The notes under the pieces: model-generated
The model's database searches: none
What the model was told of the DNA's origin: nothing
What the model saw: the letters and a program-made list of their open reading frames with translations, nothing else
In this document: positions 1-60,214 of the stretch, one piece after another
How the letters are laid out: each line of letters starts with the position of its first letter
Position numbering within the stretch: the stretch's first letter is position 1
DNA from: Deltaproteobacteria bacterium
GTDB lineage: Bacteria > Desulfobacterota > Syntrophorhabdia > Syntrophorhabdales > Syntrophorhabdaceae
Length of the DNA stretch: 60,214 bases
Direction of reading: 5' to 3'
NCBI GenBank assembly: GCA_022711595.1
Contig: JAKLET010000014.1
Span: forward strand, 1-60,214
Made by a program: the position numbers and the translations under genes

Positions 1-2
1 AC

Positions 3-1907
3 CCCTTAACCGCAAGCTCCCTCAACAACCTGGCCGGGCTCTACAAATCCATGGGCGACTACGCGAAGGCCGAGCCCCTCTACCGGCGCTCCCTGGCGGT
101 CCGCGAGAAGGCCCTCGGCCCGGACCACCCGAACACCGCAATGTCCCTCAACAACCTGGCCGTGCTCTACACCTCCACCGGCAGGTACCAGGAGGCCATC
201 CCTCTCATGCTCCGCGCACAGCACATAGACAGCGGGCTCATCGACCAGGTGATGGGGTTCACCTCCGAGGACCAGAAGATGAAATTCCTCGCGACGAAGG
301 AAGGCGACCTCCATGCACTCCTCTCCCTCGTCAGTCAATACATGAAGGACTCCAGGGACATATCCTCGAAGTCCCTCACCGTCTGGCTCCAGAGGAAGGG
401 TGTGGTGCTGGAGGCCCAGAAGCGCTTCCAGGACGCCCTTGTCTTCTCCGGTGACCCGGGGGTCGCAGAGAAGTTCCAGGAGCTGGCCCGGGTGAGAGCA
501 CAGCTCTCGAAGCTCATCTTCTCGGGACCCGGCAAGGAAGGACCGGATGCGTACCAAAAAAGGATCGCCGAACTGCAGACACAGAAAGAAAGGCTAGAGG
601 CGGACCTAAGCAGGATGAGCGACACCTTCGCGAAGACAAAGAAGGTAGCGAAGGCGGACACGAGGCGGGTGGCAGATACCCTGCCTGCGGGAAGCTCCCT
701 CATCGACTTCGTCCGCCTGCCCATGTACAACTTCACCGCAAAAGGTAATGAGAAGAAGTGGCTCCTTCCCCGCTACTATGCCTTCATCCTTCCCTCGGGA
801 AGGCCCGGTGACGTCTCCCTCGCAGACTTAGGTGACGCAGGCAAGATAGATAACCTCATAAGGGAGTTAAAGAGGAATATAAGCAACTACCGAGGGGATC
901 CCCAAGGCAAGGAGACATCCCGAATCTCTAAAAAGCTCTATGACCTCGTCTTCTCTCCCATAAGAAAAGAGCTCAAGGACATAAAGGACATCTACATATC
1001 CCCCGATGGGAACCTGAACCTCATCCCCTTTGAGATACTGAAAGGTCCCGACGGCAGGTACCTCATCGAGGACTACACCTTCAACTATCTGGGGAGCGGC
1101 AGGGACATCCTCGGCTTCGGCATGGTAAAGGGCACACCCTCAAAATCACTCGTCATAGGGGACCCCGACTACGACCTCGACGAGACGGGGGTCAATTCGT
1201 CCCTGAGGAAGCTCGGCATCGCCCCCGAGAAACGTTCAGTTGCCACCCGTTCCCGGGACATGTCCTCCAAGGAGTTCCCCCCTCTGACAAACACGAAGGA
1301 GGAAGTGGAGTCCATCGCCTCTCTTATGGGAAAGAAGGACATATCCCTCTTCACGGGCAAGGATGCCCTTGAAGAGGTTCTCTTTGCTTATAAGAGCCCC
1401 AGGGTCCTCCACCTTGCCACTCATGGCTTCTTCCTCTCCGACCAGGACCTCATGGATGAGAAAAGGAAAACCCCGTACGAGAACCCGTTGGTAAGGTCGG
1501 GCATAGTCCTTGCGGGCGCAAACAAGTCGATGAAGACGGGCAGTGATCAGGGTATCGTGACGGCCGAGAAGATCCTTTCCCTCAAACTCCACGACACCGA
1601 CCTCGTTGTCCTCTCCGCCTGCGAGACGGGCTTAGGCGACATAAAGAGCGGGGAGGGGGTCTTTGGCCTGAGGCGCGCATTCACCCAGGCGGGGACGAAG
1701 GGCCTTGTCATGTCCATGTGGAGCGTCCCTGATAAAGAAACGAAAGAGCTCATGGTGAACTTCTACGCCAACGTCTTTCAGAAGAAGATGAAAAGACCGG
1801 AGGCCTTGAGGCAGGCCATCCTGGCAGAAATGTACGAGGTGAAAAAACGCTACGGCACCACCAACCCCTTCTTCTGGGGGGCGTTCGTCTACCTGGGGGA
1901 GCCGTGA
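3..1907 (+). CDS. TPR-CHAT domain protein (caspase-like protease), 5' truncated by window edge
   Basis: The reading frame is open from the first bases, so the start lies outside the window. The visible N-terminus holds at least two TPR units of the kinesin-light-chain type (SLNNLAGLYKSMGDYAKAEP, then SLNNLAVLYTSTGRYQEA). A charged helical linker follows, and then a CHAT domain over roughly the last 330 residues. The putative catalytic dyad is intact: His in HLATHGFF (codon 1422-1424) and Cys in LSACETGLGD (codon 1620-1622). The C-terminus (FWGAFVYLGEP) is typical of CHAT proteins. CHAT proteins are cysteine peptidases related to caspases and separase, and some act as effectors in bacterial defence or regulated cell death. 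The target here is unknown. The gene sits at the edge of a decayed mobile region. Confidence 0.9.
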   Translation, partial: PLTASSLNNLAGLYKSMGDYAKAEPLYRRSLAVREKALGPDHPNTAMSLNNLAVLYTSTGRYQEAIPLMLRAQHIDSGLIDQVMGFTSEDQKMKFLATKEGDLHALLSLVSQYMKDSRDISSKSLTVWLQRKGVVLEAQKRFQDALVFSGDPGVAEKFQELARVRAQLSKLIFSGPGKEGPDAYQKRIAELQTQKERLEADLSRMSDTFAKTKKVAKADTRRVADTLPAGSSLIDFVRLPMYNFTAKGNEKKWLLPRYYAFILPSGRPGDVSLADLGDAGKIDNLIRELKRNISNYRGDPQGKETSRISKKLYDLVFSPIRKELKDIKDIYISPDGNLNLIPFEILKGPDGRYLIEDYTFNYLGSGRDILGFGMVKGTPSKSLVIGDPDYDLDETGVNSSLRKLGIAPEKRSVATRSRDMSSKEFPPLTNTKEEVESIASLMGKKDISLFTGKDALEEVLFAYKSPRVLHLATHGFFLSDQDLMDEKRKTPYENPLVRSGIVLAGANKSMKTGSDQGIVTAEKILSLKLHDTDLVVLSACETGLGDIKSGEGVFGLRRAFTQAGTKGLVMSMWSVPDKETKELMVNFYANVFQKKMKRPEALRQAILAEMYEVKKRYGTTNPFFWGAFVYLGEP

Positions 1908-2028
1908 CTTTGATTTTGCCCAAGGAGGTGGGGGGCATTTAGCTGCAGTGCAGCATCTAGGCGAAGAGGATACAAGAAAAAAGCCACAGACCCGACGGCT
2001 CAGGCCAAGACATAGGGAGAAAGAAAAC

Positions 2029-2139
2029 ATGATACAGAAAAAGTCAGTTAGGATTGGGAAGACAGCGTTATTGCTTGCATCAAAGAAGAGTCACACGGAG
2101 ATAGTCGAACTCTTCAAGCAGGCAGGGGCAAAGGAATAG
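2029..2139 (+). pseudogene. Ankyrin-repeat protein, C-terminal remnant
   Basis: The last 27 or so codons read GKTALLLASKKSHTEIVELF followed by KQAGAKE. This matches the second half of an ankyrin repeat (G-TAL--A---GH-EIV-LL---GA) at its usual C-terminal position. Only one repeat is present. An ankyrin protein needs several, so this is a gene end left behind after a deletion or insertion. The upstream codons (from ATG 2029, or 1948 in the same frame) do not resemble any domain. Translation is doubtful. Confidence 0.5.
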
Positions 2140-2198
2140 ATCAGGTGCAATGAACCCCGTCTTCCGTAAGTATTCGCGTACCTGGGGGAACTGACCTG

Positions 2199-2220
2199 TG
2201 CCCAATAAGCCGGTCCAGTT
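2199..2220 (+). repeat. IS-end-like repeat, copy 1
   Basis: TGCCCAATAAGCCGGTCCAG recurs with two mismatches at 9755-9776. A related core (ATAAACCGG) occurs inverted at the left end of the IS3 remnant near 7020-7049. The likeliest reading is the terminal inverted repeat of a lost insertion sequence. Confidence 0.4.
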
Positions 2221-2376
2221 TCTATTTTGCGGTGCGGTAAATATAGCTTCAACCGACCTTTTAGATACGACCCGAGGTAGGTCCAACGCTTGATTAGTTC
2301 CGATTTAGTTCTGACGGGTAGTCTTATGTGTATTCAACTCTCTGATATTTTAGGGCTATTCAGAATCATCAGTTGT

Positions 2377-2401
2377 ATTCGATTCCCATGCACTTCCGCC
2401 A
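2377..2401 (+). other. selC (tRNA-Sec) 3'-end relic, att-like
   Basis: The sequence carries a T-loop (TTCGATT), CCCAT, an eight-base acceptor strand GCACTTCC, discriminator G and CCA. An eight-base acceptor followed by G-CCA is the signature of selenocysteine tRNA; E. coli selC ends GATCTTCC-G-CCA. The 5' side (TTGTA) does not pair as a T-stem, so homology starts at the T-loop and no full tRNA is present. Partial tRNA 3' ends like this are left by tyrosine-recombinase integration. A second copy in the same orientation lies at 7079-7106. Confidence 0.6.
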
Positions 2402-2571
2402 TTAATTTATCATATCGATATAGTTATGCCCTCTCCATCTGCCTGTCCGAGGGGTCCCGGTGGAACTGGAGGATGGTGGCCATGGCAAGCAGGGACGGCG
2501 AGATGTAGAGGGCGTCCGTTGTCCAGATTAAGTCACGGCTGACGACCTGAGGGTCTTTATTAACAGACTGT

Positions 2572-2877
2572 CTAATCCGCAGCTCGTTTTTCCTCTACAA
2601 TCTGATAGACTTCTTTCCTGTGAATGATACCGAGGACCAGTATATCGCTACCCTGAACTCGAAAAACGACACGGTAGTCCCCAACACGGAGTTTCCAGTA
2701 TCCCTTCAGCGTTCTTCTGAGAGGTTCACCGTATTCCTGGGGCGCGACGAGAAGCCTTGTCTCTATGGCCCGTTTGATCCTGGCAGCGGTCCGTTTGTCG
2801 AGCCTGGGGATATCTTCTGTTTTTACTGATGGGTGGTACTTAAGCGTGTAGCCCACGTCAGCCCCAGACATCCTCAT
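2572..2877 (-). CDS. RelE/ParE-family toxin
   Basis: This is a 101-residue protein with the RelE-fold pattern: a basic N-terminal helix pair (DKRTAARIKRAIETRL), then L-R-LKGYWKLRVGDYRVVFRVQ and the terminal strand ILVLGIIHRKEVYQIV. Family members act mostly as ribosome-dependent mRNA interferases (RelE) or gyrase inhibitors (ParE). The G-Y-WKLRVGDYRV-F block favours the RelE/YafQ-like side. The start overlaps the end of the upstream antitoxin gene by 20 bases, so the two are probably translationally coupled. A second ATG two codons downstream (2871) is an equally good start. Confidence 0.85.
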   Translation of the reverse strand: MRMSGADVGYTLKYHPSVKTEDIPRLDKRTAARIKRAIETRLLVAPQEYGEPLRRTLKGYWKLRVGDYRVVFRVQGSDILVLGIIHRKEVYQIVEEKRAAD

Positions 2878-3085
2878 GGGTTAACGGTTTTTTTGCGCTG
2901 AACGTTTTTTCCCTGTGCTCGGCAAAGGCGGCAAGGACAAGGTCTTCACGAAGCTCGATCGCTTCTCTGATAAGGTCCCTCACCACCATCGATTTTGACA
3001 ATCCCTGCCTTTTAGCTATTTCATCAACCGCCGCATAAAGCGGTTTTTCTAACACCACATTTACTCTTGCGTTTTTCGTCGGCAT
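2858..3085 (-). CDS. Ribbon-helix-helix antitoxin (CopG/RHH type)
   Basis: This is a 75-residue protein with an N-terminal RHH pattern: beta strand ARVNVVLEKPLYAAVDEIAK, then helix GLSKSMVVRDLIREAIELRE. The C-terminal tail (KTFSAKKPLTHEDVWG) is the part expected to wrap the RelE toxin. The start is set at MPTKNARV because AAAGGAGT lies 5 to 12 bases upstream. The longer frame that begins at 3115 would read through the operator palindrome. The pair 2858-3085 / 2572-2877 is a standard type II module, autoregulated through the site at 3103-3119. Confidence 0.85.
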   Translation of the reverse strand: MPTKNARVNVVLEKPLYAAVDEIAKRQGLSKSMVVRDLIREAIELREDLVLAAFAEHREKTFSAKKPLTHEDVWG

Positions 3086-3102
3086 GGCAACTCCTTTCGT
3101 GA

Positions 3103-3119
3103 ATAAGTGTAACACTTAT
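3103..3119. promoter_or_regulatory. Operator palindrome of the toxin-antitoxin operon
   Basis: ATAAGTGTAACACTTAT is a perfect inverted repeat: eight-base arms around one central base. It lies 18 bases upstream of the antitoxin start, where an RHH antitoxin normally binds to repress its own operon. Binding itself is inferred. Confidence 0.6.
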
Positions 3120-3380
3120 GATACACCACGTCAAGCACACCTTTCGCGAATCCGAATCAGCAAATCAGCGGGGTCAACCAGTGTGCCGGTGACGAGCTTT
3201 CCGGGTGGGTTCGATAAGGGGCCGCGCATTTCCTGCTGTCTTGCCGGTCCTGCTTGACCTTGGCTTTCACTTCAATTTTCAGTGAATTGTTCCTGAGTTT
3301 AAAAAAACGATTGACCGTCTTTCCTCCAATGTCTATGATTGCCATTAGGTCAATCAAATGGATTCGATAGGAGGCGGGTT

Positions 3381-3647
3381 ATGAAAAAGATCCTTGCAGG
3401 TTCGATGGCAGTGATTTTCATAATGACGATGGTCATTCTGTCAAGCGGCACCGTCAATGCGAAAGGCAGCTATAATGAGTGTGTAAATAGCTGCGATCGT
3501 GATTATAACAGGTGCATGGATAATCAAAGAAAGGCTCCTAAAAACTTGCGTGACCCGATAAAGTGCATTAATCAGAAAGATGCCTGCGTTAACAAATGCA
3601 TCAAGGAGTGGGACCGCAAAGATAAGGATGTGCCGACGGGTAAATAA
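3381..3647 (+). CDS. Small exported cysteine-rich protein
   Basis: This 88-residue protein starts with a clear signal peptide (MKKILAGSMAVIFIMTMVIL, cleavage after VNA-KG). The mature part carries six cysteines in two spaced sets (ECVNSCDRDYNRC and KCINQKDACVNKC), which suggests disulfides in the periplasm. The start follows GGAGGCGGGTT, six bases before the ATG; the longer upstream frame has no such site. No function is recognised. It stands alone between the toxin-antitoxin module and IS debris. Confidence 0.75.
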   Translation: MKKILAGSMAVIFIMTMVILSSGTVNAKGSYNECVNSCDRDYNRCMDNQRKAPKNLRDPIKCINQKDACVNKCIKEWDRKDKDVPTGK

Positions 3648-3695
3648 ACGGATGGCAACGGGAGGGTCAGGGCAACCCCTGACCTGCCGCCGTTT
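3646..3695. terminator. Long hairpin at the end of the exported-protein gene
   Basis: GGTCAGGG (3665-3672) pairs perfectly with CCCTGACC (3677-3684) around a CAAC loop. The outer AAACGG / CCGTTT (3646-3651 / 3690-3695) extends the stem. No strong T-run follows on either strand, so this may be a stabilising 3' hairpin rather than a true intrinsic terminator. Confidence 0.5.
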
Positions 3696-3731
3696 GTAAT
3701 CCGGTTTCGTTTTAACTCGTGGCAACAATTG

Positions 3732-3962
3732 TCATATTGGCTGCCGGAGACGGGACAGAAGATAGTCGATAAACGGCTTGAAGGGGTCGAGCTTGCTGCA
3801 GCGTGCGTTCGGGCGCTCCCCCGATGGCGCCCTGCCGCGTGCAAGTGCCCGGGTCACCGTTTTGGGGTAGACCCCCAGTTCCTCTGCAATATCTTTTTTG
3901 TAAACGCCTTTTTCTGCCAGTTTCTTGATCTCCATCCAGTCCTCCTTTCTGAGCATCGGCAT
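3732..3962 (-). pseudogene. istA: IS21-family transposase IstA, N-terminal fragment
   Basis: The first 70 or so residues (MPMLRKEDWMEIKKLAEKGV, then DIAEELGVYPKTVTRAL) form the helix-turn-helix that begins IS21 IstA proteins, followed by the usual basic linker and S-KLDPFKPFIDYLL. The frame then ends at a stop. A full IstA has about 400-500 residues with a DDE core and is followed by istB, neither of which is present. A good Shine-Dalgarno-like AAAGGAGG lies inside the coding start rather than before it. This is a dead remnant that abuts an IS481 fragment on the other strand. Confidence 0.75.
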
Positions 3963-4039
3963 ACCCCCCGGGATAGAATGTATCCGCAAAGCGTATACCG
4001 GAATGGTTCATCGAGGGGACATTTTACTCCGGCGATTTA

Positions 4040-4426
4040 GGTACTTTTACCACCGGCGCTGACACCGTAGAGCACATTCTCACCGACAACGGAAAAGAAT
4101 ACTGCGGCAGGCCGATGGTCCATCCCTACGAGATATTCCTGGAGCTGAACGATATCGAACATCGGAGAACGCAGGTGGCAAGGCCCAGAACCAACGGATT
4201 TGTGGAACGCTTCAACCGGACCGTCCTCGATGAGTTCTTACGCGAAGCATTCCGCAAGACCCTCTATCTTTCTGTTGAAGAACTGCAGGCCGACCTTGAT
4301 GAATGGCTTATCTTCTACAATACCGAACGGCCCCACCAGGGATACCGGAACAGAGGGAGACGGCCTGTTGAGACTATTCAAATGGGACGGGAACTGAAAG
4401 AACAGATGACGACAGAGGCGGCATAA
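4040..4426 (+). pseudogene. IS481-family transposase, C-terminal DDE fragment
   Basis: The frame is open from about 4019 without a start codon and reads HILTDNGKEYCGRP, HPYEIFLELNDIEHRRTQVA, RPRTNGFVERFNRTVLDEF and YNTERPHQGYRNRGRRP. These are the second Asp and the Glu region of a DDE integrase core, and the GFVERFN and ERPH motifs place it in the IS481 group. The N-terminal HTH and the first catalytic Asp are missing. The break lies next to the start of the IS21 fragment, so one element probably inserted into or deleted the other. Confidence 0.8.
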
Positions 4427-4556
4427 TCATCATGACTGAAGGGATGCTGACTGTCCGGGAAGAGGTTGATTTATACATTTTATTATTGTAAAAAGAAACT
4501 GATTATATATAATCGAATGAGCGCAATTAAATTCAGAGTGGCAGGGAGGAGCGTCT

Positions 4557-4820
4557 ATGAAGAAAACATTGATAGTATTGTTCGCGGGATTTATTGTCCT
4601 TGTGTTTGCTTGCAATCCTGCTGTGTCTGCTGATACCCCGGTCAAAGTTGACGCAACGAAAATGGATTCTACTAAGAAAAAGAACGAATCGAAGGAAATA
4701 AAAGGGAAGACAGAGAAGAATGTACCCAAAACGACTGTTAACGCTTTAGGAGAAACTGCACCAAAATCCTCGATACCAATTGGTAAGAGCACAAATGCCT
4801 TGAAACAAAATACGAGGTAA
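4557..4820 (+). CDS. Small exported lysine-rich protein
   Basis: This 87-residue protein has a signal peptide (MKKTLIVLFAGFIVLVFACN, then PAVSA-DT). FACN offers a possible but poor lipobox. The mature region is hydrophilic, low in complexity and rich in Lys, Thr and Ser (KMDSTKKKNESKEIKGK). GGGAGGAGCG lies about six bases before the ATG, which supports the start. A 203-codon antisense frame over the same bases is its shadow. No family is recognised. It lies directly after the IS481 fragment. Confidence 0.65.
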   Translation: MKKTLIVLFAGFIVLVFACNPAVSADTPVKVDATKMDSTKKKNESKEIKGKTEKNVPKTTVNALGETAPKSSIPIGKSTNALKQNTR

Positions 4821-5123
4821 CTCCTGGCTTTATTGCTCATATAGTGTGCTGCCCTTTGAAGATTCGTGGTGCGTGGTCGAGCATGATAAGCTTGTCGAAT
4901 TGGTCGGAGAAAAAACCAACTGGTTGAACGCTGACTCCTGGAATCAGAAGGGACGCTATCACTCTCATTCTCCAAACAGGGAGGAGGCGTTGAGGGAATA
5001 CAGGATGTGATCAGGGAATCGAAAAGCAATTGATCTATCAAACTAGGTGTTTGAAATCCGACGGCATCGTCAGCTAGATTAATTAAACCGCAGTTCCAGG
5101 CACCACAATCAGTCTGACGCTCA

Positions 5124-6695
5124 CTATTCCCGCAGCGTTGATCTCGGTATCGGATATTTATTTATCAGCGGTTGATACAGGGGAATATTGCGGACAAAAA
5201 TATTGGCCACCTTGTCGTCATAAATCAGTCGCCAGCCATTGCAGCGCTGCAAATGGCGTGACAACGGCGAGTCGGCATCAAAAATGACCCAGTTCATGTC
5301 ATATTTTCTCATAACTGATTCCCAGTCTCTATCGATGTTTTTGATCTTGAAATATTCCTTGATCCGGTAAGCCCCGTACATATCAAGCCTGCCGTCAATA
5401 AATACGCGGTATTGAGGCCAGGCTGCATATATGACATAATCTCCGAATTCGTCGTTATTGAACATGTTGCCCGGTATTCTCTCCCGTTTCAGGAATTCAA
5501 CCGCTGCCACAGGTTTTATTTTTTTATCAAATGTGATCACATTGCCACTTTGTGCCAGAAGAAACGAAACCATCAAAGCTGTGGCTATTGGCCATAGAAA
5601 GCCGCGTGCCCGACCATCAATTGCCGCAATTTTGACATCTTGACAACGCAGCCAGGCAATTGTCCTCCCGCCCAACTTTTCAGTATATCCATCCGCCAAA
5701 CGAGCTGCTATAGGTGATGCTATGATGGCAAATAAGGCAATATAGCGCTCCGAACATAGTGCCATATCGAGAAAGAATAGCAGAAGGCCCAGTTCAATAA
5801 TGTTTGGCCTTCGGCGTGAGATTGCCAGCAGGGCCAGGATAGATAGCAGGAACACCCTGAAGGGGAAAACCCCCATATCGTGGAAATCCGGTGACGCCCA
5901 TTCCACGATATGATCCATGATATAGCTGTCGAAAACCAATCTGAAAGGGAAGAAGAAGATATCGTAGCCAAATGGGTTGCAAAGCGCAGCTGCCATGCAG
6001 AGAACAGTGATCTTGAGAATGAACCGCCATTTTCGTTTCGCTGCTTCTCTCAGGGTCTTCTCACCAAAACGGGACAATATAAGATTACCGGCGCCATAGA
6101 GGCCAAGAAGGATAAAGCCTGCGATGAAGCCGCCATGCAAATTGACCCAGAGAAGCATCAGAAGGGGTAAAAAATAAAGTGGGCCGCTGTCGTCGTGCTG
6201 GTAACGGTCCAGCCAGTCGTACCAGACGACCATCATCAATAGTGAGAAAATATGCGGGCGAGCCAGCCAGTGTAGCATAGAAGAAGCTGCTGCAAGCATA
6301 ACCAGGATCAGCGGGATCAGGACGTGACCGTTGATCCGACGCAGCATCCTAAGCAACAGGTAATGGACCAGCGCGATAAGTCCCGCGAAAAAAACGACAA
6401 TACCAGTGAGGCCGGATAGATTGTGCACGGCGGCCATAATGACCTCGGAAAGCCACTCATGCGCTGTCCAAGAAAGCGGCGGTTCAATAAAGGAAAACAG
6501 GTCCTGGCGTGGAATGGTGAACGTTTTGATGATATATTCGCCAGTCCGGATATGAAAGCCCGTGTCGCCGTCATTTAGGAGCCTTTGCCCGAAATTAATG
6601 GTCAGAAAACAAAAGAGGATCGCAAAGAACATATCAGCAATTCTGGGTATCAAAAAACGTTGAATTCTGGTCGCGCTTATATTCCGGACGGTCAT
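5124..6695 (-). CDS. Polytopic membrane protein, glycosyltransferase-C-like
   Basis: The protein has 523 residues and about ten to eleven hydrophobic segments. A long extramembrane loop after the first segment holds LLNDGDTGFHIRTGEYI and SWTAHEWLSEV, and a soluble C-terminal domain of about 130 residues holds NNDEFGDYVIYAAWPQYRVF and IDGRLDMYG. Acidic residues in the first loop plus a soluble tail fit the broad GT-C group of lipid-linked sugar transferases and related PMT/YfhO-type proteins, but no specific family is certain. The start is set at ATG 6695; an in-frame ATG at 6740 is possible and neither has a clear ribosome-binding site. A polyprenol-phosphate mannosyltransferase gene lies beyond an IS remnant and could supply the sugar donor. 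Confidence 0.75.
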   Translation of the reverse strand: MTVRNISATRIQRFLIPRIADMFFAILFCFLTINFGQRLLNDGDTGFHIRTGEYIIKTFTIPRQDLFSFIEPPLSWTAHEWLSEVIMAAVHNLSGLTGIVVFFAGLIALVHYLLLRMLRRINGHVLIPLILVMLAAASSMLHWLARPHIFSLLMMVVWYDWLDRYQHDDSGPLYFLPLLMLLWVNLHGGFIAGFILLGLYGAGNLILSRFGEKTLREAAKRKWRFILKITVLCMAAALCNPFGYDIFFFPFRLVFDSYIMDHIVEWASPDFHDMGVFPFRVFLLSILALLAISRRRPNIIELGLLLFFLDMALCSERYIALFAIIASPIAARLADGYTEKLGGRTIAWLRCQDVKIAAIDGRARGFLWPIATALMVSFLLAQSGNVITFDKKIKPVAAVEFLKRERIPGNMFNNDEFGDYVIYAAWPQYRVFIDGRLDMYGAYRIKEYFKIKNIDRDWESVMRKYDMNWVIFDADSPLSRHLQRCNGWRLIYDDKVANIFVRNIPLYQPLINKYPIPRSTLRE

Positions 6696-6756
6696 TTCGA
6701 TTCTGTAACATATTATGTCAAAGGTTGGCAAGCTGCACATACAAAGAAAAGAAGGA

Positions 6757-6903
6757 CTGGCCAGCGGTCGAAGACCGATCTGGTCTTATGAACAGAATCC
6801 CGGTGATGCCGACCTTGCAGATCACCTCCTTGACCGGCGTCCCCAGGTCAACCTGTTTCGGGGTGAACGCGAGCTGCTCGTCCGTGAACTTCGATGTCTA
6901 CAT
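6757..6903 (-). pseudogene. IS3-family OrfA transposase, decayed N-terminal fragment
   Basis: Read on the minus strand from ATG 6903, the second codon is TAG, followed by TSKFTDEQLAFTPKQVDLGT, then PVKEVICKVGIT. This closely matches the start of IS3/IS407-type OrfA proteins (MKTSKFTDEQIAFALKQAE-GTPVEEVCRKMGIS). Homology fades after about 45 codons. A GGGAGG site precedes the ATG at the usual distance. The nonsense codon and the truncation make it dead. Confidence 0.7.
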
Positions 6904-7049
6904 GGCAAAAGCCTCCCTGTCTATTTTGCCGGAAAACTAACATTTTGTGGTGTCTAGTTTCTTGGTCCATAGCAATAATTCTAAGGCTATTACTACAACT
7001 TATTTTTGGTTTGTATGAGTGTCCGGTTTATACGGGGGGGGCACTACAG
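6757..7049 (-). mobile_element. IS3-family remnant, left end plus start of orfA
   Basis: Upstream of the orfA fragment, the minus strand runs through a non-coding leader to TGTAGTGCCCCCCCCGTATA, then AACCGGACA. This is a plausible IS end that begins at 7049. The right end and orfB are gone. The element stops about 30 bases short of the selC relic at 7079. Confidence 0.5.
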
Positions 7050-7078
7050 CTTGAAGGTTTTTCAACGGAAACTGGCGG

Positions 7079-7106
7079 ATGGGTTCGATTCCTATGCACT
7101 TCCGCA
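7079..7106 (+). other. selC (tRNA-Sec) 3'-end relic, att-like, second copy
   Basis: ATGGG, T-loop TTCGATT and CCTAT form a T-arm. The eight-base acceptor strand GCACTTCC, G and CA follow. It shares GATTCCYATGCACTTCCGC with the copy at 2377, in the same orientation and about 4.7 kb away. This copy keeps both sides of the T-stem but has lost the final CCA. The upstream bases do not form the rest of a tRNA. Confidence 0.6.
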
Positions 7107-7196
7107 GCCTGTTTAATATCGGGGCCTGTCATGGTCCTGCTCGCGCCGCAGGCTTGACATCGGAGGGAGATTGTGCTTGTTGATTGTTAAGGAACA

Positions 7197-7919
7197 ATGA
7201 TGATTTCCGTGATTATCCCCACCTACAGAGAAGCCGAAAACGTGCGAATCATCGTGCCGCGGGTGTTTCACGTCCTGGAACAGGCCGGTATGGAAGGCGA
7301 GGTCATCGTTGTGGACGACGACTCACCGGATGGAACGGCGGAAACGGCGCGGGAACTTGCCCGCGATTACCCCGTGCGGGTGCATGTCCGCAGGGACGAG
7401 AGGGGGTTGGCAACCGCGGTCATGAAGGGTTTTGAACTTGCCGGGGGTGGCATCGTCGTCGTGATGGACGCGGATCTGAGCCACCCCGGCGAAAAGATCC
7501 CCGAAATGGTGCGGCCCATACTGGAGGACAGGTGCGATATCACCGTCGGCAGCCGCTACGTGAGCGGCGGGGGCTGCGACCACTGGCCACTGTCGCGAAA
7601 GCTGATCAGCAGGTCTTCGGGACTTATGGCCAGGGGGGTGGCGAAACTTTCCGACCCGACCAGCGGTTTCATGGCGGTGCGGAAGGCCGTCCTCGACAAA
7701 ACGGTGCTGGACCCGGTGGGGTGGAAGATAGTCCTCGAGGTTGTTGTCAAGACCGGGGCGAGGGTTGAGGAGGTCCCGATCGTTTTTGCGGACAGGGAAA
7801 AAGGGCAGAGCAAGCTGAACTTGAGGGTGCAGGCCGAGTACATAGCACACCTCATGAGGCTCTACCATTTCAGGTACCGGTCACTTTTCGAGGGACGCGG
7901 ACGAGAGGGGCGTCCTTAA
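7197..7919 (+). CDS. Polyprenol-phosphate mannose synthase-like GT2 glycosyltransferase
   Basis: The protein has 240 residues, the size of a single-domain DPM1-type enzyme. It starts SVIIPTYREAENVRIIVPRV and has VVDDDSPDGTAE and the metal-binding DADLSHP. GSRYVSGGG and DPTSGFMAVRK are diagnostic of dolichol/polyprenol-phosphate hexosyltransferases. It should move mannose (or glucose) from a nucleotide sugar to undecaprenyl phosphate on the inner face of the membrane, making the donor for GT-C enzymes. It has no C-terminal membrane segments, as in the soluble subclass. ATG 7197 and ATG 7200 are equivalent starts. The GT-C-like protein at 5124-6695 is a candidate user of its product. Confidence 0.9.
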   Translation: MMISVIIPTYREAENVRIIVPRVFHVLEQAGMEGEVIVVDDDSPDGTAETARELARDYPVRVHVRRDERGLATAVMKGFELAGGGIVVVMDADLSHPGEKIPEMVRPILEDRCDITVGSRYVSGGGCDHWPLSRKLISRSSGLMARGVAKLSDPTSGFMAVRKAVLDKTVLDPVGWKIVLEVVVKTGARVEEVPIVFADREKGQSKLNLRVQAEYIAHLMRLYHFRYRSLFEGRGREGRP

Positions 7920-8051
7920 TTATTTCAAGAGCGTCCCTCTAGTCCCTTATCGTAATGCCTTTGATAAAAAACGACACAATGCTATATAATGCATTGGAAT
8001 AATGTCGGGGATGTGGTAATTGTTACTTCAGTATCAATTCGGGGTCTTCCT

Positions 8052-9269
8052 ATGACACAGCTTATTGAATTTTTCCAGAATTTTCCACCAATGGCCCGAC
8101 TGTCCATTGTCTTGTTCCTTCTGCTGGTCGTGCCGATGGTTTGCCGGCGATTCTCTCTCCCGAGCGTCGTGGGCCTGCTCGTATCGGGCATCGTAATTGG
8201 CCACCATGGATTGAGGATCATACCTGAAACCCCCATTGTTTCAAATTTCATGGCAGATGTAGGCAAATTGATGCTTATGATGTTTGCCGGCATAGAGATA
8301 GATCACTCGCTTTTCAAAAGGATCTGGAAGCGCTCACTGCTGCTGGGCAGCCTGACGTTTTCGCTTCCCTTTCTGGCAGGGGTCATCATCGGGTTTCTTT
8401 TTGGTTATTACTGGGTGGCGGCCCTGCTCATCGGATCGCTCCTCGCCTCGCACACCCTCCTGGGTTTCCCGATAACCCAAAAAATGGGCATTTCCCAAAG
8501 TGATCCCGTCGTCATCACCACCGGGGCCACGGTCTTTACGGATGTCGGCTCGCTGCTGGTCCTGGCGGTCTGCCTCCAGATCCATCAAAGCGGGTTTTCC
8601 GCATCGTCCGTCGCACTCCAGCTTGTTTTGCTGCTGGTCTATGTGCCGCTGGTCATCATCGGTATAGGACACCTTGGCAATTGGTTGTTGTCCAGGTTCA
8701 AGGCCGCAGAGGAACAACAGTTCTCCCTGGTGCTTTTCCTCATGATCCTGGCCGCCTTCGGGGCCGAGGTCATCCATCTCGAGCCCATCGTCGGGGCGTT
8801 CATGGTCGGCCTGGCCATCGGGCCGGTGGCAAAACGCGCCAAAGGATTCGAGAAGCTCGAATTCCTGGGACTTAATTTGTTCATCCCCTTTTTCTACCTC
8901 AACATCGGCTTCCAGATCGACCTGAAGGTATTCGCGCAAACAATGTTGCATAATGCCCCGCTGGTGATCGCGATCGTTGGCGGGCTCATAGCCTCCAAGT
9001 TCGCCGCCGCCTTCCTGGTTCAAAAAACATACCGGTTCTCGAGGCAGGAAGGCCTGCTCATCTGGTCCTTGTCACTGCCTCAGGTTGCGGCCACGCTCGC
9101 GGCCGCATTGGTTGCCTATGGCACCGTCAACAGCCAGGGGCAGCATCTCATCGGCAAGCCTGTCCTCAATACCGTCATCGTACTGATGGTGGTCACGGCA
9201 TTCCTGGGGCCAATATTAACCGAGCGCTTTTCCGGCCAAATCGTAAAATCTTCCAAGAAGACCGGATAA
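8052..9269 (+). CDS. CPA2-family cation/proton antiporter
   Basis: The 405-residue protein is almost entirely hydrophobic, with about twelve segments. It has the CPA2/KefB-type Na+/H+ exchanger features: LPSVVGLLVSGIVIGHHGLR near the N-terminus, LMLMMFAGIEIDHSLFK, and repeated small-residue helices (LIGSLLASHTLLGFPI, ATVFTDVGSLLVLAV). It has no RCK/TrkA-N domain, so gating by NAD(H) or glutathione is unlikely. The predicted role is Na+ or K+ for H+ exchange in the inner membrane. MTQLIEFF (8052) is preferred because GGGG lies upstream and the first 21 codons of the longer frame (from 7989) are hydrophilic and unrelated. Confidence 0.9.
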   Translation: MTQLIEFFQNFPPMARLSIVLFLLLVVPMVCRRFSLPSVVGLLVSGIVIGHHGLRIIPETPIVSNFMADVGKLMLMMFAGIEIDHSLFKRIWKRSLLLGSLTFSLPFLAGVIIGFLFGYYWVAALLIGSLLASHTLLGFPITQKMGISQSDPVVITTGATVFTDVGSLLVLAVCLQIHQSGFSASSVALQLVLLLVYVPLVIIGIGHLGNWLLSRFKAAEEQQFSLVLFLMILAAFGAEVIHLEPIVGAFMVGLAIGPVAKRAKGFEKLEFLGLNLFIPFFYLNIGFQIDLKVFAQTMLHNAPLVIAIVGGLIASKFAAAFLVQKTYRFSRQEGLLIWSLSLPQVAATLAAALVAYGTVNSQGQHLIGKPVLNTVIVLMVVTAFLGPILTERFSGQIVKSSKKTG

Positions 9270-9494
9270 GGGGGAGCGCTCAGACGGGTGGATGAAAGAT
9301 ATTCAGCTGTGAACGGCAGAGAATTTTAATAAAATGCGGGGAGTCGATTACTGTCAACGTGACCAAAGGAGACTCTCGGAGAAGATAGGGCGTGAAAAAG
9401 GCGAAGCACCGTTCCCGAGAACTGGAGGACAGGCTCCATATTCAAGGATAAAAACCCCATGTCACCCGGGGAGCTGTGAGGTCTCGGAGGGTAA

Positions 9495-9647
9495 ATGAAA
9501 AGGCTCGAATTGCCAGTCTGGAGCGGCTACTTTCTCAGGCTTCCATCTTATTATTTCCATGATGGAAAACCAAGTTGCCTTCTCATCAATAAGACTGTCA
9601 ACTCAAGCCTTAAAAGAGAGTCTTTCCACCAATACCGCTCTCTTTGA
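9495..9647 (+). CDS. Possible short ORF with strong ribosome-binding site
   Basis: The frame gives 50 codons from an ATG preceded by GGAGGG, four bases away (GGAGGGTAAATG). The product (MKRLELPVWSGYFLRLPSYY onward) has no recognised domain. It has no signal peptide and shows no clear codon periodicity. It may be a real small gene or the start of a lost one. Confidence 0.25.
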   Translation: MKRLELPVWSGYFLRLPSYYFHDGKPSCLLINKTVNSSLKRESFHQYRSL

Positions 9648-9754
9648 ACATCACCAGTCAAGTGGTGGGTGGACCGCCTTCCGGTCGATGTTAGTTTAAT
9701 TATAGCAGGCTTTTCAGATCTGTCAACTGATGGATTAGCCGGGGTAATGTTGTC

Positions 9755-9776
9755 TGCCCAATAAACCGGTCCGGTC
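9755..9776 (+). repeat. IS-end-like repeat, copy 2
   Basis: TGCCCAATAAACCGGTCCGG matches the copy at 2199-2220 with two substitutions, in the same orientation. No transposase lies beside it. Confidence 0.4.
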
Positions 9777-9844
9777 TTTCACCTGATCCATTATCAAAGG
9801 TTTTCTCCTTTATATCCCTTGATTATGCTTTAAATTGCTACGGT

Positions 9845-10063
9845 ATGATCCTGGAAAAAACAGTAACGGTCACTTCGGTAACGTCAGGTAAAAATCGGGT
9901 TTTCGAGACGCCTATCGGCAGGTTTACACATCAGTCCGTGCCTTTGGGGTGTTATCGCGTCTGGAACGAGCCATTGAATCAATTAAAAAAGACTGTATCT
10001 GCCAAATATGAATTATGCTATGATTTTTTCAACATGCTAATGACCGGATTTACAGGGGAATAG
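9845..10063 (+). pseudogene. AbiEi-like antitoxin fragment
   Basis: The opening codons read TVTVTSVTSGKNRVFETPIG, then RFTHQSVP. This matches the central beta-rich part of AbiEi-type proteins (predicted transcriptional regulator of viral defense), where V-S-(x)n-R-FETPIG-F--H-VP is typical. The N-terminal winged helix is absent and homology stops after about 35 residues. A different frame over 9957-10007 (RLERAIESIKKD) may continue the gene after a frameshift. The partner AbiEii nucleotidyltransferase is missing. It is read as a remnant of a type IV toxin-antitoxin system. Confidence 0.4.
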
Positions 10064-10100
10064 TTAAAAGAACTCTTATAACAGGGAACGGGAGGCAGTC

Positions 10101-10340
10101 ATGAGCGTACGGGATATGAAAGGTGATCCGAGAGTCTGGGAAAAACTGTCCTGGGCAGATATGAGCGGTGAGGAAAAGGAACTCTGGGGCATTCTCGGCT
10201 GGCGGCAGGATAGGTGGGACGACAATGATGCGCCGGAAAGCGCCGACAAAGCCTGGAGGGACTTGACGTCTCAGGAGCAAAGCGCGGCGATGCGCCTCGG
10301 GTTTACCGAGGGTGTATGGGACGGTTTTGAGGATGAATAA
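10101..10340 (+). CDS. Small tryptophan-rich protein with two tandem motifs
   Basis: This 79-residue soluble protein follows AACGGGAGGCAGTC, a good ribosome-binding site. Two units are visible. Residues about 16-40 read LSWADMSGEEKELWGILGWR followed by DRWD. Residues about 51-75 read WRDLTSQEQSAAMRLGFTEG followed by VWDGF. The shared pattern is W/L-x2-L-S/T-x2-E-x6-LG-W/F-x4-WD. No enzyme motif, signal or metal ligand is seen, so the function is unknown. It is acidic, with six tryptophans. Confidence 0.7.
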   Translation: MSVRDMKGDPRVWEKLSWADMSGEEKELWGILGWRQDRWDDNDAPESADKAWRDLTSQEQSAAMRLGFTEGVWDGFEDE

Positions 10341-10455
10341 CGGCCCGGCTGGGCATCGGCGCGGAAGACCTTGTTAAAGGCGCCTACATCGATCTGCTGA
10401 CTTGCGAAACGCGCCGTCCCGGGTGATCCATGGAAAAACAGTTCCAGAGTTTGAA

Positions 10456-10529
10456 TGTTTGAAAGTTTGTAAAGCGATACAGAAAAAACCAATTCCTTCC
10501 CTTAGAACGTTTCACAAACTCTCAAACTG
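10456..10529. repeat. Intergenic imperfect inverted repeat (TTTGAAAG type)
   Basis: The left arm 10456-10476 (TGTTTGAAAGTTTGTAAAGC) pairs with the right arm 10508-10528 (CGTTTCACAAACTCTCAAAC), with about four mismatches around a 31-base loop. It belongs to a structural family also seen at 26208-26305 and 54914-55005. Confidence 0.6.
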
Positions 10530-10570
10530 TCTCTCAGGTTTCACCGGTTAAATCAGAACGCACATTTTTG

Positions 10571-11369
10571 TCAGTTGTGTTGAAATTCCATAAGGGCCTG
10601 CCGGATATCATTGTACAGGACGGGCAGCCAGTTTGGCTTCTCGATCCACTTATATTCGCCGCCCTGAGCTGTCAAAGGGTAAGGCAGGCGCCGCAGGTCG
10701 TATGGGGCCATGATCACGCGCACGTTGCGATAGCCCGTATCATGGGTAAGGAGAAACACTTCCTCTATCGCACGGTCCCCGATCGCAACGCACCCTATTG
10801 AAACGGAATTCCCGTGTATGAAGATATCGTTGCCGAGTTTTTTTCCGTTTATCCTGCCTGGCCATCCTGGTGTCAAAATCATTCGGGTAATTGATCTTCA
10901 TGGATAAATGGAACTGACTGTTCGGATTGAGACCGATGATCCTGTATATGCCCTCAGGGACCTGCCGGTCCCCTTCCTTCAGTTTCGGGCCCAGGCGGCC
11001 GCTGCCGGCGGTGATGGGATAATTTTTTAGATGCCGCCATTTGTTCAGATTGTCGAGGAACCAGACTTCCAGTATTTTTTCTTTTTTCAAGACGATGAAA
11101 CACAGCTTTTGCGGAGGATACTTCCCGCCTTTTTCGGCAAAGAGCTTTTCAAGCCCCGGTTCGAGCCCGGGACGAAGCTCCTTGGTGACCTGGACGACCG
11201 TTTTCGTCTCTTTGCCTGTAAAGAAATCCGACCCCTGCGCGAAAACTTGCCTGACCGGCCGCCACAAGCCGGGAAACGCGGCCTTGATCACCAATAGGCA
11301 GACCAGGCAGATGAGGATTATCAAGAGGGCGCCGGTGATCCGCCGCGTGGAGATATCTTTCCTGATCAT
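10571..11369 (-). pseudogene. L,D-transpeptidase (YkuD domain), single frameshift
   Basis: The upstream frame (11369 down to about 10845) gives an N-terminal membrane anchor (ALLIILICLVCLLVIKAAF), a linker and the first half of a YkuD domain (LKNYPITAGSGRLGPKLKEG, VPEGIYRIIGLNPNSQFHLS, INYPNDFD). The other frame (from about 10845 down to 10571) supplies the rest, including the catalytic HGNSVSIGCVAIGD. The frames join at a run of seven T on the plus strand (10838-10844, A7 in the message). Removing one A restores KRKK-LGNDIFIHG. The enzyme would form 3-3 peptidoglycan cross-links or anchor lipoproteins in the periplasm. The break may be a real mutation, a homopolymer sequencing error, or be bridged by transcript slippage. 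Confidence 0.85.
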
Positions 11370-11564
11370 TGATGGTCTTCCATACTGCCCATTAAAAAAT
11401 ATCCACAGGTGCTTCTGTTAAAAATCAAGGATGCTTCGATATCTTATTTATTGATGGAACGGCTTTGTTATTATATAGTGTTTAAAAACAAAATGCCATG
11501 CTGATCCACGGGCCCGAAGGATTGACCGGCCGTTGATCCGAAGAACTGGAGAAGATCTGATAAT

Positions 11565-12077
11565 ATGCCTTTCACCCCGTTTCATTTCGGACCGCATGCC
11601 GCTGCGGCGCTTCCCCTTCAACGGTATATCGATGTTCCGGTCTTCATCGCCGCGAACATAGTTGTCGATATCGAGCCCATGCTCGTCATGCTGTTAGATC
11701 TCAAATACCCTCTCCATGGATATTGCCACACGCTCCTCATCGGGGGCCTCATCGGGCTCCTCTTCGGATGCGCCGCCTATCCTTTCCGCTCGGCGATCGG
11801 CAAAGGCATGTCACGGCTGCGCCTTCCCTATTTTCCGACCCTGGCGAAGATGGCCGTGTCGGGCATGCTCGGCGCGTGGCTGCACGTGCTCTTCGACGCC
11901 TTGATCTACAGCGAAATAGAGCCCTTCTATCCTTTGTCATCGGTTAATCCCTTTCACGGTCTGGTTTCGGATACGGCCCTTTATGTGATATGTGCACTTT
12001 TTTTCCTGCCGGCGGCAGCGATATATTTTTATTTAACCAGAAACAAAAGCGCGGCAGATGACGGGGGAAAGCTGTGA
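11565..12077 (+). CDS. Inner-membrane putative metal-dependent hydrolase-like protein
   Basis: The protein has 170 residues and about four hydrophobic segments. The N-terminus MPFTPFHFGPHAAA, HGYCHTLLIG and the later GAWLHVLFDALIYSEI place His and Asp residues at membrane edges. This is the pattern of small membrane proteins usually annotated as YdjM-like or metal-dependent hydrolases. The activity and substrate of that group are not established. GGAGAAGATCTGATA upstream gives a weak ribosome-binding site. It stands alone and divergent from the L,D-transpeptidase. Confidence 0.75.
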   Translation: MPFTPFHFGPHAAAALPLQRYIDVPVFIAANIVVDIEPMLVMLLDLKYPLHGYCHTLLIGGLIGLLFGCAAYPFRSAIGKGMSRLRLPYFPTLAKMAVSGMLGAWLHVLFDALIYSEIEPFYPLSSVNPFHGLVSDTALYVICALFFLPAAAIYFYLTRNKSAADDGGKL

Positions 12078-12155
12078 ATATACATTTAAATATTTGATCA
12101 TATCTGGCAATACTGTGGATTACAAGATATCTGTGCTGCAGGCCTTATACCAACT

Positions 12156-12980
12156 ATGACTAACTACTGGAACCTCTGGGAGAATCAGGGCAGATCGTGG
12201 GAAGAGAATTTCAGCCACGATAAAATTAACCTTAAAAGCAAATATCTTCAGCGAGAGATATACTTCGATATCTTCCGTCCCGGGAACGGGGAGATCGAAT
12301 TTGCCATTTATTTGATCGGCGGCGCAATATCGCGAATAACGTACGACCAGAGGGGAAAGACCGTTCCCGATACGTACGGTAATATGCTCGACCACATAGC
12401 CAGGAAATACGGTTACGACAATTATGTTCTCGTCGTGAATCCCGGGTATTTTCCTGAGAGCAATTCAGATGTCAGGAAGTTCCTGATAGAAGAAGAGACC
12501 GCCTTCATAGAAGACAGGTATCCCATGGAATGGGAAAAGGGAAAACGGGCGCTCGTTGGGATATCGAATGGAGGATACCTCGCTTTTGATATAGCTTTCA
12601 TTTCGGATATGTTCTTTTTTGCCTCTTCCCATAGCGCGCCGCCAAAGCTGGCGTCCCTCGCGGATGACTACCGCTGGCGGTAATACAGGAACCTTAAGGA
12701 CCTGAATATTCTCATCGATTGCCAGATCCCGCATTTCCGGGACCACGACAAGGCGCAGGCGACCCTCGATGAAAATGAGCATATCCTTGAGGATCGATCA
12801 GTCGATGATTCGTACAGGGTGTTCTGCGGGAAACTCCTGAACGAGAGTGTACCGTTTTCCCTGGAGTTTTACGACGGTGAACATAACTGGTCAGGATACG
12901 GGCAAAAGGTCGAAAAGGCGGTCATCAAGGCAAACGAAGTATTCAGATCTGAACGAAAAAGGATAAGCCCTCATAAATGA
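12156..12980 (+). pseudogene. Alpha/beta-hydrolase esterase interrupted by an in-frame TAA
   Basis: The first 175 codons give LKSKYLQREIYFDIFRP, a core strand IEFAIYLIGG and the nucleophile elbow GISNGGYLAFD (Ser in G-x-S-x-G), as in esterase-D-like enzymes. The frame hits TAA at 12681-12683 after DDYRWR. The same frame then continues without interruption for 98 codons to TGA at 12978, with LNILIDCQIPHFRDHDKAQA and the expected catalytic His region FYDGEHNWSGYG. Start and stop therefore delimit one gene of about 274 codons with a single nonsense codon. TAA is not a known recoding codon for selenocysteine or pyrrolysine, so a mutation or sequence error is likelier. The truncated product would lack the catalytic His. 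Confidence 0.8.
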
Positions 12981-13060
12981 AACTGAGCGTTCTCAACTGC
13001 CCTTTGGAATATTCCGTAGTCAATTAGAATTGGAAAAAGACAGAGTTGAAAGATGTTCGT

Positions 13061-13366
13061 CTATGTTCTTTGCACGGCGTCGATGATGATCTTGTAGATC
13101 TCCGGGCTTATCTTTATGTTCTTCAGGTCCTGGACACCGAGATTTACCACTTTTATATCCAATGTCTTCTTTATGATGTTGTAAACGTCAGCGGTAATGC
13201 ATATACCTCCGGGTTCCGCGATGGGCTGTATCCTGCCGGCTATGTTAACGCTGTCGCCGAACATGTCGTTGCCGGTCAAAAGAACGTCTCCGACGTGAAT
13301 GCCGGTCCTTATTTTGATACTGAGCCAGGGATAATATGGGAAGTGAACTTTAGAAGCAGTGTTGAA
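13061..13366 (-). pseudogene. Class III adenylate/guanylate cyclase, C-terminal fragment
   Basis: The open minus frame reads IKIRTGIHVGDVLLTGNDMF, then GDSVNIAGRIQPIAEPGGIC. This is the GIH-GDV---G-D-FG-SVN-A-RI core of class III nucleotidyl cyclases, with the usual tail to the C-terminus. Upstream the frame closes at a stop near 13367 and no start codon precedes the domain. The first metal-binding Asp and the N-terminal half are missing, so it cannot be active. It is a leftover of a deleted gene. Confidence 0.7.
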
Positions 13367-13547
13367 TCATGGACCAGATTATGTTAATAAGTCGGAAAAC
13401 AGGAAACCTGGACCCGAGGGCGGCAAAAAGGGCAAGGGCGGGCCAGCCCGGGCCAGTCCGGTCCGGAACCCATTGCTCTTTGCCGCATTGCGTAGCGCTG
13501 GCAGAGTTCTTTGAATTCATTACAAAATGTCATATTGCGAGGTGTGT

Positions 13548-14498
13548 ATGACGCAACAAATGGTCCAGTCTTCGAGCGAGACTATCAGGAAAATTGCGGA
13601 GAACATTGGAAAGGTCATGAAGGGTCAATCACCGGCGATCCGCAAGCTTCTCGTGGCCTTTGTCAGCGGGGGACACGTCCTTCTTGAGGATTTTCCGGGC
13701 ACGGGCAAAACTACCCTGGCAAAGGCGCTTGCCCTATCCATCGACGTTCAATTCAGCCGCATACAATTTACGCCGGACCTTTTACCCTCGGACATTCTCG
13801 GCGTTTCTGTTTTTGACCAGGGCAATCAGTCGTTCAATTTTCACAAAGGGCCTATATTCACAAACATCCTGTTGTCTGATGAAATAAACCGGGCCTCACC
13901 GAGGACGCAATCGGCGCTGCTTGAGGCCATGGCTGAAAACCAGGTGAGCATTGAGGGCAAAACCTACAGGTTCGATAACATCTTTTTTGTTATAGCCACA
14001 CAAAACCCTGTCGAATTCCGCGGTACCTACCCTCTGCCGGAGGCCCAGATGGACCGTTTTGCGCTGAAGTTCAGCCTCGGATACGTGGCGCCGGAACAGG
14101 AGGTTGCCATACTGTCATCGCAGGAGATAAGGCACCCGATCGAAGATATCTCGGCGTGCGTATCGGTAGAAGATGTCCTTCAAGTGAGACGCAACGTGAA
14201 AGAGGTGCGGATAAGTGAAGAACTGAAGCGCTACATTGTAGATATCGTCGGCGCGACAAGGGGTGCGCCCGGCATCCAGCTCGGGGCAAGCCCGCGGGCT
14301 TCCCTGTCCCTGATAAAGGCCGCACAGGCCGTTGCTCTTTATGATGGCAGAGATTTTGTGATCCCCGAGCATATCCAGGAAATTGCGGTACATGCTATTG
14401 CGCATCGGATAGTCGTAGATCCGCAGGCACGTTTTTCAGGTGTCACCGCGGAGTCAATTGTAGATGATATTATAAAGAAGATCCCCGTGCCCGCATAG
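13548..14498 (+). CDS. MoxR-family AAA+ ATPase
   Basis: The protein has 316 residues. Walker A (EDFPGTGKTTLAKALA, about residues 46-61), Walker B (ILLSDEINRASPRTQSALLE, about 108-127), sensor 1 (FFVIATQNPVEFRGTYPLPE) and a C-terminal lid (GASPRASLSLIKAAQAVAL) are all intact. MoxR ATPases act as chaperone-like factors for neighbouring membrane or periplasmic systems. MTQQMVQ (13548) is chosen because GAGG lies six to nine bases upstream; ATG 13527 is in frame. The DUF58 gene follows after eight bases, and the transglutaminase gene overlaps that, giving a three-gene operon. Confidence 0.92.
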   Translation: MTQQMVQSSSETIRKIAENIGKVMKGQSPAIRKLLVAFVSGGHVLLEDFPGTGKTTLAKALALSIDVQFSRIQFTPDLLPSDILGVSVFDQGNQSFNFHKGPIFTNILLSDEINRASPRTQSALLEAMAENQVSIEGKTYRFDNIFFVIATQNPVEFRGTYPLPEAQMDRFALKFSLGYVAPEQEVAILSSQEIRHPIEDISACVSVEDVLQVRRNVKEVRISEELKRYIVDIVGATRGAPGIQLGASPRASLSLIKAAQAVALYDGRDFVIPEHIQEIAVHAIAHRIVVDPQARFSGVTAESIVDDIIKKIPVPA

Positions 14499-14506
14499 GT
14501 TGAACA

Positions 14507-15829
14507 ATGAAACGTATGCTGTACATATGGTTTCGGGTGCTTTCAGGATTGAGGTATGGCATACGCAAGCGGTTCACGCCTGCGGGAAAGTTTGTGCTGG
14601 CCGGCATAGCGGCATCTGCGGTTTTTGGCCTGGATACGACCAGAAGTACGGTTTATCAGGCCTTCACCTGCCTGGCCGCGCTCATTGCGGTTGCCTTCGC
14701 CTGTAATATTTCTTTCCGGGCAAAACTTACCGTCCTGAGAGTATTGCCGCGTTTCGGCTCTGCAGGACAGACACTGTATTATCGGATCAGGGTTCTTAAT
14801 TCAGGCAATAAACGATTGCATGGGCTGTTCCTGCTGGAGAACCTGCTGGATCCCAGACCGTCTTTTTCTGATTTTAGCAGGGGCAGGTTCGGGCTCAAGC
14901 CGGGTTACAAGCGCTGGAGGCAATTCATCACCATGAATCAGCAAGCTGTTGCCGACAGGCAGGCAATGCCCGTACTGATGCCGGGGAGAGAAGTTGAGGT
15001 CAATGCCGGATTGGTTCCCTTGAAGAGAGGGCGCATAGAGTTCGAGTCGATGTCGATAGGAAGGGCAGACCCTTTCGGCCTGGTCAACGCGTTGGTCACC
15101 TTACCCCCGAAACAGCATGTCCTGATCTTGCCGAAACGTTACGCCCTGCCTGACATCAAGCTTCCGGGCACCCGCGCATACCAACAGGGCGGTATTGCCC
15201 TGTCAACTTCAGTGGCCGACTCGGAAGAGTTCCAGTCACTGCGGGAATACAGGCCCGGCGACCCGTTGCGCAAGATCCACTGGAAAAGCTGGGCAAAGAC
15301 CGGCAAGCCCATTATCAAGGAATACCAGGATGAGTTCTTTGTCAGGCATGCCTTGATACTGGACACGTTTATAGAAAGTGAATACAGCGATCTTCTTGAA
15401 GAGGCGGTATCGGTGGCCGCGTCGTTCGCCTGCACGGTCCAGACCCAGGAGTCACTTCTCGACCTTATGTTTGTGGGTACCGAGGCCTTTTGCGAGACGA
15501 TCGGAAGGGGCCAGGGCCAGATCGAGCGTTTTCTGGAAGTACTTGCCTGTGTGAGGCCCTGCACCGACAAGCCTTTTTCCGTACTGCACCGTCACGTGGT
15601 TTCAAGACGCTCCGTGATAAGCGGCTGCGTTTGCGTTCTGCTCTCATGGGACAAAAGCAGGAGCGATCTTATCCACAGCCTCCATGAGCTTGGCCTGCAG
15701 ACCCTCGTCATTGTCATCACGGACCCGGAGCGCTCGAATATGCCTGCCCTTGAGGGCGTGCAGGAAAAACCTGGATGGCTGAACCTGCTGGAGATCGGGA
15801 AGATCGAAGAAGGGCTCACAAAACTATGA
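14507..15829 (+). CDS. DUF58 membrane protein
   Basis: The protein has 440 residues. Two hydrophobic segments near the N-terminus (FVLAGIAASAVFGL and FTCLAALIAVAFACNI) are followed by a beta-rich region and then the DUF58 signature REYRPGDPLRKIHWKSWAKT, with HALILDTF starting the vWA-like part. DUF58 proteins accompany MoxR and transglutaminase-like proteins and are thought to act with them in cell-envelope assembly; the biochemistry is not settled. The end overlaps the next start by four bases (ATGA), which implies coupled translation. Confidence 0.9.
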   Translation: MKRMLYIWFRVLSGLRYGIRKRFTPAGKFVLAGIAASAVFGLDTTRSTVYQAFTCLAALIAVAFACNISFRAKLTVLRVLPRFGSAGQTLYYRIRVLNSGNKRLHGLFLLENLLDPRPSFSDFSRGRFGLKPGYKRWRQFITMNQQAVADRQAMPVLMPGREVEVNAGLVPLKRGRIEFESMSIGRADPFGLVNALVTLPPKQHVLILPKRYALPDIKLPGTRAYQQGGIALSTSVADSEEFQSLREYRPGDPLRKIHWKSWAKTGKPIIKEYQDEFFVRHALILDTFIESEYSDLLEEAVSVAASFACTVQTQESLLDLMFVGTEAFCETIGRGQGQIERFLEVLACVRPCTDKPFSVLHRHVVSRRSVISGCVCVLLSWDKSRSDLIHSLHELGLQTLVIVITDPERSNMPALEGVQEKPGWLNLLEIGKIEEGLTKL

Positions 15830-17808
15830 ATACACCACCCTTTTTACTCGGCATAACACTTCTTTTTTGGGGCTGGCAGGCAGGGTTTCTCTGGCTCTCT
15901 GTTGCGGCGGCCATTGTCATTGAAGGGTCGCGGCTGTTTACCTTGAGGTGGGTCCTGTCGGGCCAGGACCTGAAACGCGTCGTTTATTTGTGCGATCTCC
16001 TGCTGGCCGGTGGATTTGTTTACGCAATCTTCACGACGGGCATGGCAGGTATTGTCGACGCGATCATGTATTTATTGCGGGCACTCCCCCTGGCCATTCT
16101 CCCGCTTATCATCGCACAGGCCTACAGCACCGGGAACCAGATAGATATCAACGTGCTGATGCTTTTTTCCAAAAAGACGTCCGTGCACAAAGAGGGCAAA
16201 CCGCCAAGGCCGGTCGACCTTTCATATCCCTATTTTGCGGTCTGCCTGTTGTCGGCAGGCGCTGCCAATGTGAGGACCCCATGGTTTTATGCGGGATTCT
16301 CGTTTTTGCTGGCATGGGCATTATGGGTGCGTCGTCCGAAGACATTCACACCCGTGATCTGGGTCATGCTGCTTGTCCCTGTCGGGGCCGCGGGATACAT
16401 CGGCCACATCAAGCTCCATGACCTTCAGGCCGCCCTGCAGGATGTTGCGGTGTCGTTCTTTACGCAAGGAGAAGCCGCTGATGCGTATAAGAGCAAAACG
16501 GCTGTCGGCCGCATCGGTGAGCTGAAACTCTCTGACAGGATCCTGATTCGCGTGAAGGCTGGCACCCCGGGAAGGCAGGCGCCTTTTCTCCTGCAGGATG
16601 CCGGTTATGATTCCTACGCTGCATCCACGTGGTTTGCCCGCGGCTCTGTTTTTCAACCAGTCAAACCGGAAAGAAATGGTACAAGCTGGAATCTTCATGA
16701 CACACCCGTTCCGAAAAAAAGCATGAGCATATCGGCTTATCTGAGTGGAGGCAAAGGAATACTGGTCTTGCCGCGCGGCACGTCACACATAGAGAATCTG
16801 CAGGTCGGGGAAATGAAGCAGAGCGGGTTGGGAACCGTAACAGTGGATGAAGGCCCTAAACTTGTGAATTTCTTGGCCAGGTTCGATCCCGATGCCGTTC
16901 GGATGGCAGCACCGAAAGATATTGATCTGAAGGTCCCCAGGAATATGACCTCTATATTTTTGAAAATAGTTGACGACCTTGGACTCAAGGCGAAGTCACC
17001 GAATCAGGTCGTTCAGGCAGTGACCGGCTATTTCAATGATAACTTTCAATATTCGACATATAAAAAAGACATCGGGAAGGGATTGGATCCTGTTGAGGAC
17101 TTTCTATTACGGTCCCGCGCAGGACATTGCGAATATTTTGCGACAGCGACTGTTCTGCTGCTCAGGGCATCAGGAATTCCTGCCAGATATTCAACGGGTT
17201 ATTCTGTCCAGGAGTTCAGCGAGCTGGAAGGGTCGTATATTGTGAGGTCCAAACACGCCCATGCCTGGGCGCTTGCTTATGTCGACGGTGCCTGGCGTGA
17301 TGTGGATACCACTCCGCCTTCGTGGTTCGATGTCGAAAAAAGCAGCTCGGGGTCCAGGGTTCTGTCCGATCTGTGGTCGTGGCTTGTGTTCAAACTTTCA
17401 GGGTTGTTGCGGAATGTTCAAGACGGAGGGTTTGCGTATTATATCATCTGGATCGCCGCGCCGGTCGTCGTCATATTCGTGTGGAAGCTGTATTTCAAAA
17501 AACGGGTATTTACGCGAAAAGCAAAGCGGAAGCAAAAGTCTGTTCTTTTGTTCCAAATGGGCAAAGATTCGGAGTTCTACGCAATACAAAGTGAACTGGC
17601 CCGGCGAGGGCTTGACCGCCAAACATGGGAGCCGCTCAATATATGGATCGACAGGATCTGTTTCGATATTCACAGGCCTGACCTGCTTAAACAGATCATA
17701 TCGCTCCATTATCGATACCGCTTTGACCCTGATGGATTAAGCCAGGAAGAGAGGGAAACCCTGAAGGATTCCGCGCGGGAATGGTTTGCCGGCATGGACG
17801 GACGGTAG
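15826..17808 (+). CDS. TgpA-like transmembrane transglutaminase-fold protein
   Basis: The protein has 660 residues. About six to seven N-terminal membrane segments (DUF3488-like) lead to a periplasmic transglutaminase domain and then a late membrane segment (YYIIWIAAPVVVIFVWKLYF). The catalytic triad is present: Cys435 in SRAGHCEYFATA, His479 in KHAHAWAL and Asp494 in DVDTTPP. A C-terminal cytoplasmic tail of about 90 residues matches the DUF4129-like end of this class. The start at 15826 overlaps the DUF58 stop (ATGA); an earlier in-frame ATG (15775) lies inside that gene and is rejected. The likely substrate is a periplasmic or cell-wall protein. Confidence 0.9.
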   Translation: MNTPPFLLGITLLFWGWQAGFLWLSVAAAIVIEGSRLFTLRWVLSGQDLKRVVYLCDLLLAGGFVYAIFTTGMAGIVDAIMYLLRALPLAILPLIIAQAYSTGNQIDINVLMLFSKKTSVHKEGKPPRPVDLSYPYFAVCLLSAGAANVRTPWFYAGFSFLLAWALWVRRPKTFTPVIWVMLLVPVGAAGYIGHIKLHDLQAALQDVAVSFFTQGEAADAYKSKTAVGRIGELKLSDRILIRVKAGTPGRQAPFLLQDAGYDSYAASTWFARGSVFQPVKPERNGTSWNLHDTPVPKKSMSISAYLSGGKGILVLPRGTSHIENLQVGEMKQSGLGTVTVDEGPKLVNFLARFDPDAVRMAAPKDIDLKVPRNMTSIFLKIVDDLGLKAKSPNQVVQAVTGYFNDNFQYSTYKKDIGKGLDPVEDFLLRSRAGHCEYFATATVLLLRASGIPARYSTGYSVQEFSELEGSYIVRSKHAHAWALAYVDGAWRDVDTTPPSWFDVEKSSSGSRVLSDLWSWLVFKLSGLLRNVQDGGFAYYIIWIAAPVVVIFVWKLYFKKRVFTRKAKRKQKSVLLFQMGKDSEFYAIQSELARRGLDRQTWEPLNIWIDRICFDIHRPDLLKQIISLHYRYRFDPDGLSQEERETLKDSAREWFAGMDGR

Positions 17809-17992
17809 TTTGGACCATCGGGTGGAGACCGGCGGCGCTCAGTCAGTGCCCAAATGCTGTGCCAGGAGAATGTTGCCTGGCGGTGTATGATGTGATGATA
17901 TCAGGCGGAACACGGCATCGTCAAGGGGGATATTCGCTGAAAAAGGGTTGCCTTTCATTTAAAAATGTTTTTGTTCCAGACATAAAACAATA

Positions 17993-18021
17993 TTGACATT
18001 GATCCGGCATAATATCAGAAT
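17993..18021 (+). promoter_or_regulatory. Possible sigma70 promoter for the small exported repeat protein
   Basis: TTGACA (17993-17998) is followed by 17 bases and CAGAAT (18016-18021, four of six matches), 38 bases before the start codon at 18059. The -35 box is perfect and the -10 box is weak. Confidence 0.4.
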
Positions 18022-18058
18022 AAGATAACATAGGCGTTAGGTTTAAAAAGGGGAGCAA

Positions 18059-18394
18059 ATGAAAAGGAAGTATCCATATGCAATGATACTTTGCGTTGTT
18101 CTTGTGCTTGGCGTAAGCAATGTGTGTAATGCTGGCGGGGACTGGAAAGCCCGTCATAAATACTATGATGACAGATCGTATGAAGAGCGGCCCCGCGGTT
18201 ATGTGGGGGGGACCGGTGTTCAATCATCAGATCGATATCAAGGATCCAGGGACCGGGGAGATCATTATAAACTGAACAACCATGACGACGGTCGCCCGCA
18301 TCACAGGTCGGGCAGATCAAAGAAGGGCCGCCATGGACATTACGGATCGTATGAAGAGCAGCCCCGCGGTTACGTGGGGACCTTTAAAAAATAG
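18059..18394 (+). CDS. Small exported protein with duplicated RGYVG motif
   Basis: The 111-residue protein has a signal peptide (MKRKYPYAMILCVVLVLGVS, then NVCNA-GG). The mature part is Arg-, His-, Gly- and Tyr-rich and contains SYEERPRGYVG at about residues 40-50 and SYEEQPRGYVG near the C-terminus. AAAAAGGGGAGC lies six bases before the ATG. Its composition suggests a disordered, basic periplasmic or surface protein. No family is recognised. Confidence 0.7.
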   Translation: MKRKYPYAMILCVVLVLGVSNVCNAGGDWKARHKYYDDRSYEERPRGYVGGTGVQSSDRYQGSRDRGDHYKLNNHDDGRPHHRSGRSKKGRHGHYGSYEEQPRGYVGTFKK

Positions 18395-18432
18395 CCGTAA
18401 CCGGGCAAGAAGCGTGGGAAAATAATCGCTCC

Positions 18433-18723
18433 ATGAGGAAAACGATGTTTTGGGCCCTGTGGGTTTTCGATGCCGTGCTCGCCGCCATACCTGTCTATTT
18501 CTTCCTGGCCGGGTTGGAGGACGGATCGGTGTCCTCTTTCAACATCACGCTCTGGCTGGCATTATTGCTGATAATTGCCGGTGTTTTGGTTGGCAGCGCC
18601 CTGTGCCGTTCTCACGGGAACGCAGTCGCCGCGTGGCTGATCCTTGCGGTGCTTGCCGTCCCCGGCGCCCTGGGCACGCTTTACTTTCTCGGTTTGATCG
18701 TGCTCAACCCGAGGTGGAACTAG
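18433..18723 (+). CDS. Small inner-membrane protein, three hydrophobic segments
   Basis: The protein has 96 residues and three hydrophobic stretches: about residues 6-26 (FWALWVFDAVLAAIPVYFFL), 38-56 and 66-90. It ends in LIVLNPRWN. The look is that of a widespread small membrane protein with a conserved M-WVFD start and LLNPRWN end, but its role is not known. It starts 38 bases after the exported repeat protein and may share its transcript. The upstream sequence ATCGCTCC gives no clear ribosome-binding site. Confidence 0.7.
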   Translation: MRKTMFWALWVFDAVLAAIPVYFFLAGLEDGSVSSFNITLWLALLLIIAGVLVGSALCRSHGNAVAAWLILAVLAVPGALGTLYFLGLIVLNPRWN

Positions 18724-18820
18724 GGCAGTTTCAGATCTTATCCTGTGTGGGATCTGCGATCATATGGGTTATGGGGCCGCCATCGTAAGCGCATCTCAAC
18801 AAGGGCCGGGGGATGACAGA

Positions 18821-19087
18821 ATGAAACATCAAAGCATAATGGTGGTAATACCGCCTGAAATGGCAGATCACGACGAGTGCTATACCGAGGTGGTAGAGTA
18901 CGTTGCCGCCTGTACGGGCTTCAATTGTATACGCGGAGACCAGCACTGCGGGGATAGCGTATTGTGCGATACCTACTTTAGAGACAATAAAGGCAATACA
19001 TGGCGCGGGCGATTATGCGAACCGCCATATCCCGACGGAAGCCGGAAATATATCGTTGATCTTGAAAAGGAATCGGCAGAGCCATAG
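18821..19087 (+). CDS. Small cysteine-containing hypothetical protein
   Basis: The 88-residue protein starts at MKHQSIMVVIPPEM, preceded by GGGGGATGACAGA. The upstream in-frame ATG (18764) is less well supported. It has six cysteines (DECY, AACTGFNCI, QHCGDSVLCDTYF, RLCEPPYP), no signal peptide and no membrane segment. The cysteine spacing could bind a metal, but no known motif fits. A strong terminator follows. Confidence 0.55.
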   Translation: MKHQSIMVVIPPEMADHDECYTEVVEYVAACTGFNCIRGDQHCGDSVLCDTYFRDNKGNTWRGRLCEPPYPDGSRKYIVDLEKESAEP

Positions 19088-19108
19088 CATCGCCGCGGAA
19101 ATCATTCT

Positions 19109-19154
19109 CCCGGCGGCTCACCATGAAGTGAAATAAGCCGCCGGGCCATTTTTT
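19109..19154 (+). terminator. Intrinsic terminator
   Basis: CCCGGCGGCT (19109-19118) and AGCCGCCGGG (19136-19145) form a perfect ten-base stem with a 17-base loop. TTTTTT (19149-19154) follows. It ends the 18.0-19.1 kb transcription unit. Confidence 0.85.
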
Positions 19155-19249
19155 CATCCTTCAGGCGGTAAAGTTATTTTGCTGCGTGAAGATAATTTAT
19201 TTGTTGCATAAGTAAAGAAAAGTGACATGAAACAGGGAAGGGGGAATGT

Positions 19250-19960
19250 ATGAAGATAGGACCGGGATTGGATAGAAATTCTCCGGGAGTGCCGGTATGG
19301 CTGACCCTGCTTATATTTTGCCTTGGAATGGCTCTGGCAGGCCTCACCGGCTGCGGCAAAAGCTGCGATAAACTGGATGCCGAGCTGGAGGCATACATAC
19401 AGGGAGGAGCCCCGTCGGCCGACAAGGACAAGCTGTTGAAGCAGTGCGAAGATGCCATAACAAAATGTCCAAGCCTTTCTTCTCCTTACGAAGTGATGGG
19501 CGATCTGAAGGCAAAAGAAAACCAACCCAAAGAGGCTATTGCGAATTATCAAAAGGCCCTGGGATTGTCTGCCGCCAAGGAGAGAATACAGGGCAAGATT
19601 GATAAGAACGAGGCGCTCGCAGACGAACAGGAGAGGAAAGAGGCCGTTAAGGCAGCAAATGAGACAGAAGAGGCGGCAAAGGAGGCAGCAAGAAAAGTCG
19701 GTGGTGCCAAGATGAGCGAATATCCAAACCTTGACGAATCGATCAGATTGGCCTGGTGTGAAGAAGCGATCAACAAGAAGAAGGAAAGCCTCGAGAAAAG
19801 GAGGAGTCGATCCAAGTCCGGAAAACCATTTATATTGCACGCGGACGCGAAATATCTCGATACAAAACTTATAGCAACAAGCAAAGTCATCCCCGACGCA
19901 CAGGTGTACGATATAACCATCGATATTTTGGAGAAGCGCACAGATCAGAGCGTTGACTGA
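19250..19960 (+). CDS. Lipoprotein with TPR-like unit and coiled coil
   Basis: The protein has 236 residues. A hydrophobic segment ends in a lipobox (LAGLTGC, Cys about residue 35), predicting an outer- or inner-membrane lipoprotein. A TPR-like region follows (CPSLSSPYEVMGDLKAKENQ, then PKEAIANYQKALGL), then a long charged helix (DEQERKEAVKAANETEEAAK) and a C-terminal globular part. GGAAGGGGGAATGT gives the start site. The next gene overlaps or abuts the end, so the two are probably co-expressed. The function is unknown; it could be an envelope assembly factor. Confidence 0.75.
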   Translation: MKIGPGLDRNSPGVPVWLTLLIFCLGMALAGLTGCGKSCDKLDAELEAYIQGGAPSADKDKLLKQCEDAITKCPSLSSPYEVMGDLKAKENQPKEAIANYQKALGLSAAKERIQGKIDKNEALADEQERKEAVKAANETEEAAKEAARKVGGAKMSEYPNLDESIRLAWCEEAINKKKESLEKRRSRSKSGKPFILHADAKYLDTKLIATSKVIPDAQVYDITIDILEKRTDQSVD

Positions 19961-19994
19961 ACAGGTCCTGCGCTATTTTCAGGAGGGACATACT

Positions 19995-20279
19995 TTGAGC
20001 AAGCACACCGGGGGAGGGAAATTCGGGAAAGTTCAGAATTCCTGGCCGTTCGTGAAATTAACGATAAACGCTGACAGCGTTTCGATGAGAACCATACTGC
20101 AGGAGGTTCAGATAAGGCGTGAATCCATTGAGACGATTATCCTGAAGAGATATTTTCTCAATTATCGTTTTATCTTCAAGCATAATGACCCCACGATAAA
20201 AGAAGTAATTGAATTCTGGACGTTTTCTCCTGATTCGGTAGCAAATGCCCTGAGGTCGCAAGGGTACCCCGTTACGTAA
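19995..20279 (+). CDS. Small PH-like hypothetical protein
   Basis: The frame is open from ATG 19953, but TTG 19995 is preferred because AGGAGGG ends seven bases before it. That gives 94 residues starting SKHTGGGKFGKVQNSWPFVK. The pattern G-S-P-VKLTINADSV-M-T, then IETIILKRYFL-YRFIFKHNDP and a final helix DSVANALRSQGYPV resembles small bacterial PH-like domains that read GK-W-P. The ligand and role are unknown. It follows the lipoprotein gene closely. Confidence 0.6.
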   Translation: MSKHTGGGKFGKVQNSWPFVKLTINADSVSMRTILQEVQIRRESIETIILKRYFLNYRFIFKHNDPTIKEVIEFWTFSPDSVANALRSQGYPVT

Positions 20280-20338
20280 GGCAGTTCCGTTTGGATCGTT
20301 CCCGTGTTCATTTCTCAATCGCGATCGATGGGGGTACT

Positions 20339-21526
20339 CTAGAGAATTTTATTGAGCACCGGCACACGGAGCAGGACGTGGTATGCCAGGAGGAAACACA
20401 GCGGGACACAGATCAGGCTCGCAATGGCCCACTTGAACACAGGCGCGACAATGATCGTCTGCATCACGAGTGTCACGGCGATTATTATCGGCGGATGGAA
20501 CACATAGACGGCAAAGGCGCTGTCGGATAATTTTCGCGCGAGATTGCCTCCGAAATTGAGCTTGTCACGGAACAGGGCCATCAAACCCACCGTCATAGAC
20601 ACGGCAACGAAGGATTCCCATAAGGCAAAGGAAATGCTGAGCCAGGAAACTCCCCCGCCGAAGCTTCCGGTGAAGGGTTTTATGTTCAGGGTATGTGCCG
20701 AAAAATCATAGACCCCGGCTATAAGTTTGAGCACAAACAGACCGGCAAGGCCGATAATGAGGCCCGCTATCAGCCATCTTTTGCCGACAGCCGAAGTGAT
20801 GCGTTCGTAAAAGTTCGTGCGGTATGCGAGTATCCCGGCAATGTACAGGACAATGTACGAGGAAAAATAGCAAAGCTGCATCCCCCAGAACATGGTACCC
20901 AGGGGAAAGACCAGCCTGATGAGGAAGGCCCCGACCGCGATGATCATGATCAGCGCGGTCAATGTACCGAAGGTCGTGCTGCCACGATCCGCCCCTGTGT
21001 TTGCGGTCCCCGGCCGGATGGTCTTCAGCAGCGCGTATATGATCGAAAAGATCAGGAGCGCCAACGCGAACCACATCGGCCCGATGCCGAGAAGGTGCAT
21101 CCCGGCTGACATAAGGTATTTCCAATAAAATTCAAAAAAGCTAGACGCACCATACGTCCATGCCGGTGACGGTACTTCCACCCAGATTATGAAGGGGGTC
21201 ACCGCCAGCAGATAGACCAGCGATGGCAGTCCCAGCCGCCTCCAGCGGTCCTTCAAAAAGCGGCCAAGGCCCTTTCTGTCAAGGGCACCCGGCGTAAAAT
21301 AACCGGCCACCAGGAACAGCAGGCCCATGGAAAAACCCTGAACGAATGTTTGGAAAAGGCCGAAAAAGACCTGACCGAAAAATTCTTTTGCATGGTGCTC
21401 GTTGTAATACCACAGGCCAAGGTTGCTGTAGGTCACGGCAAGATGCAGCGAAATGACCAGCATGATGACCGCCACCCGCAGGTTGTCTATATAGTAATAT
21501 CTGACCGTGCTTTTCATGGAAGCCAT
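20339..21526 (-). CDS. Acyltransferase-3 (OafA/YrhL) family membrane protein
   Basis: The protein has 395 residues and about ten membrane segments. The first reads YYYIDNLRVAVIMLVISLHL, in which R and H of the family's R/E-L-R-h--H-- motif are visible. GLLFLVAGYFTPGALDRKG and FLKDRWRRLGLPSLVYLL follow. These enzymes transfer O-acyl groups to extracytoplasmic glycans such as O-antigen or peptidoglycan. It stands alone. A distinct paralogue lies at 43794-44918. Confidence 0.85.
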   Translation of the reverse strand: MASMKSTVRYYYIDNLRVAVIMLVISLHLAVTYSNLGLWYYNEHHAKEFFGQVFFGLFQTFVQGFSMGLLFLVAGYFTPGALDRKGLGRFLKDRWRRLGLPSLVYLLAVTPFIIWVEVPSPAWTYGASSFFEFYWKYLMSAGMHLLGIGPMWFALALLIFSIIYALLKTIRPGTANTGADRGSTTFGTLTALIMIIAVGAFLIRLVFPLGTMFWGMQLCYFSSYIVLYIAGILAYRTNFYERITSAVGKRWLIAGLIIGLAGLFVLKLIAGVYDFSAHTLNIKPFTGSFGGGVSWLSISFALWESFVAVSMTVGLMALFRDKLNFGGNLARKLSDSAFAVYVFHPPIIIAVTLVMQTIIVAPVFKWAIASLICVPLCFLLAYHVLLRVPVLNKIL

Positions 21527-21898
21527 ACAGGGCGGGCCCCGTGTAGATCATGGAAATAGAACATCGTAAACATAAGCAATTACACTATAGTAGGGAACAT
21601 CACCGCCTGTCAAGATAATGCACTCATTTTGTCCGCATTCTTGCGATTGGTGAAAGATCCTTCGCCGGTCAATTTATTATATTGTGCATTGGAATAGAAA
21701 CCATAAACGGTACAGGCCAAAGTCTGATTGCTGTATAGAAATGATGGGGCCGCCATATTTTCCGTCATACTCTCCATAATAGCCATTTTGGTGCTGATGG
21801 TCTTGAATATGGTTAATAAGAGGAAGATATCCGATTTCAGCATGTAAGGCCGGTCCGGAGGTTGTTTTACCGGAACAAATATTCTACTATTTTGATAT
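21527..21898. other. Intergenic interval, nothing recognised
   Basis: This is the space between two divergent genes. A minus-strand frame (21610-22062) overlaps the start of the next gene and has no support. No hairpin, repeat or strong promoter box was seen. Confidence 0.5.
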
Positions 21899-22540
21899 AT
21901 GAGTGCCTTCTTAATGCTGCCTTCGAAGCATCCGATGATCTTTGCCTTCTGGCTCGCCGTTTTCTTGGCCCTTATCGCATTCGTATGCTGGATGTTCAAA
22001 AGACTGCCCGGGAAGTCCGATCTTTCAAATATGAATAAGGTCGTTGAGCGCAAGACCACCACCAGCGAACTGGTGTTGTTCCTGCTTTGCGTGGTTTCAC
22101 TCTACCCGATATATACCATTCTCAAATATTCCGGATTCGATGAATATCAGATCAGGAACCTCTTACTTGCATATGTTTTTGCGTTTTTCCTTGCGGCCCT
22201 GACTGCCGGTTATTGGTTCATGATGCGGCGCACCAGGAAAAGGATCGAGAACTGGCAGAGGGAATTTGAAAAACTATCCCTCGAAGAGCAGGCCAGTTGT
22301 CTTGAAGGGAAGCGCACGCCGTTCGACAGGTATATAGAGGAGCGGATCAGGCAAGGCGACCTCACTCGTGAACAATGGAATGAAATGGAATCTCAGGCAC
22401 GCAGCCTTGGCTACTCACCGGAGATCGCCAGGCAAAACAGCATAAGAATGAGGAAGAAGGTCAAACGTCTTAGCCTCGCACTCATACTTTTTCTGATCGT
22501 CATGATAACAATATACGTTATTCGCGGGTTGTTTCCATAA
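21899..22540 (+). CDS. Membrane protein with four hydrophobic segments
   Basis: The protein has 213 residues. Hydrophobic segments lie at about 13-34 (IFAFWLAVFLALIAFVCWMF), 57-78, 83-105 and 190-211. Between the third and fourth is a charged cytoplasmic loop (KRIENWQREFEKLSLEEQAS, RTPFDRYIEERIRQGDLTRE). The loop has coiled-coil character and a DLTREQWNEMESQARSLGYS helix pair. No family is recognised. The start lacks a clear ribosome-binding site, so the first few residues are uncertain. Confidence 0.65.
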   Translation: MSAFLMLPSKHPMIFAFWLAVFLALIAFVCWMFKRLPGKSDLSNMNKVVERKTTTSELVLFLLCVVSLYPIYTILKYSGFDEYQIRNLLLAYVFAFFLAALTAGYWFMMRRTRKRIENWQREFEKLSLEEQASCLEGKRTPFDRYIEERIRQGDLTREQWNEMESQARSLGYSPEIARQNSIRMRKKVKRLSLALILFLIVMITIYVIRGLFP

Positions 22541-22671
22541 TTCAGGCACCCCGCACTTTAGCCGATCGGTCTTAATGACATTTTCCACAACTCCCGCATG
22601 CGGCAGCGACTTGAAAGGCCCTCTCGATAAAGATCGCCGCCCCCCTCGTCTGTTAGTCGATGGTTTTCCTG

Positions 22672-22733
22672 TTGCATATAGGCAGGGAGTTGGATAAGAA
22701 TAGAGGAGCATCACTCAGTGGGGGAACAAATGA
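22672..22733 (+). repeat. Dispersed ~60-base repeat, copy A
   Basis: TTGCATATAGGCAGGGAG, then TTGGATAAGAATAGAGGAGC and a G-rich end, matches copies at 27171 and 39678. Copies A and C share GTTGGATAAGAATAG / TTTGGATAAGAATAG and the flanking TTGCATAT. All three are intergenic and on the plus strand. Confidence 0.6.
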
Positions 22734-22783
22734 TCGAAAAATACCTGATGATGGATTATCCAGCGTTGTAAAGGAGAGACCGG

Positions 22784-23203
22784 ATGAGACCGCGAATCAA
22801 TATGATCACGTTGGGTGTCGGGGACATGGACAGGGCGATCCGATTCTACGCGGATGGGCTTGGCTTGCCCCGCATGCCTTTCGAGGGGGACGCCGCCTTT
22901 TTCATGCTGAACGGTTCATGGCTTTCGCTGTATCCGTGGGATGCCCTCGCTGAGGACGCCGTCGTCGCTCCCGATGGTACGGGCTTTCGGGGGGTCACGC
23001 TGGCGCATGTTGTATCGAGCAAGAAAGAGGTCAGGGACGTTCTCGACCGGGCCGTGAAGTCAGGCGGCAGACTTGTCAAGCCCGCACAGGATGTGTTCTG
23101 GGGTGGTTATTCCGGATACTTTGCCGATCCCGACGGGCATTTGTGGGAAGTGGCCTGGAATCCCCATTTCTGGCCGGGCCCTCAAGATGATAATAAACCA
23201 TAA
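22784..23203 (+). CDS. VOC-superfamily (glyoxalase/dioxygenase-like) protein
   Basis: The 139-residue protein follows GTAAAGGAGAGACCGG. It shows one VOC module: MITLGVGDMDRAIRFYADGL, GLPRMPFEG and the C-terminal GYSGYFADPDGHLWEVAWNP. The last Glu is the usual metal ligand. The first ligand position of typical glyoxalases (His/Gln in the first strand) reads Thr, so the metal site may differ. Members include glyoxalase I, fosfomycin resistance proteins and dioxygenases. Substrate cannot be assigned. Confidence 0.85.
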   Translation: MRPRINMITLGVGDMDRAIRFYADGLGLPRMPFEGDAAFFMLNGSWLSLYPWDALAEDAVVAPDGTGFRGVTLAHVVSSKKEVRDVLDRAVKSGGRLVKPAQDVFWGGYSGYFADPDGHLWEVAWNPHFWPGPQDDNKP

Positions 23204-23437
23204 CGGGCAGTTGCCCCCTGGCCTGTTGATGCGGCCGGCTGGTTACTGTGGCGGTGCAGTAGGGGTGGGGGTTGTTCATGCAATGAAAAGAGCGGTAAAT
23301 ATTTTTATCATTTACTCTTCTCGTGGTCTTTTGCTATCAAACGGGTAGACCCGGGGTCTTTCTAGTGGTGTAGCATGGTGATAACGAGACAGGCTTCGCG
23401 TATCAAGAAAATAAGATCATCGGAGGAGAACAAGATC

Positions 23438-25462
23438 ATGCGTAGAGAACTCATTGCCGTATTGCTGGTCATCTGCACGGGCATCGTGCTGCTCACATCA
23501 GGCGCGGCCGGGGCTGCCGAAGGGAACACTCGCTCCGAATATAAACAGACCATATCCACGGCGCGTGAGGCCATCTGGAAGGCGATCACTTCGGGACAGG
23601 GCAGCGGGGCGACCGTTGCCGTCATGGACCGGGGGGAGATCGTCTATTCTGAGGGTATCGGCGTTGCAGACCGGGCACGCAACAGGCCCGTCGACAGGAA
23701 TACACGTTTCAACATCGGTTCAACGAGCAAGATGTTCGCTGCCGTTGCCGTTCTGCTTCTTGTCGATGAAGGCAAAGTGTCGCTGGACGAAAGCGTGGTG
23801 AAGTATATCACCGAGTTCAAAATGAAAGATGAGCGCTACAAGAAGATCACCGTCAGGATGCTCTTCAACCATTCATCCGGCTTGCCCGGTACGAGCTCTT
23901 ATACCGGATATAAACCTGATCCCCGAATGCACAGGATCTTGCTCGATACCCTGAAAGACGGCCGTCTCAAGCATGACCCCGGCGCCATGTCGATATACTG
24001 CAACGACGGCTTCACCCTGGCCGAGATCATTGTTGAGAATGTGTCCGGCAAAAAGTATCTCGATTTTCTCGCGGAGCGGGTCTTCGCCCCCCTCGGGATG
24101 AAGAACACGTCGGCCAGCGTGGGTGAGATAAGCGAAGCGAACATCGCCGAACACTACGATACGAAAACGGGAAAGAAGTACCCGCGCGAAGCCGCCTCCA
24201 TCTATGCCGCGGGCGGGCTTTCATCGACCGCCGAGGACATGTGCCGCTTCGGCGACAGCTTTTCTTCCGGGGGAAAGAGGATACTCTCCGATGCTTCGAT
24301 AAAAGAGATCCTCTCGCCCCAGCCGACCCGGTTTTCCGACAAACTCAGAGGCCCCCAGATGCTCGGCCAGTTCGGCTGGGAATATTCCAGTCTCGCCAGT
24401 TACCGTGAGAAGGGTATCCAGGTGCTGGGCAAGGGCGGCAACACGGAATCCTACAGCGCCAACCTGCAGATAGTCCCCGGGGAGAGGATAGTCATCGCCC
24501 TTTGTATATCAGGGCATGCAAGCGGCGAATCGTTAACGCGCCCGATCCTCGATGCGCTCATGAAGGATAAAAAGCTCGTGAAAGAAAAGGCCAGGACGGT
24601 AAAAAAGCCGGCCGATCCCCGGCCGATCCCCGGCGACATGCTGAAGTACGCCGGATATTACGTCAATGAAGAGATGCCGGTCAAAGTCTCCTTTGACAGG
24701 AAAAAGAAGACAATGACCATTTCTTCCGTGGCAAAAGACAGGTCTGACGGTGTGAACTCGAAGCTTCCCATAAGCTTGATATACAATGACGGCTATTTCC
24801 ACAATAATGAGATGGACCTCCATTGCTACTTCACGACCGTTGACGGCGAGGCCTATATAGTAATACACGGGTCGACCCCTTATGAGGTCGAAGTTCTGTT
24901 ATTCCAGAAGCTTAAAACGATCAAAGAGCCGAAACAGCTTAAAGAGAACATGCAAAAAAAGGTCTGGCTCATGAGGAACGCCCCCGCCTATCTTGAGGTG
25001 TCCGCACAGGACCCCGGGCTGGTCACGGCCTCCTCTGTTTACAAGGAATTGCCCGGTTATGTGGACATAGGAGGCATGAAAAAGATAGAAGGGGCCGACC
25101 GTGCCGGTATTGCCGCGACCGCGTTTCGTGACCAGGCGGAGCTTTTGCTTTTTATAAAGGACGGCAGGACCTGGTCAAAGATGGCGAATTACCTGTTTTC
25201 AACCGATGACGGCATCGAAAAGGTCAAAGAGGGCACCATGAGCGTGAAGATCGGCAGCGGCAACTGCAACGAATGGCTCAAGGTCGAAAAAGACGTTCTT
25301 CTGAACTTCGAGAAACCGAAGGACGGAAGGGTCATTGTCTTGACCCCTGAGGAGGTGTTATTCGACAGCATCGTCGATTCAGATGAAACATGCGCCCCGG
25401 AGGGAAGTTATGTTTTCTTTGCCGGAAGCGCGGGTGATATATTCAGGGTTTATGTTAAATAG
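23438..25462 (+). CDS. Exported serine beta-lactamase-family hydrolase with long C-terminal extension
   Basis: The protein has 674 residues. The start at 23438 is set by GGAGGAG ten bases upstream and opens a signal peptide (MRRELIAVLLVICTGIVLLT, then SGAAGAAEG). The class C/PBP-like active site is present: SxxK as S95-T-S-K98 (NIGSTSKMF), YxN as Y187-C-N189, and a third motif KGGN at 332. Residues after about 370 form an extra region of around 300 residues with beta-rich blocks, as in CubicO/esterase-type serine hydrolases. Likely roles are D-Ala-peptide or ester hydrolysis in the periplasm rather than antibiotic resistance. It is a single gene, followed by a bidirectional hairpin. Confidence 0.85.
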   Translation: MRRELIAVLLVICTGIVLLTSGAAGAAEGNTRSEYKQTISTAREAIWKAITSGQGSGATVAVMDRGEIVYSEGIGVADRARNRPVDRNTRFNIGSTSKMFAAVAVLLLVDEGKVSLDESVVKYITEFKMKDERYKKITVRMLFNHSSGLPGTSSYTGYKPDPRMHRILLDTLKDGRLKHDPGAMSIYCNDGFTLAEIIVENVSGKKYLDFLAERVFAPLGMKNTSASVGEISEANIAEHYDTKTGKKYPREAASIYAAGGLSSTAEDMCRFGDSFSSGGKRILSDASIKEILSPQPTRFSDKLRGPQMLGQFGWEYSSLASYREKGIQVLGKGGNTESYSANLQIVPGERIVIALCISGHASGESLTRPILDALMKDKKLVKEKARTVKKPADPRPIPGDMLKYAGYYVNEEMPVKVSFDRKKKTMTISSVAKDRSDGVNSKLPISLIYNDGYFHNNEMDLHCYFTTVDGEAYIVIHGSTPYEVEVLLFQKLKTIKEPKQLKENMQKKVWLMRNAPAYLEVSAQDPGLVTASSVYKELPGYVDIGGMKKIEGADRAGIAATAFRDQAELLLFIKDGRTWSKMANYLFSTDDGIEKVKEGTMSVKIGSGNCNEWLKVEKDVLLNFEKPKDGRVIVLTPEEVLFDSIVDSDETCAPEGSYVFFAGSAGDIFRVYVK

Positions 25463-25464
25463 CG

Positions 25465-25499
25465 GGACGGGGGATCGGGGCGGGGCCCATCCCCCGTCC
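25465..25499. terminator. Strong hairpin between convergent genes
   Basis: GGACGGGGGAT (25465-25475) pairs perfectly with ATCCCCCGTCC (25489-25499) around a 13-base loop. It lies between convergent stop codons, so it may act on both strands. No T-run follows on either side. Confidence 0.6.
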
Positions 25500-25510
25500 G
25501 GCAGATCGGT

Positions 25511-26158
25511 TCAATGCGTGAACCATTGCGGCTCTCTGAACCACTGCGTGCTCTTTTGTATGCGGTTCGTGTAGTTCGTGATGAATTTCTTTTTTAACCG
25601 CGTTGTGATCTTCTGGAACTCAATGTTTTTGACGAGGCGGCCGATGTCCTCCGGATCCTTGAAGGTAAACTCAAGGATGATATCGCAAAACCCTCCAAGG
25701 ACGACGTTCCAGCAATTGGTCACGGTGAGATAAGGTATCTTTTCCATTTCAGGCAGGTATTCATCGGTAAAAAAGCTTTCGTATGCCTCTTTCACTTCGG
25801 GTTTCAGGTTGTAGTATTGGTTGAACTTCCAGACGCTTTTCTGTACGGGATATTTTCCAGCCTTAACGGTCCCCTGAGGTTCCAGCACGGTGCTGTTGAA
25901 GTTTGTTACATATTTTCTCAGCTTCAACGCGAGGTCCCTGAAATCCCTGCCGGTTATGATACGGGAGATCTCGTCGAGGCTTTCCGCAGAGAAGACGGCG
26001 ATGGACCTGGGGCCGAATCCGATCTCGACATAATAGCCGCCGACGGGAACGAACCCAAGGGTCCCTATGGCCGGAAGATATGTGTTGTTGATAAACCCCG
26101 CGTATTCGTCCTCTCTGCCCTCAATCACGTCCCAATACTGGATGAACAGAAGTGACAT
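25511..26158 (-). CDS. Internally duplicated alpha/beta protein of unknown function
   Basis: The protein has 215 residues and no signal peptide. The two halves are related: FIQYWDVIEGREDEYAGFIN with YLPAIGTLGFVPVGGYYVEI aligns with KFNQYYNLKPEVKEAYESFF with YLPEMEKIPYLTVTNCWNVV. Each half then has an acidic -DEISRII- / -EDIGRLVK- helix and a LRKYVTNF / LKKKFITNY end. This is the layout of a tandem dimeric alpha/beta-barrel (EthD/NIPSNAP/antibiotic-monooxygenase-like) fold. No catalytic residue is recognised. The start follows GGAGGGCTTTTGT on the minus strand. Confidence 0.75.
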   Translation of the reverse strand: MSLLFIQYWDVIEGREDEYAGFINNTYLPAIGTLGFVPVGGYYVEIGFGPRSIAVFSAESLDEISRIITGRDFRDLALKLRKYVTNFNSTVLEPQGTVKAGKYPVQKSVWKFNQYYNLKPEVKEAYESFFTDEYLPEMEKIPYLTVTNCWNVVLGGFCDIILEFTFKDPEDIGRLVKNIEFQKITTRLKKKFITNYTNRIQKSTQWFREPQWFTH

Positions 26159-26207
26159 ACAAAAGCCCTCCTTCGTTTGTGGGTTGCAATGATGCGTAAG
26201 GTGCAGA

Positions 26208-26305
26208 CAGTTTCAACCGTTTCAGCAGTTCAAGGCTTTAAGTCTTCCCAGCCTTTCCGGTAGAAACGGCTGAAACGGTTCACAAACACTGAAACATTGA
26301 AACTG
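26208..26305. repeat. Intergenic imperfect inverted repeat (TTTCAA type)
   Basis: Outer arms CAGTTTCAA (26208) / TTGAAACTG (ends 26305) and inner arms CCGTTTCAGC / GCTGAAACGG pair, with unpaired spacers between and around. A T-run (TTTTTT) follows on the plus strand. It has the same style as 10456-10529 and 54914-55005. Confidence 0.6.
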
Positions 26306-26316
26306 TTTTTTCCGGG

Positions 26317-26997
26317 TCAGTGCAGTTCACGCAACCTGCTGATGGCCCCGCGCTCGTCCGGCCAGAAGACGTCATAAGAAGTCCCCTGCCGTTTCATTTC
26401 CTGTTCGAACCTGTCAAAATCCGTTTTGGCCTGAGCGTTGCGGCCCATGTCCAGGTAGACCCACGCTCGGCGGAAGTAAACGGTTGAATACGGCCTTGCC
26501 TGCAGGGCCTTTTCACAGTGTTCAAGCGCCTTGTTGAATTCGCCGCGCCGCCGAAAAAGGTCGGCATAATGCTGTAATACCCATGGCAGATAGTCCGCCC
26601 ACTTCTCGCCCGCGGCGAGCGCGATAGCGGCCTGGTGGTCCTTTTCAGCGGATTCGTACTGTCCCACAACGCCTCGCAGGTAGCCCCTGAGGCTGTATGC
26701 CGGCCCATACTTTGGATTCAGCTCGATGCTCTTCGAAAAGTCATCGATCCCGTTGATGTTGTTGCCAAGGAACCCGTGCACAGAGCCGCGCCTGAAGTAA
26801 GCGAAGGAGAGCTGGGTGCTCGTCAGGTCGCTGGCCCGGATCGCCTGACCGTAAGCTTCCAGGGCCGCGTTGCGATTGCCGGCCTTCTCGGCCTCCTGTC
26901 CTTTTCTGATGAGATCGACCCCGCCCGCCAGGCAGGGCACAGTGATGAGAATGGCCGCCAATCCCGCGATAATGCTATTCAGGTATCTTGATCCCAT
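26317..26997 (-). CDS. Exported TPR-repeat protein
   Basis: The protein has 226 residues. MGSRYLNS (26997) is chosen because AAGGAGGGCGG lies five bases upstream. A signal peptide follows (IIAGLAAILITVPCLA). Tandem TPR units fill the rest: AEKAGNRNAALEAYGQAIRA, FLGNNINGIDDFSKSIELNP, KYGPAYSLRGYLRGVVGQYE, RRGEFNKALEHCEKALQARP and MGRNAQAKTDFDRFEQEMKR. It should be a periplasmic or membrane-anchored scaffold. The partner is unknown and no operon mates are evident. Confidence 0.8.
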   Translation of the reverse strand: MGSRYLNSIIAGLAAILITVPCLAGGVDLIRKGQEAEKAGNRNAALEAYGQAIRASDLTSTQLSFAYFRRGSVHGFLGNNINGIDDFSKSIELNPKYGPAYSLRGYLRGVVGQYESAEKDHQAAIALAAGEKWADYLPWVLQHYADLFRRRGEFNKALEHCEKALQARPYSTVYFRRAWVYLDMGRNAQAKTDFDRFEQEMKRQGTSYDVFWPDERGAISRLRELH

Positions 26998-27170
26998 TAT
27001 GCCGCCCTCCTTGCGCATGGTATATTTCAAAGTCCTTCGTCATTATAAATAATAGCACAAGAGCGCGTACCGTGCTGAACTAATGGAAGACCATCAGGTT
27101 TCACAGTATCACTTTTCGCTTTCAATTTCAAAAAGGGCCGCGCAAGGCAGCCGGTGCCGGCAGTTTTTTA

Positions 27171-27235
27171 TTGAAGATCGGCAGGAATTTGTATAAGAAT
27201 AAAAAGCGGCACGGGGCGCGGCAGAACGCATGCAC
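27171..27235 (+). repeat. Dispersed ~60-base repeat, copy B
   Basis: TTGAAGATCGGCAGGAAT, then TTGTATAAGAATAAAAAGCG and GCACGGGGCG. It shares the ATAAGAATA core and the GCACGGGGCG end with copy C at 39678, and GGCAGG with copy A. Confidence 0.5.
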
Positions 27236-27366
27236 CCGGGTCGCTACATGAAAAAAGAGAGGCAAAGGATAGGCAGGGCCGACAGGACAGGCGAATGACT
27301 TTTTTGATTGACCAATGAAACGATAAAAATGCGATTGGCGCATAGAATGTCTGGTAAAGGATCGAG

Positions 27367-27714
27367 ATGCCGGTAAAGGACACTTTCAAACACAAAACTC
27401 TCTGGGGCGGTGTGGGGTTTTCATGCGGTTTCTGCCGGCATCGAGCCAATGATAAGGAATGGCCAAATGTAAGGCGTGACTACAAATGTGCCTTGCATAA
27501 CGTATCGCTGGCGGTGGAACTGAATTCGAGCGGCTATATTGAAGGTGAGTGGTTCTGCAGGGACTTTGAGGACAACGGCAATTCATACCCACCCGCCTTG
27601 AGGCACCTTGCAGAAATCCACGGGACATTGCCGGAAAATATGCTTTTCGGATTCGATGGCACGGACGGATACTTACGGGAAATCCCCTTTTCGGAGCTCG
27701 AAAAGTACCGGTGA
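27367..27714 (+). CDS. Cysteine-containing hypothetical protein, possible metal site
   Basis: The 115-residue soluble protein has FSCGFCRHR (C20, C23), CALHN (C41, H44) and EWFCRDF (C64). A CxxC pair plus Cys/His ligands could hold zinc or an iron-sulfur cluster. The layout C-x2-C-x17-C-x22-C is also typical of small proteins seen only as domains of unknown function. No ribosome-binding site is clear before ATG 27367, so the start is uncertain. The neighbours are unrelated. Confidence 0.6.
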   Translation: MPVKDTFKHKTLWGGVGFSCGFCRHRANDKEWPNVRRDYKCALHNVSLAVELNSSGYIEGEWFCRDFEDNGNSYPPALRHLAEIHGTLPENMLFGFDGTDGYLREIPFSELEKYR

Positions 27715-27944
27715 AAGGAGTGGCGAACAAACCTTTGCAACATTGTCCAGGTTTCGGCCGCTCACACGGGACCCGATATATTACCCTTTTTTATTATTGT
27801 TGTCTGCCATGTTGCACACGTGTACCGTAGCCCCCTCACAGGCAGATTGATCATCACAAAGGGATATATTTGCCAAACACGGTTTTGTGTTTTGGAAAAT
27901 TAAGAAGTACGAATGGATAGGAGCAGTCAGGCCCTGCAGGTACA

Positions 27945-28181
27945 TCAGGACTGTTGGCCGCATAACAAAAGCTTATTCTTCTTTTGTTTTTTCGCCTCAG
28001 GATCGAAATTGGCCCTGGCGTTCGAATCGATCCATTCATCGATAAGGTGCTTGGGAAAGACCCATTTTCCGCCCAGTTTGGTGCCGGGGATACGCCGGTC
28101 TCTGGCAAGCCTGTAAATATTTTTTTCGTGGACTCCAAGGTAGCGGGCCACCTCTTTAGTGCTCATTATCTTTCTTTGCAT
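27945..28181 (-). CDS. Excisionase-type helix-turn-helix protein
   Basis: The 78-residue protein has the MerR/excisionase HTH_17 pattern: STKEVARYLGVHEKNIYRLA, then RRIPGTKLGGKWVFPKHLID and EWID. Such proteins bind DNA as recombination directionality factors or as small regulators. The C-terminal tail is basic (KKQKKNK). No integrase lies nearby, so a regulatory role is equally likely. AGGGGTAA lies seven bases before the chosen start. The DsrE gene lies upstream in the same direction, 23 bases away. Confidence 0.85.
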   Translation of the reverse strand: MQRKIMSTKEVARYLGVHEKNIYRLARDRRIPGTKLGGKWVFPKHLIDEWIDSNARANFDPEAKKQKKNKLLLCGQQS

Positions 28182-28204
28182 ACATTTACCCCTCGGTTAA
28201 GCGG

Positions 28205-28645
28205 TTAGTAGCTGATGATCTTCGTATCTTTCTTAAAGAGGGCCCCCATAACTATGTCCGGAGTCCCCACCATGACTCCCTCGATAAGGTCGCTTTTGTT
28301 CAGGCCCATATCTTTCATACAGGAGCCGCCTGCGATTACCGTTGCTCCGGCTTTCATGAAAAGCAACAACTCTTTCTTCAGTGTCGTCCCATTCACTGGA
28401 TACTCGTTTCTTTCTACTGCCGCTTTGATAGAATCCACACGCAGCAGCATTGTTACCGCATGTCCCCGCTTGACTGCTACAGTGCCTATACGAATGGCTG
28501 CATTGAATGTCGCAACGTTATCTGTGGACATGGTTATGACAAGGCTGTCCATTGGTTCTTTGGGATGATCGGCGGCCGATGCCTGCAATACCAGACACGT
28601 GGTTAATAGTAATGCTGTCAGGATTAATAAAGATTTCAGTTTCAC
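28205..28645 (-). CDS. Exported DsrE/DsrF-like protein
   Basis: The GTG start at 28645 is supported by GGAGGATAACT upstream and gives 146 residues with a signal peptide (LKSLLILTALLLTTCLVLQA). The rest matches the DsrE/F fold: LVITMSTDNVATFNAAIRIG, HAVTMLLRVDSIKAA, LLLFMKAGATVIAGGSCMKD and MVGTPDIVMGAL. The Cys in GGSCMKDMG is at the position often used in sulfur transfer. Periplasmic DsrE-like proteins are thought to bind or relay sulfur species; the role here is inferred. Confidence 0.85.
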   Translation of the reverse strand: MKLKSLLILTALLLTTCLVLQASAADHPKEPMDSLVITMSTDNVATFNAAIRIGTVAVKRGHAVTMLLRVDSIKAAVERNEYPVNGTTLKKELLLFMKAGATVIAGGSCMKDMGLNKSDLIEGVMVGTPDIVMGALFKKDTKIISY

Positions 28646-28734
28646 AGTTATCCTCCTCGCTGAACATCGAACTGTGCGGACCACACCGGTTTGGCTATCC
28701 GAACTACGTTAGATATAATCATATATAACGCATA

Positions 28735-28763
28735 ATAATATGAAGACAGGCATAAGAAGTCAA
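28735..28763 (-). promoter_or_regulatory. Sigma70-type promoter for the DsrE-like gene
   Basis: On the minus strand TTGACT (28763-28758), a 17-base spacer and TATTAT (28740-28735) lie about 90 bases before the GTG start. Five of six match at each box. Confidence 0.6.
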
Positions 28764-29123
28764 TAAAAATAATAAAATTATCAAAAACGGAAATGACTCA
28801 CAGACCGGACGTCCATAAAAAAACAGCCCGTAATGATTATTGGCGGCAGATCCCTTGTTTTTTTATCAAGCTGTAAGTGAATCGTTTTTTTTCACCAGGG
28901 CAGCAATATAGTATTTTTATTGCATAGCGTTGATCCCCGTTGGCTGTTTTCACCCAAGATCGGTTTCAAGACTGCCCATAAAACAATGATCCCGTAACCG
29001 TCGGTGTGCTTCAAACATGAACCAATGGGGCCATGCATTAGAGGACGTTCTGAGGCAGGTAATTATTGTACCTGCCGAGAGAGTTGCCAGGCCCATGTCC
29101 GGGAGTATGCCGTTGAATGCGGC
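28764..29123. other. Intergenic interval, nothing recognised
   Basis: AT-rich sequence lies between the DsrE promoter and the end of the LprI-like gene. A plus-strand frame starting at 29004 is the antisense shadow of the LprI-like gene. No RNA gene or repeat was seen. Confidence 0.5.
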
Positions 29124-29825
29124 TTATTTCCGTATTTCGAGGATCTCTCCCACCGGTTCGTAGCTTTCCACTCTCACTTCCTGGTATACCTGCCAGTGCA
29201 TGCTGTCGCCGGAAAGAACGACCAGGGCCTTCGCCCAGCCCTGGCCGGTGAACCCGCCTTCGTAATACAGGTCCGCGAGGTTTCCCGTGACACGGCCCTT
29301 GACATCTATTTTCCCCCAGACCTTCCGCCCGCAGTCGTAGACGCCTTCAATGTGGCCGGATATCGATGGTCCGTCGCGGTTCAAATTGACCGTGAACCAG
29401 CTGCCGCCCCCGGCTATCATGCAATAGGGAGAGTCGGAGACGGGATAGTCCTTTTCCGCAGTCACCGAAGGAGGGATCGGTCTTGTGTGCTTGTCCAGGA
29501 TGCCGGTGATCTCCGTGATCCGATCCGAATATGCCCGGGTGATGCAGTCGAGGTTGCCGCACTTCGAGCGGACGTTCCTGATCCAGTTTGCCTGCTGCTC
29601 CCTCGTTCTTTTATTCAGCTGCGTGAACCGTAAAGACAGCTTGTACAACCCCGCCAGTTTTGCGTCGAGGGTGGCTGTGTTTTCATTACCGCACACAAGC
29701 TTCTCGATCCTGGACACGGCGCGCCCACAGTCAAAACCTGCGATGGGTTCTCCGCGAACCGAAAGAACCGGGTAAAGCAGTAAAAAAAACATCACCAGAA
29801 GCTTAATGGTCTTGTCCGGTTTCAA
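29124..29825 (-). CDS. Exported LprI-like (DUF1311) protein
   Basis: The protein has 233 residues. After a signal peptide (IKLLVMFFLLLYPVLSVRG) comes the LprI/DUF1311 pattern: FDCGRAVSRIEKLVCGNENT, LDAKLAGLYK, a basic helix, then NWIRNVRSKCGNLDCITRAY and RI. The four cysteines are placed as in lysozyme-inhibitor LprI proteins. The C-terminal 110 residues form a separate beta-rich part (GHIEGVYDCGRKVWGKIDVK, FTGQGWAKALVVL). It is probably periplasmic; inhibition of lysozyme is known for some relatives only. Confidence 0.8.
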   Translation of the reverse strand: MKPDKTIKLLVMFFLLLYPVLSVRGEPIAGFDCGRAVSRIEKLVCGNENTATLDAKLAGLYKLSLRFTQLNKRTREQQANWIRNVRSKCGNLDCITRAYSDRITEITGILDKHTRPIPPSVTAEKDYPVSDSPYCMIAGGGSWFTVNLNRDGPSISGHIEGVYDCGRKVWGKIDVKGRVTGNLADLYYEGGFTGQGWAKALVVLSGDSMHWQVYQEVRVESYEPVGEILEIRK

Positions 29826-29912
29826 TATAAATTTGATTATATTATCATGCCGCGCGTTTTGAAAGTTATTTTGATGATATATCTTTTCGATGCCTCACCC
29901 CGTTGAATCTCA

Positions 29913-29941
29913 TTGACATTTCCCGGGTTCGATATCACAAT
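29913..29941 (+). promoter_or_regulatory. Possible sigma70 promoter of the glycosyltransferase/radical SAM operon
   Basis: TTGACA (29913-29918), a 17-base spacer and CACAAT (29936-29941, four of six) lie 130 bases before the proposed first start. It is the only candidate seen in this intergenic space. Confidence 0.4.
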
Positions 29942-30071
29942 GGAATAAATAAACAGTCAGTTGGACAACGAGCGCACAAAGGTTTTTGACCAGGGCCCGT
30001 TATGTTTCATAACGACTTGGGTTTTGCCGATATCGTGGGACTGGCAGAAGGTATTGACAAAAGGGAGGCAC

Positions 30072-31367
30072 ATGCGGGACGCACAGGTTTCCGGGTTTTT
30101 GGACAGCAGGGCGCAACCCGTTCCTCCCGATGAAAGAATGTCCTGTCCGCAGGAAGGTTCCATGCGTCACCTGCGGGTCCTTTATGCTGCCTTTGATGCC
30201 TATCCGGGCCTCAAGGGGGCGCAGGCACACATCAGGGCAAATCTGCGCGCGCTGACTGACGGCGGCGGCCGGGCGACCCTCCTGTGTCTGGGACCGGGCG
30301 GCAGCTTCCGGGACCCGGACAGCGGCGCCATGGTGTATGCATTCGCAGCGGGCGAACAGAACATGCTGCGCCGGAGCGAACTGTTCGGCAGATTCCTGAC
30401 CGCAATGGCGGACACGATGATCGCCTGCCCTCCCCCGATCATCCATTTCCGCGATATCTGGAGCGGGATGCCGTTTCTTTCCCACGAAATCTCAAGGCAA
30501 AGCAAACTGGTGTTTGAGGTCAACGGCCTGCCCTCGGTGGAGCTGCCGAGTCACTACCCGCGGCTGGCGGGCAACACTCCCCTGTTGTCCCGGCTCCGCG
30601 GGATGGAAGATGAATGCCTGACCCGATGTGACAGGGTGATTACGGTCTGCCGCCGCACGGCAAGCTACCTGGCACGGCGCGGATGTGACGAGGGAAAGAT
30701 CACAGTCATACCCAATGCAGCCGGTCCTTTCTTGTCCAGCGAAACACTCCATGAGGAAACGGCCCTTTTAAAAGGAACCGTTCCGGAAGGCAGAAAGGTC
30801 ATTCTCTATGTCGGCACCCTGGCTCCATGGCAGGGGTTGTATATCCTTCTGGATGCGATATCTCACCTTGGCCATCGAAACGACTTTTCGCTCGTCGTGG
30901 CCGCCTCGAACAAAAAAGGGGTTGCCCGGTTCAGAAAACAGGTCGCGGCCAGGGGCATGGGCGAACGGGTGACCGTATTGAGCGGGGTCCGTTACCGCGA
31001 GATGCCTTCCCTTTACAGGCAGGCATATCTTTCCGTGGCCCCGCTGGCACGGGGAGCGCGCAACGAACTGCAGGGATGCTGTCCGCTGAAAATAATCGAA
31101 TCAATGGCCTGCGGTACCCCTGTCGTAGCGTCCGATCTGCCGGCCGTACGGGAACTGGTCTGCTCCCGGGATGATGGTGTGCTGGTCCCGCCTGGTTCCC
31201 CGCGGGCGCTGGCGGGTGCCCTGGATCAGTTGATGGATGACGAGGTTTTGCGCGACAGGCTGGCGCGGGGGGCACACGTGAAGGCACGACAGGTTTTCAC
31301 GGCCGGGCTGCTTGCGCAGCGGCTTGGCGAGGTATATACTTTGCTGCTGGAAGGGGGAAAAGAGTGA
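30072..31367 (+). CDS. GT4-family glycosyltransferase (operon gene 1)
   Basis: The GT-B core begins at RVLYAAFDAYPGLKGAQAHI, so ATG 30162 may be the true start. ATG 30072 has GGGAGG just before it, and the frame is open to 29961. The domain shows an N-terminal acceptor half with HFRDIWSGMPFL, then VITVCRRTASYLARRG, the NDP-sugar half KVILYVGTLAPWQGLYILLD, and the retaining-enzyme E-x7-E region IIESMACGTPVVASDLPAVR. It should add a sugar from a nucleotide donor at the cytoplasmic face. The stop overlaps the next start (GTGA), the first of a chain of coupled genes through 35693. Confidence 0.85.
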   Translation: MRDAQVSGFLDSRAQPVPPDERMSCPQEGSMRHLRVLYAAFDAYPGLKGAQAHIRANLRALTDGGGRATLLCLGPGGSFRDPDSGAMVYAFAAGEQNMLRRSELFGRFLTAMADTMIACPPPIIHFRDIWSGMPFLSHEISRQSKLVFEVNGLPSVELPSHYPRLAGNTPLLSRLRGMEDECLTRCDRVITVCRRTASYLARRGCDEGKITVIPNAAGPFLSSETLHEETALLKGTVPEGRKVILYVGTLAPWQGLYILLDAISHLGHRNDFSLVVAASNKKGVARFRKQVAARGMGERVTVLSGVRYREMPSLYRQAYLSVAPLARGARNELQGCCPLKIIESMACGTPVVASDLPAVRELVCSRDDGVLVPPGSPRALAGALDQLMDDEVLRDRLARGAHVKARQVFTAGLLAQRLGEVYTLLLEGGKE

Positions 31368-32248
31368 AAGATCCGATCGGGGAAGGAAAAGAGTTGTACA
31401 GCGCCGGCCGGCTGCACGGCGAATGGCCAGCGGATGAACTGCTTGCAAGGATCGAAACCATGAGGGTATTCAGGGAGTCCCTGCCGGTTAAGAAAAGGAA
31501 GATGAGGCGCTTGCTGATCGCCGGCATAGTTGCGGCAATCGTTTTTGCCATTCTGTGCGCCGCGCTGCCGGGCGCGGCAGGTGGTCTTTGCGTGATAGGT
31601 TTGATCGCCGGCATAGTTTTGTTCATTGTTTCCATCGTGATGCTCATCAAGCTGGGTGTTAAGGCCTACGACGAGGACGCCGCCACCGTGCTCGGCGCCA
31701 TCGCCCGGTGCATCGGACCCGATCTGGCAAAGGGTTCCCGGTTCAAGGTGAGCGCGAGTCTCAAGCCGCCCACGGCATCCGATCTCCTGGTGAAGAAGGG
31801 AGATGAATACTCAACCGATAAATACCCGAAATGCCATGACAAGTTCTACAAGCGGGAGATCATGAACCTGGAATGCCGCCTCTCTGACAAGACCAGGCTT
31901 CAGGCGGACATAGTGGAACATACGATCGAGAAGGTGCTTTCAAAGAAAAATGCGCGCGGGAAGTGGAAAACGAAGAAAAAATACCGGAGAAAGGTCGGAT
32001 TCAGGGTGCGCCTGCAGCTGGACAGCAGCTGCAGCCGGATGACGGGCGCATTCAAGCTGCCCCCCGAAACGTCGGTCCGGGTCCGTCAGCATCCGCGCGG
32101 TGCCCTGGTCTTTCTCTCGTTGAGGAAAAGCTTTACCGATAAGCAGCGCCTGAATGCACAGCCGCTTCTGGCGGTCCTCGCCGGGGCCTACCAGGCGTTT
32201 ACCCCGGTGCAGCAGAACAACCCGACCCCCTCCGGAGGTGTACAATGA
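31364..32248 (+). CDS. Membrane protein of the glycosyltransferase operon (gene 2)
   Basis: The protein has 294 residues from GTG 31364, overlapping gene 1 by four bases. Two adjacent membrane segments at about 49-70 (RLLIAGIVAAIVFAILCAAL) and 74-98 form a hairpin. The rest, about 190 residues, is basic and presumably cytoplasmic (RLSDKTRLQADIVEHTIEKV, RKVGFRVRLQLDSSCSRMTG, QHPRGALVFLSLRKSF). The N-terminus before the membrane hairpin is also soluble. No family is recognised. Its place between glycosyltransferase genes suggests it helps an envelope glycan or a modified peptide. Confidence 0.75.
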   Translation: MKDPIGEGKELYSAGRLHGEWPADELLARIETMRVFRESLPVKKRKMRRLLIAGIVAAIVFAILCAALPGAAGGLCVIGLIAGIVLFIVSIVMLIKLGVKAYDEDAATVLGAIARCIGPDLAKGSRFKVSASLKPPTASDLLVKKGDEYSTDKYPKCHDKFYKREIMNLECRLSDKTRLQADIVEHTIEKVLSKKNARGKWKTKKKYRRKVGFRVRLQLDSSCSRMTGAFKLPPETSVRVRQHPRGALVFLSLRKSFTDKQRLNAQPLLAVLAGAYQAFTPVQQNNPTPSGGVQ

Positions 32249-32643
32249 CCCAATGTGCTCAACGGACAGGTTTTTTAACCTTTACCATGTGTGGGGAGCC
32301 CGCCGTGGCTGTCTGTGCCAACTGCGGAAAGCCGATCTGCGCGAACCACCTCCAGGGCGATCTCTCGGGACCGCGCTGCCCCGATTGCGCCGTGATCGGG
32401 CTTGACCCTGATGAGGCTTCACGGCGCGGCCTTGATTCCTCTTATCACAGGTGGTCCTCGAGCCACTACACCGACACGGGTACATATACCCCGTCTGATT
32501 ACGATAATTTTGATTCAGGCGGCGGGGAGATGGCCGGGGGAGGTGCCGGTGACGATTGGGACGACAGCGGTGATGTCGACGATTCCGATTCCGGTTCGGA
32601 TTCCGATTCCGATGGAGAAGGCGGCGGTTTTCAGGACAGTTGA
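32245..32643 (+). CDS. Zinc-binding-type protein with acidic Ser/Asp-rich tail (gene 3)
   Basis: The protein has 132 residues and starts in an ATGA overlap with gene 2. The N-terminal half has CGEPAVAVCANCGKPICANH and then CPDC, which is a B-box/zinc-ribbon-like set of Cys and His ligands. The C-terminal half is low in complexity: a Tyr/Ser/Thr stretch (YHRWSSSHYTDTGTYTPSDY) and then Gly, Asp and Ser (DDSDSGSDSDSDGEGGG). It could be a glycosylated or otherwise modified substrate of the operon's enzymes, or an adaptor of the gene-2 membrane protein. Neither is shown by the sequence. Confidence 0.75.
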   Translation: MTQCAQRTGFLTFTMCGEPAVAVCANCGKPICANHLQGDLSGPRCPDCAVIGLDPDEASRRGLDSSYHRWSSSHYTDTGTYTPSDYDNFDSGGGEMAGGGAGDDWDDSGDVDDSDSGSDSDSDGEGGGFQDS

Positions 32644-33767
32644 GAAAAATGGTCCCCATCATCTGGATCACCGAGCGCCACAACCCGAACAGCGGAGGGA
32701 TGGCAGTTTCCTCCACCCGGCTGGTGAACGCCCTGCAGGACAGGGGGCACTGCGTCACCGTGCTGCACCTGGCAAAGAGGCCTTCAAACGACGACGACAC
32801 TTCTTTCCACTTTCAGGACCTTGAGGGGCAATGGAATGCTGCATTGGGCAATGGCGATCTGGAGAGGCTCTTCTTCCTGAAGCGCCGCAGTATGGAAGGC
32901 TGCCTGCTGGTCGGTTTCGGCGGCGGCATACCGGGCTACCTGGCCTCGCTGTGGGGAAAGTGGCTCGGGGTTCCGTGCGTTGCCATGTTCCGCGGCAACG
33001 ACCTTGACCGGCTCAGCCATGATCCGGGCCAGGGGTGGATGGTGCACCGGACCATAAGGCAGGCCGATCTCGTCTGTGCGGTTTCCAGCGAGATGCGTTC
33101 CAGAATAGCGGGCATGCGGGAAGGGCCGGTCCTGTTCACTCCTGTCGGCATTATCCCGGATGAGTGGACAATCTTTCCGTCCGACCATGAAGCCGCTGCC
33201 GCGATACGCACCAGGCATGCCCCTGACGGCCGCCCTCTGATCGGGATCTTTGGCCAGCTCAAGTATAAAAAGGGACTGTCTGTTGCTATTGATGTTTTCC
33301 ACAACTATGGTATGGGCACGCACGCCCGGCTTCTTACCGTGGGGGACATGCCGGATGATGAACGGGTGAAGATTAAAGGAGCCTGTTCCTGGTTTTGGAG
33401 CGAGGAGCCGTTTGTTCCACGTAAGGCCTTGATCCCTTATTACCTGGCCTGTGATGTTGTCTTTATCCCTTCCCTTTATGATGGTATGCCCAATGTCCTT
33501 TTGGAGGCCATGGCGTGCGGACTGCCGGTGGTGGGCAGCCGGGCGGGGGGTATACCGGATGTCATAAGCGACGGAACAGACGGATTTCTGTTCGATGCCG
33601 GAGATGGCGTTGGAGCAGCGGATACCCTGTCCCGGGTGCTCTCGTATCTTCCCGGGGCACGACACCGGATCGGAGAAGCGGCCCGCAAGACCGTGACGAC
33701 ACGGTTCACCGGCGTCCACGAGGCTGATATACTGGAGTCCGCCTTGCTTCAACTGGCGGAAGGGTAG
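32640..33767 (+). CDS. GT4-family glycosyltransferase (gene 4)
   Basis: The protein has 375 residues from a TTG start in a TTGA overlap with gene 3; ATG 32649 is an alternative start. The GT-B fold is clear: IIWITERHNPNSGGMAVSST, ACDVVFIPSLYDGMPNVLLE and AMACGLPVVGSRAGGIPDVI, the standard GT4 sugar-nucleotide loop with E-x7-E. It differs from the gene-1 enzyme over most of its length, so the two likely act in sequence on one glycan. The next gene starts two bases after its stop. Confidence 0.85.
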   Translation: MRKMVPIIWITERHNPNSGGMAVSSTRLVNALQDRGHCVTVLHLAKRPSNDDDTSFHFQDLEGQWNAALGNGDLERLFFLKRRSMEGCLLVGFGGGIPGYLASLWGKWLGVPCVAMFRGNDLDRLSHDPGQGWMVHRTIRQADLVCAVSSEMRSRIAGMREGPVLFTPVGIIPDEWTIFPSDHEAAAAIRTRHAPDGRPLIGIFGQLKYKKGLSVAIDVFHNYGMGTHARLLTVGDMPDDERVKIKGACSWFWSEEPFVPRKALIPYYLACDVVFIPSLYDGMPNVLLEAMACGLPVVGSRAGGIPDVISDGTDGFLFDAGDGVGAADTLSRVLSYLPGARHRIGEAARKTVTTRFTGVHEADILESALLQLAEG

Positions 33768-33768
33768 G

Positions 33769-34800
33769 ATGGATTTCGCTGCTGCCATCAGTTCCGATCC
33801 GGCCAGTCTTGAAGCGCTTGCGCGCCTTGGTGCCGAGCCGAGCCCCGACCTGCCGGTCCTTACCGTGAAGGTCAAACTGCTCTGGCACTGCAACCTCTCC
33901 TGTGTTTTCTGCCGGCTTCCCGAACCTTGCGGTGTAATGTCCCGAGATACATCCCTGGCCCTCGGTCGGGAGCTTGCGGCACAGGGCCTGCGAAAGGTGC
34001 ATTTTTCCGGCGGAGAGGTCCTTCTGCACCCTGATTGTTTTGCCATCTTTGCAGATTGGGCAGGGCTTGGCATACAGGTAAATCTGACGAGCAACGGCTT
34101 TCTCATGGGCAAGGAGGAGGTGCGGTCACTGGAGGTATCGGGGGTCCACTCCGTCTCGCTTTCGATCGACTCCGCCGACCGTAAGGTCCACGACAAATTG
34201 CGGGGTAAAAAGGGCTCCCAAAAAGCCGTGGTCCGGGCGGCGCAGCGTATAGCTGAAAGAGGCAGGACCAGGCTGCGCATCAATACGGTTGTGACCTCCC
34301 GCAATATTCAAGGGCTTGCCGAAATGAGAGAGTTCGTTCGCGGGCTGGGCGCCAGCGTTTCCTGGAAGTTAATCCCCGTTGACCCGTTCACGTCCGGCCT
34401 GCTTCCCTCAGCCGCGGAAGTGGAAAAGGCGGCGGCGCATACCCTCCAGTGGGAGGAACTGGAGGACCGTACGCCCTTCGGCAGTAACCCCGGCCACTAT
34501 CGTGAAACAGCGGCGGGCAGGCACGGTTTTCGCAGGAACACCTGTTATGCGCCCTGGTTCAACCTGTTCTTCGCCCCGGAAGGTGCCTGCTATCCATGCT
34601 GCATGGCGCGCGGAACGACAAAGCCCCTCGGAAGATATCCCGAACTGTCGGTACGGCAGGTCCTGCAGGGTGGGCCTATGCGTGAGTTCAGATCGCTTAT
34701 GGCATCGGGAGGGCGCCTTGATGCATGTACCCGATGCGACGATTTCCTGGCCGAAGGAAGGGCCATTGAAAGACTTCTTGACGGTATGGACAGGACATGA
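33769..34800 (+). CDS. Radical SAM protein with SPASM-like C-terminal cysteines (gene 5)
   Basis: The protein has 343 residues. The CxxxCxxC motif LLWHCNLSCVFCRLPE lies at about residues 39-54. HFSGGEVLLHPDCF gives the SAM-binding GGE, and SVSLSIDSADRKVHD is typical of the core barrel. The C-terminal part has CYAPWFNLFFAPEGACYPCC and a later CTRCDDF, the arrangement of a SPASM/twitch auxiliary [4Fe-4S] site. Such enzymes modify peptides, sugars or cofactors by hydrogen abstraction. In this operon the target may be a sugar carrier or the gene-3 product. The stop overlaps the next start (ATGA). Confidence 0.9.
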   Translation: MDFAAAISSDPASLEALARLGAEPSPDLPVLTVKVKLLWHCNLSCVFCRLPEPCGVMSRDTSLALGRELAAQGLRKVHFSGGEVLLHPDCFAIFADWAGLGIQVNLTSNGFLMGKEEVRSLEVSGVHSVSLSIDSADRKVHDKLRGKKGSQKAVVRAAQRIAERGRTRLRINTVVTSRNIQGLAEMREFVRGLGASVSWKLIPVDPFTSGLLPSAAEVEKAAAHTLQWEELEDRTPFGSNPGHYRETAAGRHGFRRNTCYAPWFNLFFAPEGACYPCCMARGTTKPLGRYPELSVRQVLQGGPMREFRSLMASGGRLDACTRCDDFLAEGRAIERLLDGMDRT

Positions 34801-35693
34801 TCCTTTACTATGCACTTGGCGGGGGGCTGGGCCATATCTCCCGCTCTTTCGCACTCATAGCGCATGCCCCGAAACCGCTTCAGCCCCGTATACGCCTGCT
34901 CGTTTCCAGCAAGAGCGCATACGTGGCCCGTCCCCATTCCCCGTGCCCTGTTGACGAGGTGCCGCGGTGGGCAATGACAGGCAAAGGGCGCTATCCGCAG
35001 TTCCTTGCCGATCATTTCAGGCAACACGGCTTTTCATGCATCGTGATAGACACATTTCCCTTTGGTCTGCTGGGGGAGTTGAAACATGTGGCGCCGGAGC
35101 TTCCCCGCGTGCTGGTGGGTCGTTACCTGCGATGGGGTGCATACATCGGCCGGTGCGGAGAAACGGACGATGCGGTCTGGCCGCAGGTTGCGGTCATGAT
35201 AGAGCAGCAGGAGGACGAGTATCTGGAGCAGATGGAACGCAACGGCCGTGTCATCAACGCCCCATGGCCGATATCGCTTGCGCGGCTGGCAGATGCAGAA
35301 GGCCCTGCGGGAAAACCTGCCTGCTGTGTAGTCCACAGCGGGACACCGTCAGAAACGCGCCGGTTGATGTCCGCAGCGCGAAATATTATGTCCGGGCACA
35401 GGATAGCCGGCCCTCCGGAATTGTTCACGCCGGAAAAAGGCCTGTTTCCCTTGGAGCGTCACGTGCTGCGTTTCAGCGATATAGTTACGGGGGCAGGGTA
35501 TGGCAGCTGCGCTGCCGCGGCGGTGTTGAACGGCCGGATACGGTATCACCTGCATCCTTTCCGCAGGAGGTTCGATGACCAGACGCTCAGGCTGCGGCGC
35601 CTGCAGGAAGGGAGGTGGGGCAACTACCTGTCGGGCGATGCCTCAACCGTTGCGGAGATCCTCTGGAACAACGTCACAGCTTTTTTGAAATGA
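34797..35693 (+). CDS. MurG/GT28-like glycosyltransferase (gene 6)
   Basis: The protein has 298 residues. The N-terminus MILYYALGGGLGHISRSFAL is the glycine-rich GGGxGH loop of GT28/GT1-type GT-B enzymes. The C-terminal half shows the expected second site near FSDIVTGAGYGSCAAAAVLN. It is shorter than MurG (about 360 residues), and the donor-binding region is poorly conserved. It starts in an ATGA overlap with the radical SAM gene and ends the coupled operon. Its 3' end overlaps the epimerase gene on the other strand by 20 bases. Confidence 0.65.
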   Translation: MILYYALGGGLGHISRSFALIAHAPKPLQPRIRLLVSSKSAYVARPHSPCPVDEVPRWAMTGKGRYPQFLADHFRQHGFSCIVIDTFPFGLLGELKHVAPELPRVLVGRYLRWGAYIGRCGETDDAVWPQVAVMIEQQEDEYLEQMERNGRVINAPWPISLARLADAEGPAGKPACCVVHSGTPSETRRLMSAARNIMSGHRIAGPPELFTPEKGLFPLERHVLRFSDIVTGAGYGSCAAAAVLNGRIRYHLHPFRRRFDDQTLRLRRLQEGRWGNYLSGDASTVAEILWNNVTAFLK

Positions 35694-36621
35694 ATTCCCT
35701 GAACCATTCAACCTCCCGTTCCAGGCCTTCATAAAGACCCGTGGAAGGCTGATAGCCCAGGAGGCTGCGTGCCTTGCCTATGTTTGCCCGTGTCCTGATC
35801 TGATCGCCCGCCCTTTCAGCTATTGTGTTAATGCTGATCTTTTTACCCAGGATCTTCTCAACCATCATGATCCCTTCCGCCGTGGAAACGGCCGTTTCGG
35901 ACCCTATGTTGAAGATCTCCCCGGGGCATCTGTCAATATTGTCAACGACCAGGGTGAGCCCGAGGACTGCGTCGTCGACATAGGTATAGCTCCGCATGTG
36001 CTCCGCGCTTGTGCGGAACAGGTTGAACGGTTTGTTTTCAAGCGCGCAGCGTATTAGCTGGAAGTAAAGCTTGTCGGGCCTTTCACGGGGACCGTATACG
36101 GAGAACAGTCTCACGGAACATCCCGGAAGGTTATTATTTCGCGTCCGTGCGAGCACGAGTTGTTCCGCCGCAAGCTTGGTCACCCCGTAAACAGATACGG
36201 GTTTGGGCTCGGAAGTTTCAGATCCGCCGGCGTTGGCACCGTAGACCGATGAAGACGAAACATACACCAGTATTTTGAGAGAGGGAGAATGCTTCACGCT
36301 CTCCAGCAGATTATGGGTTGCAAGAACATTGTTCTTCCAGTATTCGGTGAAATGCACATCCGGTGAAATGCTTGGCTGGGCGGCGAGGTGAAAGACGATA
36401 TCCATTCCCTGAACGGCATGGGATATATCATCTTTTGCCAGATCGAGCTGCCGGACTTTTATCCCTTTGCCTGAAAGGGCCTTCAGGTTGTCTTTCTTCA
36501 GCGAGCGTGCGTAGAAATCCGTCAGGCAATCGAGGCCCTCGACATCATGGCCCAGAAACGAGATCCTTTCCGCAAGATGAGAACCAATAAAGCCGGCCGC
36601 TCCTGTTACAAGTATTCTCAT
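35674..36621 (-). CDS. NAD-dependent nucleotide-sugar epimerase/dehydratase
   Basis: The protein has 315 residues with the extended short-chain dehydrogenase layout. NAD-binding is GAAGFIGSH at the start, followed by DIVFHLAAQPS, YVSSSSVYGANAGG and the catalytic SVYGVTKLAAEQ (Tyr-x3-Lys). RLFSVYGPRERPD and EIFNIGSE complete the fold. Closest in look are UDP-glucose/UDP-glucuronate 4-epimerases. It probably feeds a nucleotide sugar to the glycosyltransferases of the convergent operon, with which it overlaps tail to tail. Confidence 0.9.
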   Translation of the reverse strand: MRILVTGAAGFIGSHLAERISFLGHDVEGLDCLTDFYARSLKKDNLKALSGKGIKVRQLDLAKDDISHAVQGMDIVFHLAAQPSISPDVHFTEYWKNNVLATHNLLESVKHSPSLKILVYVSSSSVYGANAGGSETSEPKPVSVYGVTKLAAEQLVLARTRNNNLPGCSVRLFSVYGPRERPDKLYFQLIRCALENKPFNLFRTSAEHMRSYTYVDDAVLGLTLVVDNIDRCPGEIFNIGSETAVSTAEGIMMVEKILGKKISINTIAERAGDQIRTRANIGKARSLLGYQPSTGLYEGLEREVEWFREFISKKL

Positions 36622-36935
36622 GTAATTATAGTCTTCTCAGTTTTGGGGGAATTGCCGATTCTTTCACTTTTAGCTGGCACAGCAGAAAACCTATGAAATA
36701 ACCGCCATTGTGTCAAGATTTTTCTTGAGCGCTTTTTTAGCGGGATTTCCAGAAATCGGCTTGTTCTCAAACTTGACAACCATGAAGTCACGGCTATACT
36801 TCCATAAAGGGCTGTATTTTGACCCTTTTCGACAGATAACGATTTAGCATTGGCCTTTATATGATCTGCCCGGCTCCCACCGGACGCTCATAAAAGTCAG
36901 CAGGCTGCAGTGGCAGATAAATGCCGGAGGGACAC
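36622..36935. other. Intergenic interval with one strong promoter
   Basis: This space separates the divergent epimerase and small lipoprotein genes. The plus-strand promoter at 36773-36800 is listed separately. A weak hairpin CGCTTTTTTAGCG lies near 36730. No other feature was seen. Confidence 0.5.
36773..36800 (+). promoter_or_regulatory. Sigma70 promoter of the small lipoprotein gene
   Basis: TTGACA (36773-36778), a 16-base spacer and TATACT (36795-36800) make a near-consensus promoter about 135 bases before the lipoprotein start. Confidence 0.65.
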
Positions 36936-37181
36936 ATGAAAAACATAACATGCCTTCAAGCCGGAAAATTTGTATGGATATTGCCGATAATCCTTTTAAT
37001 TGTTTCTCTGGGCGGATGCGTCGTGCATTATGAAAAGCCCGGGCAAACCCAGGCGGAATTCGATAGAGACAAGAGATACTGCGAAGGAGTTGCCGAACAG
37101 GAATATGTACGAAGGGGAACAAGAGTCTGTGACGAAGTCGATCGCTGCCTGATCTCAAAAGGCTGGAAAAGAAGCCAGTAA
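36936..37181 (+). CDS. Small lipoprotein
   Basis: The 81-residue protein starts at ATG 36936, preceded by GGAGGGACAC. The signal peptide ends in a lipobox (IVSLGGC, Cys about residue 30). The mature part (VVHYEKPGQTQAEFDRDKRY) has three more cysteines and ends LISKGWKRSQ. The Q-x-EFDRDKRYCE pattern is common in small envelope lipoproteins of unknown role. It has its own promoter. Confidence 0.75.
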   Translation: MKNITCLQAGKFVWILPIILLIVSLGGCVVHYEKPGQTQAEFDRDKRYCEGVAEQEYVRRGTRVCDEVDRCLISKGWKRSQ

Positions 37182-37231
37182 AAGCACCAGTAAAAGCAAC
37201 CAGGCAGCCCGACTTTATATTGTATAAAGGA

Positions 37232-39628
37232 TCACGGGGTCTTGTCCTGTTTAAGGCAGGGTTTGAGTCCTTCTGCCGGGCGGATATGGATGTCCCGCTG
37301 GGGAAAGGCTATCTCTACATTGTTTTCCTTGAATGTTTTTTCTATCTCAAACCTGATGTCGGAGGAAATCTTGTCCCGTGTCTGGACGGGGCGCATTATC
37401 CAGAACCTCAGGCGAAACGCGAGGGCGTTTTCGCCAAAGTCCCAAAAAAGAACATAGGGTGGAGGTTCTTTCAGTACCCCGGGATGTGAAACCGCGCACC
37501 TGATAAGAAGCTCTTTCACCAGGTCCGTGTCAGAGCCGTAGGCAACACCCACGGCTATCTCGGCCCTTCCCCTGGGATCGCGGTAAGTCCAGTTGACTAT
37601 ATTTTTGTAAATAAGGTCCGAGTTGGGGATGAAGATCGTTGAATCGTCATTTGTCTGCATTATGGTGTTGCGGATATTTATCCTGGTTACCGTTCCCCGG
37701 ACGTTCTCGAGCTGGATCTCGTCACCGGGATGGATCGACCTGCCAAAAAGAAGTATGAGACCGCTGAAGGAGTTCTTTATCAGGTCCTGGAGCCCGAAAC
37801 CGGCACCGATCGACAATCCGCCGGCAACGATTGTCAGATGGGTAACGCTCACCCCGATCAGTTTCAGTGAAAGCAGAATGTATAAGGACCAGATCACGTA
37901 TGATGATATGGAATGAAGGGATCTTACAACCCCTTCTGTTACCGCCTCCTTTCCGGCCCGCCCGGCGATGAACGTGATGAGGGCGTTGACAAGAACAATA
38001 AAAGACCGCGTTATGAAGAGGATGGCGACGATAATGATCACCATGGACAGGTTGAGCGAAAGATACCCTATGATCACGCGCCACTGTATGATCCTGCTTA
38101 CGAGAGGCATGCCGCCGATATAGAGTGTTATCCACAGCGTGGTGACAGCGAAAAGCCCGAGGAAGATCATTGGGAAAGCGACGCCTTCGGCGAGCCTGCT
38201 CGTGGGGGTCGCGCCATTCTTCCCGAGGGCACGGATCTTTCTCAGGCATCCTGCCAGACCGGCACCCAGTTCGATGTTCATCGCTATGGCGAACCAGACC
38301 GTTGCCGCGAGCACCGAAAGGTTGCCCCATCCGGAAAAGGTGACGATGGCGAGCGTGAACGACAGCCAGGCGGTTATGGTGTGCAGTTTCCTGTCCAGCG
38401 CATGCTGGTCCTTTTTCTGGAGGACATACGAACAGATCCCGGCGAGGATGAACAGAAAAGCGAACAGGGGCGCGCATACGATCATTGGCATGTGAAACAG
38501 CTGGGCCATTATCCCTGCTGCGAATATTACCCAGAATTGCCACAGGGGGTTATGTTTGAAGGCCGCGGGATCACTTGCCGACAACCGGCGGAGATTCCAT
38601 CCAAGCGTGACCAGTCCGCCGGCCAAAAGGATCTCTGCCGGGAAGCTCAGCGTGCTCAACGGGCCGAGATCCGTGGCGGAGCTTATTATCATAAAGGGTA
38701 CCCCGAAGGCCAAGCAGAAGCAGAAAGAGAGGAAGCGCTTCACCACCGGCACCTGAGGAAATTTTCTCCCCAGGTGTACCATGACCAGCAGGAGCGCCGC
38801 GAGTATCGCAATGCTGAATATGGCCCCTTTTGAAAGGGCACTCAAAACGGCGCTCTTGTTTTCGCTGTAAGGGATGAGAAAATACGTGCTGAAGGCTGCC
38901 CAGTTTTTCAGCCATTCATGCGATGTTTGCCAGGCTTCTGACGTGAAGAAATTGGGAGAGGACTGCGCAATGAAATATTTTTTCCAGGCCAGCCTGAGAT
39001 CGTTCTCGATGGAGGCCCTTCTCGGTTCGAGCCTTACGATCAATTGCTCCACCGTGTTGGGGATGATATAGATGATGCTCTCTGCTTTTTCCAGGAGGGC
39101 TATGGTCTCTTTTATATCCGCCACGTATCGCGTGATGGTCTCACTTGCTTCAGGGATCGATTTGTCCGATGCCAGATGCTCGTATTCGCCCAGATGGCCC
39201 CGCAATGTCGTTTTCAGGTTTTTGATATATTCAATCTCTTCTCTGACAGGCGCTGTCAGGGCCAGCCCCTGGTCCTGTATCATTTTCATCTGCCAGAGAA
39301 TGTCCCGCATTTCAATGGGGCTGCCTTCTTCCAGGTTGCGCCTTATGGAAAGCCGAAGCAGTTCCTGATTGAGCTGCTGTGTTTTCCTGCTGATCCTGTC
39401 GATGCGTTGCGGTTGCGCCTCGATGAATGCTTTTCCTTCCCGCTGCAATATTTCAAGGGATGTCCTCTCTTTTCTGATCATCTCCGCCCAGGAGGAGCCT
39501 TTTTCCTGGGCTGACACGCCGCTGACGGCCGCAAGGCCGGTCAAAAAAAAGACGATGGCAATTGAGAGCAAGGGTACGCGGAGTTTAAAGAAAGAGCGGG
39601 TATATTTCATTATAATGTCTGTGTTCAT
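37232..39628 (-). CDS. Large MscS-family mechanosensitive channel
   Basis: The start at ATG 39628 gives 798 residues; ATG 39610 (MKYTRSFF) is as likely. A signal peptide (VPLLSIAIVFFLTGLAAVSG) leads to a helical periplasmic region of about 230 residues, then about ten membrane segments. The last is the pore helix of the MscS core (VAGGLSIGAGFGLQDLIKNS), followed by the beta domain FGRSIHPGDEIQLENVRGTV and VGVAYGSDTDLVKELL. This layout matches the MscK/MscM/YbdG-type large channels that release solutes on osmotic downshock. The longer frame up to 39736 runs into a dispersed repeat and is rejected. Confidence 0.9.
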   Translation of the reverse strand: MNTDIIMKYTRSFFKLRVPLLSIAIVFFLTGLAAVSGVSAQEKGSSWAEMIRKERTSLEILQREGKAFIEAQPQRIDRISRKTQQLNQELLRLSIRRNLEEGSPIEMRDILWQMKMIQDQGLALTAPVREEIEYIKNLKTTLRGHLGEYEHLASDKSIPEASETITRYVADIKETIALLEKAESIIYIIPNTVEQLIVRLEPRRASIENDLRLAWKKYFIAQSSPNFFTSEAWQTSHEWLKNWAAFSTYFLIPYSENKSAVLSALSKGAIFSIAILAALLLVMVHLGRKFPQVPVVKRFLSFCFCLAFGVPFMIISSATDLGPLSTLSFPAEILLAGGLVTLGWNLRRLSASDPAAFKHNPLWQFWVIFAAGIMAQLFHMPMIVCAPLFAFLFILAGICSYVLQKKDQHALDRKLHTITAWLSFTLAIVTFSGWGNLSVLAATVWFAIAMNIELGAGLAGCLRKIRALGKNGATPTSRLAEGVAFPMIFLGLFAVTTLWITLYIGGMPLVSRIIQWRVIIGYLSLNLSMVIIIVAILFITRSFIVLVNALITFIAGRAGKEAVTEGVVRSLHSISSYVIWSLYILLSLKLIGVSVTHLTIVAGGLSIGAGFGLQDLIKNSFSGLILLFGRSIHPGDEIQLENVRGTVTRINIRNTIMQTNDDSTIFIPNSDLIYKNIVNWTYRDPRGRAEIAVGVAYGSDTDLVKELLIRCAVSHPGVLKEPPPYVLFWDFGENALAFRLRFWIMRPVQTRDKISSDIRFEIEKTFKENNVEIAFPQRDIHIRPAEGLKPCLKQDKTP

Positions 39629-39677
39629 ACAATTACATACTGCACTGTTCTTTTCAAGGCAAATTAAGAATATCCTC

Positions 39678-39740
39678 TTGCATATCGGTAAAGATTTGGA
39701 TAAGAATAGGGAGGCAGCACGGGGCGGGGAAACCAACTAC
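39678..39740 (+). repeat. Dispersed ~60-base repeat, copy C
   Basis: TTGCATATCGGTAAAGAT, then TTGGATAAGAATAGGGAGGC and AGCACGGGGCGGGG. It matches copy A (22672) over TTGCATAT and TTGGATAAGAATAG and copy B (27171) over GCACGGGGCG. It lies upstream of both the MscS gene and the RDD gene. Confidence 0.6.
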
Positions 39741-39801
39741 ACGTGAAAAACGCAACAGTTTCGGCTCCTGAAAAACTGTATGAGATCTTAAGGAGGCCAA
39801 T

Positions 39802-40347
39802 ATGCTTTGCTCGCAATGCGGTACTGATAACCTGGAAATAGCACAATTCTGTCTTTCCTGCGGGTCCCGTCTGAAAGCGGGCGGCTTCCCTGACCGGCCG
39901 GCAGCGGTTGTAATTCATGCCGGTTTCTGGAGGAGATTTGCAGCTATCTTGATCGATACGGTCATTCTGGTTTTAGCCGTATTGATCATCAGCATAATTC
40001 TGGGATCAATAATAGGCTTCGCCGGGGCCCTTGGCGGATTTGGCAGAGGTACGGCAGTAAGATTCGGCTCGATAACAGGCAATGTCGCAGGCATTGTTAT
40101 CAACTGGCTCTACTTTACCATCATGGAGTCGTCATCCAGACAGTCAACGTTGGGAAAGATGGCAATGGGGATTATTGTCACCGATGAACAGGGCAACCGC
40201 ATCTCCTTTGGAAGGGCCAACGGAAGATACTGGGGAAAAATAATATCGACAGCGACCCTGGCGATCGGGTATATAATGGCTGGTTTTACCCGGCGGAAAC
40301 AGGCGCTCCATGACATGATGGCAGGGACTCTGGTGGTAAAAAAATAA
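39802..40347 (+). CDS. RDD-family membrane protein with N-terminal zinc ribbon
   Basis: The 181-residue protein follows TTAAGGAGGCCAAT. An N-terminal zinc ribbon (CSQCGTDNLEIAQFCLSCGS) precedes an RDD domain: GFWRRFAAILIDTVILVLAV (the R-x3-xxxD signature), then LYFTIMESSSRQSTLGKMAM and QALHDMMAGTLVV. There are three to four membrane segments. RDD proteins are suspected transporters or channel-like; some affect Na+ or osmotic tolerance. The next gene follows after 28 bases and may be co-transcribed. Confidence 0.9.
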   Translation: MLCSQCGTDNLEIAQFCLSCGSRLKAGGFPDRPAAVVIHAGFWRRFAAILIDTVILVLAVLIISIILGSIIGFAGALGGFGRGTAVRFGSITGNVAGIVINWLYFTIMESSSRQSTLGKMAMGIIVTDEQGNRISFGRANGRYWGKIISTATLAIGYIMAGFTRRKQALHDMMAGTLVVKK

Positions 40348-40375
40348 AATGTCGCAATATCTTTGTTTTAAAGGG

Positions 40376-40933
40376 ATGAATCGCATGAGGGTGTTTGCAA
40401 AGGTGCATATCATGCTGATAGCTGCAGTCGTTCTGTTTGCGGGATGCGGGAAGGTCCCCGAAGACTGGCCGGGAAATATCGTTCCCGCTCTGTTCGTTCC
40501 CGAGAAGCACAAAAGCATCAGTTATTATAGATTGGACGTCACTTACCAGGCAAAGTATGGAACCGATGCCTGCTGGCCGGCCGGGCAATTCATCAACGAA
40601 ATAGCGGACCATATGTCAAAAAAAGGATGGCAAAGGTCGAAAGAAGACTTCATGAACCCCGGGTATAAGCTCAACTGGGCAAGAGAAGGAGACATAATAG
40701 AACAGTGGGGTTTTTTCTCAGATAAAGGCGTGGACATTCACCAGTGGATAGAAGACTGGGAAGACAAGGACGGGAACATCGTTCGTTACGGTTTGAAATA
40801 CAAAACGAAAAGAAAAAAGAACGTGAGCATTTCGAATAAGGACTGCGACCTTGATGTGGTGGCAATATTTATTCCCAATGGAACAAGGCCGGCAGGAACA
40901 GGGGCGGGCAATTCAAAGAAGGTTGTCAAATAG
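40376..40933 (+). CDS. Lipoprotein of unknown function
   Basis: The protein has about 185 residues from ATG 40376; ATG 40385 is also possible. The signal peptide (VFAKVHIMLIAAVVLFAGC) ends in a lipobox (LFAGC). The mature domain has SISYYRLDVTYQAKYGTDAC, IADHMSKKGWQRSKEDFMNP and WGFFSDKGVDIHQWIEDWED. It is a compact alpha/beta domain with no recognised family. It probably follows the RDD gene in one operon. Confidence 0.7.
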   Translation: MNRMRVFAKVHIMLIAAVVLFAGCGKVPEDWPGNIVPALFVPEKHKSISYYRLDVTYQAKYGTDACWPAGQFINEIADHMSKKGWQRSKEDFMNPGYKLNWAREGDIIEQWGFFSDKGVDIHQWIEDWEDKDGNIVRYGLKYKTKRKKNVSISNKDCDLDVVAIFIPNGTRPAGTGAGNSKKVVK

Positions 40934-40976
40934 GCCTCCAGCAGATTCTCTTGCTTCTCTGGCCATTTTTTTATTA
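40932..40976 (+). terminator. Possible intrinsic terminator
   Basis: GGCC-TC-CAG (about 40935-40943) can pair with CTGGCC (about 40961-40966), and TTTTTTT follows at about 40968-40974. The stem is short and bulged. Confidence 0.35.
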
Positions 40977-41015
40977 ACCAGGCAAACCAGGCAAAACCGG
41001 AGAAAGCGTTGGTAA

Positions 41016-41537
41016 TTATTTTTCCAGGTCAACGAAGAAATTGAGCTTCCACCTGCCTTCTTCTTTTATTATTTGGAAATCCTTTGGTTCATCACTTACC
41101 GTGATCGTCAGGATGGCGAGCTCTTTTGCTGTTGATTGTAACCTGTATTGCCCTCCAAGCACCTGCGGCAGAAATGATATTTTGTCCCATTCGGCATTCA
41201 AATTGTCGAAATATTCGGTTCTTAGATTTGATGTGTTGTTATCGAGCATGTCAAAGACCTGGGTTTCTGTCACTGATTTTCCCTGGGCAACGGCCATGTC
41301 GGTGATCAATTTCGCAAGCCTTTTTTTGCTTGCCATGGTCATCAAATCCCACACCTTCTCATATTTCTTTGCACCCAGGTCTTTAAAGAAACCCTTGTAA
41401 AGCTCTATAAAGTCGGTTTCGGGGGCGGCGGCGGCCGTGATCGGACAAAGGGCCGCAAAAGCGAAAAGGACGGCGGTCAAGACCAGGGTACACGGCAATA
41501 ACGTTTTCCTTTTAGTTTCTTTTTGATTGCCAAGCAT
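41016..41537 (-). CDS. Exported NTF2-like protein
   Basis: The protein has 173 residues from ATG 41537, preceded by AAAAGGAGGGCTGCCGT. A signal peptide (LPCTLVLTAVLFAFAALCPI, then TAAAA-PE) is followed by a helix pair (FIELYKGFFKDLGAKKYEKV, WDLMTMASKKRLAKLITDMA) and beta strands ending KDFQIIKEEGRWKLNFFVDL. That is the pattern of small NTF2-like periplasmic proteins. No active site is seen. Confidence 0.7.
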   Translation of the reverse strand: MLGNQKETKRKTLLPCTLVLTAVLFAFAALCPITAAAAPETDFIELYKGFFKDLGAKKYEKVWDLMTMASKKRLAKLITDMAVAQGKSVTETQVFDMLDNNTSNLRTEYFDNLNAEWDKISFLPQVLGGQYRLQSTAKELAILTITVSDEPKDFQIIKEEGRWKLNFFVDLEK

Positions 41538-41731
41538 CACGGCAGCCCTCCTTTTTTATACGAGCATAAGAACCTGTTATCACCTGATCCACAGATTGTC
41601 AATGACAGTTTTTTGTTGCGCGAGAACAAAGATTTGGCTAAAAGATGGAAAGCATCACTGATCTGGCCCATGCAGGACGCTTTCGAAAAGCATAATGATC
41701 GATGTACAATGAAAAAGTGAAAGGTGCCGAC

Positions 41732-42523
41732 ATGAAGAAAACCCATCTTATCATAATTGATCCCCAGGTGGATTTTTGCCTCCCCGAAGGGGCACTCTAC
41801 GTCCGGGGTGCGGACGGAGACATGGAAAGGCTCGCCGGGTTTATCGGCATACAGGGCTGCCGGATCGATGAGATCCATGTCACCCTCGATACACACCATT
41901 TTCTCGATATCGCCCACCCTGTGTTCTGGAAAGACAGCACCGGCGGACACCCGCCGCCGTTCACGGTCATCACGGTCAGCGATGTGGAAAACGGGAGATG
42001 GGCCCCGACGGTTCCTTCAGCACATGAAAAGGTGCTGAGGTATGTCAGGGCGCTGGAAGCAAACGGCAGGTATGCCCTGTGCATCTGGCCGCCGCATTGC
42101 CTGATAGGGAGCGCGGGCGCCTGCATCCATCCCGCGGTCCACAGTCAGCTGCTGGCATGGGAGGAAGGCCGAGCAACCCCGGTGGACTTTATTACCAAGG
42201 GAAGCAACCGCTGGACAGAACATTATTCTGCCGTCATGGCGGAGGTCATCGACCCCGGCGATACGGGTACATCGTTGAACACGGGATTGATAGAGGCACT
42301 CCAGGGGGCCGGCCGTGTACTTGTCGCAGGCGAAGCCTTGTCCCACTGTGTGGCCAACACCGTCACGGACATCGCCGATAACTTCGGTGAAAAAAATATC
42401 AAAAAGCTTGTCCTGCTGGAAGACTGCTCAAGTCCTGTGGCTGGATTCGAACAGCTCGGGGCGGATTTCGTGGAGAGGATGGTTAAACGGGGAATGAAGG
42501 TAAAGACAGCTTCAAACGTTTGA
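41732..42523 (+). CDS. Nicotinamidase/isochorismatase-family cysteine hydrolase
   Basis: The start at MKKTHLII (41732) gives 263 residues; the longer frame starts 30 bases upstream. The triad positions are visible: Asp in LIIIDPQVDFCLPEGAL, a Lys in FITKGSNRWTEHYS and the nucleophile Cys in VAGEALSHCVANTVTDI. The metal-binding D-x-H residues lie in TLDTHHFLDIAHPVFW. The length and the motif order fit PncA-type nicotinamidases better than isochorismatases. The expected reaction is nicotinamide to nicotinate for NAD+ salvage. A macrodomain gene follows. Confidence 0.85.
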   Translation: MKKTHLIIIDPQVDFCLPEGALYVRGADGDMERLAGFIGIQGCRIDEIHVTLDTHHFLDIAHPVFWKDSTGGHPPPFTVITVSDVENGRWAPTVPSAHEKVLRYVRALEANGRYALCIWPPHCLIGSAGACIHPAVHSQLLAWEEGRATPVDFITKGSNRWTEHYSAVMAEVIDPGDTGTSLNTGLIEALQGAGRVLVAGEALSHCVANTVTDIADNFGEKNIKKLVLLEDCSSPVAGFEQLGADFVERMVKRGMKVKTASNV

Positions 42524-42666
42524 GCTCGGGGCGCCTGGCCTTGAAACAGGATCTGCATTTGACACCTCAACCTGTCTACGATAATATTCTTTTTATACTG
42601 ATAAATCGAGGTGTTGTCATTTTACAAGGCATCGAACGCCGTGAAAGGAAACGCCGAGGAGGAGCT

Positions 42667-43221
42667 ATGGCTGGTACGCTGGTGAACAAGTTGGCCCTTC
42701 CGGGGAACCGGGAGTTTGCGGTTGTCATCTATGACCTGCTCTACGAGCCCGTCGACTGCATCGTCAATGCGGCGAACGGATATCTGTCCCACGGAGGCGG
42801 GGTTGCGGCCGCCATCTCCAGGGCTGCAGGTCCGAGGCTCGACGAAGAAGGCGACGAAATTGTCAGGAGATCCGGGGCCATACCAGTGGGTGAGGCGGTG
42901 GTGACAACGGCCGGCAACCTGCCCTTCAAGGGCGTCATCCACGCAGTCGGCCCCATGATGGGAAGCGGCGATGAAGAGAACAAGATCGTGAAGGCCCTTC
43001 ATTCATCCTTTCTGAGGGCATCCGAGAAGGACTGGCAATCGCTGTCCTTTCCCGGTATCAGTTCGGGTATCTTTGCTGTTCCCCTCAGCATTTGCGCCCG
43101 TGCGTACGTCCGGGCGGTGAAGGAGTTCTTTCCGCAGCACCCCGACTCTTCCCTCAGGACCATCAGATTGTGCCTCTTCAAGGGCCCGCTTCTGGAGGCG
43201 GTGAAGAAGGAACTGGAATAA
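42667..43221 (+). CDS. Macro-domain (ADP-ribose-binding/hydrolase) protein
   Basis: The start at MAGTLVNK (42667) follows CGAGGAGGAGCT; the in-frame extension to 42520 is unlikely. The 184-residue protein is a single macro domain: DCIVNAANGYLSHGGGVAAA is the ADP-ribose-binding loop, then GEAVVTTAGNLPFKGVIHAV and SLSFPGISSGIFAVPLSICA. Such proteins remove ADP-ribose from proteins or hydrolyse O-acetyl-ADP-ribose. It lies 143 bases after the nicotinamidase-like gene on the same strand, so both may deal with NAD+ breakdown products. Confidence 0.9.
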   Translation: MAGTLVNKLALPGNREFAVVIYDLLYEPVDCIVNAANGYLSHGGGVAAAISRAAGPRLDEEGDEIVRRSGAIPVGEAVVTTAGNLPFKGVIHAVGPMMGSGDEENKIVKALHSSFLRASEKDWQSLSFPGISSGIFAVPLSICARAYVRAVKEFFPQHPDSSLRTIRLCLFKGPLLEAVKKELE

Positions 43222-43316
43222 CAACAGGCCGTCTGTCCATCTGAATGAGAAATGCAATGACCGGATATAGCTTCGCTAATGAAGATAAAGGATAGGCGGA
43301 AAAAGGGGGAGTGGGA

Positions 43317-43646
43317 ATGAAGAAAGGTTTTACAGTTGTGTTTGCTGCAATGTTCTTTCTGGCAGCGGCATGCGGTAATCTGTTCCCCACGAATATAGGA
43401 GACATCACCGGGAATCCCAGGAATTACGCCGGCAAAGAGGTGACCATATCCGGGGAGGTTGTCGATGCCTTCTCATTCTTTCTTATCAAATACTTTGTCG
43501 TCAGGGACGCAACCGGAGAGATCACCGTGATCACGAACAAACCGGTCCCGGGAAAAGGCGAGAAGCTGAAAGTGACGGGCACCGTCAAGGAGGCCTTTTC
43601 GATCGGCAGCCGGAACCTGCTCGTCATTATGGAAAAAGAAAAATAA
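43317..43646 (+). CDS. Small OB-fold-like lipoprotein
   Basis: The start at ATG 43317 (GTG 43311 is also possible) gives 109 residues. The lipobox is FLAAAC. The mature part reads NPRNYAGKEVTISGEVVDAF, YFVVRDATGEITVITNKPVP and KLKVTGTVKEAFSIGSRNLL, the strand order of an OB fold as in bacterial YdeI/BOF-like proteins. It is probably an envelope lipoprotein that binds a small ligand or oligomer. Nearby genes do not suggest a role. Confidence 0.75.
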   Translation: MKKGFTVVFAAMFFLAAACGNLFPTNIGDITGNPRNYAGKEVTISGEVVDAFSFFLIKYFVVRDATGEITVITNKPVPGKGEKLKVTGTVKEAFSIGSRNLLVIMEKEK

Positions 43647-43793
43647 ACCCGGCAGCCGGGAAACCGCTTGCCGGTGAAGGTCCTGGTATCTTCCATCGTT
43701 AAGATGCGCCTTCGCTTCGCGTCTAACCTTTCGAAGCCGGCCATGAACGAGGGCTGGAACATGCGATGGTCTTTTATGACCGATGTTCAGCCG

Positions 43794-44918
43794 TCAGAGC
43801 ACCCTGCCGGCCGGCGTCCTGCGCAAAAGCGCGGTCAGTGCCCAGCTTCCCGCCAGGCCGATCGAAAAGGAGATGAGGAACTTCACGAAGGCTGGAAGAG
43901 GCTGCCCGACGAGCATGTACTGGGCCCAGGTCACGAAGGCGTAGTGAAAAATGTAGATGCCGTAGGCGTTGTCCGAGAGATTGTCGAACACAGACCGGGC
44001 GGTCCTGAAGAACCTGCGGGCAATGCCCAGAGCGGCAAGGTTTGTGAAAACACAGCATAAGGCGAAGCTTGTGATCTGGAGGACATTCGACGCGTATGGC
44101 GGCATGCCGGCGGAATACATTTCGCTGAGCCCGTTAACGAGATAACCAAACGCTCCTATGGCAAGCCAGAGGGGCCAGGGCCTCAGGTTCTCGCGAGAGA
44201 GCGAGCGTCCCATGTCCGCGCCTCCAAGGGCGACTCCAAGCAGGAACCAGGTGAAATATAACAGGACCCTGGAAGCATGTGCCAGGCCCAGCGGCCCTAT
44301 CAGGCCAATCGAGTCCGGCCACGGGAGCAGCTTTGCGGGAATGGCTGTTGTCAGGGTTGCCGCTAGGAAAACGGCAGCCAGGCCGGCCGGCGATCCGGCA
44401 GTCCAGGAAAATTTCTTCATGAGACCGGGGAAGATCCGGAACACGGCGGCGGCGACAAGACAGAACGCGATCAAAACCCAGATGAACCAGAGCGGCCCCG
44501 AGTTCCAGTACCTGCCGGTGAAAAAACTGTCCAGGAAGCCGCCCCGGCCGGCATGATCGCTTAAGAGCCAGGACGGATAGAAGGCTATCGGACTTAGCAC
44601 AACGGAGGCGGCAACGAAGGGTATACCGAGACGCTTCAGGCGGTCTGTCAGGAAGCGGCCTGCACCTTTGCGCGAGATGGATGGCGCCACGAACAGCCCG
44701 GAGATAAAGAACATGAGGGACATGAAGAAGATGTCGTTCCAGCCCACAAGGATATTGAGAGGGGAAAAGCGGACCGTGTCGACAACCGGTGCGGAGGATT
44801 CCAGGTAATGCGCCGGGTCAAAATGACTGAACGTTGTGTATGCCAGCGCGGCGTGGTGGGCGACCACGGACATGTTCACGAAACTGCGCAGATAGTCGAT
44901 ACCCACATCACGGCCCAT
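43794..44918 (-). CDS. Acyltransferase-3 family membrane protein, second copy
   Basis: The start MGRDVGIDYLRSF (44918) follows TGGAGGAACCGG and gives 374 residues; the frame extends to 44984 without a site. About ten membrane segments are present. The family motifs read YLRSFVNMSVVAHHAALAYT, MFFISGLFVAPSISRKGAGR and FLTDRLKRLGIPFVAASVVL. It shares this layout with 20339-21526 but the sequences differ widely, so it is a distinct paralogue. It should acylate an envelope glycan. Confidence 0.85.
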   Translation of the reverse strand: MGRDVGIDYLRSFVNMSVVAHHAALAYTTFSHFDPAHYLESSAPVVDTVRFSPLNILVGWNDIFFMSLMFFISGLFVAPSISRKGAGRFLTDRLKRLGIPFVAASVVLSPIAFYPSWLLSDHAGRGGFLDSFFTGRYWNSGPLWFIWVLIAFCLVAAAVFRIFPGLMKKFSWTAGSPAGLAAVFLAATLTTAIPAKLLPWPDSIGLIGPLGLAHASRVLLYFTWFLLGVALGGADMGRSLSRENLRPWPLWLAIGAFGYLVNGLSEMYSAGMPPYASNVLQITSFALCCVFTNLAALGIARRFFRTARSVFDNLSDNAYGIYIFHYAFVTWAQYMLVGQPLPAFVKFLISFSIGLAGSWALTALLRRTPAGRVL

Positions 44919-45223
44919 CCGGTTCCTCCAATGTAAAAGCTCGCAGTGTTTAAAATCGCGTCCCGATCCGCAAGCCCTTGACAAAGGGCCTGTCCAGCGA
45001 TTGGGCTGTAAAAAATGTGATTGTTTATATCATCTTCGGTTTCTTAAAATCCAGCATTATAACCCAACCTGCCCCCCCCGATGAGAAGATCCGGCCCGCG
45101 GGGATCCGGCCGGTCATTTTACGGCCGCGAAATTGCACGTTGACTGGCCCGACGGAGAATTGTAATATTTGGGCAATTGCAGTATGCCGCACATTAACCT
45201 TGATAAACCCACGGTAAGGAGCT
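44919..45223. other. Intergenic interval, nothing firm
   Basis: Space between the divergent acyltransferase and methyltransferase genes. A small hairpin (GCCCTT-GACA-AAGGGC near 44973) and GC-rich partial palindromes near 45090-45130 are present. No gene or clear promoter was identified. Confidence 0.5.
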
Positions 45224-46057
45224 TTGATAATAGACGAGTATCTCTCAACCGGTTTCACAGACGTTGACAGTGCAAGCAACAGGGATGTGTATTTTAACTG
45301 CCTGGTTTTTTTGGATTCTTTGCCGTATTTCCGCGAATACAAGCACAGGAGCTACGAACTTTTGCGGCTTGGGCAAGGAATGACGGTGCTTGACGCAGGC
45401 TGCGGACTTGGTGATGATGTCTTCAGGATCGCCGGGAGGGTGATGCCCGGCGGCAGGGTGGTGGGCATTGACTCAAGTGTTGTCATGATCGAGAAGGCCA
45501 GGTCGAATGAACTTTCCATGCGCCTGCCTGCCGAGTTTCGGGCGGGAGATATCAGGGAACTGCCTTTTCCGGACAATTCTTTTTCGCGATGCAGGATCGA
45601 CCGGGTGCTGCAGCACATTTCACGGCCGGAGGCTGCCGTATCCGAGCTGGCGCGTGTCCTTGAGCCCGGGGGGCTGCTGCTGGCCTACGACAATGACTGG
45701 GGAACATTTTCTGTGACATCCGGAGACCATGAGACGACCAGGTCGCTGGAGAAGTTCTGGTGTGATTCCTTTACCAACAGCTGGATCGGCCGGGACCTCT
45801 GTGACCTTTTCATTTCATCCGGCCTGTCGGATGTGGAAATATACCCCGGCACTTGCGTCATAAGAGATTTCGAAACAGCCGACAAGGTGTACAATTTGCG
45901 GGAAACGGTTCGAAGGGCAACCGCCGAGGGGGTGATTTCCCGTGACCGGGGCCGCAGCTGGATAGAAGAGCTTGTTGACAGAACAGGGAAAGGCAGCTTC
46001 CTGGCATCGCTTACAGCTTACACGGCTGTTGGGCAAAAAAACCAAAAAGCAGTTTAA
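45224..46057 (+). CDS. Class I SAM-dependent methyltransferase
   Basis: The TTG start at 45224 is chosen because AAGGAGCT precedes it by only a few bases; the product has 277 residues. The Rossmann motifs are complete: VLDAGCGLGDDVFRIAGRVM (SAM loop), GRVVGIDSSVVMIEKAR, GDIRELPFPDNSFSRCRIDR and RVLEPGGLLLAYDND. A C-terminal lid of about 110 residues is unusual for the smallest enzymes. The substrate is unknown. The stop is followed by GTTTCAA-rich sequence before the ABC operon on the other strand. Confidence 0.9.
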   Translation: MIIDEYLSTGFTDVDSASNRDVYFNCLVFLDSLPYFREYKHRSYELLRLGQGMTVLDAGCGLGDDVFRIAGRVMPGGRVVGIDSSVVMIEKARSNELSMRLPAEFRAGDIRELPFPDNSFSRCRIDRVLQHISRPEAAVSELARVLEPGGLLLAYDNDWGTFSVTSGDHETTRSLEKFWCDSFTNSWIGRDLCDLFISSGLSDVEIYPGTCVIRDFETADKVYNLRETVRRATAEGVISRDRGRSWIEELVDRTGKGSFLASLTAYTAVGQKNQKAV

Positions 46058-46112
46058 AAGTTTCAATGTTCCAGGGTTTCAAAGTGAAAAGATAAAGGAA
46101 AGAAAAACAGTT

Positions 46113-47198
46113 TCAAGGTTTTATGATAATACCCGATCCCTGGCTCCAGATAAGCCAGACACGTTCATTCAGCTCATAGGGCATTGCCATTCCTTCGATG
46201 AAAAGATAATTGAGGACCTGCACATCCAGCAGGCCGTTGTCGGCCAGACGGATCGAATAGCGAGTCACATCGCCGAAAAACATGCTTTTCTCGATGACCC
46301 CGTTGATCCCGTTTTCGTAGCTTTCGGGTTCGAGGAGGCTGATACGGATCTGCTCCGGGCGGACTCCGTATATGACCTGCTGGCCCGGATGAAAAGGAAG
46401 GCGGCCGCGGCGATAGACCGGCCAATGCCCGAAGAGCTTGATCTCACACCTCTCCTCGGTAGAAGCAGTTACATGTCCTTCGAAAAAGTTAATGTCCCCG
46501 ACGAAATCGGCAGTGAATTGCGTTGCAGGGTTGTAATATACATCGCTGGGGAAACCATAATGTTCGATACGCCCATCGTTCACAATGGCGACACGGTCAG
46601 CCAGTTCAAAGGCCTCCTCCTGATCATGTGTTACCATCATTGTGGTTACGCCGATCTCCTTCACGATCTTTTTTAATGATTGACGAAGCTGTATGCGGGT
46701 TTTAGTGTCTACGGCGCCCAGGGGTTCATCCAACAAAAGCAACCGCGGTTCATAGGCAAGGGCTCGAGCCAATGCCACCCGCTGCTGCTGCCCTCCAGAC
46801 AGCTGCGCCGAATATCGGTTGCCCAATCCGGGCAGACCCACCAGCTCAAGCAGGTGCGCGCTGCGGGCTTGCCGCTGAGAGGCAGGCGTTTTCCTGATCT
46901 TCATCCCGAACTCAATATTCTCGGCAATTGTCATATTGGGAAAGATCGAATAATTCTGGAAGACGAACCCGAGACCTCGTTCCTGCGGCGGCAGGAGGGT
47001 GATGTCCAAGCCGTTCAGCAATATACGCCCCTCATCGGGCAGTATGAGACCCGCCACCATGCGCAGGATGGTGCTTTTCCCGCTGCCGCTTGATCCGAGA
47101 AGAACGATCAGCTCTCCGTCGTCAACATCCAGCGAAACCTTATCGACAACAGCGTGATTGCCGTATTTTTTACTGATCTGTTCAATAAGAATTGACAT
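46113..47198 (-). CDS. ABC transporter ATPase, sulfate/molybdate-type (CysA-like)
   Basis: The protein has 361 residues. The ABC core is complete: Walker A GSSGSGKS, Q-loop VFQNYSIFPNMTIAENIEFG, signature QLSGGQQQRVALARAL, Walker B LLLLDEPLGAVD and H-loop THDQEEAFELADRV. A C-terminal TOBE-like part (FEGHVTASTEERCEIKLFGH, VIYGVRPEQIRISLLEPESY) matches CysA/PotA/ModC-type importers. It begins directly after the permease stop, completing a binding protein-permease-ATPase operon. Confidence 0.9.
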   Translation of the reverse strand: MSILIEQISKKYGNHAVVDKVSLDVDDGELIVLLGSSGSGKSTILRMVAGLILPDEGRILLNGLDITLLPPQERGLGFVFQNYSIFPNMTIAENIEFGMKIRKTPASQRQARSAHLLELVGLPGLGNRYSAQLSGGQQQRVALARALAYEPRLLLLDEPLGAVDTKTRIQLRQSLKKIVKEIGVTTMMVTHDQEEAFELADRVAIVNDGRIEHYGFPSDVYYNPATQFTADFVGDINFFEGHVTASTEERCEIKLFGHWPVYRRGRLPFHPGQQVIYGVRPEQIRISLLEPESYENGINGVIEKSMFFGDVTRYSIRLADNGLLDVQVLNYLFIEGMAMPYELNERVWLIWSQGSGIIIKP

Positions 47199-48038
47199 TT
47201 ATTTACCTCGCTGCGCTCCCTTTTTGCCCGTTCGTGCGGCAAGAAAGAGGATAAGGGAGAAAAGTATGAAGGAGAGGATCGCAAGAACGGCCGCGACCGA
47301 ATTGGCTGCCTGAATGTTGCCGCTTTCAAACTGAGAAAAGATATACAAAGGGGCAGTCTGTGTCCGCAGCCTCAGGTTTCCCGAAACCATCACCGTTGCC
47401 CCGAATTCTCCCAGGGAATGGGCAAATGTAAGCAAGGAGCCGGTGAGCAGGCCGCCCTTCAACGCGGGGAACACAATGTGCAGAAAAGTCTGCCAGCGGC
47501 TGGCGCCCATGGTGTATGCCGCTTCTTCGTAGGTCGTTTCCAGGTCATCCAGTACGGGCTTGACGGTTCCCAGCATGTAAGGGAATGTGACAAAGATGTG
47601 GGCAAGCAAAACCGCTGCAGGGGTGAACATGGGCTGTATCCCAAGCGGCTCCAGCATCTGTCCGAACAGGCCGATGGGTCCCCAGAGCAGAAGCAGGGAA
47701 GTGCCGACGACGACATTGGGAATGGCAACGGGCAAATTCAGTACAATCCCGAGCTGTTCACGCCCGGGGAAACGGGTCTTGCTGAGAACGTAGGCCGCGT
47801 AGGTGCCGAGCAAGGCGTTGATGACTGCGGTCGCGAAAGCAATAATTAAACTGAAGCGGAGGGCGAAAAGCACATCGGCCGTTATGAGGGAAGCCCCAAA
47901 ATTGCCAAGGCCTCCCCGCAAGGCATAGATGAAGACCGAGGCCAGCGGCAGCAACAGGAGGGGCAGCAGCACCAGGACCAGAAAACCGGCCGGGAGCATG
48001 GAGGAGATCTTTCTATTGAACACCTTGTCCTGATTCAT
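47199..48038 (-). CDS. ABC transporter permease, sulfate-type
   Basis: The start MNQDKVFNRK (48038) follows AAGGAGTTAAAGCC and gives 279 residues with six membrane segments. The EAA loop is clear (EEAAYTMGASRWQTFLHIVF, then PALKGGLL). The pattern is that of CysT/CysW/ModB permeases. Classical sulfate importers have two permeases (CysT and CysW); only one gene is present, so the channel is probably a homodimer. It overlaps the binding-protein stop by a few bases. Confidence 0.88.
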   Translation of the reverse strand: MNQDKVFNRKISSMLPAGFLVLVLLPLLLLPLASVFIYALRGGLGNFGASLITADVLFALRFSLIIAFATAVINALLGTYAAYVLSKTRFPGREQLGIVLNLPVAIPNVVVGTSLLLLWGPIGLFGQMLEPLGIQPMFTPAAVLLAHIFVTFPYMLGTVKPVLDDLETTYEEAAYTMGASRWQTFLHIVFPALKGGLLTGSLLTFAHSLGEFGATVMVSGNLRLRTQTAPLYIFSQFESGNIQAANSVAAVLAILSFILFSLILFLAARTGKKGAQRGK

Positions 48039-49114
48039 GGCTTTAACTCCTTGAGGACCCTGTTTCTCCATATATCATCTATGATGCTGAGTTTGGCCTT
48101 CTGCCAGCCGCCAAAATCATCGATAAAGAAGGGGTCATGAATATGTCCGAACCGCGGGTTGGATGAATTCAGCCTTTCATCAACGCTTCGAAATCCGCTC
48201 TCAACAAAGATGCGCTGCGCTTCTTCACTCCAGAGAAAGTCGACAAATGCCTTGATAAGCTTTTCTTCCTTCCCGGAAACATGGGAATCGATGACGACCA
48301 CGGTATGTTCGCTTAAGATCGTACTTCGGGGGTAAACGATCTCAAGACGGGATGAACCGCGAGAGAGGCTCCAAATGGCATCCTGTTCGTAGGTGATAAG
48401 GGCATCGCCAAAACCGCTGTCAAATTGGGTTCTGGCCGCCCTGCCGCTGCCGGCCTGGACAACCACATTGCGCCAGATACCGCGGAGCATTGACCTGCCT
48501 GCGTCAGGACCTGAACCTGGCTGTCTCACTGCGGCACCGTATTCGGCAACAATGGCCCAGTTGGCGGCGCCAGAAGTGAGCGGGTCCGTATGAACGATAC
48601 GAACCCCGGGTTGAATCAGACCGGAGAAGTCGTGTATTTTTTTCGGATTACCCGGTCTTACCTGTATTATGAAAGGGGTGCGGTTGATCACACCCTTGTG
48701 GGGCAGTTCCTTCCAGGTCTCGGTGCGTATGACGCCGGCTTTTTTGAGCCTCTGGGCATCCAGCTCTGTAGAAAGGATGGCAATCTCGGCCGGGACGCCC
48801 ATTATCAACTGATTTGTAACGGTACCCGATCCGCCGAAAGAGCTGATAAGCTCCACGCTCTGACCGGTCTCGGCCATCCACTTTTTTTGAAAGGCAGGGA
48901 ATATACCCCTGGTGATGACAGGCTCGAGGATGGAGAATCCATAAAGCACGATAGTCCTGGGACGGTTGCTTCTTTGTGAAGGCAGCCAGGGCCAGATAGT
49001 CCAGAGGACAAGGGCCAGCATTATACAGGCTGCCGCAGTTCTTCGCACCAGGCGATATTTTACGGAAGAAGCAGTATGAATAGACATGGAAAGTTTTTCT
49101 TTTTTTGCCTCCAT
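48035..49114 (-). CDS. Sulfate-type ABC transporter substrate-binding protein
   Basis: The protein has 359 residues from ATG 49114 (AAAGGAAA just upstream); ATG 49087 is also possible. An N-terminal membrane anchor (AACIMLALVLWTIWPWL) precedes a class II periplasmic binding fold of the Sbp/CysP kind: SSFGGSGTVTNQLIMGVPAE, RIVHTDPLTSGAANWAIVAE, FDSGFGDALITYEQDA and SGKEEKLIKAFVDFLWSEEA. Similar proteins carry sulfate, thiosulfate or tungstate. The ligand cannot be told from sequence alone. Confidence 0.88.
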   Translation of the reverse strand: MEAKKEKLSMSIHTASSVKYRLVRRTAAACIMLALVLWTIWPWLPSQRSNRPRTIVLYGFSILEPVITRGIFPAFQKKWMAETGQSVELISSFGGSGTVTNQLIMGVPAEIAILSTELDAQRLKKAGVIRTETWKELPHKGVINRTPFIIQVRPGNPKKIHDFSGLIQPGVRIVHTDPLTSGAANWAIVAEYGAAVRQPGSGPDAGRSMLRGIWRNVVVQAGSGRAARTQFDSGFGDALITYEQDAIWSLSRGSSRLEIVYPRSTILSEHTVVVIDSHVSGKEEKLIKAFVDFLWSEEAQRIFVESGFRSVDERLNSSNPRFGHIHDPFFIDDFGGWQKAKLSIIDDIWRNRVLKELKP

Positions 49115-49280
49115 TTTCCTTTTATTATGGGCAGACTGTCAAGGGTATTTTCGTTAATGATAGTGAACACCATCCAACCGCAATACCGGCTTCTTTTTCA
49201 AGCTGACCGATCACCCGCTTTAAACCGGACAAACTATCTTTCTTCTTTTTCTGCATCCCTGTCTGGGTTATATTGGAGAT

Positions 49281-50444
49281 GTGGAGCGATATTCCAATCT
49301 CCGGGGCAAGGCCCTTCTTTTCCTTCTCTTCCTCTGGTCGATCTGGTTCCTCAGTTTCTCCGTCAGGATAGTGCTCTCACCGATCCTGCCTATCATAGAA
49401 GACGAATTTATGGTCAACCACGCGCGGGCAAGCGGCATTTTTATATTCCTGTCGGTGGGATACGGCGTTTCAGTCATCATCTCGGGCCTTTTTTCCGGCA
49501 GGTTCGGCTACAAGAAGTCCATCGTTTTCTCTCTGCTGCTCCTGAGCCTGGTGACCTTTTTGATCCCCCTTGTACACAATTTCTTTTTGCTGTATCTTTT
49601 CACCCTCGTGCTCGGTTTTGCCGTAGGCGCGTATATACCTTCCGTTATCCCGTTGATCACCGAATATTACTCCGAGAACAACTGGGGAAAGGCGATCGCC
49701 ATTCATGACACAGGGGCCTCGATCGCTATATTTTCCACTCCCTTCGTCGCCCTGCTGCTCCTTGGAATGCTCCCCTGGCGAGGGATATTCGTGGTGTTTG
49801 CGTGCATTTTTCTGATATGCGCTATAGTTCTATGCTTTGCATGCAGAGAGGTAAAGATAGGCAAAATGCCCAGAGCGGTGTTCGGGGACATCGTCAGGGT
49901 ACGGTCCCTCTGGATAATGGCCGCGCTTTTCACTTTTGGGGTGGGGGCGAACCTCGGCATTTATTCAATCGTACCTCTTTACCTGACCAAGGAACTGCAT
50001 CTGAATATAGGCTATGCGAATACCGTACTTGGCATATCGAGGCTGGGATCAGTCGGTGTGGCGATCGCGTGCGGTTTTCTTATTGACAGGTTTAATATGA
50101 GAAGGATCCTGTTCTTTATGATGGTCATAACGGGCGTTTTCACCATGCTTATGGGCCTTGTTTCCGTCAAATATATGGGGATTGTCCTTTTCCTGCAGGC
50201 GGTCTTCGTGACAGGTTTTTTTCCTGTCGGGCTTGTGGCGGTTGCAAAGATATTCAGCCGGGAGATGAGGGGCCTGGCCACGGGAATGATCCTTGCTGTG
50301 AGCATGGTTTTCGGGAGCGGGATCATACCCTATCTCCTGGGAGTCTCGGGGGATCTATACAGCTTCAGGCTGGGCATCGTAATCCTCGGTGCATTCGTAA
50401 CACTCGTCAGCGCATCTATCTTCCGGCTGAAAGAGCTTGAGTGA
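49281..50444 (+). CDS. MFS transporter
   Basis: The protein has 387 residues from GTG 49281 with GGAG nearby upstream. Twelve membrane segments and major-facilitator motifs are visible: SIWFLSFSVRIVLSPILPII in segment 1, the loop 2-3 motif GLFSGRFGYKKS, and the loop 8-9 copy CGFLIDRFNMRR. YSENNWGKAIAIHDTGASIA lies in the central region. The substrate is unknown. It is divergent from the ABC operon, with about 170 bases between. Confidence 0.9.
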   Translation: MERYSNLRGKALLFLLFLWSIWFLSFSVRIVLSPILPIIEDEFMVNHARASGIFIFLSVGYGVSVIISGLFSGRFGYKKSIVFSLLLLSLVTFLIPLVHNFFLLYLFTLVLGFAVGAYIPSVIPLITEYYSENNWGKAIAIHDTGASIAIFSTPFVALLLLGMLPWRGIFVVFACIFLICAIVLCFACREVKIGKMPRAVFGDIVRVRSLWIMAALFTFGVGANLGIYSIVPLYLTKELHLNIGYANTVLGISRLGSVGVAIACGFLIDRFNMRRILFFMMVITGVFTMLMGLVSVKYMGIVLFLQAVFVTGFFPVGLVAVAKIFSREMRGLATGMILAVSMVFGSGIIPYLLGVSGDLYSFRLGIVILGAFVTLVSASIFRLKELE

Positions 50445-50524
50445 ATGGCAGGTGTTGTTTACCGCTTGATCGAAGGCCTGTCCACGAGTAATATCTTTTT
50501 ATATAATATGATGCGGAGCAGACG

Positions 50525-51211
50525 ATGAAGATCACGCAAAAAGAACTGGAGGATATTTTATTCATGCATAAAAGGTGGCTCGGCGGTGAAAGGGACGGAG
50601 TGCGTGCCGATCTGACCGGCGCCGATCTGACCGGTGCGGACATTTCCGATGTAAATCTTTCCGGCGCAAACCTGTACCATGTCATTCTTTCCGGCGCTCA
50701 GCTTGTCGGTGCCAGGCTCACCAGGGCAAACCTCTCCGGTATCGATCTTACCGGAGCGGACCTCTCGGGAGCTGACCTTTCCCGCGCAAATCTTTACCGC
50801 GCAGGCCTTTCTCACGCCAACCTCACGGGTGCCAACCTTTCCAGGGCCAACCTTTCCGGCGTGGACCTTTCCCGAGCAAACCTGTCCGATGCAAACCTTG
50901 CCGGGGCAAATCTTGTCCGCGCGAACCTTGCAGGTGCCGATCTCGGGCGGACCGACCTTGCCGGTGTCGATCTGGAGCGCTCCGACCTTGCTCTCGCGGA
51001 CCTATCGGGAGCTGACCTTACCAGGGCTAACCTTTCCTTTGCGGATATCTCCTACGCCAGGTTCACGGGCGCCAACCTCACACGCGCCAACCTTACGGGT
51101 GTGGACCTTGCCCTTGCCAACCTCTCGTACGCCAACCTTGCCGGCGCCAGCCTTTCCCGAGGCGATAGCGGCGAAGCCGATCTTAGTGACGGTGAACACA
51201 ACGGCGGATAA
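50525..51211 (+). CDS. Pentapeptide-repeat protein
   Basis: The protein has 228 residues. After about 30 N-terminal residues (KITQKELEDILFMHKRWLGG, a short helix) it is built of A(D/N)LSX-type pentapeptides: ADLTGADLTGADISDVNLSG to NLSYANLAGASLSRGDS. This is a right-handed quadrilateral beta-helix of some nine coils. Some members mimic DNA and shield gyrase (Qnr, MfpA); most have no known function. The DNA repeats here reflect the coding repeat. It converges on the hydrogenase gene. Confidence 0.9.
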   Translation: MKITQKELEDILFMHKRWLGGERDGVRADLTGADLTGADISDVNLSGANLYHVILSGAQLVGARLTRANLSGIDLTGADLSGADLSRANLYRAGLSHANLTGANLSRANLSGVDLSRANLSDANLAGANLVRANLAGADLGRTDLAGVDLERSDLALADLSGADLTRANLSFADISYARFTGANLTRANLTGVDLALANLSYANLAGASLSRGDSGEADLSDGEHNGG

Positions 51212-51273
51212 AACCGGTTTTCTTGTTGCATAAGATCGGCACGCAGTGGAAATTGAAACCGGGACCGCTTTTT

Positions 51274-54200
51274 TTATTCTGTGCCAGCCTCGCCGGCGGA
51301 TGACCGGAGGGCGGGGATAAGATGTGCGTCTATAAATCCCGGGGCATTGTCGGGGTCCACATGATTTATCACGTTTGTCCCTACCACCACGTTGGGCCCG
51401 CCCGCGCACTGGTCTGTGCAGAAACGCGCCTTTATCCTGAACCGTTCTGAAAGGCCCCTCTTTCGCAGCTCCGCGGAGAGGCCCTCAAGGAGATGGAACG
51501 ATCCCTTAAGGTAGCAGCTTGTGCCGAGACAGACACCGACATCTATGGGCGCATTGTCCCGGAGAAGCTCTTCCACTGTTTCCTGTACCCGCATGGAGCG
51601 GCGCCGATACGTGGTGTGAAGGTTATGATGGGACAGGGTTCCGTCGGGTTCGCCGAGCCAGTTTGTGTAGATGGCCTGTATGGTGGGGTTGTCCTGGCTC
51701 CTCTTAATGGGCGAGATCTCATCAAGGCGGTAGAGCACCTCGAGCCTGTCTTCGGGGTCGCTTGTCAGTTTCGGCGTGGGATTGCCCGAGCCGTTTATGC
51801 AGCCGCCGGGACATGCCATCACCTCTATGAGGTCATACGGGGCGTCCCCGGCACGCATCCTGTCGATGAGGTCCTGAGCGTTTTGAAGACCGCTCACCAC
51901 GGCGAGGCGCACCACGGTGTCACCGAGTTTGATCGTTGTTTCCTTGACCCCGTTGAGACCGCGAACCTGTTCGTAGGTGAAACCCTCCATCCTTTTTCCG
52001 ATGACCCTTTCGGCAGCCAGCCGCAGGGCGGCCTCGGCAACGCCGCCGCTTGCTCCGAAGATGACTCCCGCGCCGCTCACCTTTCCGAAAAAGGCATCGA
52101 CAGGCACAGGCTTGATGGTCTTCGGGTCCATTCCGCGCTCCTCGAACATCTTGATAACCTCTGTCGTAGTGAGCACCGCATCCACGTCGGAGAAGCCCCC
52201 CTGGTTGAACTCGGGCCGCCGGGCTTCATATTTCTTGGCGTTGCAGGGCATGACTGAAACAAAGAAGAGGTGTTCGGGCGGCACCTTGAGCTGACGCGCG
52301 AAATACTGTTTCATGACGGAGCCGAACATCTGCTGGGGAGACTTGCAAGAGGAGAGATGGGGGAGAATGTCCGGCGCCATCTTCTCGCAATAGTTCACCC
52401 ATGCGGGACAGCAGGATGTGATCTGGGGGAGGACACCTCCTTCCGCCACACGGCTTAAGAATTCCGTGCCTTCTTCCATAATGGTGAGATCGGCCGCCCA
52501 GCATGTATCGAAGACGAAATCGAAACCGACATCTTTGAGGCCCGCCGACAGTACCGCCATGACCTCCGTTGCATCTATGCCGTAATGCTGCCCGAAGGTT
52601 GCCCGGACCGCCGGGGCTATCTGGGCAACGACAGTGAGATTGGGGTCGTGAAGGGCACGGTAGATGTCGGGGATCACCGGTTTAAAGGAGAGTGCCCCCG
52701 TGGGGCACGTCGTGGCGCAGTGACCGCAGGCAACACAGACGGTCATATCGAGGGGGCGGTGGTCATTGGGGCCTATGGTGAGGACATTGTCTGTCTCATA
52801 GAAAGACAGGGCCGATGAGCCTTCCATTTCACGGCAGATCTTGAGGCAGAGCCCGCAGAGAATACATTTCCCGGGGTCACGGACGATAAAGGGGTGGTTA
52901 TCGTCAATAGGCAGCGGGCGCGCAGGGGTTGGCTGATCGAATTCCACACCGTATTCGCTCGCGTAACGCCTCAGTGAACACGCATAGCGCTCCGTGCAGC
53001 CGCAGGAAAGGCACCGTTTCGCTTCGCGCATGGCGATCTTCTCGTCCCATGTCCGGGTGGATTCCCGAAAGTTCTCCTTCCTGGTCTCCGGCGCAAGGGT
53101 GAAGACCTCGAGCCTCTGCGCCGGGGCCACCCATTTATACTCGTCGGGAGGGATCTTGCTCCAGTGTCCTTTTGAGCAGTTGTAAGGTTCAAAAAGAGGT
53201 GTGCATTTTCCTGTGCGAAGGTACTCATCGATCTCAAGGGCGGCCCTCTTGCCCGCACCAATGGCGTTGATGGCGATATCGGGTCCGCTCACGCAGTCCC
53301 CCCCGGAAAAGACCCCGGGGATGGATGTCTCCGTGGTGGCTCCGCCGGTGAGGACCGTGCCGTGCTTCGTTGTCACATCGTCCCTGGCGATACATTCGTT
53401 GTCCACGATCTGCCCGATGGCGGTGATGATAGTCGAGCAGACAATGGTGAATTCAGATCCTTCCACCGGGACAGGGCGGCGCCTCCCGCTGGCATCGGGT
53501 TCACCAAGCTCCATCCTCATGCATCTGAGGGACAGCCCGCCGTTTTCCCGCCCGATGGAAACAGGCGCGGTGAGATACATGAGCTGGGCACCTTCTTCGA
53601 CGGCCTCTTCGATCTCAATGTCCTGGGCCGGCATCTCGGCCCTTGTCCTCCGGTATGCCACGATCACCTTTTCTGTTCCCAGGCGGATCGCGCTGCGGGC
53701 GGCGTCCATGGCGGTATTTCCGCCTCCGAAGACCACAACGCAGTCACCGAGGTCCGGTCTTTCGTTTCTCGCTATTCGGGCAAGGAGGTCAAGACCCGTC
53801 ATGACTCCGGGGAGGTCCTCTCCCGGTATGGCCATACGTGAAGATCTCTGGGCGCCTATCCCGAGGAATATGGCCTCGTACCCATCACGTTTCAGTGACT
53901 GAATAGTGAAGTCCTTTCCCAGTTCCCGGTTGTACCGCACGTCGATATTGAGGCTGAGGATGGCCCGGATCTCCCGGTCGAGTGTGTCTTCCGGCAGGCG
54001 GTAATAAGGGATGCCCCATCTGAGCATTCCGCCGGCTGCTTCCTGTTTTTCGAATATGGTGACCTGATGGCCGAGGCAACGTAGGAAATACGCGCATGTA
54101 AGCCCTGCGGGGCCCGCGCCGACAACGGCCACCCTGCGTCCTGTATCCGGCGATACGGGAGGCGTGTATTCCACGGTCTGATAGCTGTCAAAGTCTCCTA

Positions 54201-54717
54201 CGAAACGCTTTACCCCATTTATGTTCACCGGGGAGTCTACCGCGTTCCTGCGGCACTCTTGCTCACAGGGGTGGGGACAGACCCTGCCGCATACTGAGGG
54301 AAAGGGGTTATTTTCCTTGATGACCGCAAGGGCTTCGACAAAATTCCCGTTGGCCACGTGGTACAGGTACTTTTGTATGTCAATATGGGCAGGACAGCGG
54401 GCAACGCAGGGTGCGACGCAATCGCCGTAGTGATTGCGCAGAAGTGCTTGAAGGTATATCCTCCGGAAACTTTCAAGGGCGGGAGATATGGTGTTGATGA
54501 CCATCCCTTCCGCTATGGCGGTGGAGGTTGCCGAAACTATGCGGGACCTCCCATTCTCCTGCATTTCGACCACGGAGATCTCGATGCTGGTCGGGGGGCT
54601 TACCCTGGGGTCATACCCGAGGCTGGGTATGTCTATCCCGTTTTCACGGGCCGCGTCTATTATGGTGCTGCCTTCTCTTGCGGAACAGGTTGTATTATCT
54701 ATCGTTAGCGTCGCCAA
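51274..54717 (-). CDS. [FeFe]-hydrogenase fused to a GltD-like flavin/NAD(P) module and NuoE-like domain
   Basis: The protein has 1147 residues. In order it shows a plant-type ferredoxin-like fold at about 1-80 without cluster cysteines, an Fer4_20-like cluster region (C100, C104, C108; C143, C147, C151, C155), and a GltD-type FAD/NAD(P) domain (VVGAGPAGLTCAYFL at 198, VVFGGGNTAMDAA at 328). Two ferredoxin clusters follow (CILCGLCLKIC, CVACGHCATTC). The H-cluster domain has ITSCCPAWV (769-770), MPCNAKKYEARRPEF (825) and ACPGGCINGSGNP (969, 973), then a small-subunit-like IYTNWLGEPDGTLSHHNLHT. A [2Fe-2S] thioredoxin-like tail has C1063, C1068, C1100 and C1104. It should couple H2 to NAD(P)H/ferredoxin in the cytoplasm. 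No maturases lie here. Confidence 0.92.
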   Translation of the reverse strand: MATLTIDNTTCSAREGSTIIDAARENGIDIPSLGYDPRVSPPTSIEISVVEMQENGRSRIVSATSTAIAEGMVINTISPALESFRRIYLQALLRNHYGDCVAPCVARCPAHIDIQKYLYHVANGNFVEALAVIKENNPFPSVCGRVCPHPCEQECRRNAVDSPVNINGVKRFVGDFDSYQTVEYTPPVSPDTGRRVAVVGAGPAGLTCAYFLRCLGHQVTIFEKQEAAGGMLRWGIPYYRLPEDTLDREIRAILSLNIDVRYNRELGKDFTIQSLKRDGYEAIFLGIGAQRSSRMAIPGEDLPGVMTGLDLLARIARNERPDLGDCVVVFGGGNTAMDAARSAIRLGTEKVIVAYRRTRAEMPAQDIEIEEAVEEGAQLMYLTAPVSIGRENGGLSLRCMRMELGEPDASGRRRPVPVEGSEFTIVCSTIITAIGQIVDNECIARDDVTTKHGTVLTGGATTETSIPGVFSGGDCVSGPDIAINAIGAGKRAALEIDEYLRTGKCTPLFEPYNCSKGHWSKIPPDEYKWVAPAQRLEVFTLAPETRKENFRESTRTWDEKIAMREAKRCLSCGCTERYACSLRRYASEYGVEFDQPTPARPLPIDDNHPFIVRDPGKCILCGLCLKICREMEGSSALSFYETDNVLTIGPNDHRPLDMTVCVACGHCATTCPTGALSFKPVIPDIYRALHDPNLTVVAQIAPAVRATFGQHYGIDATEVMAVLSAGLKDVGFDFVFDTCWAADLTIMEEGTEFLSRVAEGGVLPQITSCCPAWVNYCEKMAPDILPHLSSCKSPQQMFGSVMKQYFARQLKVPPEHLFFVSVMPCNAKKYEARRPEFNQGGFSDVDAVLTTTEVIKMFEERGMDPKTIKPVPVDAFFGKVSGAGVIFGASGGVAEAALRLAAERVIGKRMEGFTYEQVRGLNGVKETTIKLGDTVVRLAVVSGLQNAQDLIDRMRAGDAPYDLIEVMACPGGCINGSGNPTPKLTSDPEDRLEVLYRLDEISPIKRSQDNPTIQAIYTNWLGEPDGTLSHHNLHTTYRRRSMRVQETVEELLRDNAPIDVGVCLGTSCYLKGSFHLLEGLSAELRKRGLSERFRIKARFCTDQCAGGPNVVVGTNVINHVDPDNAPGFIDAHLIPALRSSAGEAGTE

Positions 54718-55024
54718 TTATCGCCTCCATAATTATTGTCTTCAAAAGGTCACGAGAGCTTAACTGATGAGGTGGGATGACTTATGAAATGAGGTTTGCA
54801 TGACCGTCTTATGAGCATCTTATGTAATAACTATCCGCCAGCCTTCAAAAGGTAGATATTATACCGATTTTGTTGCCAAACTGCAAGAAAGGACAGGAGA
54901 AGGAGGCTCCGGCCAGGTTTCTTTTGGTCTGTATGGTTTCTCTGGTTTGCTTAGTTTCTTTAGTTTTTCTAATTAATTCAAAACCAAACAAACCAAAGAA
55001 ACCTGACAAACAAGAGAAACCGGT
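54718..55024. other. Intergenic interval with inverted repeat
   Basis: The space upstream of the hydrogenase gene and downstream of mlaA. It contains the inverted repeat at 54914-55005. No other feature was seen. Confidence 0.5.
54914..55005. repeat. Intergenic imperfect inverted repeat (GGTTTCTTT type)
   Basis: The left arm 54914-54938 (CAGGTTTCTTTTGGTCTGTA) pairs with the right arm 54981-55005 (ACAAACCAAAGAAACCTG), with a few mismatches and one bulge. The 42-base loop itself contains repeated GTTTGC/GTTTCT words. It shares the look of 10456-10529 and 26208-26305. Confidence 0.65.
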
Positions 55025-56002
55025 TCATTTCTTTTCGATCAGGTTTTTGCGGTACTGGATATATACGTCGCGCATGGCCACGTACGGGTCGACGGCAGCG
55101 TCTTTCAGCATTTCGTATTCGCCAAGGTGGAAGGATGTGGTATTGATCCTTTCGTGGGTGTAGAGCCCCAGGCTTTCGACGCTGAAAAAATCCGGACTGA
55201 GGTATGTTGTCGGTCTCAGCGACCAGTCCACAAGAGATCCGATCCCGTCACGGACACTGGAGGGGCCGAGAAAGGGCAGCACGAGGTAAAAACCGAAACC
55301 GACCCCGTATTTACCGAGCGTCTGGCCGAAATCAGCGTATCGGCCGTTTATCCCAAAGCATTCTTTCGCGCAGTTCTTGAAGCCCCCCACGCCGAGGGTG
55401 GAATTGATGAATAGATTGGCCAGCTCGATACCCGCGTATCCCGGTTCGCCTTGCAGGAGATTGTTGAAGATGCGAATGGGCGCCTTGAGGTTTTCATAGA
55501 AGTTGCCGATGATACCCCTTACCTCTTCGGGCACAGCATATTTATAACCTGTGGCGGCAGGTTTCCACATCCAGAAATATAGTTTGTCGTTGAAGTGATA
55601 CATGGCCACATTCCAGGGCTTGATGGGGTCGGCGATCTGCGGCGCTTCAGCGGCACCGGTTTCCTCGGTGGTCACGTCACCGTATTCATCGGACGATTTT
55701 TTTCCGGCGGTGGTTGGGACAGGGCCTGTTTCCTTTTCGATCACATCGCCGTATTCATCGTCGGATGGTTTTTGGGCGATGGTTGTGGGAGTGGTGGCTG
55801 TTTCGTCTTCACCAGCCTGTTTTTCGGCTGCCGGAACGTTTACGCCGGTGTCGATGTTTGCTTCGGAAACAGGAATGTCGGATTCTGCGTGCAGGGATGG
55901 ACAGCAAAGAAGCAAAAGCAGCAGAAGAAGAGAGAGGCCAGACGCAGACCTTAAGAAGATGGTGGTCCTCTTGCTGTGCGGCTTTATGTTCCTTCTCCTC
56001 AT
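55025..56002 (-). CDS. mlaA: MlaA/VacJ family outer-membrane lipid-transport protein
   Basis: The protein has 325 residues. A signal sequence (LSLLLLLLLLCCPSLHA) may be lipidated at CC. A disordered Thr/Glu-rich spacer follows, with the motif DEYGDV twice. The MlaA domain follows: PIKPWNVAMYHFNDKLYFWM, VRGIIGNFYENLKAPIRIFN, LLQGEPGYAGIELANLFINS and TLGVGGFKNCAKE. MlaA removes phospholipids from the outer leaflet at the outer membrane and passes them to MlaC. It overlaps the mlaC end (ATGA) and closes the operon. Confidence 0.93.
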   Translation of the reverse strand: MRRRNIKPHSKRTTIFLRSASGLSLLLLLLLLCCPSLHAESDIPVSEANIDTGVNVPAAEKQAGEDETATTPTTIAQKPSDDEYGDVIEKETGPVPTTAGKKSSDEYGDVTTEETGAAEAPQIADPIKPWNVAMYHFNDKLYFWMWKPAATGYKYAVPEEVRGIIGNFYENLKAPIRIFNNLLQGEPGYAGIELANLFINSTLGVGGFKNCAKECFGINGRYADFGQTLGKYGVGFGFYLVLPFLGPSSVRDGIGSLVDWSLRPTTYLSPDFFSVESLGLYTHERINTTSFHLGEYEMLKDAAVDPYVAMRDVYIQYRKNLIEKK

Positions 56003-56592
56003 TTTTTCCCGACCTTTTTATGCAGGGAGTCGATCAGCGCCTGCGGCGGGTTGTTTCCCAGGATCTCCCGGAACTGGGTGCGGTAGTTGCTGACCAGGCT
56101 CACTCCCTCGATGACCACATCGTATACCTTCCAGTCGTTGCCTTTTTTTATCACCCTGTAATAAACTGGCGTTTCGGCGCTCTTTGACACTACCGTACTT
56201 TGCACTTCCACTGTAGTTTCGGAAAGGGGCATTTCTTTGGTGAAGTTCACCTTCTCGTTGGTGTAAGCCGTGATCTTGTCGATATAAGCATCCATGAGGA
56301 TCGTTCTGAAAAGCCCGACAAATTCTTTTCGTTGCTCCGTGGTGAACTTGTTCCAGTTCAGGCCCAGGGTCCTTTTGGAAAGTTCCACGTAATCAAAGAG
56401 TTTGTCGGCGGCGGCCTCGATCCTCTGTTCCTTTACTTTTTTGCCAGACTCACCTTTGAGCTTGGGGTCGCGGAGCACGTCAAGCACGCTGTTCACGTTC
56501 GTTTTCACGGCATCGAGCGGGGCGCCCGCGAAGGCATAAAACGGGACCATCGATATGGCGAATATCATAAATCCGACAAGTGTTTTTCTCAC
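55999..56592 (-). CDS. mlaC: MlaC periplasmic phospholipid carrier
   Basis: The protein has 197 residues with a signal peptide (MRKTLVGFMIFAISMVPFYA, then FA-GA). The MlaC/Tol-Pal-associated Ttg2D pattern is clear: DKLFDYVELSKRTLGLNWNK, TTEQRKEFVGLFRTILMDAY, PVYYRVIKKGNDWKVYDVVI and EGVSLVSNYRTQFREIL. The protein shuttles phospholipid between MlaA and the MlaFEDB complex. GGGAGGATGAAGTG lies upstream. The gene sits between mlaD and mlaA. Confidence 0.93.
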   Translation of the reverse strand: MRKTLVGFMIFAISMVPFYAFAGAPLDAVKTNVNSVLDVLRDPKLKGESGKKVKEQRIEAAADKLFDYVELSKRTLGLNWNKFTTEQRKEFVGLFRTILMDAYIDKITAYTNEKVNFTKEMPLSETTVEVQSTVVSKSAETPVYYRVIKKGNDWKVYDVVIEGVSLVSNYRTQFREILGNNPPQALIDSLHKKVGKK

Positions 56593-56607
56593 TTCATCCT
56601 CCCTGGA

Positions 56608-57093
56608 TCATTTGACAGATTTTTCAGAGCCCTTTTCCGGTTCTTTTTTCGTGTCCCCGAAGGCGTATTTGCCGATGAGGTCTTCGATATCCGCCGGCAC
56701 AGAGGTCTGCGTGATCGCCCCCTTCGGTTTCAGGGGCTCGCCTGATCCCCCGGGATCTATCTTAACATATTTATCGCCGATGAGCCCGGCGCTCTTAATG
56801 GTTGCGGCCGCGTCATCGTAGACCATGGTCCCCTTGTCAATCTTCATTTCGACGACCCCCATCTGTTTATCGTGATCTATGGCAAGGTTAGTCACGGTGC
56901 CCACCTGGATCCCGTAAATTTCGACCGAGCTCCCCACCCTGAGTCCGGAGACCGATGTGAACCGGGCGAAGAGCGGATAGGTGTCGTCTCCGAAGAGTGA
57001 TACCTTGCCGAGTTTCACGGTCATGTAGCCCACACATATGAGGCCGATCACCATGAAGATCCCCACCGTTGTTTCTATGGAATATTTTTTCAT
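56608..57093 (-). CDS. mlaD: MlaD, single MCE-domain membrane protein
   Basis: The protein has 161 residues from ATG 57093, which overlaps the mlaF stop (ATGA). An N-terminal membrane helix (TTVGIFMVIGLICVGYMTVK) precedes one MCE domain (YPLFARFTSVSGLRVGSSVE, IYGIQVGTVTNLAI, AGLIGDKYVKIDPGGS). A charged tail follows. MlaD forms the hexameric ring above the MlaFE transporter. The length is normal for a single-MCE protein. Confidence 0.93.
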   Translation of the reverse strand: MKKYSIETTVGIFMVIGLICVGYMTVKLGKVSLFGDDTYPLFARFTSVSGLRVGSSVEIYGIQVGTVTNLAIDHDKQMGVVEMKIDKGTMVYDDAAATIKSAGLIGDKYVKIDPGGSGEPLKPKGAITQTSVPADIEDLIGKYAFGDTKKEPEKGSEKSVK

Positions 57094-58340
57094 TGCTCGA
57101 TACCTCCGAAATCGCATCGGTGTGTTACAATGATCTCCTGCTTTGCCCGGGCATTATCGATTATCTGATCGATGGTATCCTCGGGAGAGATCTCTGTGAT
57201 CCCGGCACGGATGTATATGTCAAAACATGTGTCCGCATCAGCACCTGCTGTTGCGATGTCCTTGATGTGGTCTATGGCCCCGCCCTCCAATTCCTGCGAA
57301 AAATCCGCTACCAGTTGCCGCACCTCATCGATGTTCTTGTGGGGGAATATCGTCAGGATCTCATCCCTGCTTTGGCGTGCGGAGAACATCCCTATGTGGT
57401 TAAAGTGCTTGTTGATATATTCGCCGAGCGCTCTCAGGGCTTCCACCGCGGCCTGCGGCCCGAGGGCCTCGTGCAGCAGGTACAACCGGACGCTGAAAAG
57501 CGCTGCAGAGAAGTTTGCCTCTGTGGTCGTGCTTCCCAGCATCGCCGCGTAGTGCATTTTGAAGGCCTCCCGTGAAAGCAGGCCCGTCAGTTCGTCCTGA
57601 AACCCGTCAAGGCTGCGGAGAAATTCATCGATCATGGGAACTTTCGACCTGAGGGCGTCTTCATAGACCCCTTCGAAGCCCACGCTTCCCTCCCAGAGGA
57701 TGACTATACGGTCTGAAATGAAGAAGACATCGGGGATGTCATGGCTGATCATGATGGCGGTGAACCCAAACTTCCTCCTGTAATGTATGACCATGCTCAG
57801 GATCATGTTCTTCCTTATGGGGTCCTGGCCCGTGGTCGGCTCGTCGAAGAGCACGATCTCGGGGTCCGTGACCAGGGCCCGTGCCAGGGCCACGCGTTTC
57901 TGCATCCCCCCCGAAAGCTCCGAAGGGAACTTCCGGACCGCTTCGACAAGCTCCAGGTCTTCGATCCTTTTCATTGCCCTCTTTTCAATCTCCGCGCCGC
58001 TCAAACCGGTCGTCTGGCGAAGGGGGAAGGCCACATTGTCCATGACCGTCATCGAGTCAAAAAGGGCGTTGTTCTGGAACAGGTAGGCTATCCGGTCCCT
58101 GTGGGCCTCCCATTCGCTTTTTTTCATTTCGTTGACCGGTTTTCCCTGGAAGAGGATGGTGCCTTCATCCGGCTTGAGGAGCCCGATTATATGCTTGAGG
58201 AGCACGCTTTTCCCGGTACCGCTTTTCCCGATGATCGTGGTGACCTGGTTCTTGTATATGCTGAGGTTGATGTTGTCAAGCACGGTCTTTTCGCCAAACC
58301 GCTTGGTTACGTTCCTGAATTCTATCAAAGGTGTTTCCAT
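57090..58340 (-). CDS. mlaF: MlaF ABC ATPase fused to a degenerate GGDEF domain
   Basis: The start METPLIEF (58340) gives 416 residues; usual MlaF proteins have about 260-270. Residues 1-245 are a complete MlaF ATPase: Walker A GKSGTGKS (38-45), signature LSGGMQKR (142-149), Walker B VLFDEPTTGQDP (163-174) and His200. Residues about 247-395 align with a GGDEF domain: DELTGLLSREAF at the start (D-LTGL-NRR-F), then FSARQSRDEILTIFPHK where CRYGGEEFVVIMPDT is expected, then YIRAGITEI for the VTISIGVS strand. The active site is replaced (SRDEI), so it should not make c-di-GMP but may bind a nucleotide or a partner. The ORF's longer N-terminal extension overlaps mlaE and is rejected. Confidence 0.93.
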   Translation of the reverse strand: METPLIEFRNVTKRFGEKTVLDNINLSIYKNQVTTIIGKSGTGKSVLLKHIIGLLKPDEGTILFQGKPVNEMKKSEWEAHRDRIAYLFQNNALFDSMTVMDNVAFPLRQTTGLSGAEIEKRAMKRIEDLELVEAVRKFPSELSGGMQKRVALARALVTDPEIVLFDEPTTGQDPIRKNMILSMVIHYRRKFGFTAIMISHDIPDVFFISDRIVILWEGSVGFEGVYEDALRSKVPMIDEFLRSLDGFQDELTGLLSREAFKMHYAAMLGSTTTEANFSAALFSVRLYLLHEALGPQAAVEALRALGEYINKHFNHIGMFSARQSRDEILTIFPHKNIDEVRQLVADFSQELEGGAIDHIKDIATAGADADTCFDIYIRAGITEISPEDTIDQIIDNARAKQEIIVTHRCDFGGIEQ

Positions 58341-58348
58341 GGCCGTCC

Positions 58349-59251
58349 TTACATGAGGAATGAAGTGACAACGTAGTCCGTAATGAGGATCATCACGCAT
58401 GAGAGCACGACGGCTGACACGGTTGCAAGACCCACGGATTTCGCGCCGAAACCGTCTGTCCTCATATGACAGAAATAACCCTGGAAGCAGCAGATGCAGG
58501 AAACGATCGCACCGAATACGAGGGACTTTATGAAACCTCCCCGGATATCCAGCATGCCAAGGGAGGATTGAACACGGTAGAAATATGTCCCCGCGTTTGT
58601 CCCGAGCAGCACTACACCTGTCAAATACCCGCCGATGATGCCGACAAGGTCGAAGAAGGCGGTAAGCAGGGGAAAGCTGATGATAGAGGCGGCGATCCTC
58701 GGGCTGATGAGGTAGCGCACGGGGTCGATACCCATCGTGTACAGGGCGTCTATCTGCTCCGAATTGCGGAGGATCCCGATCTCGGCGGTCATGCCGGAAC
58801 CGGCTCGCGCCGTGACCATGATGGCGGTGAGCACCGGTCCCAGTTCCCTTACAAGGGAGAGGGAAATGGCAGACCCGAGTGCTCCCACGGAGCCGAACTT
58901 CACCAGGGTGTAGAAAAGCTGCAAGCCGAGCACCATGCCGGTGAACAGCGCCACGAGCATCACGATCAGGGAAGATTTGGCGCCGATGTAATAGATATGG
59001 TTTGTGATCTCCCTGAGCTGTTTGCGCCGGAAGATGTTGACGAAGGCCAGGGAAAAGAAAACCGCTATGGCGCCGAAATTGCCCAACACGCGCAGGCCCC
59101 ACGTACCGATGAAAGAGAAGAAGGACATTGCGGTGTTCGAAACGCCCGCAGGTCCGACAACGGCCGCCCCGGCGCTCCCATGGCTTTCCCGAAACGCTGC
59201 CGGTTCACCTGCAAACTGTTCTTTGTCTGTATCCAGGCCTGTTCCCTCCAC
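58349..59251 (-). CDS. mlaE: MlaE permease of the Mla phospholipid transporter
   Basis: The protein has 300 residues from GTG 59251; ATG 59128 (MSFFSFIG) would trim a hydrophilic N-terminus and may be the true start. The MlaE/Ttg2B family pattern is complete: VALFTGMVLGLQLFYTLVKF, LSLVRELGPVLTAIMVTARA, GSGMTAEIGILRNSEQIDAL and MGIDPVRYLISPRIAASIIS. Five to six membrane segments fit. It opens the operon, and mlaF starts eight bases downstream. Confidence 0.93.
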   Translation of the reverse strand: MEGTGLDTDKEQFAGEPAAFRESHGSAGAAVVGPAGVSNTAMSFFSFIGTWGLRVLGNFGAIAVFFSLAFVNIFRRKQLREITNHIYYIGAKSSLIVMLVALFTGMVLGLQLFYTLVKFGSVGALGSAISLSLVRELGPVLTAIMVTARAGSGMTAEIGILRNSEQIDALYTMGIDPVRYLISPRIAASIISFPLLTAFFDLVGIIGGYLTGVVLLGTNAGTYFYRVQSSLGMLDIRGGFIKSLVFGAIVSCICCFQGYFCHMRTDGFGAKSVGLATVSAVVLSCVMILITDYVVTSFLM

Positions 59252-59381
59252 TGGAAACCTGATAAAAATCGCTTACCGTGTTTTCCCGGTCCGCTTTAAG
59301 ATCAGGGACAAACATAAACCACGATAAGTGATAGCAAGGAAGCTTTCCCGATCCTGTTCAGCCATTATAAGCAAGGAACGG

Positions 59382-59427
59382 ACTTGTGTCAACTGTCTTG
59401 AAATCCTCAAAGACAGTTGACACAAGT
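59382..59427. promoter_or_regulatory. Perfect 18-base hairpin upstream of mlaE
   Basis: ACTTGTGTCAACTGTCTT (59382-59399) and its exact reverse complement (59410-59427) flank a ten-base loop. It lies 130 bases upstream of the mlaE start and about 100 bases past the end of the pRiA4b-like gene. It could be a terminator lacking a T-run, an operator, or a mobile-element end. Another TTTGAA word follows it. Confidence 0.5.
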
Positions 59428-59524
59428 TTGAACCGTTTAAGCGTCAGAAGCAAAAATGCACCCATTTTTTAAAAATGTTTTTTAAAACGCTCAAGCTGTT
59501 CGAGCAATATTATTGTTTTGTTGT

Positions 59525-60151
59525 TTACCTTATTTTTTGCAATGCCGAGTTGATCTTCTTGATGTCAATGTATTCGGGATCGAAGCAGCCGCCCAGCCAG
59601 TCCATGATTTCTTCATATTCGGGGTCTTCGGGATCTTTGATGATCTCCAGCAGGTCGTAATAACCGGGAATTCCGCCGCAGTCTTCGGGAGGGCATGCAC
59701 GCTCGCCTTCCAGGCAGACGGGCTTGCCCGAGAATTTCTCGTGGTTATCCGTTATCTTCTCCACGGTGATCCTGTGGATCCAATCGTCGCCGAAATCGTA
59801 GACATACATGAACGAAGCCCGTACCCCGGGTGCGACCTGGTAGAGAAAGGCCTTTTTTTCGTTTCGCATACCCTCCGCTTTCATTTCGGGATCGGGGTCT
59901 CCGAAGGTGATGTCCCTGACGGCAAATTCGTGGAGATGTGAATCAGTCCAGCCCATGACCGCCTGAATTACCTTGTGCAGTTTTGCCAGGGTGGTATTGC
60001 CTGATACGAGAAACCTTCTCCATATCTCCGGATCGCTTTCCGGAAGGGATATCCGGAGCTGGTAGACCTTCTCCCTGCCGCCGGCATCTTTAGCCTGAGG
60101 ATTTCTGTTGCCAGGGGTTGTGCCCCATTTGCCGAAGATCACTTTCCCCAT
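59525..60151 (-). CDS. Plasmid pRiA4b ORF-3-like protein
   Basis: The protein has 208 residues and the pattern of the pRiA4b ORF-3 family: YQLRISLPESDPEIWRRFLV, TLAKLHKVIQAVMGWTDSHL, HEFAV, YVYDFGDDWIHRITVEKI, and CLEGERACPPEDCGGIPGYY. These proteins often accompany plasmid or mobile genes; their function is not known. Cys residues in ACPPEDCGG could bind metal. The start overlaps the end of a further minus-strand frame (60139-60214) by 13 bases. Confidence 0.9.
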   Translation of the reverse strand: MGKVIFGKWGTTPGNRNPQAKDAGGREKVYQLRISLPESDPEIWRRFLVSGNTTLAKLHKVIQAVMGWTDSHLHEFAVRDITFGDPDPEMKAEGMRNEKKAFLYQVAPGVRASFMYVYDFGDDWIHRITVEKITDNHEKFSGKPVCLEGERACPPEDCGGIPGYYDLLEIIKDPEDPEYEEIMDWLGGCFDPEYIDIKKINSALQKIR

Positions 60152-60214
60152 GCGTCATGCCTTTTCATCAGTGTTTGGGCTTCCTTTAAATACCGCCTGT
60201 CGGAGTATACGATC
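60139..60214 (-). CDS. Possible 3' end of a further gene, cut by window edge
   Basis: A minus-strand frame enters from the right edge and runs 24 codons (ending KRHDAWGK) to a TGA at 60139-60141, overlapping the pRiA4b-like start. The short overlap and AAAGG for the next gene suit an operon. It is too short to identify. Confidence 0.3.
   Translation of the reverse strand, partial: IVYSDRRYLKEAQTLMKRHDAWGK

Follow-up and report, generated by a model that had tools for sequence, protein, structure and literature searches.

What might a set of glycosyltransferases make when its genes are coupled, end to end, with those of a radical SAM enzyme and of two proteins that fit no family? This question is raised by six genes on the + strand (30162-35693) of the 60,214-nucleotide stretch of DNA analysed here (the window), which are followed by a convergent epimerase gene on the - strand. 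Related genes were compared at seven loci from three lineages: the window, L015 and L016 in the same genus; L014, L021 and L022 in the family designated f8; and L032 in the genome G318. The features are:

30162-31367, + strand: gene 1, the glycosyltransferase GT4a (Pfam Glycos_transf_1, 3e-29; homologues in L015 and L032)
31364-32248, + strand: gene 2, a basic membrane protein (homologues in L015, L016, L014, L021 and L022)
32245-32643, + strand: gene 3, a protein with an eight-ligand Cys/His head and an acidic tail with GGGEMAGGGAGDDW (ligands invariant at the seven loci)
32640-33767, + strand: gene 4, the glycosyltransferase GT4b (Pfam; possible start at ATG 32649; adjoins gene 3 at all seven loci)
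33769-34800, + strand: gene 5, a radical SAM/SPASM enzyme (Pfam Radical_SAM, 3e-20, and SPASM, 9e-8; alignment)
34797-35693, + strand: gene 6, a GT-B fold protein and probable glycosyltransferase resembling GT28/GT1 (Foldseek, VIA-align, motifs)
35674-36621, - strand: an NAD-dependent sugar-nucleotide epimerase/dehydratase of the SDR type (Pfam Epimerase, 8e-48)

The open reading frames and their junctions bear out a preliminary description of the six genes as one coupled unit. Adjacent genes overlap by GTGA at the gene 1/2 junction (31364-31367) and by ATGA at the gene 2/3 (32245-32248) and gene 5/6 (34797-34800) junctions, as described, while the supposed two-base step between genes 4 and 5 is a one-base gap (33767/33769). 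The TTGA overlap of genes 3 and 4 (32640-32643) is present but hinges on the start of gene 4. Because homology with a relative starts at residue 4, translation may begin at ATG 32649 rather than TTG 32640, and the overlap would therefore become a 5-base gap. The open reading frame of gene 1 can be extended upstream, in frame, to ATG 30072 or TTG 29961, so the frame described from 30072 exists; however, homology with a relative starts at residue 31 of that version, making ATG 30162 the most likely start. The 20-base tail overlap of gene 6 with the epimerase gene holds in the window but is not kept in two relatives, which have gaps of 14 and 20 bases. Since two other genomes show the order again, with proteins that are 47-69% identical, the six-gene arrangement is more than chance. 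The operon genes have a G+C content of 57.7-61.4%, against near 52% in the epimerase gene and several neighbours, a contrast that may reflect separate origins.

The cassette is rare, at least in the phylum, within which the profiles were run. As a single query, gene 2 found two relatives when the other 11 genomes of the genus were searched, and in the phylum a single distant one; its alignment found 3 of the 12 genomes of its own genus and 4 of 395 sampled phylum genomes, namely that of the window and three that belong to one genus of family f8. Gene 3 was found in the same four phylum genomes plus G318, with no other match among 12 genomes of the class of G318, and exact peptide seeds run against a collection of 84,980 species genomes returned the same two genus relatives. 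In the four phylum genomes the membrane/zinc pair always adjoins a GT4 glycosyltransferase. A wide occurrence of the pair apart from the enzymes, which would have counted against the preliminary description, was looked for within the phylum and not found there.

The loci differ in how much of the cassette they hold. L015 (an uncultured proteobacterium MAG) matches the window in all seven genes, in their order and in their orientation, at 51-68% identity, with junctions that are likewise overlapping or near-overlapping. L016 (an uncultured delta proteobacterium MAG), whose contig starts inside gene 2, has gene 2, gene 3, GT4b, gene 6 and the convergent epimerase gene; the epimerase is 67-68% identical and convergent in both. 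The three f8 loci carry genes 2, 3 and GT4b alone, beside a NiFe hydrogenase cluster, and a gene 6 relative lies elsewhere in one of these genomes. In L032, from a genome listed with 6% contamination, homologues of GT4a (1e-43), GT4b (4e-41), gene 3 (2e-11) and gene 6 (2e-4 by iterated profile; pairwise z of 9.4 over shuffles) are clustered, and a basic membrane protein occupies the place of gene 2. Homology of that protein to gene 2 has no statistical support (z of 0.6-3.4). Since gene 3 adjoins GT4b at all seven loci, this pair forms the core and the radical SAM gene is an accessory.

The core glycosyltransferase and GT4a are of a familiar type. Both pass the Glycos_transf_1 gathering cut-off of 26.4 bits (102.1 bits for gene 1 and 87.4 for gene 4), and in fold and catalytic domain they resemble the BshA/MshA/PimB' type of GT4 (PF00534, PF13692). 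By sequence, the nearest solved structure to gene 4 is BshA (4e-20), and those to gene 1 are Tll1590 and a 3c4q/3c48 glycosyltransferase. Unlike the named GT4 types, however, they score far under every NCBIfam equivalog cut-off; the epimerase is also under all such cut-offs. Gene 1 is 57% identical to its L015 homologue. Pfam thus upheld the assignment of two GT4 enzymes, a radical SAM/SPASM enzyme and an SDR epimerase, and the third glycosyltransferase is supported by a modelled GT-B fold.

That third enzyme, the product of gene 6, has no match over cut-off in Pfam (including GT28) or NCBIfam. Its low-confidence model (pLDDT 55) matches a GT1-type enzyme in Foldseek (6e-5) and, in VIA-align, PimB' (Z 13.5), WaaA (12.8), UrdGT2 (12.5) and MurG (12.2); the alignment with MurG covers 150 residues at 3.0 A, which places the protein in the GT-B fold, at a pLDDT of only 55. 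It shares with MurG/GT28 and GT1 enzymes this fold and the GAGYxS and DDQ motifs, within a series DTFPxG ... GAGYxS ... RxDDQ of which DTFPxG, GAGY and RxDDQ are kept across five sequences, but at 298 residues it is shorter than those enzymes and belongs to no Pfam family. Transferase activity is probable rather than proven, since nucleotide-sugar 2-epimerases, such as the UDP-GlcNAc 2-epimerases, have the same fold. G119 has a gene 6 relative on a contig other than that of the cassette, in overlap with a potassium-channel-like gene (L031:9005-10740).

The head of gene 3 reads C-x11-C-x7-C-x2-C-x4-C-x2-H-x9-C-x2-C, and all eight ligands are invariant at the seven loci (L032 has x6 before the last pair); their number would fit two zinc ions. 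No Pfam family matches over cut-off. The spacing of the Cys/His pairs is similar to that of B-box type zinc fingers and DUF2180 (E of 0.03-0.04; 15.0 bits for the B-box, under its 24.1 cut-off), from which gene 3 differs in its tail and in its set of eight ligands, which includes one more Cys on the N-terminal side. The protein is acidic at every locus (pI 4.1-4.7) and ends in -[DE]S at all seven, though the tail diverges. The preliminary description took the tail to be Ser/Thr/Asp-rich and a possible modified substrate, an idea that is not supported: together, Ser and Thr account for 12-23% of its residues across loci, and the Ser-Asp repeat occurs only in the window's genome and its closest relatives in the genus. 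What is conserved besides the ligands is the acidity of the protein and its C-terminal end. In L032 and the genus the tail also has a glycine-rich stretch that reads GGG-(EM or TF)-GGGGASG-W or nearly so. This GGGGASGDW-type motif is thus present in two of the three lineages and absent from family f8.

A GGGGxFGGGGASGDW-type motif is common to gene 3 and to TPM-domain (YgcG-type) proteins, and in this genus and its order such proteins (L062-L067) terminate in GGGGDFGGGGASGDW. The motif is C-terminal in the TPM proteins but internal in gene 3, which is without a TPM domain. The likeness may be due to either descent or convergence.

Gene 2 likewise has no match over cut-off in Pfam or NCBIfam. 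Its AlphaFold model (pLDDT 77) has an N-terminal helix and a predicted hairpin of two membrane-like helices, after which long antiparallel strands make up the C-terminal domain; this beta-rich domain carries a conserved NPRGKWKTKKKY-type strand. Foldseek gave no match to the model below 1e-3, and the VIA-align matches to actin capping protein, Atg10 and type III chaperone/YbjN-like chains (Z of 5-7.8) were set aside as being in the uninformative range. The pI is 10.1 in the window and 10.1-10.7 across loci, counting in L032 the protein in gene 2's role. In a simple hydropathy scan only a single membrane helix passes in the genus, as against two in family f8. Since the hairpin is flanked by basic sequence on both sides, the positive-inside rule would place both ends of the protein in the cytosol.

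The radical SAM/SPASM enzyme had been taken as a defining partner of the glycosyltransferases, and this is not supported. Gene 5 itself is a clear family member, scoring over cut-off for Radical_SAM (73.3 bits) and SPASM (32.8 bits). It shares the CxxxCxxC core and SPASM cysteines with GeoRSP, the heme b synthase AhbD, viperin and BlsE (C259, C277, C278, C320 and C323 in addition to the core), and the core cysteines are invariant in four sequences. It differs from GeoRSP and AhbD in scoring 79-85 bits against cut-offs of 400-500 (79.2 against 400 for GeoRSP), from prokaryotic viperin in scoring 61.8 bits against the viperin_w_prok cut-off of 180 in NCBIfam, and from known radical SAM/SPASM systems in being accessory in its cassette and in having no PqqD partner, since a Pfam scan detected no PqqD-like recognition domain within the operon. 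The gene is intact in the cluster at two of the seven loci. In L016 its place between GT4b and gene 6 is taken by 39 bases (2326-2364), a 12-codon in-frame reading frame, MDIAAAGTGMTT-stop, whose first six codons match the gene 5 start (MDFAAA) in 14 of 18 bases and whose end resembles the gene 5 end (GMDRT-stop), with a local score reached by 0.15% of shuffles. This remnant is most simply read as what an internal deletion that kept the frame has left of the radical SAM gene, the alternative being misassembly of the MAG; elsewhere in that genome there is no strong gene 5 orthologue (at most 97 bits, where the operon copies score 736-748). The L032 cluster showed no radical SAM gene, and in family f8 two of the three genomes have a gene 5 relative on another contig (199 bits). 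That one relative keeps only a gene remnant argues that the enzyme tailors the product and does not make it. The unlinked f8 relatives are followed by a conserved, uncharacterised, beta-rich-looking protein with a signal-like N-terminus (L053:1724-2341 and L054:619-1284); its homology to a neighbour in L032 was considered and dropped (z of 2.7 only).

As had been proposed, the surroundings of the operon do not appear to be those of an O-antigen or capsule locus: when the translations of the ORFs between about 18 and 52 kb were read by eye, no flippase, polymerase, ligase, Wzx/Wzy or ABC exporter was recognised. Two acyltransferase-3-like membrane proteins, also identified by eye, flank the operon about 7-9 kb off (20339-21526 and 43794-44984), and at 51274-54717 lies a 1147-residue protein that appears to be a GltD-like oxidoreductase fused to an iron-only hydrogenase domain.

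The zinc protein is steadily paired with a GT4, genes 2 and 3 are opposite in charge, and no flippase, polymerase or ligase was recognised nearby. These features suggest that the operon could encode a cytosolic glycosylation complex that is tethered to the membrane and has the zinc protein as its adaptor, and this is the reading that we tentatively prefer. Gene 2 would sit in the inner membrane with both ends cytosolic, presenting a strongly basic, beta-rich platform. Gene 3, binding zinc by its eight ligands, would dock by its acidic, glycine-rich tail on this platform and on the glycosyltransferases, a step suggested by charge and co-location, opposite charges being common. GT4a, GT4b and the GT-B enzyme may then add sugars sequentially to a lipid or small-molecule acceptor, with the epimerase providing a modified nucleotide sugar and the radical SAM/SPASM enzyme an optional tailoring step in some species. 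The full complex would not be universal, because the f8 core is without an adjoining GT4a and gene 6. A rather doubtful account has the enzymes form an ordinary pathway to a short oligosaccharide of the glycolipid or exopolysaccharide kind, with genes 2 and 3 in an accessory or regulatory role outside any enzyme complex. Glycan loci commonly contain such parts as two GT4s, an epimerase and a MurG/GT1-like GT-B enzyme, but other glycan genes were not recognised nearby, and since genes 2-4 form a unit without the other enzymes in family f8, genes 2 and 3 seem tied to GT4b itself.

It is unlikely, for its part, that gene 3, a small protein with a zinc head, serves as the acceptor, its tail receiving sugars from the glycosyltransferases and, in certain species, a further modification from the radical SAM/SPASM enzyme. 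Peptides are often the targets of SPASM enzymes, gene 3 always adjoins GT4b, and its -[DE]S end is kept at all seven loci despite the divergence of the tail; however, the lack of a detected PqqD-like domain in the operon, the dispensability of the radical SAM gene, the unconserved Ser/Asp repeat and the Ser plus Thr content of 12-23% all speak against such a role. A bolder idea, that gene 3 is a new class of encoded carrier with a zinc-stapled head and a recognition tail, held at the membrane by gene 2 while the glycosyltransferases and optionally the radical SAM/SPASM enzyme build or attach the sugar, is improbable. Very improbable is a conflict or defence cassette, even though GT4b lies close to the GT4-conflict family (PF20706; 25.9 bits, just under the cut-off of 26.0, with the L032 homologue over it at 35.1), the radical SAM core matches prokaryotic viperins (pVip, 1.5e-20) and presence is patchy, in 3 of 12 genomes of the genus. 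The pVip match spans the radical SAM core only, the NCBIfam viperin score is low, as given above, gene 5 carries a SPASM domain, and PADLOC finds no other part in the operon, so that a known defence system was rejected. A phage or plasmid origin was likewise rejected, genes 2 and 6 being absent from the plasmid records and viral contigs searched; their absence from viral contigs also counts against a conflict cassette. A PHROGs search returned no match to gene 2, gene 3 or gene 6.

The cassette is apparently undescribed. Among open-licence papers, no description was found under the gene combination, the GT4-conflict name, the GGGGASG motif or the TPM tails, and a paper on conflict systems covers vWA/MoxR systems, unlike this cassette (PMC7159879). 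As a recurrent unit, it links GT4 glycosyltransferases with three unclassified partners, namely the families of the zinc/acidic and the basic membrane proteins and a GT-B enzyme, and this linkage is a first functional lead for them. The presence of a TPM-type GGGGASGDW motif on a protein without a TPM domain, moreover, makes the role of that motif testable.
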